A stretch of 23,245 nt of DNA from a virus. The notes under the pieces are model-generated. The model saw only the letters and a program-made list of their open reading frames with translations, made no database searches and had not been told where the DNA came from. Location: IMG/VR virus record IMGVR_UViG_3300034280_000567, positions 1 through 23,245 of that record. One strand, written 5' to 3'. The stretch's first letter is position 1, and the number at the start of each line of letters is the position of its first letter. The translations under genes were made by a program, and so were the position numbers. This document shows, in pieces, positions 1 to 23,245 of the stretch.

Positions 1-1
1 G

Positions 2-73
2 TATGTAAGTCGTGATGCCTCTCGCGTGTTTCGCTGGGATTCGTCTGGCGTTTACATCGAACTAGGGAACTAA
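2..73 (+). CDS. C-terminal end of an upstream fibre-like structural gene (partial)
   Basis: Twenty-three codons and a TAA stop are open from the left edge in this frame; the other two frames do not fit as well. The end reads R-W-D-S-S-G-V-Y-I-E-L-G-N, the kind of short aromatic repeat that closes many phage fibre or collagen-like proteins. The next gene starts 4 bases after the stop, so the two are probably co-translated. The product cannot be named from so short a piece; a virion surface protein is inferred from position. Confidence 0.55.
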   Translation, partial: YVSRDASRVFRWDSSGVYIELGN

Positions 74-77
74 CACC

Positions 78-1280
78 ATGCCATTCTCATTTCCATCATC
101 GCCCACCGTGGGCCAGACCTCCACGCAAAACGGAAGAAGCTACACATACGCTGGCGGCTCGGTGTGGGAACTGACGCCAGCTTCCGGCGGCGGCTCTGAT
201 GCTCGCTGGGATTTGTTTTTGCCGCCTGCGCCGACAAGCGTGACGGCGACGGCTGGCAATGCGCAGGTGGTGGTGGCGTGGACTGCGCCTACGGGCGTTC
301 TTTCTCAGACACCAATCGTAGATTACACGGTGCAATATCAGCCAAGCGGCGGATCGTGGACAACCTTCACGCGATCTGTCTCGACCGCAACGAGCGCGAC
401 GGTGACGGGGCTTCAAAACGGCACGGACTACACGTTTCGCGTGGCAGCGGTGAATGGCGTCGGCACGGGGGCGTATTCGGCGGCGAGCAGCGCGGCTACG
501 CCAAGCAGCGGGGTGTCAGTCGCTTACCTTGTTGTCGCTGGCGGTGGCAGCGGCGGCAAAACCTATGGTGGCGGCGGCGGCGCTGGTGGAATGCTGACCG
601 GCACAGCAACGCTAGATGTTGGCTCTACCAACGTGGTCACTGTCGGTGCTGGAGCGTCTGGCGTCACCGGCAATTGGGTGCCGGGGAGCCAAGGCTCCAA
701 CTCCTCTCTTGGATCGTCGCTGACGGCGGTTGGCGGCGGATACGGTGGCGGCAACGCTGCCAACGGCGGGCCGAATGCTGGCGGCAACGGCGGCTCGGGC
801 GGCGGTGTGGGTGGAGGCTACCCCAAGCAGTCGCCGGGGACCGGCACGGCTGGGCAAGGCAACGCAGGTGGCACATGCACAGACGCCCCCGGCGGCGGTG
901 GCGGCGGTGCTGGCTCTGTGGGAGGTAACGGCACCAACGTGGCTGCTGGCAGCGGCGGCAACGGTCAATCGTGGCTCAACGGCGTTACCTATGCGGGCGG
1001 CGGAGGCGGCGGAATACACCCCGGCTCTGCCTCCGGTGGTTCCGGCGGCGGCGGCGCTGGTTCGTATGCCGGTGACGCTGGCGCGACGAACACTGGCGGC
1101 GGTGGTGGCGGCGCGAGCGACAGCGCCTCTTGGGCTGCACCTTCCGGTGCCGGTGGCTCTGGCGTAGTGATCATCCGCACTACAGTTGCCGCATCGGCAA
1201 CCACCGGCTCGCCAACCGTGACGCAGGCAGGCGGTTACAACTGGTACACGTTCACTGGCACCGGGAGCATCACGTTCTGA
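78..1280 (+). CDS. Fibre/adhesin-like virion protein with FN3 and glycine-rich domains
   Basis: 400 residues. Residues 1-35 form a short N-terminal module (P-S-S-P-T-V-G-Q-T, N-G-R-S-Y-T-Y) like those of phage virion attachment proteins. Residues 50-143 are a fibronectin type III domain (conserved W68, Y83, Y118 and the L-x-N-G-T-x-Y-x-F strand). From 148 the sequence A-Y-L-V-V-A-G-G-G opens a long glycine-rich domain, closed near 360 by S-G-V-V-I-I-R and ending T-G-T-G-S-I-T-F. This matches the phage glycine-rich fibre-tip family. The role in surface binding is known for the family and inferred here. The long GGC runs create open frames on both strands, which are shadows. ATG 78 follows AGGGAACTAACACC. 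Confidence 0.85.
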   Translation: MPFSFPSSPTVGQTSTQNGRSYTYAGGSVWELTPASGGGSDARWDLFLPPAPTSVTATAGNAQVVVAWTAPTGVLSQTPIVDYTVQYQPSGGSWTTFTRSVSTATSATVTGLQNGTDYTFRVAAVNGVGTGAYSAASSAATPSSGVSVAYLVVAGGGSGGKTYGGGGGAGGMLTGTATLDVGSTNVVTVGAGASGVTGNWVPGSQGSNSSLGSSLTAVGGGYGGGNAANGGPNAGGNGGSGGGVGGGYPKQSPGTGTAGQGNAGGTCTDAPGGGGGGAGSVGGNGTNVAAGSGGNGQSWLNGVTYAGGGGGGIHPGSASGGSGGGGAGSYAGDAGATNTGGGGGGASDSASWAAPSGAGGSGVVIIRTTVAASATTGSPTVTQAGGYNWYTFTGTGSITF

Positions 1281-1633
1281 TGGCACACTTCGCACAACTC
1301 AACGACGAAAACGTGGTGACACAGGTGATCGTTGTCGCCAACGCGGAACTGCTCGACAACGGCGTCGAAAGCGAGTCCAAGGGGATCGCGTTTTGTCAGT
1401 CTTTGCTTGGTGGTCGCTGGGTGCAGACGAGCTACAACAACAGCATCCGCAGGCGATTCGCTGGCATCGGCTTTACCTACGACTCGTCGGCTGATGTGTT
1501 TGTATCACCGCAGCCGTTTCCGTCGTGGTCGCTCGACGAGAACCACGATTGGCAGGCACCGACGCCGCAGCCGGAAGGCAGACACTATTGGGACGAGACT
1601 ACGCTGGCGTGGGTGGAGGTTCCCGGTGCGTGA
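1280..1633 (+). CDS. Small phage protein of the 'MAHFAxL' type found beside fibre genes
   Basis: 117 residues. ATG 1280 overlaps the upstream stop by one base (TGATG), which fixes the start. The sequence opens M-A-H-F-A-Q-L-N-D-E-N-V-V, has a central G-I-A-F-C-Q-S-L-L-G-G-R-W-V-Q-T-S-Y-N module and F-A-G-I-G-F-T-Y-D, and ends H-Y-W-D-E-T-T-L-A-W-V-E-V. I recognise this architecture from many environmental tailed-phage genomes, where it lies near tail-fibre genes, but its biochemical role is not established. Coupling to the fibre gene suggests a virion or fibre-associated role. Confidence 0.8.
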   Translation: MAHFAQLNDENVVTQVIVVANAELLDNGVESESKGIAFCQSLLGGRWVQTSYNNSIRRRFAGIGFTYDSSADVFVSPQPFPSWSLDENHDWQAPTPQPEGRHYWDETTLAWVEVPGA

Positions 1634-1754
1634 CTCCATCTACCTCGCCGCGATCCTCACAGCCGCAGCGTCCGCGCTGCTGCTCTCGGCTCGCGCGGGG
1701 CAGGCAGCGATGCGGTGGGTGATTGGTCGGGCGATTGTCAACGCTTTTGGGTGA
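1626..1754 (+). CDS. Very small single-pass membrane protein, unknown
   Basis: 42 residues from GTG 1626, overlapping the upstream stop by 8 bases. Residues 5-21 (I-Y-L-A-A-I-L-T-A-A-A-S-A-L-L-L-S) form one hydrophobic segment followed by a basic stretch (R-A-G-Q-A-A-M-R-W-V-I-G-R). It fills the space between two confident genes and stays open throughout. The GTG start is chosen because no ATG lies early in the frame. The function is unknown; similar small hydrophobic genes between head/fibre and tail genes are common in phages. Confidence 0.5.
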   Translation: MRDSIYLAAILTAAASALLLSARAGQAAMRWVIGRAIVNAFG

Positions 1755-1757
1755 TAC

Positions 1758-2225
1758 ATGAGCAGCACACTTCGAGCACTCGCCGACAGCCTCGCCACTG
1801 GCTTGCAGTCCGTGACGTGGGGCATCACGTCCACGGTCGTGGAGCGTAAGAACTGGGCCAATGTTGACGTCGATGCGATGGCGTCGCCTCGCGTGTTCGT
1901 CATTCCTGGCAGCGCAGACGTGACGCGAATCAGTCGCCAGATGATGCAGGTGGACTACACGGTGTCTGTGTTCGTCGGGCGGCATGTGAGCACTGATGCA
2001 GATGTTGATGGAATGCTCGACCTGGCCGACAGCGTCATGCTCCAGGTGCGTGCCCATTCGTTTGGCGCTGGCGTCACGTGGCCGGCTGGCGTCACGAGCC
2101 CGCAGGCGGTGGGAATCGACCTGAACCCTGACGACGCACTGACAGAGCGGAACGTCTGGCGTGCGGTGATCACGGCGACTTATCGGGTGTTCGAGACAAA
2201 CGTGCTGCCGACGCCGACCGTCTAG
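1758..2225 (+). CDS. Tail terminator / tail-completion-like protein
   Basis: 155 residues. The size, the S-x-L-R-A-L-A-D-S-L-A-x-G-L opening helix, the V-F-V-I-P-G strand (about residues 46-51) and the Y-T-V-S-V-F-V-G-R-H strand fit the alpha/beta fold of siphophage tail terminator or minor tail completion proteins. These sit at the head-proximal end of the tail and stop tube growth. The next two genes, a gp10-like protein and a tail tube protein, are the usual neighbours. The assignment rests on fold-like pattern and gene order rather than strong sequence identity. The start follows the previous stop by 3 bases. Confidence 0.6.
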   Translation: MSSTLRALADSLATGLQSVTWGITSTVVERKNWANVDVDAMASPRVFVIPGSADVTRISRQMMQVDYTVSVFVGRHVSTDADVDGMLDLADSVMLQVRAHSFGAGVTWPAGVTSPQAVGIDLNPDDALTERNVWRAVITATYRVFETNVLPTPTV

Positions 2226-2234
2226 GAGGCTGCT

Positions 2235-3053
2235 ATGCCGTCGATTCTTTCTGGCATGAGCCGGGCGTTTATCCGTCCCGGCATGATCGGCGGCAATCGC
2301 CGGGAGATGTCTGCGGACACGCTCGGGCGGCTCCGGCTGCGGGCGTCGATCAGGGGCAACTTCTTTGATCGCCCGAAGGTGGCGAAGATGATCGGCAAGA
2401 TGAATGCCAAGGTGTTGTCAAACCTCGGGCACGACATCAAACAGGCCGCCCAGAAGGGCATCGGTCAAAGCCCACCAAAGACATCGGCGGCGGCACGGAA
2501 GCGGATGGGGCGGGGCAAGCCGATTGAGTTTGTCGGCGGTCTGTACCTCGACATCACTGGATACTCTTCCGGTGAGCCAAGGGCAGCAGGGAAGCCTGTC
2601 AAGTCGTGGTCGCCAAGGCGGTGGTTCTATTACGACATCATGGACTTCTACGATCCGGCCCGTGTCACTGCCGTGATCGGGACGTACAAGACGAAGCCCT
2701 GGCTGGCACAGCTGCACCAGATGGGCGGCACCGTGAAACAGACGGCATGGCGTATCGGCGTCGGAGCGGCACGCAATGCGTACCTGCGGAAGCGCGGCAA
2801 CGGACGCCAAGGGCGTGACGAGCGAGGGCGATACACTTCGTCGCTGCCGCAAGCGAACCAGTACGAATACGGTGCTCTCATCTGGCAGATCGACAAGGCT
2901 GGGCGATTCAAGAACAGCCGCAACTGGGAACGCACGTCGATCACCCGCATGGCTCGCTATCCGGCCCGCCCGTTCATGGCAGGATCGAAGCGTGTAGACG
3001 CCGCCGTTGCCAAGGCTAACGAGAAGTGGCGGAACATGCTGGCGAGAAACTAG
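2235..3053 (+). CDS. HK97 gp10-like / virion morphogenesis protein
   Basis: 272 residues; a perfect AGGAGG lies 5 bases before the ATG (TAGGAGGCTGCTATG). The protein is strongly basic. The C-terminal Y-P-A-R-P-F-M is the 'RPF(M/L)' motif typical of phage virion morphogenesis and tail-completion proteins. N-terminal helices (M-I-G-K-M-N-A-K-V-L-S-N-L-G-H-D-I) match their usual start. It is about twice the usual length because of an insert around residues 80-220 rich in R, W and Y. Position between the terminator-like gene and the tail tube genes supports a role at the head-tail junction. A preceding head-side adaptor role is an alternative. Confidence 0.6.
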   Translation: MPSILSGMSRAFIRPGMIGGNRREMSADTLGRLRLRASIRGNFFDRPKVAKMIGKMNAKVLSNLGHDIKQAAQKGIGQSPPKTSAAARKRMGRGKPIEFVGGLYLDITGYSSGEPRAAGKPVKSWSPRRWFYYDIMDFYDPARVTAVIGTYKTKPWLAQLHQMGGTVKQTAWRIGVGAARNAYLRKRGNGRQGRDERGRYTSSLPQANQYEYGALIWQIDKAGRFKNSRNWERTSITRMARYPARPFMAGSKRVDAAVAKANEKWRNMLARN

Positions 3054-3144
3054 CCACGGCATACCCGGTCTAAATTCCGCCTGCCTGCCCATACCGTGGG
3101 CGAACCAGCCGCACCGCTGGCACTCGCACACGAGAGGGCACCAC
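3054..3144 (+). other. Intergenic gap before the tail tube genes
   Basis: This 91-base gap is one of the few in the late block. It contains CCACGG and CCGTGG about 40 bases apart, and a short hairpin CCAGC-CGCACC-GCTGG near 3106-3122. There is no convincing sigma-70 promoter and no terminator T-run. A late promoter for the abundant tail protein would be expected here but I cannot identify one. Confidence 0.3.
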
Positions 3145-3477
3145 ATGCCAATTGGCTCAGTTGAAATCACGCTCGGCAAAGACGTGACTATCACGGGCGT
3201 CGCGAACGCTCGGTCATGCACCGTCACCAACTCGGCGTCAGACGTTGACGTCACCAAGTTCGGCGACACGTCCCGCAAGTTCCGCAAGGCTCTCATCGAG
3301 CAGACGATTGAGCTTGAGTGTGTGGACGCTCCAGGCGTCAGCATCGGCGGCACGTTCACCATCAGCGGCACGCAGACCGGCAACGCCACGTACATCTGCA
3401 CCAACATTGCCCAGAGCCAGCCGCTCGACGGCATTATCACTTTCACCGTCAGCGGCTCGCGTACCGTCAGCGCCTAA
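3145..3477 (+). CDS. Tail tube-like protein, paralogue 1
   Basis: 110 residues. ATG 3145 is preceded by GAGAGGG with 6 bases of spacing; codons upstream in the frame do not look coding. The protein is beta-rich and opens I-T-L-G-K-D. It has a central I-E-L-E-C strand and ends P-L-D-G-I-I-T-F-T-V-S-G. The opening and closing patterns recur in the next two genes. Small beta-rich proteins just before the chaperone pair and tape measure gene are the tail tube proteins in siphophages. Which of the three copies forms the main tube is not clear. Confidence 0.65.
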   Translation: MPIGSVEITLGKDVTITGVANARSCTVTNSASDVDVTKFGDTSRKFRKALIEQTIELECVDAPGVSIGGTFTISGTQTGNATYICTNIAQSQPLDGIITFTVSGSRTVSA

Positions 3478-3501
3478 TCACTCTCACAGGAAAACGAACC
3501 A

Positions 3502-3825
3502 ATGGCAATTTCTCTCGGAAAAGACGCAGCGTCCGCTCCTCCGTTTGGCGAAGGCATCATCTCGGCGAGCTTCACCGAGGAGTGCGAGACGATTGACATC
3601 TCAAACCGCTCCAACGTCGGCGGCTCTGCCGGTGCTCCTGGCCGCAGGGTTAGTCGTGCCGGCTTCGTGACGAAGACGTGGGAAATTGAGTGCCACGACC
3701 CTGACGGGCTCATCACCTCGCTGACTGCTGCCGGCACCTCTGGCTCGTTTTCGATCATGAGCGTGTCGGAGAACATTGGCGTTGACGGCGCCGTCACCTA
3801 CAACGTGACCGCCAAGGAGTTCTAG
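3502..3825 (+). CDS. Tail tube-like protein, paralogue 2
   Basis: 107 residues with an AGGAAAA ribosome binding site about 8 bases before ATG 3502. It opens M-A-I-S-L-G-K-D, has T-W-E-I-E-C-H-D at the position of I-E-L-E-C-V-D in paralogue 1, and ends V-D-G-A-V-T-Y-N-V. A proline- and glycine-rich loop (A-P-P-F-G-E-G; G-G-S-A-G-A-P-G-R-R) distinguishes it. It is probably a second tube or decoration subunit. The stop overlaps the next GTG start by one base. Confidence 0.6.
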   Translation: MAISLGKDAASAPPFGEGIISASFTEECETIDISNRSNVGGSAGAPGRRVSRAGFVTKTWEIECHDPDGLITSLTAAGTSGSFSIMSVSENIGVDGAVTYNVTAKEF

Positions 3826-4187
3826 TGGCGATCACGCTGGGGAAAGACTGTTCCATCATGCTTGATGGCGGCTACATCGCCAGCGCTCGCAACGTGACGC
3901 TGACGGAGTCGGCACGCACGATCGACGTCAACCCGTACGGCAGTCGGTACGCAGCGACCTACAGCACTGGATACGACTGCGCCGTGAGCGTCGAACTCAA
4001 TAACGTGTCGGATCTCGGCACGGCGTTTGAGAAAATGCACACGGGCGGGACTTTCACTGTATACGGCGGGGCCGCAGGGTTTTCATTTCTCGCAGTGATG
4101 ACAGGCATCAGCGAGAGCGATCCGATTGATGGCGTGGCGACGTTCACGCTTGAAGGCCGGATGACTGATCCTAGATTGGCGAGGTAG
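3825..4187 (+). CDS. Tail tube-like protein, paralogue 3
   Basis: 120 residues starting at GTG 3825, which shares its G with the preceding TAG (TAGTG). It opens A-I-T-L-G-K-D and ends P-I-D-G-V-A-T-F-T-L-E-G, as in the two upstream copies; it also has a V-S-V-E-L strand and a G-G-T-F-T-V turn. The one-base overlap argues for fixed stoichiometry with paralogue 2. The chaperone gene follows after 4 bases. Confidence 0.6.
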   Translation: MAITLGKDCSIMLDGGYIASARNVTLTESARTIDVNPYGSRYAATYSTGYDCAVSVELNNVSDLGTAFEKMHTGGTFTVYGGAAGFSFLAVMTGISESDPIDGVATFTLEGRMTDPRLAR

Positions 4188-4191
4188 TGGG

Positions 4192-4749
4192 ATGCGTGAG
4201 TTCCGTGATGACCAAGGCAGGCCGTGGCAGGTGGCGTTGACGGTGGCGTCGGCGCTGCGTGTCCGTGACAACGTCACGGTCGATGTTGTGGACGAAGAGA
4301 GCGGCGAGCGTAAGGCTGTGCCGTTCGACATGGTGGACGCTGCGAACATCTCGCAGACGTTCCAAGTGCTGCGAAGCCAGTACGCCAAGATTGGCGAGAT
4401 CCTCTACGCAATGCTCACCAAGCAGATCGAAGCGAAGGGGCTGTCGAGAGAGGATTTCCTTGACGGTCTGCGTGGCGATTCGCTAGACGCTGCGACGAAG
4501 GCGCTAGAGCAGGAGCTTGTCGATTTTTTCCCCCAGCGCCTCCGCAAGATGATCGGGCTGTTGGCCGCCAAGATGGACGAGGTAGCCAACGAGATGCTCG
4601 GCAGAGCGGAGGCGGGCCTGGAGAAGGCGACGGTGGAGAGCCTCGCAGGAGCGTCTGGGACGCCATCTGGGAGGCCGCAGGAATCCTCGGAGTCTACCCA
4701 GGCAAGTGGACCGTCAGGCAACTCTTCGCCGCTCGTGACAGCCGCCTAG
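4192..4749 (+). CDS. Tail assembly chaperone, short (G-like) product
   Basis: 185 residues. M-R-E-F-R-D-D-Q-G-R-P-W opens a compact N-terminal domain. A helical region follows (Q-R-L-R-K-M-I-G-L-L-A-A-K-M-D-E-V), then a Ser/Gly/Pro-rich tail. The position between tail tube genes and the tape measure, and a second frame running to the tape measure start, identify it as the G-like half of a lambda gpG/gpGT-type chaperone pair. These proteins hold the tape measure protein in solution during tail assembly and are not in the finished virion. The TTTTTTC heptamer at 4524-4530 lies in this gene. Confidence 0.75.
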   Translation: MREFRDDQGRPWQVALTVASALRVRDNVTVDVVDEESGERKAVPFDMVDAANISQTFQVLRSQYAKIGEILYAMLTKQIEAKGLSREDFLDGLRGDSLDAATKALEQELVDFFPQRLRKMIGLLAAKMDEVANEMLGRAEAGLEKATVESLAGASGTPSGRPQESSESTQASGPSGNSSPLVTAA

Positions 4750-4931
4750 AGCACGATTGGTGGCACACGGCGAACATCCTCGCACAGCAAGCCAACATCA
4801 ACCGAGACAAGAATTCGCCGAAGGCAGACCCTCGCAAGCTGAATCCGTACGCAAAGAAACCGAAGCCGAGACAGGCGACGCCTGATGACCTAAAACGCCT
4901 ATTCGGGCAAGACTGGCAGAAACACGTATGA
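4192..4931 (+). CDS. Tail assembly chaperone, frameshifted (GT-like) product
   Basis: The -1 frame is open from upstream of 4500 to TGA 4931 and encodes V-W-D-A-I-W-E-A-A-G-I-L-G-V-Y-P-G, W-T-V-R-Q-L-F-A-A-R and H-T-A-N-I-L-A-Q-Q-A-N. This is the characteristic T-domain pattern of siphophage chaperones. I find no ATG, GTG or TTG in this frame between 4530 and 4931, so it cannot start by itself. A slip at T_TTT_TTC, re-reading base 4530, gives 113 + 133 = 246 residues. A Gly/Pro/Gln-rich linker joins the halves. A slip nearer 4620-4660 is possible but has no canonical site. Its TGA overlaps the tape measure ATG. Confidence 0.7.
4524..4530 (+). promoter_or_regulatory. Candidate -1 ribosomal slippery heptamer
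   Basis: T TTT TTC matches X_XXY_YYZ in the reading frame of the upstream chaperone gene (zero-frame codons TTT 4525 and TTC 4528). After a -1 slip both tRNAs re-pair with TTT. The run continues into CCCCC. No downstream pseudoknot was worked out. Confidence 0.6.
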
Positions 4932-7900
4932 GTGCTGGAGCAGTCAGAGCCGGTGGCGTGTTTGTTGAGATCGGTGCCGATCCAAGGAAGTTTTTCTCGG
5001 CACTGACCAAGGTCAATAAGTCGCTCGGCAATATGGGTCGCTCGCTTGCGTCGGGTGGCGGCAAGCTGGCGGCAGCTGGCATCGGCATGGCGGCACCGAT
5101 TGCCGCTGCCGTGCGTCAGGGTGCAGCGTTTGAGTCCACGCTGCTCAACATTCGGGCGAGCACGGGTGCGACGTCGGCGCAGATCGACCAGATCAAGGCA
5201 TCGTCTATGGCGATGTCGCAGGCTCTCGGCGTCGGGCCTACCGAGGCGGCTCAGGGCATGCTTGAACTGCTGAAGGCTGGCATGTCTCTTGATGCCGTGC
5301 TTGGCGGTGCCGGCAAGACGGCGCTAGAGTTTGCCAAGGTCGGCGAAATGGACGTTGCCCAGGCGGCTGTGGTGATGTCGGACGCCATGAACGTGTTCAA
5401 GGTGTCATCGGACGTCGCCGCCAATGCGTTGTCTTCGGCGGCGGATGCGTCGAGCACCTCAATCGCTCAGATGTCGGAAGCGTTCTCAATGTCGTCTGCC
5501 GTCGCCGGCCTAGCGGGGCAGAGCATTGAGGACTTGTCTGCCACGCTGGCGATCCTCGCCAATAACGGCGTGAAGGGCAGTGACGCAGGCACCAGCGTCA
5601 AGACGATGCTGATGCGGCTGATGGCACCGGCTGACGATGCCGTGGGTGCTCTTGACCAACTCGGGCTTTCTGTCGCCTCGTTCCGTGGTGCTGACGGGCA
5701 GATGAAGCCGATGGTGGAGATCATCGGCACGCTCACGCAGGCAATGGGCGGGCTTGACCAGACGGCGAAGGATGACATCTTCCGCCGCATCTTCGGTGCT
5801 GATGCCATTCGTGCCGCGTCGATCCTCGCGTCTGAAGGCGTGGATGGATTTAACGGCATGCGAGACGCGATGGCATCCGCTCTGCCAGTGGGCGAGAAGT
5901 ACAAGCTGGTGATGTCGGGCCTGGTTGGCTCGTTCGGCATCGTGCTGGCGGCAATGCAGCGCATGGCGATTGCCATTACGGATGCCGTGGCACCGGCTCT
6001 CGCGGGTGCGTTGCCGTTCATCACTGGCTTCATTGACGGGCTGACGAAGCTGGCGACTGACAACAAGGAAGCCGTTGCGGCGTTTGCACAGTTCGCTGTG
6101 GCTGCGGTCGCGGTCGGCGGTGCGATGGTCGGGCTTGGCATTTCGCTACAGGTGACTTCGTTCGGGTTCGCTGGGATCGGCAAGGCGGCAGCGTTCGCCT
6201 TGTCGCCTCTGACGATGCTCATGGGTACTGTCACTGGCGTGGGCAAGAGCTTCGCGCTGGCGATGCCTGCGACGATCAAGCTGGCAAGCACAATCGGCTC
6301 GTCAATGCTGGCGGCGTCTGCGTCTGTTGCATCGTTTGCCGCCACGGCTGGCAGTGCGATGGCTGGCTTTGCAGCGTCATCCGCTACGGCGTTGGCAGGC
6401 TTCGCCGCATCCAGTGCCGCAGGCTTTGCGCGGATGAGCGGTGCCGCCTCGGCTGCTGCTGCGGCAATGTTCCCGGTGTTCTTCACGGGATTCAATCGCG
6501 GAATCGCTGCTGGCGCTGGATTCTTTTCTGCAACGATTCGAGGACTCAACGGCGTCGTGATGGCGTCGAGTGCTCTGCGTGGTGCAATGTTTGCCGTGTC
6601 TGGTTCCGGCATGGCTCGCTTCGTCGGCGACATCGTCGGCGGGCTGACGCTCACCTACAAGTCTTTCGTGTGGTGGGCAACGGGTGCGTCAGCGCGGATG
6701 GCACAGTACGCCGCCAACCTCACGGGTGCTGTCGGCAAGACGATTGCGTCAACCGCTGCGATGTCGGCAGCGTGGCTTGGCTCGGCTGCTCGTGGCGTGG
6801 CGGCATTCGTCGGCTCTGCGGTGGCGGGCATCGGCACATATTTGGCTGCGACTGCGATGGCTGTCGCTGGCTCTGTGGCGTCTGCCGCTGCGGTAGCAGC
6901 TGCGTGGCTCGCGCCTCTGGCACCGCTTCTGCTCTTGTCTGCTGCTGCCGTTGGCGTCGGCGTCGCCGTCAAGCAGTTCGGGCCGCAGATCGCCGGCGCG
7001 TTCTCTGGGCTGGCTGGCTACGTGACCGAGGCTGGCGGTGCCATCGCTGGCGGATTCTCAACTGCCGTCTCTGACGGCATCGTCGTCCTGGGCGACCTCG
7101 CCACGACTGCCACGACCACCTTCAACGGCGTCTACGAAGCCGTTGCTGCTGGTGACTTGTCCGGTGCGATGGACGTGCTCTGGGCCGGGCTTGTCGCTGG
7201 CTGGCTGCGTGGCACTGAAGCGTTGATGTCCTACGTTGATCCGTGGGTGGCAGCGTTTCAAGACGTTTTCACCGACATCGGCTCAGGCATCTACATCGCG
7301 TGGGACAAGATCTACACCGACTCGGCTGCACTGCTCAACACGATGGGTGCATTCATCATGGGCTTCTTTGACAACATCGCCAACGGCGTGATGGCGACGT
7401 TTGACAACCTTGTGGCTGGCATCCAGATCGCATGGACGAGGGTGAAGGGCTTTATCACTGGAGCCAAGGATACGAAGGAGCGAGTGCAGAAGATCAAGGA
7501 CGCGAACGCCGCGCGGGCGGAGCAGAGACGGCAAGAGCGTCCAGGCGTCGAGGGACGCACTGCCAAGGCGGCGGCAGAGAACGCACAGGCAGAGCAGGAT
7601 CGGATGGACCGTGTTGACGCAGTTCAAGCAGACGCACAGGCCACAAAGGATGAGAGGCAGGTTGCAAGCCAGCAGCTAGCAGACGAGAGACGCGCTGGCG
7701 TGATGGCGGCAGAGGCAAAACTTGCGGAACTAACGACAGCAAAGCAAGCCGAGCGAGATGCCGCCAAGAAGGCAGCCGAGGAAATTGCAATCACGACCGG
7801 AGCAGATGCGGCTTCGCCTAGCGAGAAGGCAGCGACAGCCGGTGCCAGTGCCGCTGGTGCTGACGCAGCAACAAGCAAGGCCGAAGTCGCCGGCACCTTC

Positions 7901-8029
7901 TCGTCGGTCAATCTCGGCGGCATGGGCTTTGGCTCGTCTCTGGCTGAACGCACTGCAAAGGCAGCAGAGGACACGGCGAAGGGTGTCAAGGAACTTGTCG
8001 GCCAGGGTGGCGGAAAGGTGGCAGCGTAA
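4928..8029 (+). CDS. Phage tail tape measure protein, TP901 type
   Basis: 1033 residues; ATG 4928 overlaps the frameshift product's stop (ATGA). Residues about 60-260 match the PhageMin_Tail/TP901 core (F-E-S-T-L-L-N-I-R-A-S-T-G; A-L-E-F-A-K-V-G; D-L-S-A-T-L-A-I-L-A-N-N-G; G-T-S-V-K-T-M-L-M-R-L). The middle (about 350-700) is a long Ala/Gly-rich hydrophobic zone with imperfect A-G-F-A-A-S-S-A repeats, as expected for segments that reach the host membrane. Residues about 850-960 are a charged coiled coil rich in A, E, K, Q and R. The protein sets tail length and is ejected before DNA. At roughly 1.5 angstrom per residue it suggests a tail near 150 nm (family rule, inferred). Confidence 0.93.
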   Translation: MSAGAVRAGGVFVEIGADPRKFFSALTKVNKSLGNMGRSLASGGGKLAAAGIGMAAPIAAAVRQGAAFESTLLNIRASTGATSAQIDQIKASSMAMSQALGVGPTEAAQGMLELLKAGMSLDAVLGGAGKTALEFAKVGEMDVAQAAVVMSDAMNVFKVSSDVAANALSSAADASSTSIAQMSEAFSMSSAVAGLAGQSIEDLSATLAILANNGVKGSDAGTSVKTMLMRLMAPADDAVGALDQLGLSVASFRGADGQMKPMVEIIGTLTQAMGGLDQTAKDDIFRRIFGADAIRAASILASEGVDGFNGMRDAMASALPVGEKYKLVMSGLVGSFGIVLAAMQRMAIAITDAVAPALAGALPFITGFIDGLTKLATDNKEAVAAFAQFAVAAVAVGGAMVGLGISLQVTSFGFAGIGKAAAFALSPLTMLMGTVTGVGKSFALAMPATIKLASTIGSSMLAASASVASFAATAGSAMAGFAASSATALAGFAASSAAGFARMSGAASAAAAAMFPVFFTGFNRGIAAGAGFFSATIRGLNGVVMASSALRGAMFAVSGSGMARFVGDIVGGLTLTYKSFVWWATGASARMAQYAANLTGAVGKTIASTAAMSAAWLGSAARGVAAFVGSAVAGIGTYLAATAMAVAGSVASAAAVAAAWLAPLAPLLLLSAAAVGVGVAVKQFGPQIAGAFSGLAGYVTEAGGAIAGGFSTAVSDGIVVLGDLATTATTTFNGVYEAVAAGDLSGAMDVLWAGLVAGWLRGTEALMSYVDPWVAAFQDVFTDIGSGIYIAWDKIYTDSAALLNTMGAFIMGFFDNIANGVMATFDNLVAGIQIAWTRVKGFITGAKDTKERVQKIKDANAARAEQRRQERPGVEGRTAKAAAENAQAEQDRMDRVDAVQADAQATKDERQVASQQLADERRAGVMAAEAKLAELTTAKQAERDAAKKAAEEIAITTGADAASPSEKAATAGASAAGADAATSKAEVAGTFSSVNLGGMGFGSSLAERTAKAAEDTAKGVKELVGQGGGKVAA

Positions 8030-8919
8030 TGGCACTCGTGTGGGTAGAAGACGGCGACAGCAGGCAGGCGACGATTGTCCGCAAGGGCAAGAAGGGTGCG
8101 TCTTCCTACACTAAGTCATACAAGATATTCGGCACTGCCGATGACACGGAACTGCATGCCGCGATCAACGCAGAGATAAGCGCGAACGGTGCGTACTGGC
8201 AGTATCCAGGCGTCACAGGCATGCAACTGCTTGCCGAGCAGTACAGCGTTTCGTACCTCGGCGACAACGCTTGGCAGCTGACGATCAGCTATGAGAAGGC
8301 TGGCGCAGAAGATTCATCGCAGACCGAGCCGCTGAAGCGTGCGAGGTCTTTCGACACGACGGGCGGCACGCAGCACGTCACGCAGGCATGTTCGGTCGGG
8401 TCTGGCGGCACGCTGGACTTTGAGAAGCGGTTCCCGTCAACAGCAACGAATATGTCAGGGGCAATCGGCGTTGACGCTAACGGCGTGAACGGCATCGACA
8501 TCATCACGCCGCAGCTGCAATGGCAGGAGCAGTACGACGTCCCCAACGCCTACATCACTGCCGCCTACGTGCGTGGATTGGCTGGGCTCACTGGCACGAC
8601 GAACAATGCCGCATTCAGGGGCTTTGAGGCTGGCGAGGTTCTGTTTGTAGGCTGCTCGGGTTCGCAAGAGTGGGACAGTGACAAGGGTAGCGGGCCGTGG
8701 TCGTTGTCATATCGTTTTGTGGCGTCAAAGAACGTCACTGGGCAGACCATCGGCAGCATCGGCGGCATCGAGAAGAAGGGTCACGAATACCTATGGGTAC
8801 GGTACGAAGATGCCGTCTCTGGCAGTTCGCTCCTGAAGCAACCCAAGGCAGTCTACGTCTCAAAGGTCTACAAGGACGCTGACTTCTCGCAGCTAGGCAT
8901 CGGCACGGGGTACACCTGA
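8029..8919 (+). CDS. Tail protein downstream of tape measure, unknown
   Basis: 296 residues. ATG 8029 overlaps the tape measure TAA by one base. The N-terminal part (about 1-95) reads as a mixed alpha/beta domain with W-Q-L-T-I-S-Y. The C-terminal part (about 150-270) is beta-rich with Y-I-T-A-A-Y-V-R-G-L-A-G-L-T-G-T-T-N-N and a W-S-L-S-Y-R-F strand. No motif allows a name. The position directly after the tape measure is that of distal tail or baseplate hub proteins, so that is the working inference. Confidence 0.6.
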   Translation: MALVWVEDGDSRQATIVRKGKKGASSYTKSYKIFGTADDTELHAAINAEISANGAYWQYPGVTGMQLLAEQYSVSYLGDNAWQLTISYEKAGAEDSSQTEPLKRARSFDTTGGTQHVTQACSVGSGGTLDFEKRFPSTATNMSGAIGVDANGVNGIDIITPQLQWQEQYDVPNAYITAAYVRGLAGLTGTTNNAAFRGFEAGEVLFVGCSGSQEWDSDKGSGPWSLSYRFVASKNVTGQTIGSIGGIEKKGHEYLWVRYEDAVSGSSLLKQPKAVYVSKVYKDADFSQLGIGTGYT

Positions 8920-9662
8920 TGCCACGCCCAGACGGACGCATCGAGCAGGGACAGCCGCTACGCGGGGCGATCAGTGCCCGTGCGTGGAATCGGGCGCAAG
9001 ACGCCGCCGACCTGGTGCTCGGTGCCAATCCCGGCACGGAAGGCGTGCCCGGCTCGCCGGTGCTGAAGCCGTACACATGGGTCTACTGCAAGCCGTCCAC
9101 CACCGTCGCTCGCTGGGGCGTACTGGCGATCACGGGAGTCGAGATCACGCCTACGTCGTCGGCAGGCGGTGCTACGGCGTCGTTCGAGGAAATGCCCGTC
9201 TTGCAGGGCGGCACGCCGTCAGCGACCACGACGGCGTGGTGCGTAGCCGTGGAGCCGATTGAGAGCGGGAAGGTCGGGCGCGTGGCTGTGGGTGGCGTGG
9301 TGCAGCTGAAGGCGGCGGATCTGGGCAAAGCGTCTGGCGCTCATGTGCTGTGGAAGGATTCCAACTGGGCGCTGATTCGGATGCAGGCTGGCTTGATTCG
9401 TGGCACGTTCTCAGGGACGTGGACGAAAGGCAGCACGACAACTGTCACGGATGCCGTCGTCTCTGGTGCGACGTACACGGCGAAGAACTACATCGCCACG
9501 CTATCTGGCTCCGTTTGCTTCATTGCCTATGTTGCGGATGAGTGGGTGCTCGTCGGCTGGGATTGGCACAGCATGACGGGCTACTCGGCGTCTACTCAGC
9601 AAGTGCTCACGCATGCTGCCAACGGCGGTCTGGCGTGGGTCTCCACCACGGCTTGCACATGA
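8919..9662 (+). CDS. Putative tail tip protein, unknown
   Basis: 247 residues; ATG 8919 shares a base with the upstream TGA. The opening (R-I-E-Q-G-Q-P-L-R-G-A-I-S-A-R-A-W-N-R-A-Q-D) is an amphipathic helix that recurs as a phage 'hook' segment. The rest is beta-rich: strands around residues 80-130 (V-A-V-E-P-I, V-G-R-V-A-V-G-G-V-V-Q-L) and a Gly/Thr-rich end. I do not recognise a family. The tail tip location comes from gene order only. Confidence 0.55.
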   Translation: MPRPDGRIEQGQPLRGAISARAWNRAQDAADLVLGANPGTEGVPGSPVLKPYTWVYCKPSTTVARWGVLAITGVEITPTSSAGGATASFEEMPVLQGGTPSATTTAWCVAVEPIESGKVGRVAVGGVVQLKAADLGKASGAHVLWKDSNWALIRMQAGLIRGTFSGTWTKGSTTTVTDAVVSGATYTAKNYIATLSGSVCFIAYVADEWVLVGWDWHSMTGYSASTQQVLTHAANGGLAWVSTTACT

Positions 9663-10399
9663 CACTCGCCACAAAAAACGGCTCGCTGATCGTCAAGGAC
9701 GGCCAGATCGCAGAGAACTGCGGGTGCTGCGGGGATTGGTATTGCTGTGCGAGCCTTTCTTGCGTCCCGCTGGACGTGTCGTCCGTGTCTGTCAGCATCA
9801 CTGCCGAAGACTACTTCGCCAAATACGACATGCTGGACAACTTAGTCACTGCAAACTCACCGTACAAATCATCGGCGGGCTTTCTTGGTTCGCTCTTCTC
9901 TGGCACTCGCCAACTCACAAGGGTTGCATCTACTCAAAGCCCAGCAATGTCTCGCTGGGAAACTACATATTCCGGCTTTCCGGCAGGCTGCGGGACGCAG
10001 ACGCTTTCTGTGACCTTAAATGCGAACTCAAGCATTTACCCAAACGTGATGACCATCCTGCCGTTTCCAGTTATGTATTTTCACTCAGAGACGCAGTTTC
10101 GTTCGTTGCAAGAACTAACTTGTAGCGGTCCTGGTTCGTACACTGTCGGCTATGGGCTGTATGAGCGGCATTCGTGGCCGCTGTGTACTGAATTTCCGCA
10201 GTCTTTGCCCTACTCGCGAGTGTGGGAAGCAAACAAGAGCCTCGTTGACCAGCAACTAGCACAGTTCGGCAGTTCGGCTAACTCATACGGAATGCTGGCT
10301 GCTAGGCGTGGCTCTGACGAAAAGTACGGCTCAGAGATTACTAGCGTTGTATCCCGCACTGGGCAGCAGAATGTGTCTGTAGTCATCACGCTGAGTTAG
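9659..10399 (+). CDS. Tail tip protein with N-terminal Cys cluster, unknown
   Basis: 246 residues; ATG 9659 overlaps the upstream TGA by 4 bases (ATGA). Residues 21-35 hold six cysteines (C21, C23, C24, C29, C30, C35) beside W27 and Y28, suggesting a small disulphide or metal knot. The remainder is rich in Ser, Thr, Tyr and Asn with beta character (S-V-S-V-S-I-T at 41-47; Q-N-V-S-V-V-I-T-L-S at the end). Codon choice here and in the next gene looks more AT-rich than in flanking genes. It is a candidate receptor-contact protein, inferred from position and composition. Confidence 0.55.
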   Translation: MTLATKNGSLIVKDGQIAENCGCCGDWYCCASLSCVPLDVSSVSVSITAEDYFAKYDMLDNLVTANSPYKSSAGFLGSLFSGTRQLTRVASTQSPAMSRWETTYSGFPAGCGTQTLSVTLNANSSIYPNVMTILPFPVMYFHSETQFRSLQELTCSGPGSYTVGYGLYERHSWPLCTEFPQSLPYSRVWEANKSLVDQQLAQFGSSANSYGMLAARRGSDEKYGSEITSVVSRTGQQNVSVVITLS

Positions 10400-10403
10400 A
10401 GCC

Positions 10404-11345
10404 ATGCCCTGCTACCAATCAACCTCGCTGCCATCTGGCGTCACGACCACGGGTCGCACTTCATACGCTACGCAGGCCGACTGCCTGCAAGCCTGCCAAG
10501 AGGGCGCTTGCTGCGAGGGCACGTCGTGCAGCGTCAAGCCGCAGTGTCAGTGCAAGTGCCGTAGTAATTCGTGTTGTGGACCTGACACGATGACGGTAAA
10601 TGGTGTAACTGGCCCGCGATGCCGTGGCGGAACTGAATCAGAGTGCGCCGCCCGTGGTGGGGTGTGGCGGCCGTGCTACGGATGTAGTGCGGATGCAGCC
10701 ACGCCAGATAATTCAATTTGCTCGCCTGGCGACAGACCGCAGGCGAACGCGCCTTCTTTCAAGGGTGTGGGGACGACGTGTACGCCGAATCCGTGCGACC
10801 TCTGTGACGTAACTAGCATTTCGATTGGCACTACTGGCACAGCATCAGGTTTCTACCAATCTGCGTTTAACGCCAACGTATGCCCTGATGCGTCGTACTC
10901 CGTTTCGGCTTCTGGCTCTGGTTCCCTTTCAAAAAACAATAGCTACTTGAACTCTTTGGTGTGTAGCGTTACCGGGGCAACGCCTAAATGCTCGTTTCTT
11001 GGCAACTATTCATCGCAAGGTGGCGCATCTGTCCAAGTCGTACTGGTGTTTTTCACGGTTGGTAATGACGTGCGGTTTTCAGTGCAAGTAACGATTCGAA
11101 CTACTGGAGCCGCTGCACAAACGGCGTGCGATCGAACCGGATTGACGCCCGGAAATGTTGGTTTTACTGGCGGCGCAGTGTGCGTTTACGAGTCGTGCAG
11201 TGACGCAGTTGGAACTGTTTCGTCAGGCGGCGGATTAATAGTTGATTTGCAGTCCGTGGCACCGCTACAGATAAGCGGTGGCGGCAGCTACGGATTTGCG
11301 GCGAGGGGTGGTTCTATAACCGTGTCTTTTAACCCGCTCCCATGA
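10404..11345 (+). CDS. Cys-rich tail tip/adhesin-like protein
   Basis: 313 residues. The first 135 residues contain 19 cysteines (3, 27, 31, 36, 37, 42, 48, 50, 52, 57, 58, 73, 81, 91, 94, 106, 126, 131, 134). They form A-C-C-E-G-T-S-C and C-Q-C-K-C clusters and a G-V-G-T-T-C-T-P-N-P-C segment, the style of small disulphide repeats. Residues 136-313 are a beta-rich Ser/Gly/Thr domain ending G-G-S-I-T-V-S-F-N-P-L-P. The start follows TAG by 4 bases. The function is unknown; an extracellular, disulphide-stabilised binding module is inferred. Confidence 0.6.
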   Translation: MPCYQSTSLPSGVTTTGRTSYATQADCLQACQEGACCEGTSCSVKPQCQCKCRSNSCCGPDTMTVNGVTGPRCRGGTESECAARGGVWRPCYGCSADAATPDNSICSPGDRPQANAPSFKGVGTTCTPNPCDLCDVTSISIGTTGTASGFYQSAFNANVCPDASYSVSASGSGSLSKNNSYLNSLVCSVTGATPKCSFLGNYSSQGGASVQVVLVFFTVGNDVRFSVQVTIRTTGAAAQTACDRTGLTPGNVGFTGGAVCVYESCSDAVGTVSSGGGLIVDLQSVAPLQISGGGSYGFAARGGSITVSFNPLP

Positions 11346-11767
11346 TCACCTGCCACCGCTCCAACCTTGAGTCCCGTTGCACCGAGCGTGGCTACACGCT
11401 CGACGAGGTCATGCCGTGCGTGGTCGCACAGGACGGCGACGAGTGGACAATTGACGTTGACCATCCGGCGTATCCGCGAGTGTCACGGCTACCCGAGCCA
11501 GCACCGACTCCGGCGAGCGGCCCCGGCACCGAGCTTTCCAAGCTCTTGAAGCGATTCGGCATTGAGCCAACGCCAACGTGCCAGTGCCGCGCGAAGCAGC
11601 AGCAGATGGATCAGTGGGGCTGCGACGAGGCCAGCAAGCCGGAACGCATTGACGAGGTGGTCGCCGTCATGCGAGCGGAGGCCGAGGCTCGCGGCCTGCC
11701 ATTCTTTGACGTGGCGGGCAGGATGCTCGTGCGGCGGGCGATCAGCAACGCCAGGCGTAACGCTTGA
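11342..11767 (+). CDS. Conserved phage-type protein, unknown
   Basis: 141 residues; ATG 11342 overlaps the upstream TGA (ATGA). The N-terminal part reads R-C-T-E-R-G-Y-T-L-D-E-V-M-P-C-V-V. The C-terminal part holds L-S-K-L-L-K-R-F-G-I, C-Q-C-R-A-K-Q-Q-Q-M-D-Q-W-G-C and R-R-A-I-S-N-A-R-R-N-A, with paired cysteines before the M-D-x-W-G motif. I have seen this C-x-C/M-D-x-W-G arrangement in small proteins after tail tip genes, but no function is established. It closes the overlapping tail operon. Confidence 0.55.
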   Translation: MITCHRSNLESRCTERGYTLDEVMPCVVAQDGDEWTIDVDHPAYPRVSRLPEPAPTPASGPGTELSKLLKRFGIEPTPTCQCRAKQQQMDQWGCDEASKPERIDEVVAVMRAEAEARGLPFFDVAGRMLVRRAISNARRNA

Positions 11768-11788
11768 CACGCCTGCCACCCTAGTGGC

Positions 11789-11974
11789 ATGGGACGCACC
11801 AAGCCAAAGACGCAGCCCGAGGCGGTGATTCTGCCGCCAGAGCTTGACGACGACGAAGAGCACGTCGGCGGCGGCATCCCTGACGATGATGGGTGGATTC
11901 ACCTTGAGCAGAAGGGGGAGCAGCGTGAAGACGAAAAGCCGAAAAAGCGTCGCGCTAGCCGACGCCGTGGCTGA
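11789..11974 (+). CDS. Small acidic/basic protein, unknown
   Basis: 61 residues from ATG 11789, following a 21-base gap with no ribosome binding site. The middle is acidic (L-D-D-D-E-E-H; D-D-D-G-W) and the end is very basic (K-P-K-K-R-R-A-S-R-R-R-G). The next gene overlaps it by 50 bases. A palindrome TGCCAC-CCTA-GTGGCA lies directly before the ATG. Function unknown. Confidence 0.45.
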   Translation: MGRTKPKTQPEAVILPPELDDDEEHVGGGIPDDDGWIHLEQKGEQREDEKPKKRRASRRRG

Positions 11975-12185
11975 GAGGGTGAAGCCCGCAAAGCCTGCGA
12001 CGTGGATTGATCGCCTTAGCGATGACGACCAGGCGGGCGTGCAGGAGATCCGCACGCGGTTCCAGGCAGGCGGCTACGGTGCCGCATCTGCGGCATCAGT
12101 GGCACGGGCACTGCGGGAAGAGGCGGCTGCGGCTGGGTGGCACATCATCTCCGAGAAGGAGCTTTCCGAATGGCTGCGAAAATAG
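11925..12185 (+). CDS. Small basic, possibly DNA-binding protein
   Basis: 86 residues from GTG 11925, chosen because GGGGGAG lies a few bases upstream; starting at ATG 11844 would add a low-quality leader overlapping the previous gene. The N-terminus is basic (K-T-K-S-R-K-S). Residues 35-86 are helical with Q-A-G-V-Q-E-I-R-T-R-F and S-V-A-R-A-L-R-E-E, then an E-K-E-L-S-E-W-L end. A helix-turn-helix regulator or a terminase-small-subunit-like protein is possible, but neither is shown. Confidence 0.5.
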   Translation: MKTKSRKSVALADAVAERVKPAKPATWIDRLSDDDQAGVQEIRTRFQAGGYGAASAASVARALREEAAAAGWHIISEKELSEWLRK

Positions 12186-13336
12186 CGGACAAGATCAAGG
12201 CAAAGTTGCCGCCGCCGAAGCCAGCAGCAGACGCCGAGCAAGTGACGCAGTCGCAGTCGGGCGACACGCTTGAGGCGCGATCCACAAGCCGACGCATCAA
12301 GACCGTCGAGGATCTGCTGAAGCACATCGAAGCGGACATGAGCCGTTTTGAAATCGCATCCAGCGAAGCGACCAAGTGGGAATGTGGCGACGGCGAAGGC
12401 GGAAGCATTGAACTGCATCGCGTGTTCGTAAGGCTCAAGCCGAAGGGCGGGCCGACGACCCGCGAGGTTGTCGAGGCGATGATCGGCGCTGCAAGGAAAG
12501 ACATCCGCAAGCCTTTGGCCAAGACTGCCAAGGCACCAAAGCGGGAAGGACTCTGGCAGGTGCTCGTGGTGGCAGACACGCACTTCGGAAAATACTGCTG
12601 GGACAAGACAGCCGGTGGCGGCGATTACGACTTGGATATTGCCGCCCGGCTTGTTGGTGACGCTGCGAGTGAACTGCTGGCGGTTGGCGACGACAGCAAG
12701 CCAGCCAGACGCACGGTCGCCTTCTTGGGAGACCTGTTTCACTACGACACGCCCGCCGGCACGACTACCGGCGGCACGCCGCTAGAGCGTGACGGGCGGC
12801 TTCAGAAAATGATCGAAGTCGGCTGCGACACGCTCTTGTCTCTGGTGCAGCAGTCCGCTGAGACGGTGCCTACCGACGTCGTGATTGTGAACGGCAACCA
12901 CGACGAAGTCATGACGTGGACGTTCCAGAGAATCTTGCAGGAACGCTTTCGAGGATCTCGGTCTGTGAAGGTGTGCGGCGAGTTCAAGGGGCGGCAGTAT
13001 CTTTCGCACGGCGGCAACCTCATCGGATTCACGCACGGGCACAAGGCGAAACCGAAGCTGCCGCAGATCATGGCACTGGAGCAGCCGAAGGCGTGGAGCC
13101 AGAGCGTCTACCGCGAGTGGCACACTGGGCACCTGCACCACCAGGCGGCTGCGAACAACAAGCCGATAGACACGCTTGACGGCGTCATCGTGCGAACCGC
13201 ACCGGCGCTGAATCCGCCAGACGATTACCACGCCATCAACGGTTGGATCGGGAGCCGTCAGGCAATGGAGACGTTTCTGTATCGCCACGGCGGCGGTCTG
13301 GCATCCATGCACGTCGCAGGCCCGAGGCTTGACTGA
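12170..13336 (+). CDS. Calcineurin-type metallophosphoesterase
   Basis: 388 residues from ATG 12170 (AAGGAG about 8 bases upstream; 16-base overlap with the previous gene). All metal-ligand motifs of the fold are visible: D136-x-H138 (V-A-D-T-H-F-G), G187-D188 (F-L-G-D-L-F-H), G242-N-H-D245 (N-G-N-H-D-E), H289-x-H291 (T-H-G-H) and H318-T-G-H321-L-H323. The family hydrolyses phosphodiester or phosphomonoester bonds with two metals. The first 120 residues are a non-catalytic, Lys-rich extension. Its substrate is unknown; in a phage, nucleic acid processing is plausible. It is translationally linked to the following Nmad1-like gene. Confidence 0.88.
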   Translation: MAAKIADKIKAKLPPPKPAADAEQVTQSQSGDTLEARSTSRRIKTVEDLLKHIEADMSRFEIASSEATKWECGDGEGGSIELHRVFVRLKPKGGPTTREVVEAMIGAARKDIRKPLAKTAKAPKREGLWQVLVVADTHFGKYCWDKTAGGGDYDLDIAARLVGDAASELLAVGDDSKPARRTVAFLGDLFHYDTPAGTTTGGTPLERDGRLQKMIEVGCDTLLSLVQQSAETVPTDVVIVNGNHDEVMTWTFQRILQERFRGSRSVKVCGEFKGRQYLSHGGNLIGFTHGHKAKPKLPQIMALEQPKAWSQSVYREWHTGHLHHQAAANNKPIDTLDGVIVRTAPALNPPDDYHAINGWIGSRQAMETFLYRHGGGLASMHVAGPRLD

Positions 13337-14070
13337 TGGACTACGACCTATCTGACGAGTATCTAGCCGACGCACGCCAGCGAGCGTATCGCTATCAAGG
13401 GCAGTGGACCGGCACCGCAGGATCATTGGCGGCAGACGTCGCCAGACTTCTTCTCGAAAGGAAACGCATGCAAGAAGCAATCGCAACGCTTGAGGAATCA
13501 AACGCCATGCTGCGGGCAGCAGTGGAGGAAAGGCTAGCTGGCTCATGCTGCGAAGGCGTGAGGTGCCACACGACCACAACGACGACTGACGAAGTGGCGA
13601 GCCGCTGGAAGGACATCACGAAGGCGAGCGCCGAGAAATACGCCGCCGAGCGCGAGGAAACTGTGCCGGTCGATTGGATTCTGCAAGGGCAGCGAGAGAT
13701 GGAAGCGGCACCGGACGACATCCGCTGGACAGGTGACAGCATCATTGCCAAGCAGGACGACATCCGTCCCGGCTCGCGGGAGTTCCTCGCCATCCTTGAG
13801 GAACTGAAAACCCTGCACCTCGCCAAGACTCTTGACTACGGCGTTGACGAGGACGCACTGAGCAACATCCGGCAGAGTGCCGACGTCGTGAATATGCCGG
13901 CGTGGGCTGGCTGTATCCTGCGGATCAGCGACAAGATGCACCGGCTCAAGGCGTTCTTCCGCCGTGGGAAATGCGAGTTCGACGGCATCGAAGACACGCT
14001 GAAGGATATTGCCTGTTATTCCGCCATTGCTCTGGTGCTGTACCGAGAGGGGCAGTCAGACCCGGTCTGA
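13336..14070 (+). CDS. Nmad1/DUF1599-like nucleotide-modification-associated protein
   Basis: 244 residues; ATG 13336 shares a base with the upstream TGA. Residues 35-68 form a coiled coil (L-L-L-E-R-K-R-M-Q-E-A-I-A-T-L-E-E). The C-terminal domain (about 150-238) has L-D-Y-G-V, L-S-N-I-R-Q-S, M-P-A-W-A-G, I-S-D-K-M-H-R-L and I-E-D-T-L-K-D-I-A-C-Y-S-A-I-A-L. These fit the DUF1599 (Nmad1) family, seen near phage DNA-base-modification systems. Fusion to a coiled coil is unusual. An internal GAAAGGAAACGC-ATG at 13468 could give a shorter product of the same frame. Confidence 0.7.
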   Translation: MDYDLSDEYLADARQRAYRYQGQWTGTAGSLAADVARLLLERKRMQEAIATLEESNAMLRAAVEERLAGSCCEGVRCHTTTTTTDEVASRWKDITKASAEKYAAEREETVPVDWILQGQREMEAAPDDIRWTGDSIIAKQDDIRPGSREFLAILEELKTLHLAKTLDYGVDEDALSNIRQSADVVNMPAWAGCILRISDKMHRLKAFFRRGKCEFDGIEDTLKDIACYSAIALVLYREGQSDPV

Positions 14071-14094
14071 CTCACCACCCATCCCGCCTACTCT
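14067..14094 (+). promoter_or_regulatory. Candidate promoter of the lysis-type unit (leaderless)
   Basis: CTGACT, 16 bases, TACTCT, then 6 bases to ATG 14101. The predicted transcript start falls on the ATG, and no ribosome binding site precedes the gene. Spacing equals that of the better promoter at 19847-19874. The -35 overlaps the upstream stop codon, so part of the match may be chance. Confidence 0.35.
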
Positions 14095-14100
14095 GGCGGC

Positions 14101-14472
14101 ATGGTTGCCGACGCTCCACTTGCTGCCGCTGCGCCGCTCAATGACATCTCGCAGAAGGTGTCGGCGTTTCTCGTCACCGCCAAGGTTGCTGCGAAAGACG
14201 GGCTGACGCTCACAGAGTTCGGCTGTCTCGTCGCCGCTCTCGTGCGGCTGACTGTCGAGACGCTCGACACAACGAAAACGCTGACGGGCGAGGAGAAGCG
14301 AGCCATCGTGCTTGAGGCTGTCGGCGTGCTTTTCGACTCGGTCGCCGTGCTGTGCGTGCCGGTCGCCATGTACCCGTTTTGGTACTTCGTCAGGCCAGCC
14401 GCTCGCGCACTCGTCATCGCTATCGCTGCCGGGACTATCGAGATTCTCCTGCCCCTACTGAGGAAGCCGTGA
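14101..14472 (+). CDS. Holin-like membrane protein
   Basis: 123 residues. A soluble N-terminal half (about 1-75, with G-L-T-L-T-E-F-G and T-G-E-E-K-R-A-I-V-L-E-A) precedes two hydrophobic stretches: residues 77-96 (L-F-D-S-V-A-V-L-C-V-P-V) and 99-120 (A-A-R-A-L-V-I-A-I-A-A-G). The size, the C-terminal hairpin and the neighbours (another membrane protein and an anchored protease) fit a holin that permeabilises the inner membrane at lysis. No holin family can be named, so this is positional inference. The gene begins a new unit after a 30-base gap and overlaps the next gene by 4 bases (GTGA). Confidence 0.5.
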   Translation: MVADAPLAAAAPLNDISQKVSAFLVTAKVAAKDGLTLTEFGCLVAALVRLTVETLDTTKTLTGEEKRAIVLEAVGVLFDSVAVLCVPVAMYPFWYFVRPAARALVIAIAAGTIEILLPLLRKP

Positions 14473-15023
14473 TTACAGCACTGCTTGTTGCCGTCGCGGT
14501 CTATGCTCTCGCTGGGCAGCAGATCGCAGAGAAGTTCAAAGCGTGCATTGCCACGGCGAAGTGGCCGACGTTTGACGGCAAGCACGTCGCAGCGGTGGCG
14601 TTGCTCGTGGCTGCGGCGATTGCGTTCGCGCCGCAGCGGCAAGCACCTGCACCCTCACCTGTCCCGGTGCCGCCGGATGCGTTCACGCTGCGTGGCAAGT
14701 TCATCGGCCCGACTGCCGCAGCTGATGCGGCGACGCTCTCCGCTCTGTGCGATGAGTTGGCGTCGTGCATTGAGTGGGACGGGCAACACGACCAGCGGCT
14801 TAAGACGGGCGTGGCGTTTGACGAGTTGAGGATCGCAGCCCGTGAGATGCGATGCCGTGGCGAGTCGATTGGTGCCCGGCAGCCGCACGCCAAAGAAGCC
14901 ATCCATAAGTTCTTAGACGACGCTGTGGGCTCATCTGGCGGTCCTGTGACGCCAGAGAGCCGAGCGGCGTGGGTGTCGGCACTCCGTGACCTGTCGAGGG
15001 CTGCCGCCGATGTCACGCGCTAA
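14469..15023 (+). CDS. Two-helix membrane protein with periplasmic-type C-terminal domain
   Basis: 184 residues from GTG 14469, which overlaps the upstream TGA. Residues 2-15 and 38-53 are hydrophobic segments. A Pro-rich linker (P-A-P-S-P-V-P-V-P-P, about 60-70) leads to a soluble domain with L-R-G-K-F-I-G-P-T-A-A-A-D-A-A-T-L and F-D-E-L-R-I-A-A-R-E-M-R. The layout suggests a lysis accessory or spanin-like protein, but no spanin signature (lipobox, long coiled coil) is present. Unknown family. Confidence 0.5.
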   Translation: MITALLVAVAVYALAGQQIAEKFKACIATAKWPTFDGKHVAAVALLVAAAIAFAPQRQAPAPSPVPVPPDAFTLRGKFIGPTAAADAATLSALCDELASCIEWDGQHDQRLKTGVAFDELRIAAREMRCRGESIGARQPHAKEAIHKFLDDAVGSSGGPVTPESRAAWVSALRDLSRAAADVTR

Positions 15024-16149
15024 CCGCTGGTCTATCGGTGCTGTCGGATTCGTCATCGTCATGGCGATTTTGGGTGCGCTCGTGGAGCGTGCCACGCACC
15101 GCGTTGTCGCACGGATTGACGGGCAGTTCGGATATACGCCAGACCCAGAGGGTACGCGGCAGTTTCTCGCCACGCTTGGTGACGAGAAATTCTTCAGCCA
15201 GGCGGGTGCCGAGGCGATGAAGGAAGCCAAAGGCGTCGATGTCTTTCTGTATCGGCAACTGGATGCGGCACATCGAGCACGCTACGGAAAGCCGTTTGTA
15301 GTTGGCAGGCAACAAATCGGCGATTGTGTCAGCTGGGGAGCAGCTCATGCGGTAGCGATTTCTGAGGCTGTCTCATTTTCGCTTGGCAAACTTCCAGAGC
15401 CGCCGCTGATGCCGGCGACGGAAGCGTTGTACGGCGGTGCTCGTGTCGAAGCGAGAGGCAAGCCGGGCGACGGTGCCCAGCCTTACGGTGGATTCTCAGA
15501 CGGTGCCACGGGATTCGGTGCCGCAAAGTTCTTGCGTGAGTTTGGCGTGGTCTATCGCCAGAAGTATCCGTCTGCGGATCTCACGGAGTATTCCGGCGAG
15601 CGTGCGAAGCAGTATGGCGCGTACGGCTGCGGCGGGCAGAACGACAACGGCAGGCTAGACGCCGAGGCGAAGAAGCATCCGCTGCGTCACGTTGTCGCCG
15701 TCCGCTCGTGGGCTGAACTTGCAGCAGCACTGGAGTCGGGCTATCCCGTGACGCTGGCGTCATCTCAGGGATTCACTTCGACGCGCGACAAGCAGGGCAT
15801 CTGCGAAGCGTCTGGGGTGTGGCAACATCAAATGTGTGCCGTAGGAATTCGCCATCGAAAGAACGGCGCACCTGACGACCTGTGCCTCATTTTGAATAGC
15901 TGGGGGCCAAACTGGGTCGGTCCAAAAGAGAACAAGTTTCCATCCGATCAGCCTGATGGCTCGTTCTGGGCACGCCGCAGCGTCGTGGAGCGGATGCTCG
16001 AAGACGCATGGGCTATCGGTGATACCGATGGCTTCAAGTACAGAGACCTTGACCACGGCGGATGGCTCGCACCTGCGCCGCCTGAGAAGACAGCCCGCAA
16101 GCCGTCACCCGCTCGGCTCATTGCAGACGTATATCACCTCGGACTCTAG
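15010..16149 (+). CDS. Membrane-anchored papain-like (C1A) cysteine protease
   Basis: 379 residues from ATG 15010, overlapping the previous gene by 14 bases. Residues 8-24 (S-I-G-A-V-G-F-V-I-V-M-A-I-L-G-A-L) are an uncleaved signal anchor. The catalytic pattern is present: Q101/Q102 before C106 (R-Q-Q-I-G-D-C-V-S-W-G), H273 (V-W-Q-H-Q-M-C-A-V-G-I) and N296 (L-I-L-N-S-W-G-P-N-W). The spacing between Gln and Cys is one or two shorter than in papain, so the oxyanion residue is uncertain. It directly follows holin-like genes. A role in cutting the host's protein-rich cell wall at lysis is my inference; virion maturation is an alternative. Confidence 0.85.
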   Translation: MSRANRWSIGAVGFVIVMAILGALVERATHRVVARIDGQFGYTPDPEGTRQFLATLGDEKFFSQAGAEAMKEAKGVDVFLYRQLDAAHRARYGKPFVVGRQQIGDCVSWGAAHAVAISEAVSFSLGKLPEPPLMPATEALYGGARVEARGKPGDGAQPYGGFSDGATGFGAAKFLREFGVVYRQKYPSADLTEYSGERAKQYGAYGCGGQNDNGRLDAEAKKHPLRHVVAVRSWAELAAALESGYPVTLASSQGFTSTRDKQGICEASGVWQHQMCAVGIRHRKNGAPDDLCLILNSWGPNWVGPKENKFPSDQPDGSFWARRSVVERMLEDAWAIGDTDGFKYRDLDHGGWLAPAPPEKTARKPSPARLIADVYHLGL

Positions 16150-16157
16150 GAGTGCTT

Positions 16158-16385
16158 ATGTCGTTGCTCTTGTGGCTCGCATTCGGTGCCGTCGCTGGCG
16201 GCATCGCCAAGTGGCTGATGCCGGGACGCTGTCCCGAGGGCTGGGTGCCCACCATCGGACTCGGCATCATCGGTTCGCTCGCGGGCGGCCTGCCGTTTGG
16301 CGACGCTCCTGCCGGGCTTATCGGAAGCGTGATCGGTGCCTGCGTCGTGATGTTCCTGTACTCGTTGTGGAGCGTGGACCGATGA
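16158..16385 (+). CDS. GlsB/YeaQ/YmgE-type small membrane protein
   Basis: 75 residues; TAGGAG lies 5 bases before ATG 16158. Three Gly-rich hydrophobic segments (L-L-L-W-L-A-F-G-A-V-A-G-G-I-A; I-G-L-G-I-I-G-S-L-A-G-G-L-P-F-G; G-L-I-G-S-V-I-G-A-C-V-V-M-F) and the W-L-M-P-G link match the transglycosylase-associated protein family (PF04226). These are small inner membrane proteins induced by stress in bacteria; biochemical function is unclear. After a protease/holin group it could assist membrane disruption. Its stop overlaps the next start (ATGA). Confidence 0.75.
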   Translation: MSLLLWLAFGAVAGGIAKWLMPGRCPEGWVPTIGLGIIGSLAGGLPFGDAPAGLIGSVIGACVVMFLYSLWSVDR

Positions 16386-16642
16386 CCAAACGAGAGATTC
16401 AATCCGCCGTCGTCGTGGGCCTGGTCGCCGTGATGCTGACGTGGTGGGCAGCGACATCGGACTACAGCCCAGTGAAGCCCGAGCCGAGCCGCCCGGTGTT
16501 GCGACTGATTCAGCGGCTCGCCCGCCTTGGACTCTGGACGATGATGTTTGTCGAGCCAGCGCCGCCAGAGCAGGCGTACGTCGTGCATGCTCGCGTCGAT
16601 GCCGATGGGCACCGCGTCCTCAATCACGGGCAAGGATGGTAG
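16382..16642 (+). CDS. Small single-pass membrane protein, unknown
   Basis: 86 residues; ATG 16382 overlaps the previous TGA. Residues 8-24 (S-A-V-V-V-G-L-V-A-V-M-L-T-W-W-A-A) form one transmembrane segment, followed by a Pro-rich stretch and R-L-I-Q-R-L-A-R-L-G-L-W. It ends V-D-A-D-G-H-R-V-L-N-H-G-Q-G-W. No family recognised. The tight overlap with the YeaQ-type gene suggests they act together. Confidence 0.5.
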   Translation: MTKREIQSAVVVGLVAVMLTWWAATSDYSPVKPEPSRPVLRLIQRLARLGLWTMMFVEPAPPEQAYVVHARVDADGHRVLNHGQGW

Positions 16643-16644
16643 CC

Positions 16645-16950
16645 ATGTGGAAATACATCCTGTCAGTTCTCGCCGCTCTGTCGGCTGATCCCGCACAGAT
16701 CGACCAAGAGGCTCCTAGAGCCTCGGCGGCGGTCTCAGTGGCCTATGCCGCCACGGCACCGGACAAGGCTCCAGAACCGAAGCCAGAGCCTAAACCGGGC
16801 TGCTGCACGGACTGCGGCGGGCGTGGCTACATCGCCCATGGAGACGGGCACCGGACGCCGTGCCCGTGCCCGGCGTCGTGCAAGTGCAAAGCCTCCCCCG
16901 GCGCGTCGCTCACGCCTGCTGCACCTACTACGCCTGCGGGCAAGAGGTGA
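16645..16950 (+). CDS. Secreted-type Cys-rich protein with CxxCxGxG motif
   Basis: 101 residues from ATG 16645, with AAGG about 9 bases upstream; an earlier ATG at 16636 has no better spacing. The N-terminus is signal-like (W-K-Y-I-L-S-V-L-A-A-L-S-A). A Pro/Lys spacer (E-P-K-P-E-P-K-P) precedes C53, C54-T-D-C57-G-G-R-G, and C73, C75, C79, C81. C-x-x-C-x-G-x-G is the repeat unit of the DnaJ zinc domain, here as a single copy. Function unknown; a zinc-bound exported protein is inferred. Confidence 0.5.
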   Translation: MWKYILSVLAALSADPAQIDQEAPRASAAVSVAYAATAPDKAPEPKPEPKPGCCTDCGGRGYIAHGDGHRTPCPCPASCKCKASPGASLTPAAPTTPAGKR

Positions 16951-16952
16951 CG

Positions 16953-17330
16953 GTGAGTGACGCGCCGGCTGGGATGCTGGCGCACCTGCGTGGCCGGCTC
17001 AGAGAAGAGGTCGGCCCGCGAGCCGTCAAGGCTGGGCGTGCGTTCGATGAGTTCGTGGACGCCGTCTGTCGCTGCTGGAACTGCGAGCACTGGACGAAGC
17101 TCGCTAGGGCGCAGCCAGAAAGCGAGATGGCAGCAGTGCGTGACGCCAAGGTCTTGATCGCCAAGGTGCGAGAAGACGTCGAAGCCATGTGGGGCGATTC
17201 GCCAGAGTTGCAGAAACTCTACGGCGATGTCGGCACTGACGCCGTGGAATCGTTCGCACGCCTGTGGTTCGAGAGCATGGCAAACCGCACATGGATGCGT
17301 CAGGCGTGCAGAGAAGCCCGGAAGACTTGA
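16953..17330 (+). CDS. Small helical protein, unknown
   Basis: 125 residues from GTG 16953, preceded by AAGAGG at 5 bases. GTG 16947, inside the upstream stop, is an alternative that adds two residues. It is helical with C39-R-C41-W-N-C44 near the middle, then E-H-W-T-K-L-A-R-A-Q and A-K-V-L-I-A-K-V-R-E-D-V-E-A-M-W. No family recognised; the three cysteines may bind metal. Confidence 0.5.
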   Translation: MSDAPAGMLAHLRGRLREEVGPRAVKAGRAFDEFVDAVCRCWNCEHWTKLARAQPESEMAAVRDAKVLIAKVREDVEAMWGDSPELQKLYGDVGTDAVESFARLWFESMANRTWMRQACREARKT

Positions 17331-17351
17331 CGTCTGTGCAACACTCACCGC

Positions 17352-17744
17352 ATGGGCGAGGTACAGCGTTCACTTCTTAGCGACGACGAATTGCCACCGG
17401 CGAAGGGCAAGAAGAGGCGTATGCCCGAAAGGCTCTCGCCGCAGCTGCGGAAGTGGTTGACGCAACTCGCTCGCGTCGGTGCCCGCATCACTTGGACGAT
17501 CGAACTGCTCTACGATCCACGCAAAGGCGGGCAAGGCGAGTTGCGAGACCGTGCCAAGGCGGGTGATCACACGCTAGTGCTCGACACGGTGCGTGAGGTT
17601 GAATACCGGGCGTCGCAGCTGGCCGAGGACATTGAAGTTTTTATGACGCCGCCGGATAGGTTGCCGTCAGAGCCGGGAAAGCCAGCCAGGGTGGAAGCGA
17701 TGGCGCAAAGGCAGGCGGCGAAGCTGCATCTATTTGACGGCTAG
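17352..17744 (+). CDS. Small basic helical protein, unknown
   Basis: 130 residues. ATG 17352 comes after a 21-base gap with no ribosome binding site, so it may be read from a leaderless transcript or by reinitiation. The sequence has K-G-K-K-R-R-M-P-E-R, then helices L-S-P-Q-L-R-K-W-L-T-Q-L and V-R-E-V-E-Y-R-A-S-Q-L-A-E-D-I-E-V-F. It is the last + strand gene before convergent - strand genes, whose nearest stop is 28 bases away. No terminator hairpin is visible between them. Confidence 0.5.
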   Translation: MGEVQRSLLSDDELPPAKGKKRRMPERLSPQLRKWLTQLARVGARITWTIELLYDPRKGGQGELRDRAKAGDHTLVLDTVREVEYRASQLAEDIEVFMTPPDRLPSEPGKPARVEAMAQRQAAKLHLFDG

Positions 17745-17753
17745 GCGAGTCAA

Positions 17754-17768
17754 CAGCGAGCGGAGCGT
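17754..17768. repeat. 15-base direct repeat, copy 1
   Basis: CAGCGAGCGGAGCGT is identical to 18131-18145. On the - strand this copy lies after the stop of the gene ending at 17773 and reads T-L-R-S-L-L-T-R-L, like the C-terminal T-L-R-S-L-L-E-R-L of the gene ending at 18113. It looks like a remnant of a duplicated gene end. Confidence 0.55.
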
Positions 17769-17772
17769 GGCG

Positions 17773-18021
17773 TCAGTCCGCATTCGGCACTATTGGCGGA
17801 CTATAGCCAACGTGCTCATACCGATAGAAGTTTCGGCCGTCATTGACGTAGCACTTCACTTCGTAAATGTGCTGCCCAAAGAGCGTGTAAGGCTCTCCGT
17901 CTTTGATTCCATGAATGATGTCTGAGGAGTCAGGCACTAACAGCCGACTCCCAGACAATCGCAGTCTTGCTGTCTGCCCGTCTAGCGGGCCGCCTATCAC
18001 GGGGATTTGTTCGTTGCTCAT
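17773..18021 (-). CDS. Small 'GGPxDG' phage protein
   Basis: 82 residues from ATG 18021, with AGAGGAC just upstream and a 4-base overlap (ATGA) with the 32-residue gene before it. The sequence opens M-S-N-E-Q-I-P-V-I-G-G-P-L-D-G-Q, a G-G-P-x-D-G motif I know from many small phage and prophage proteins. It continues with strands V-K-C-Y-V-N-D-G-R-N-F-Y-R-Y-E-H-V-G-Y. The family has no assigned activity. It is the last gene of the - strand unit. Confidence 0.65.
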   Translation of the reverse strand: MSNEQIPVIGGPLDGQTARLRLSGSRLLVPDSSDIIHGIKDGEPYTLFGQHIYEVKCYVNDGRNFYRYEHVGYSPPIVPNAD

Positions 18022-18116
18022 TCTGTCCTCTTTGGCAGCGATTGTATCGCGCCCGCTTGGCACATCCAGCACCGCGCCCATCGGCCTGCACACCTCTGGC
18101 AGACGCCACGGTTCAT
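18018..18116 (-). CDS. 32-residue CxxC...CxxC mini-protein
   Basis: ATG 18116 overlaps the previous stop (ATGA at 18116-18113), and its TGA overlaps the next start (ATGA at 18021-18018). The reading frame exactly fills the space between two supported genes. The product starts M-N-R-G-V and has C6-Q-R-C9, six residues, then C16-W-M-C19, a compact zinc-knuckle spacing. It is too short for default gene finders. Function unknown; a metal-binding or nucleic-acid-binding adaptor is inferred from the cysteines. Confidence 0.6.
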   Translation of the reverse strand: MNRGVCQRCAGRWARCWMCQAGAIQSLPKRTE

Positions 18117-18397
18117 GAAAGTCGCTCCAGCAGCGAGCGGAGCGTTGCGGCGCGACCCGGAAGCGAACCCACAATCGCAACGGCAATCGCCTCCCGCTCC
18201 TCGTCGGTGAGCGTGGCGTCAAGCGTCACCGTCACGTTGCCGCCCTGCACAGAGAGCGTTGCGTCTTGGTCGGCGAGGCGGCGGATGGCTTTGCGAAGGC
18301 GCTCTATCTCATCGGCGGCCTCGTCCATCAAATCCTGTGCAGACTCCGCATCTACGGCGTGGCACCACGTTTGAAGTCGTTTGACGATGTCAGTCAT
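18113..18397 (-). CDS. Small phage protein with 'AADEIERLR' helix
   Basis: 94 residues from ATG 18397, overlapping the upstream stop by 8 bases. It has D-I-V-K-R-L-Q-T-W, then D-L-M-D-E-A-A-D-E-I-E-R-L-R-K, a helix very common in small phage early proteins. A T-L-T-D-E-E-R-E-A-I segment and T-L-R-S-L-L-E-R-L-S end follow. Coiled-coil behaviour is likely. No function known. Confidence 0.6.
   Translation of the reverse strand: MTDIVKRLQTWCHAVDAESAQDLMDEAADEIERLRKAIRRLADQDATLSVQGGNVTVTLDATLTDEEREAIAVAIVGSLPGRAATLRSLLERLS
18131..18145. repeat. 15-base direct repeat, copy 2
   Basis: Same 15 bases as 17754-17768; here it encodes the C-terminus of the 94-residue - strand protein. Confidence 0.55.
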
Positions 18398-18602
18398 CAA
18401 GCAGTCCTGGCCTTTCTCGCAGCGTCTCGCGGATCTCCTCCAAGTGCCGTCGCGTTTCCGCTGACGGCTCGCCGTGCTTGAGCACGCCACGGCAATACTG
18501 GTCAACCTGCCAGATCGCAGATTTGGCGTCAGCGCCCTGCATGGCAGCGGTGAACTCGGCCTGCTCTTCGGGCAAACGGAAGCGAAGGATGACGTGTGGC
18601 AT
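18390..18602 (-). CDS. Small phage protein, unknown
   Basis: 70 residues from ATG 18602 (M-P-H-V-I-L-R-F-R-L-P-E-E-Q-A-E-F). The beta strand opening, the W-Q-V-D-Q-Y-C-R-G-V-L-K-H-G-E core and the R-R-H-L-E-E-I-R-E-T-L-R helix resemble a family of short phage proteins of unknown role. A GTG at 18629 would add 9 residues but the internal ATG matches the conserved start. It is the first of four overlapping small genes. A 104-base gap separates it from the integrase gene upstream. Confidence 0.6.
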   Translation of the reverse strand: MPHVILRFRLPEEQAEFTAAMQGADAKSAIWQVDQYCRGVLKHGEPSAETRRHLEEIRETLRERPGLLDD

Positions 18603-18706
18603 TCCAGATTCCAGAAAGTGGAACGCCACCCGGCTGGGTGGGCGACACGGTTTATCAGTCCGCTGCCGGCCAGCCGGGCGACGTCATGGGTAGTGTGCCA
18701 CGGGCG
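18603..18706 (-). other. Gap between integrase and the small - strand genes
   Basis: Read on the - strand it begins with TTGACG near the integrase end but has no well-spaced -10. No terminator hairpin with a T-run is seen. The small genes may therefore be transcribed through from the integrase. Confidence 0.25.
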
Positions 18707-19678
18707 TCAAGTAGCGTTGTTTTCTGGTGGCTTTTCGTCGCTCGCAGGCGGGGCGTCGGCGGGCTTCTCTGGCGGCTGCTCGCTGGCCGGCGGCTTTGGC
18801 GTCGTCAGGTCAAGCGGTGGCAGCAGGTCAATCGCCGTCTGTTTCGGCTTGGCAATGGTTACGTCGATGTAGTGGGCTTTTGTGATGGCAGGATTGGAAT
18901 GATCAAGCAGCTGGGTTGCTGCCGCGTCACCGCCGGCAAGTGCCATGTAGCTGGCCGCTGACTTACGCAGCCCGTGGAAGCCACGGTTCGTGACGCTTGC
19001 CCGCTTGCAAAGCAGCCCGAAGTGGTGCCACAAGGTGCTTTTGTCAGCCGTCCACGGCCAGACGAGATCGTCAGGCTTGCCTCGGATCTGCTCCAGCCAC
19101 TTGCACTGCTCCTCTGAGATCGTCCGCAGGATGTCGCGGGTCGCACCTTTCCGACCCTCGGCTGGGAAGATGACGATTCGCTGCGTCGTGTCCACGTCAC
19201 GCCAGCGGAGTGCCAGATGCGAGCCGATCCGCTCGGCGGTCTCCCAGCATGACCGGATCAGCGGCGGAAAGAAAAGGTGCGGCGGCAGCGTGGTAGGCTT
19301 TATACGGGGCCGTCGCTGCAAAGCCTGCCGCAAGAGGGCTGAGACCTCATCGACCGTGTAGCCTCGCGGTATGCGTCCTGGTGCCCGTATCTGGGCCAGC
19401 GTCGGGAACTGGTCCACGTATCTTCGCTTGGCACAGTAGGACCACAGGGCAGAAATCTGGTTTCGGTCCTTTCTGGCCGTGGCGGCTGACCGCACGGCTC
19501 GCCGGCTGGCAACGTAGGTCTGAACCACCAGCGGGTCGAGGTGCTCGGTTGTCGGCTCCGTTTTCAGTTGGTCTGCCCAGCGGGCAAACGTCAGACGGTA
19601 TTGCCGCCTGCACTGGTCGGAATGTGCCCGCAGCACTGCGTACTCGTTTTCGTAGATGTCCCGTAGTATTCTGGTCAT
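18707..19678 (-). CDS. int: Tyrosine recombinase / phage integrase
   Basis: 323 residues from ATG 19678 (GGAG 9 bases upstream). Residues about 8-90 are a SAM-like core-binding domain (Y-A-V-L-R-A-H-S...L-T-F-A-R-W-A-D). The catalytic domain has R150 (T-A-E-R-I-G-S-H-L-A-L-R-W), K177, H235-x-x-R238 (G-F-H-G-L-R-K-S), H260 and the nucleophile Y270 (A-I-T-K-A-H-Y-I-D). All expected catalytic positions are present, so it is probably active. After Y270 comes a Pro/Lys-rich tail of about 50 residues, longer than usual. It is divergent from the regulator gene, the normal placement for an attP-linked int. Confidence 0.92.
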   Translation of the reverse strand: MTRILRDIYENEYAVLRAHSDQCRRQYRLTFARWADQLKTEPTTEHLDPLVVQTYVASRRAVRSAATARKDRNQISALWSYCAKRRYVDQFPTLAQIRAPGRIPRGYTVDEVSALLRQALQRRPRIKPTTLPPHLFFPPLIRSCWETAERIGSHLALRWRDVDTTQRIVIFPAEGRKGATRDILRTISEEQCKWLEQIRGKPDDLVWPWTADKSTLWHHFGLLCKRASVTNRGFHGLRKSAASYMALAGGDAAATQLLDHSNPAITKAHYIDVTIAKPKQTAIDLLPPLDLTTPKPPASEQPPEKPADAPPASDEKPPENNAT

Positions 19679-19700
19679 TTCGATTCTCCATCGCGTGAGG

Positions 19701-19795
19701 TTACTGAGTTGACGTATACTAATGTACAGAACCCAAACGAGCTATCCTCCACTTGAGTTTGGGTTATTTGAGTTTTGTACACCCAAACAAAGGTA
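19701..19795. other. AT-rich repeat island, candidate attP/int control region
   Basis: This stretch between int and the regulator gene is markedly AT-richer than its surroundings. It holds the inverted repeat AACCCAAAC (19730-19738) / GTTTGGGTT (19757-19765), a further ACCCAAAC at 19781-19788, two direct TTGAGTTT copies (19753 and 19768), and TGTACA (19723-19728) and TTGTACACC (19775-19783) beside the ACCCAAAC elements. Such arm-like repeats next to int fit integrase/excisionase binding sites. No promoter for int was convincingly found. The exact attachment core cannot be defined from one side. Confidence 0.4.
19730..19765. repeat. Inverted repeat AACCCAAAC...GTTTGGGTT
   Basis: Perfect 9-base arms with an 18-base spacer, plus a third ACCCAAAC copy at 19781. 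Too long a spacer for a terminator; more like paired protein-binding sites. Confidence 0.6.
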
Positions 19796-19846
19796 GAGCC
19801 GTGACGGTGCCTCGGGCAAATTGGGCGGTTTTTAGGCGGGAAACGC

Positions 19847-19874
19847 TTGACTCGGCTAACGCAGCCGTTAGTAT
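19847..19874 (+). promoter_or_regulatory. Promoter of the regulator gene, operator inside
   Basis: TTGACT, 16 bases, TAGTAT, then 6 bases to ATG 19881. The predicted transcript start is the A of the start codon, and no ribosome binding site is present. The palindrome 19856-19871 occupies the spacer and touches the -10. Confidence 0.65.
19856..19871. promoter_or_regulatory. Operator O1, CTAACG-CAGC-CGTTAG
   Basis: Perfect 6-base arms with a 4-base spacer. It is one of four copies in 1.1 kb. Its place between -35 and -10 predicts repression by a dimeric DNA-binding protein. Confidence 0.7.
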
Positions 19875-19880
19875 CGGGGC

Positions 19881-20132
19881 ATGGTTGTGGCATCACCCGA
19901 CGAATCGTGGCTCACCGTCTCGGAGGCAGCAAAGCAAGCTGGCTGCACCGATGGATGGGTGCGCCTGCTGCTTGGTGACGGTCGGCTAAAAGGCTGGAAG
20001 GCTGGCGAGCGAGCCTGGCTGATCCACAAGACCGACGTCGAGACGCTCAAAAGCTCCCTGACGACCCGGTCTGTCGGCAGGCGGGACGCCAAGCCAGCGA
20101 CCCCGAAAAAGCGGAAAACCCGCAAGAAATAG
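19881..20132 (+). CDS. Winged-helix (excisionase/MerR-like) DNA-binding regulator
   Basis: 83 residues. Residues 10-60 are a small winged helix: W-L-T-V-S-E-A-A-K-Q-A-G-C-T-D-G-W-V-R (helix-turn-helix), L-L-G-D-G-R-L-K-G-W-K-A-G (wing) and A-W-L-I-H-K-T-D-V-E-T-L. The last 20 residues are very basic (P-K-K-R-K-T-R-K-K). The family includes excisionases, Cox-type repressors and AlpA-like activators. It lies next to the AT-rich island and behind an operator-bearing promoter, so it could be both the excision factor and the repressor at CTAACG-N4-CGTTAG. No CI-like repressor is visible in the window. ATG 19881 is probably leaderless. Confidence 0.75.
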   Translation: MVVASPDESWLTVSEAAKQAGCTDGWVRLLLGDGRLKGWKAGERAWLIHKTDVETLKSSLTTRSVGRRDAKPATPKKRKTRKK

Positions 20133-20141
20133 GGGCTTTTC

Positions 20142-20163
20142 AGGAATTCCGAAAAAAATTCCT
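20142..20163. terminator. Weak AT-rich hairpin after the regulator gene
   Basis: AGGAATT (20142-20148) pairs with AATTCCT (20157-20163) around an 8-base A-rich loop. There is no following T-run on the + strand, so termination is doubtful. Confidence 0.25.
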
Positions 20164-20171
20164 CACCCCCC

Positions 20172-20200
20172 TTGCAAGCAACTAACGATAACGCTAGTAT
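20172..20200 (+). promoter_or_regulatory. Promoter P2 with operator O2
   Basis: TTGCAA, 17 bases, TAGTAT, then 6 bases to an ATG at 20207. The gene more likely starts at ATG 20252 after GGAGACGAAACG, giving a leader of about 45 bases. Confidence 0.55.
20182..20197. promoter_or_regulatory. Operator O2, CTAACG-ATAA-CGCTAG
   Basis: One mismatch in the right arm compared with O1. It overlaps the -10 of P2. Confidence 0.65.
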
Positions 20201-20251
20201 GGTGCCATGCGAGCGATTGAGACTCGCGGACGACGAACCGGAGACGAAACG

Positions 20252-20551
20252 ATGAAGACCTCGACCAAGACCGCCGCCGCCAAGTTCGCCGCCGCAGCCC
20301 GCGAGGCTGGTTGGAAGATCAGCAGCCGTGAAAACGTCGTCACGATCACCAAGCACTTCACGCCCAACAGCCGCGACGAGTTCGTCAAGCTGGACGGCGA
20401 GTATTACGGCATCCTGTCGCTGGTCGCGGCCCGAGGCGGCAGCATCTGGGGCACGGACGGCTCGGGCGTCGGTGGCTACTCGGCCATGCTGCACGGCTGC
20501 TTCACGATGAACATCAGCGGAGTCAGTCAAGCGTTCATCGCCGCTCTCTGA
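20252..20551 (+). CDS. Early protein, unknown
   Basis: 99 residues from ATG 20252, with GGAG 8 bases upstream; ATG 20207 at the predicted transcript start would add 15 residues. It opens with an Ala/Lys-rich helix (T-K-T-A-A-A-K-F-A-A-A-A-R-E-A-G-W), then strands V-V-T-I-T-K-H-F and F-V-K-L-D-G-E-Y-Y-G-I-L. It ends in a Gly-rich G-G-S-I-W-G-T-D-G-S-G-V-G-G region. No family recognised. The compact alpha/beta look suits a small nucleic-acid- or protein-binding early protein. Operator control suggests it belongs to the lysis-lysogeny circuit. Confidence 0.6.
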   Translation: MKTSTKTAAAKFAAAAREAGWKISSRENVVTITKHFTPNSRDEFVKLDGEYYGILSLVAARGGSIWGTDGSGVGGYSAMLHGCFTMNISGVSQAFIAAL

Positions 20552-20560
20552 CACCACCAC

Positions 20561-20586
20561 GCCCGCCGGCAACTGGGCCGGCGGGC
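20561..20586. terminator. Strong GC hairpin between early genes
   Basis: GCCCGCCGGC pairs perfectly with GCCGGCGGGC around AACTGG. No T-run follows, so it may be a Rho-independent-like attenuator or an mRNA-stabilising structure rather than a full terminator. Confidence 0.45.
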
Positions 20587-20608
20587 AACACACGGAAAGG
20601 ATTCCGCC

Positions 20609-20845
20609 ATGCTCCGCGACACACTCAAAGCCGCTCTCGTCATCGCCTGCATGACCATCGGTGCCGAGTTGCTGGTCGAGACGCGATTCGAGATCGCCGC
20701 CATCGACATCGCACACCGCCAGGCTCTCGCGCCGCAGGTCGTTGCCCAGCAGATGCCGCCGCAGATGGAGCCGCCCGGTCGGCTTCGCCAGTTCGGACGT
20801 TCGGCAATCAACCTTGCTGACGCAGCCCTAAGCATTCTCCGTTGA
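20609..20845 (+). CDS. Small membrane-associated early protein
   Basis: 78 residues; GGAAAGGA lies about 7 bases before ATG 20609. Residues 6-22 (L-K-A-A-L-V-I-A-C-M-T-I-G-A-E-L-L) form one moderately hydrophobic segment. The rest is Pro/Gln-rich (Q-Q-M-P-P-Q-M-E-P-P) and ends with a helix. Its TGA lies inside the -35 of the next promoter. Function unknown. Confidence 0.55.
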   Translation: MLRDTLKAALVIACMTIGAELLVETRFEIAAIDIAHRQALAPQVVAQQMPPQMEPPGRLRQFGRSAINLADAALSILR

Positions 20846-20869
20846 CAGAACTAACGCAGGCGTTATCTT
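20842..20869 (+). promoter_or_regulatory. Promoter P3 with operator O3
   Basis: TTGACA, 16 bases, TATCTT. O3 fills the spacer. The predicted start near 20876 lies just before O4. This promoter would drive the recombination operon. Confidence 0.6.
20851..20866. promoter_or_regulatory. Operator O3, CTAACG-CAGG-CGTTAT
   Basis: One mismatch in the last base of the palindrome. Centre-to-centre distance to O4 is 30 bases, close to three helical turns, which allows cooperative binding. Confidence 0.65.
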
Positions 20870-20880
20870 GCTCGTCGCAA

Positions 20881-20896
20881 CTAACGCAGTCGTTAG
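20881..20896. promoter_or_regulatory. Operator O4, CTAACG-CAGT-CGTTAG
   Basis: Perfect palindrome just downstream of the P3 start. It is followed by TACTAT (20901-20906), which lacks a good -35. Confidence 0.7.
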
Positions 20897-20964
20897 CAAA
20901 TACTATACAGATTTCCAACAAACACAAACCGCTCCACAGCTTGTTTTGCAGCACTTTCGGACGC

Positions 20965-20992
20965 TTGACCGACGACTGTTCAGCCGTACACT
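20965..20992 (+). promoter_or_regulatory. Second promoter of the recombination operon
   Basis: TTGACC, 16 bases, TACACT, with a predicted start near 20999. AAAGGAG (21007-21013) and ATG 21023 follow. It carries no operator copy, so expression could be partly constitutive. Confidence 0.55.
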
Positions 20993-21022
20993 TCCACCCC
21001 ACAACCAAAGGAGATGACCCAC

Positions 21023-21235
21023 ATGGACGCTCACTCAAACGAATACGCCGCCGCCGTCGCCGGCATGACCGAGACCTACGGCACGCAGCAGACGCCCGCC
21101 GTAGGCGACTTCGTCTCTGGCTTGTCGGCTGGGCGAAGGTGGTCTGGACACGTCGAGTGGATCGACGGCGACCGCCTGACCATCGACGTCGGCGGCGCAT
21201 GGCTCGCCGTGCCGGCCAAGGACATCACGCACTGA
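21023..21235 (+). CDS. Small early protein with beta-barrel-like end
   Basis: 70 residues from ATG 21023 (AAAGGAG with 9 bases of spacing; ATG 21014 is too close to the site). The first third is Ala/Thr-rich. The end reads V-G-D-F-V-S-G-L-S-A-G-R-R-W-S-G-H-V-E-W-I-D-G-D-R-L-T-I-D-V in short blocks, a small beta-barrel-like fold with a final W-L-A-V-P. Similar compact proteins precede recombination genes in phages. Function unknown. Confidence 0.55.
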   Translation: MDAHSNEYAAAVAGMTETYGTQQTPAVGDFVSGLSAGRRWSGHVEWIDGDRLTIDVGGAWLAVPAKDITH

Positions 21236-21378
21236 ACGCACAAGGAACGCTCGCCAGCAGGACGCAGGCGGGCGGAAAGGAGCCGGTGGAACCGGAGCAG
21301 CAAGGACGCAAATACGTGCCGCCTAGCAGGATGCGAAAGCGGCTTTTTCAGGACGGACAGACACGAAAGGACACGGAC

Positions 21379-22254
21379 ATGACGGTACAGATCAGAAAGG
21401 CGAAGCGGTCGGCAACCAAGCTGCGGCTGCTTCTCACAGGCCCGAGCGGCTCGGGAAAGACTTGGGGCGCTCTGCAAATCGCCAAGGGGCTTGGCGGCAG
21501 GACGATGGTGATCGACACGGAGGAAGGCAGCAGCGATCTCTACGAGCACCTGCACGACTTCGACGTGATCGACCTTCGCCCGCCGTTCACGCCAGAGCGG
21601 TACATCGAGGCGATCACCGCAGCCGAAGAAGCTGGCTACGAAGTCATCATCGTGGACAGCGTCACGCACTGCTGGAGCGGCTCGGGCGGATGCCTGGAGC
21701 TTCTCGAAGACGTTGCGAAGGCTCAGTTTCGTGGCAATACGTGGTCGGCGTTCAGCGTCATCACGCCACGCTGGCGGGCGTTCGTGGACAAGTTGTTGCG
21801 GTCGCCTGCCCACGTCATCTGCTCTGGTCGCAGCAAGACCGAGACTGCCCAAGTGGACGACCACGGCAAGAAGAAGGTGGCGAAACTCGGGATGAAGCTG
21901 GAAGCCCGCGACGGGCTGGAGTTTGAGTTCACCACCGTCCTGGACCTGATCCATGACGGGCACTACGCGACGGTCAGCAAGGACCGCACGGGCCTGTTCG
22001 CTGGCGATCCCAAGCCCATCAACGTCCAGACCGGCGAGCGGATCGCCGAGTGGCTCTCTGGCGGCAAGCCGCTCGAGGATCAGACGGTCATCGACGGTGC
22101 GAGGAAGGCGATCAGCGACGCCACCAGCGTTGACGTGCTCGACAGACTGAACCAGCGGATTGCCCAGCGGTTGACCGAGGGGCGGATCTCGCAGGCGACA
22201 GCGACGGAACTGGCGGCAGCGATCACGGACAAGCGGAACGGACTCACTCTCTAA
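21379..22254 (+). CDS. Sak4-like AAA ATPase (phage recombination)
   Basis: 291 residues from ATG 21379 (GAAAGGA 7 bases upstream). Walker A is G21-P-S-G-S-G-K-T28; Walker B is V-I-I-V-D93-S; E-T-A-Q-V-D-D-H-G-K-K (about 155-165) and L-E-F-E-F-T-T-V-L-D-L follow. This is the AAA_24/Sak4 pattern of RecA-fold single-strand annealing ATPases. A C-terminal helical domain (about 235-291) is added. GTG 21286 is in frame and could add 31 residues, but has poor spacing. In this family the enzyme works with a phage SSB, and the SSB-like gene follows after 18 bases. Confidence 0.85.
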   Translation: MTVQIRKAKRSATKLRLLLTGPSGSGKTWGALQIAKGLGGRTMVIDTEEGSSDLYEHLHDFDVIDLRPPFTPERYIEAITAAEEAGYEVIIVDSVTHCWSGSGGCLELLEDVAKAQFRGNTWSAFSVITPRWRAFVDKLLRSPAHVICSGRSKTETAQVDDHGKKKVAKLGMKLEARDGLEFEFTTVLDLIHDGHYATVSKDRTGLFAGDPKPINVQTGERIAEWLSGGKPLEDQTVIDGARKAISDATSVDVLDRLNQRIAQRLTEGRISQATATELAAAITDKRNGLTL

Positions 22255-22272
22255 GCGAAAGGACGCAGGCTC

Positions 22273-22770
22273 ATGGATTGGGACATGAACATCGACGAGG
22301 ACTTCCCGGCTGACGTTCACAAGACGCTGCCCGAGGAGCGAACCATCGTGCCGGTCGGCACGCACACGGCGGTAATCAAGAAGGCCGAGGAAGGCCCGAA
22401 TCAGTGGAAGGTGGACGAGACCAGCAACCCTGACGGCATCTGCCTGAAGCTGCGGCTGGCTGTCGGCAACCACAAGTTCGTCTTCCACGACTTGCCGAAG
22501 CATCTGCCGTGGATGGCGAAGCAGTTGGCCGACGCTCTCGGCATCGTGCCGGATGGCAACACGCTGCGTGTCGTGCCCAGCGACATCGAAGGACGGGAAG
22601 TGACGGTCGAGGTCGTTCACTACACGTCCAAGTCTGGCAACGTGTCGGCGGTGGTGAAGAAGTACGTGCCGCTGGTCGCCAAGCCGGCAGCACCCAAGCG
22701 TCAGACGCTCCCGCAGAAGGCTGCGGCGACGTTCAAGGCTGCGGCTGGTGCCGATGACATCCCGTTCTGA
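22273..22770 (+). CDS. SSB-like single-strand DNA-binding protein
   Basis: 165 residues from ATG 22273 (GAAAGGA 9 bases upstream). It has an acidic N-terminus, an OB-fold-like middle with strands T-H-T-A-V-I-K-K-A-E, L-K-L-R-L-A-V and R-E-V-T-V-E-V-V-H-Y, and a basic linker. It ends with the acidic tip D-D-I-P-F, the hallmark of bacterial and phage SSB tails that bind recombination partners. The core resembles phage DUF669-type proteins more than Ssb itself. It is expected to coat single-stranded DNA for the Sak4-like enzyme. Confidence 0.7.
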   Translation: MDWDMNIDEDFPADVHKTLPEERTIVPVGTHTAVIKKAEEGPNQWKVDETSNPDGICLKLRLAVGNHKFVFHDLPKHLPWMAKQLADALGIVPDGNTLRVVPSDIEGREVTVEVVHYTSKSGNVSAVVKKYVPLVAKPAAPKRQTLPQKAAATFKAAAGADDIPF

Positions 22771-22784
22771 GGAAAGGCACAGTC

Positions 22785-23027
22785 ATGGACGACTACGAAC
22801 CTGACGAGGACCGGCTGACGGCGAACCGCAGGCACAGGCAACTGATTGACCGGCTTGACCGTGACATCGAGGAAGTCAACAGCCCGCAGTACCAGGCGGA
22901 AGAGGCAGAACGACGAGCGGCATCGGAACGGTGGCAAAACCTGCCGCCGTTGCGGGCACCGCTCGGGACTCGCACGCACAGGATGACAGACGAGCAGATT
23001 TTCCACGCAGATCGAGAAGGGACTTAG
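22785..23027 (+). CDS. Small charged early protein, unknown
   Basis: 80 residues; GAGGAAAGG precedes ATG 22785 by about 7 bases. It is highly charged and helical (R-H-R-Q-L-I-D-R-L-D-R-D-I-E-E-V), then Q-A-E-E-A-E-R-R-A-A-S-E-R-W. It ends M-T-D-E-Q-I-F-H-A-D-R-E-G-T. No family recognised. Confidence 0.55.
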   Translation: MDDYEPDEDRLTANRRHRQLIDRLDRDIEEVNSPQYQAEEAERRAASERWQNLPPLRAPLGTRTHRMTDEQIFHADREGT

Positions 23028-23189
23028 CGACCGGCACGCCATTGCCGTAGGTGCTGCGATCCAAGGCACCATTGGCCGCCCAGCGGATCGGTGGCGAGTA
23101 ACTGCCGCAGCTGCGGCTTGACTCCAACGGGTAACGCAGCCGGGATGCCCCACGAGACGGGGCCAATACACAACAGGAAAGGGTTCCCA
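23028..23189 (+). other. Gap with an open zinc-ribbon-like frame but no start codon
   Basis: In the frame immediately after the TAG at 23025-23027, the sequence reads H-C-R-R-C-C-D, about 13 residues, then N-C-R-S-C-G: two CxxC pairs as in a zinc ribbon. No ATG, GTG or TTG precedes the first pair in that frame. The frame runs on into the GTG at 23190. The gap also holds TTGACT (23118-23123) and TAACGCAGCCG (23132-23142), like part of operator O1. A 12-base palindrome CCGCAGCTGCGG starts near 23104. Confidence 0.35.
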
Positions 23190-23245
23190 GTGCAGATTTA
23201 TCTTGACGACACGATTGACTCATACCGCAAGTTCCTCCGCATCAA
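23190..23245 (+). CDS. Start of an early gene (partial), possibly a helicase
   Basis: GTG 23190 is preceded by AGGAAAGGG with about 7 bases of spacing, as in the other early genes. The eighteen visible codons read M-Q-I-Y-L-D-D-T-I-D-S-Y-R-K-F-L-R-I and continue past the edge. The opening resembles the N-terminus of phage DEAD/SNF2-type helicases, which often follow the SSB-like gene. That identity is a guess from a short piece. Confidence 0.5.
   Translation, partial: MQIYLDDTIDSYRKFLRI

Follow-up and report, generated by a model that had tools for sequence, protein, structure and literature searches.

A tandem trio of tail-tube-like paralogues upstream of the tape measure gene in an uncultured phage

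Tail tubes are regarded as polymers of a single protein, with the tape measure protein determining how long they become. What role could be played by three tail-tube-like genes standing in tandem in the tail module of a single phage? The question is raised by a locus on an IMG/VR record taken in full (23,245 bases; hereafter the window), for which an earlier note, made from the sequence alone, had proposed three tail-tube-like paralogues and had read them as a hetero-oligomeric tube or as separate tube and cap proteins.

Position of the three genes in the tail module

The three genes, here called A, B and C, are listed in Table 1 together with the other features of the window. Their open reading frames agree with the 107-120 residues given in the earlier note, and the overlap of one base that it described between the last two genes lies at base 3825, where the last base of the TAG that ends B is also the first of the GTG that starts C; this overlap suggests coupled translation. 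For gene A there is also a longer alternative frame, started by TTG, from 3007. The common opening and closing of the proteins, also described there, were found again as I-(T/S)-L-G-K-D and D-G-x-x-T-(F/Y) in A, B and C, and a joint alignment shows LGKD as the opening motif and DG.xT as the closing one in all three.

Table 1. Coordinates of the features of the window, in bases of the record
Feature	Coordinates	Strand	Basis or remark
fn3 domain and glycine-rich domain, upstream of the tail module	78-1280		PF00041 1.5e-16; PF21722 6.5e-16
Tail terminator candidate, 155 aa	1758..2225	+	position only
Tail completion / Neck1-like protein, 272 aa	2235..3053	+	phrog_26 E 6e-4
Gene A, 110-aa tail-tube-like protein (P0001)	3145..3477	+	ATG start
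Gene B, 107-aa tail-tube-like protein (P0002)	3502..3825	+	ATG start
Gene C, 120-aa tail-tube-like protein (P0003)	3825..4187	+	GTG start
G-like tail assembly chaperone candidate, 185 aa	4192..4749	+	position and frame layout only
T-like extension, open -1 frame relative to the 185-aa gene	4602..4931 (left limit provisional)	+	possible frameshift
Tape measure protein, 1033 aa	4928..8029	+	phrog_4704 6.4e-65; PF10145 1e-37
Distal tail protein candidate	8029-8919		position only, no family match
Calcineurin-like phosphoesterase-like gene	12137-13336		PF12850 1.7e-5; 25.3 bits, below the curated cut-off of 27
Tyrosine recombinase gene	18707-19678	-	PF00589 2e-12
AAA_24 ATPase domain, non-structural part	20842-22254		PF13479 2.9e-24

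Directly 3' of the trio come a candidate G/GT chaperone gene and then the tape measure gene. Siphophage major tail protein genes are placed likewise, in a block that precedes the tape measure gene and is separated from it by a small chaperone-like gene. Concerning the neighbours, homologues of the 155-aa, 272-aa and 185-aa genes lie beside 124, 96 and 137, respectively, of the 144 distinct trios described below. PHROG and Pfam searches gave the 155-aa gene no family match for a terminator role, and the PHROG search gave no match for the 185-aa gene. The -1 frame after the 185-aa gene continues without a stop as far as 4931, within the start of the tape measure gene, and the distant contig L362 also has, by eye, a similar protein in its -1 frame; a simple scan of 4601-4760 detected no canonical slippery heptamer. 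The 185-aa gene with its -1 frame has what we take to be the layout of the lambda G/GT-type tail assembly chaperones, and 4602-4931 possibly corresponds to a frameshift product of this type.

Median Shine-Dalgarno values are weaker for B (-4.0 kcal/mol) than for the other two genes (-6.3 and -6.6), which is compatible with unequal amounts of the three proteins. As a proxy for copy number, Shine-Dalgarno strength was considered and found undecisive, because further genes of the module score high too; the values outside the trio are -7.5 for the 185-aa gene, -9.9 for the 272-aa gene, -8.6 for the 296-aa gene and -2.6 for the tape measure gene.

Homology among the three proteins and their likeness to tail tubes

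By sequence comparison A, B and C are homologous to one another beyond chance, and are thus paralogues. Smith-Waterman scores were 137 for A-C (0 of 2000 shuffles as high), 66 for A-B (2 of 2000) and 58 for B-C (0 of 2000), and when the record was searched with C, A was matched at E 4.7e-12. When the family alignments were compared profile against profile, the probabilities were 97.9% for A-C, 96.2% for C-B and 88.9% for A-B.

Family matches of the single proteins are few. C weakly matched the major tail protein family phrog_1407 (E 4.4e-4 in the PHROG search, 5.5e-5 in another search of the record), A reached only E 0.023 with phrog_4574, also a major tail protein family, and B had neither a PHROG nor a Pfam match. 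Among diverged members, the homologue of A in locus L323 matched phrog_4574 at 9e-6, and no significant PHROG match came from the B and C proteins of L323 and L288. None of the three proteins reached a Pfam or NCBIfam cut-off: the Pfam search left all of them unmatched to PF06199 (Phage_tail_2), and the sole Pfam row for A was a head-tail attachment family at 0.054.

The AlphaFold2 model of C, for which 77 sequences of C and A were used, is middling (pLDDT 67.6, pTM 0.56). A Foldseek search of the PDB with this model returned ten matches at E<=1e-3, every one of them a chain of tail-type entries (phage 812 neck, GTA, monocin, R4C, diffocin and Sf11), with E values such as 2.5e-4 for 6toa_G, 4.3e-4 for 6tba_50 and 7.3e-4 for 8gtb_A. 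Two of the ten belong to entries titled tail tube, 8qhs (monocin) and 8gtb (R4C), the rest to neck, tip, tail or baseplate entries; we infer that these other eight chains are tube or tube-like rings. Against BFVD, C had 65 matches at E<=1e-3; the names among the best 50 of these 65 include tail tube, TP901-1 major tail protein and one portal/head protein, many rows being nameless, functionless or uncharacterised. The structure prediction suggested in the earlier note as a check thus speaks for its claim as far as C is concerned, the model matching chains of phage tails, gene transfer agents and bacteriocins. The tube chains of GTA and of siphophage R4C (130-134 residues in their entries) have a short single-domain fold, as does the C model, whereas the window has three genes, and PDB sequence searches found no credible match for the trio proteins.

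For B the AlphaFold2 model has pLDDT 68.6 and pTM 0.57, and its seven best Foldseek matches in the PDB were GTA, monocin and SPP1 tail entries at E 0.022-0.098, with kinases next from 0.13. VIA-align, tried on both models, was not decisive, as its scores did not tell tube proteins apart from unrelated folds: the best Z for C was 8.4, to VgrG1, with flavin reductases above 7, and the best for B was 6.4, to an unrelated fold, with the SPP1 tube at 5.5.

The name of tail-tube-like paralogues consequently holds to an unequal degree. It is well supported for C, by the predicted fold and the weak PHROG match, support for A is good, through homology, and for B it is fair, coming from homology and a weaker model whose top Foldseek classes are like those of C.

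Conservation of the trio and other loci with several tube genes

Viral contigs were scanned with A, B and C, with the family alignments, with a diverged member and with the LGKD DNA motif. The loci are the best 80 of 84, 163, 190, 135, 242, 180 and 300 relatives, those from the motif scan being among the matches listed, and loci from separate scans overlap on many contigs. As A, B or C served to find them, the presence of one member was selected for, while copy number and order were not; differing copy numbers in remoter phages could be missed.

At 418 of 438 loci (the window included; among the matches listed) A, B and C occur in that order, and these amount to 144 distinct trios. The other 20 comprise 16 partial loci, the contig L362 with a trio of its own, and three chance motif matches (L299, L347 and L369), rejected as trio loci because the motif lies in unrelated reading frames. 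Fifteen of the partial loci have two genes and one has a single gene, and by their coordinates all are cut by the edge of the contig or of the excerpt; where neighbouring sequence was present, no locus lacked A, B or C (438 loci, among the matches listed). Kept outside this count were L001, L002 and L448 (the window itself), the whole-record pieces L263-L270, and L449. In the first set of 71 distinct trios, the spacing between B and C is -1 in 47 and 0 in 19. C and A are present in all 20 selected longer records. No extra copy was detected with the A, B and C profiles in the loci examined, nor, with the C-family profile, outside the trio region of the 20 longer records; this profile missed B in 5 of the 20, so that an extra B-like copy there would escape.

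The rough pairwise omega medians of the three families (0.159 for A, and 0.145 and 0.143) show that A, B and C are under purifying selection. In a tree of 90 representatives, B and C form clades (99/89 and 100/96), while A is no single clade because the long-branched L323_A falls outside; the deep branching order is unsure, given the long branches. As B and C are clades and A is single but for L323_A, the three-way split is older than the spread of the group as seen, and from these data the trio looks ancient and fixed.

By its sequences the trio is a distinct one and common in the viral contigs searched, with more than 100 relatives of this uncultured phage. Searches for cultured relatives found none for C or B, and none near the whole window; for A the only match, a protein of Roseobacter phage CRP-406 annotated as tail tube, was not significant (E 0.2). 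The window also carries a tyrosine recombinase gene (Table 1), so the phage may be temperate; yet bacterial genomes, in two pattern-limited scans, yielded no relative of the trio.

A different case is L362, a distant contig of 4,688 bases with three tandem genes (L362:2435-3829) for proteins of 146-147 aa that are 63-69% identical among themselves. They match phrog_1407 (2.7e-12, 1.7e-14 and 1.3e-15), and at 27.9, 34.6 and 32.4 all exceed the PF06199 tail-tube cut-off of 23.8, whereas of the window proteins C matches phrog_1407 weakly and A, B and C stay below the Pfam cut-off. The A, B and C profiles score them at 12.8 to 28.8 bits. On the 3' side of the L362 trio there is a homologue of the 185-aa gene of the window (score 177, 0 of 1000 shuffles) and, further 3', a frame resembling a tape measure gene as judged by eye. 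The first copy had no relative in the phages or plasmids searched. Either a second triplication or homogenised copies would account for these sequences.

The earlier note had also stated that most siphophages have one tube protein, which needs a caveat, since there are cultured actinophages with two or three paralogous major tail protein genes. A passage of the announcement of Microbacterium phage Damascus mentions two major tail proteins in cluster EL and several more clusters (PMC11080557), a passage of a Gordonia phage announcement does likewise (PMC10652937), and two are mentioned, with no explanation in the passage concerned, in a paper on staphylococcal sepunaviruses. Microbacterium phage Count (L449, 9016-11948) has three annotated major tail proteins, gp22, gp24 and gp25, all of phrog_2645 and 41-47% identical. 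A tblastn search with Count gp24 found 480 places in 243 phage records. Among the best 60 of the 243, three places were found in 5 records (Count, Shiba, Michelle, BronxBay and Egad), two in 49 and one in 6 (three Lactococcus phages, one Faecalibacterium phage and two others). In Arthrobacter phage Shiba (L450, 3537-7892) the trio consists, by annotation and match, of gp16, gp18 and gp19. One of these Shiba proteins, of 679 aa and annotated as a minor tail protein, matches with its N-terminal part.

These actinophages (phrog_2645; Microbacterium, Arthrobacter, Gordonia and Streptomyces) resemble the trio in having two or three paralogous genes upstream of the tape measure gene. The Count copies differ in being longer (215-294 aa) and in having other genes between them, and they show no clear relationship to the trio in sequence, the A, B and C profiles scoring at most 8.1 bits against Count gp22-gp25 (B profile against gp22, in a four-sequence search). 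In the literature searched we found no published explanation for siphophages with two or three tube genes. The trio of the window is a new, sequence-distinct form of a multi-gene arrangement that is already annotated in cultured phages.

A possible role for three subunits in one tail tube

We propose that an ancient triplication would have provided three subunits of tail-tube fold for one siphophage-type tail, each of them kept for its own place in the tube, so that the copies would not be interchangeable. A, B and C would all polymerise around the tape measure protein, helped by the G/GT-like candidate chaperone, and would be mixed in the body of the tube, in heteromeric or regularly alternating rings; a ring of six domains could, for example, be made of two ABC sets or of three AC pairs. 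Most likely each of the three is a tube subunit whose place the others cannot take; that they are mixed within the body of the tube is the reading we prefer, and we judge its chances to be about even. The wider meaning given in the earlier note, a hetero-oligomeric tube or a tube plus cap, fits a fixed trio and is plausible.

Known tube proteins have a long inter-ring loop, and in the corresponding stretch the A, B and C families each have, by eye, their own conserved sequence. This would suit defined neighbours and points against interchangeable copies, as do the ancient separation of the families and the lack, among the matches listed, of any intact locus without one of the members.

Siphophage tail ends are usually occupied by the terminator and the distal tail protein. 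One protein might nevertheless form nearly the whole tube, with the other two as single specialised end rings, an initiator at the tip and a cap at the terminator. The weaker ribosome site of B and the ancient separateness of the three families are in keeping with such an arrangement, and a passage on an extracellular contractile injection system offers a precedent in Alg1, Alg5 and Alg7, the AlgoCIS tube being accompanied by an initiator complex of two more proteins, all of the same barrel fold (PMC8894135). However, candidates for both terminator and distal tail protein are at hand in the window (Table 1; by position, with no family match), so that other genes seem to provide for the usual end rings, which favours the mixed tube, and the three similar copies of L362 are a poorer fit to special roles, while they fit a mixed tube. 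We consider end rings doubtful, though not negligible as an alternative to the mixed tube.

Tube protein is needed in large amounts, and three interchangeable copies could simply raise its supply, as the likeness of the L362 copies would allow. Copies that are redundant would be expected to disappear or to become alike, but in the window family A, B and C have diverged widely, having separated before the group spread, and no member was missing where neighbouring sequence was present (among the matches listed), so that we regard mere dosage as improbable. Equally improbable is a tube role for one or two of the proteins only, another having kept the fold as an outer decoration, a neck ring or an assembly factor: B is the most distant of the three, with a less certain model and PDB matches at E 0.02 or worse, but it still has both end motifs (LGKD and DG.xT), and its leading Foldseek matches are of classes like those found for C.

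Zheng (2026) is said to have described Hcp heterohexamers. Mechanistic parallels can be drawn from several systems. The T5 tube subunit pb6 is a duplicated tube domain that forms a pseudo-hexamer, so that two kinds of tube domain make up a ring of six, as in the mixed ring proposed here; it differs in that its domains are fused in one protein and that there are two kinds and not three (PMC5717097). In SPP1, gp17.1 and its frameshift form provide two forms of the tube protein in one tail at 3:1, but from a single gene, through a C-terminal extension that is dispensable (PMC8718954). Heterohexamers of the T6SS protein Hcp appear in the title of 9vne and are cited in PMC13323088. T6SS Hcp, the tube and initiator layers of eCIS, and BIS clusters with two tube genes all have several tube-fold paralogues per system, as the trio does; unlike the trio, they belong to contractile injection systems, not to long non-contractile phage tails.

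Taking the window family, L362 and the Count-like actinophages together, the siphophage tube could be an obligate heteropolymer of three subunits that has arisen more than once, a tentative generalisation whose chances we would put somewhat short of even. If true, an obligate three-subunit tube would break the rule of the one-protein tube. Three obligate paralogues would raise the questions of how order is held in the ring or along the tube, and of how the tape measure protein or the chaperone would select the subunits, and mixed tubes might bring added flexibility or an escape from defences that sense the tube protein. It should be noted that a similar arrangement exists in the cultured phages Count and Shiba, which makes the question open to experiment.
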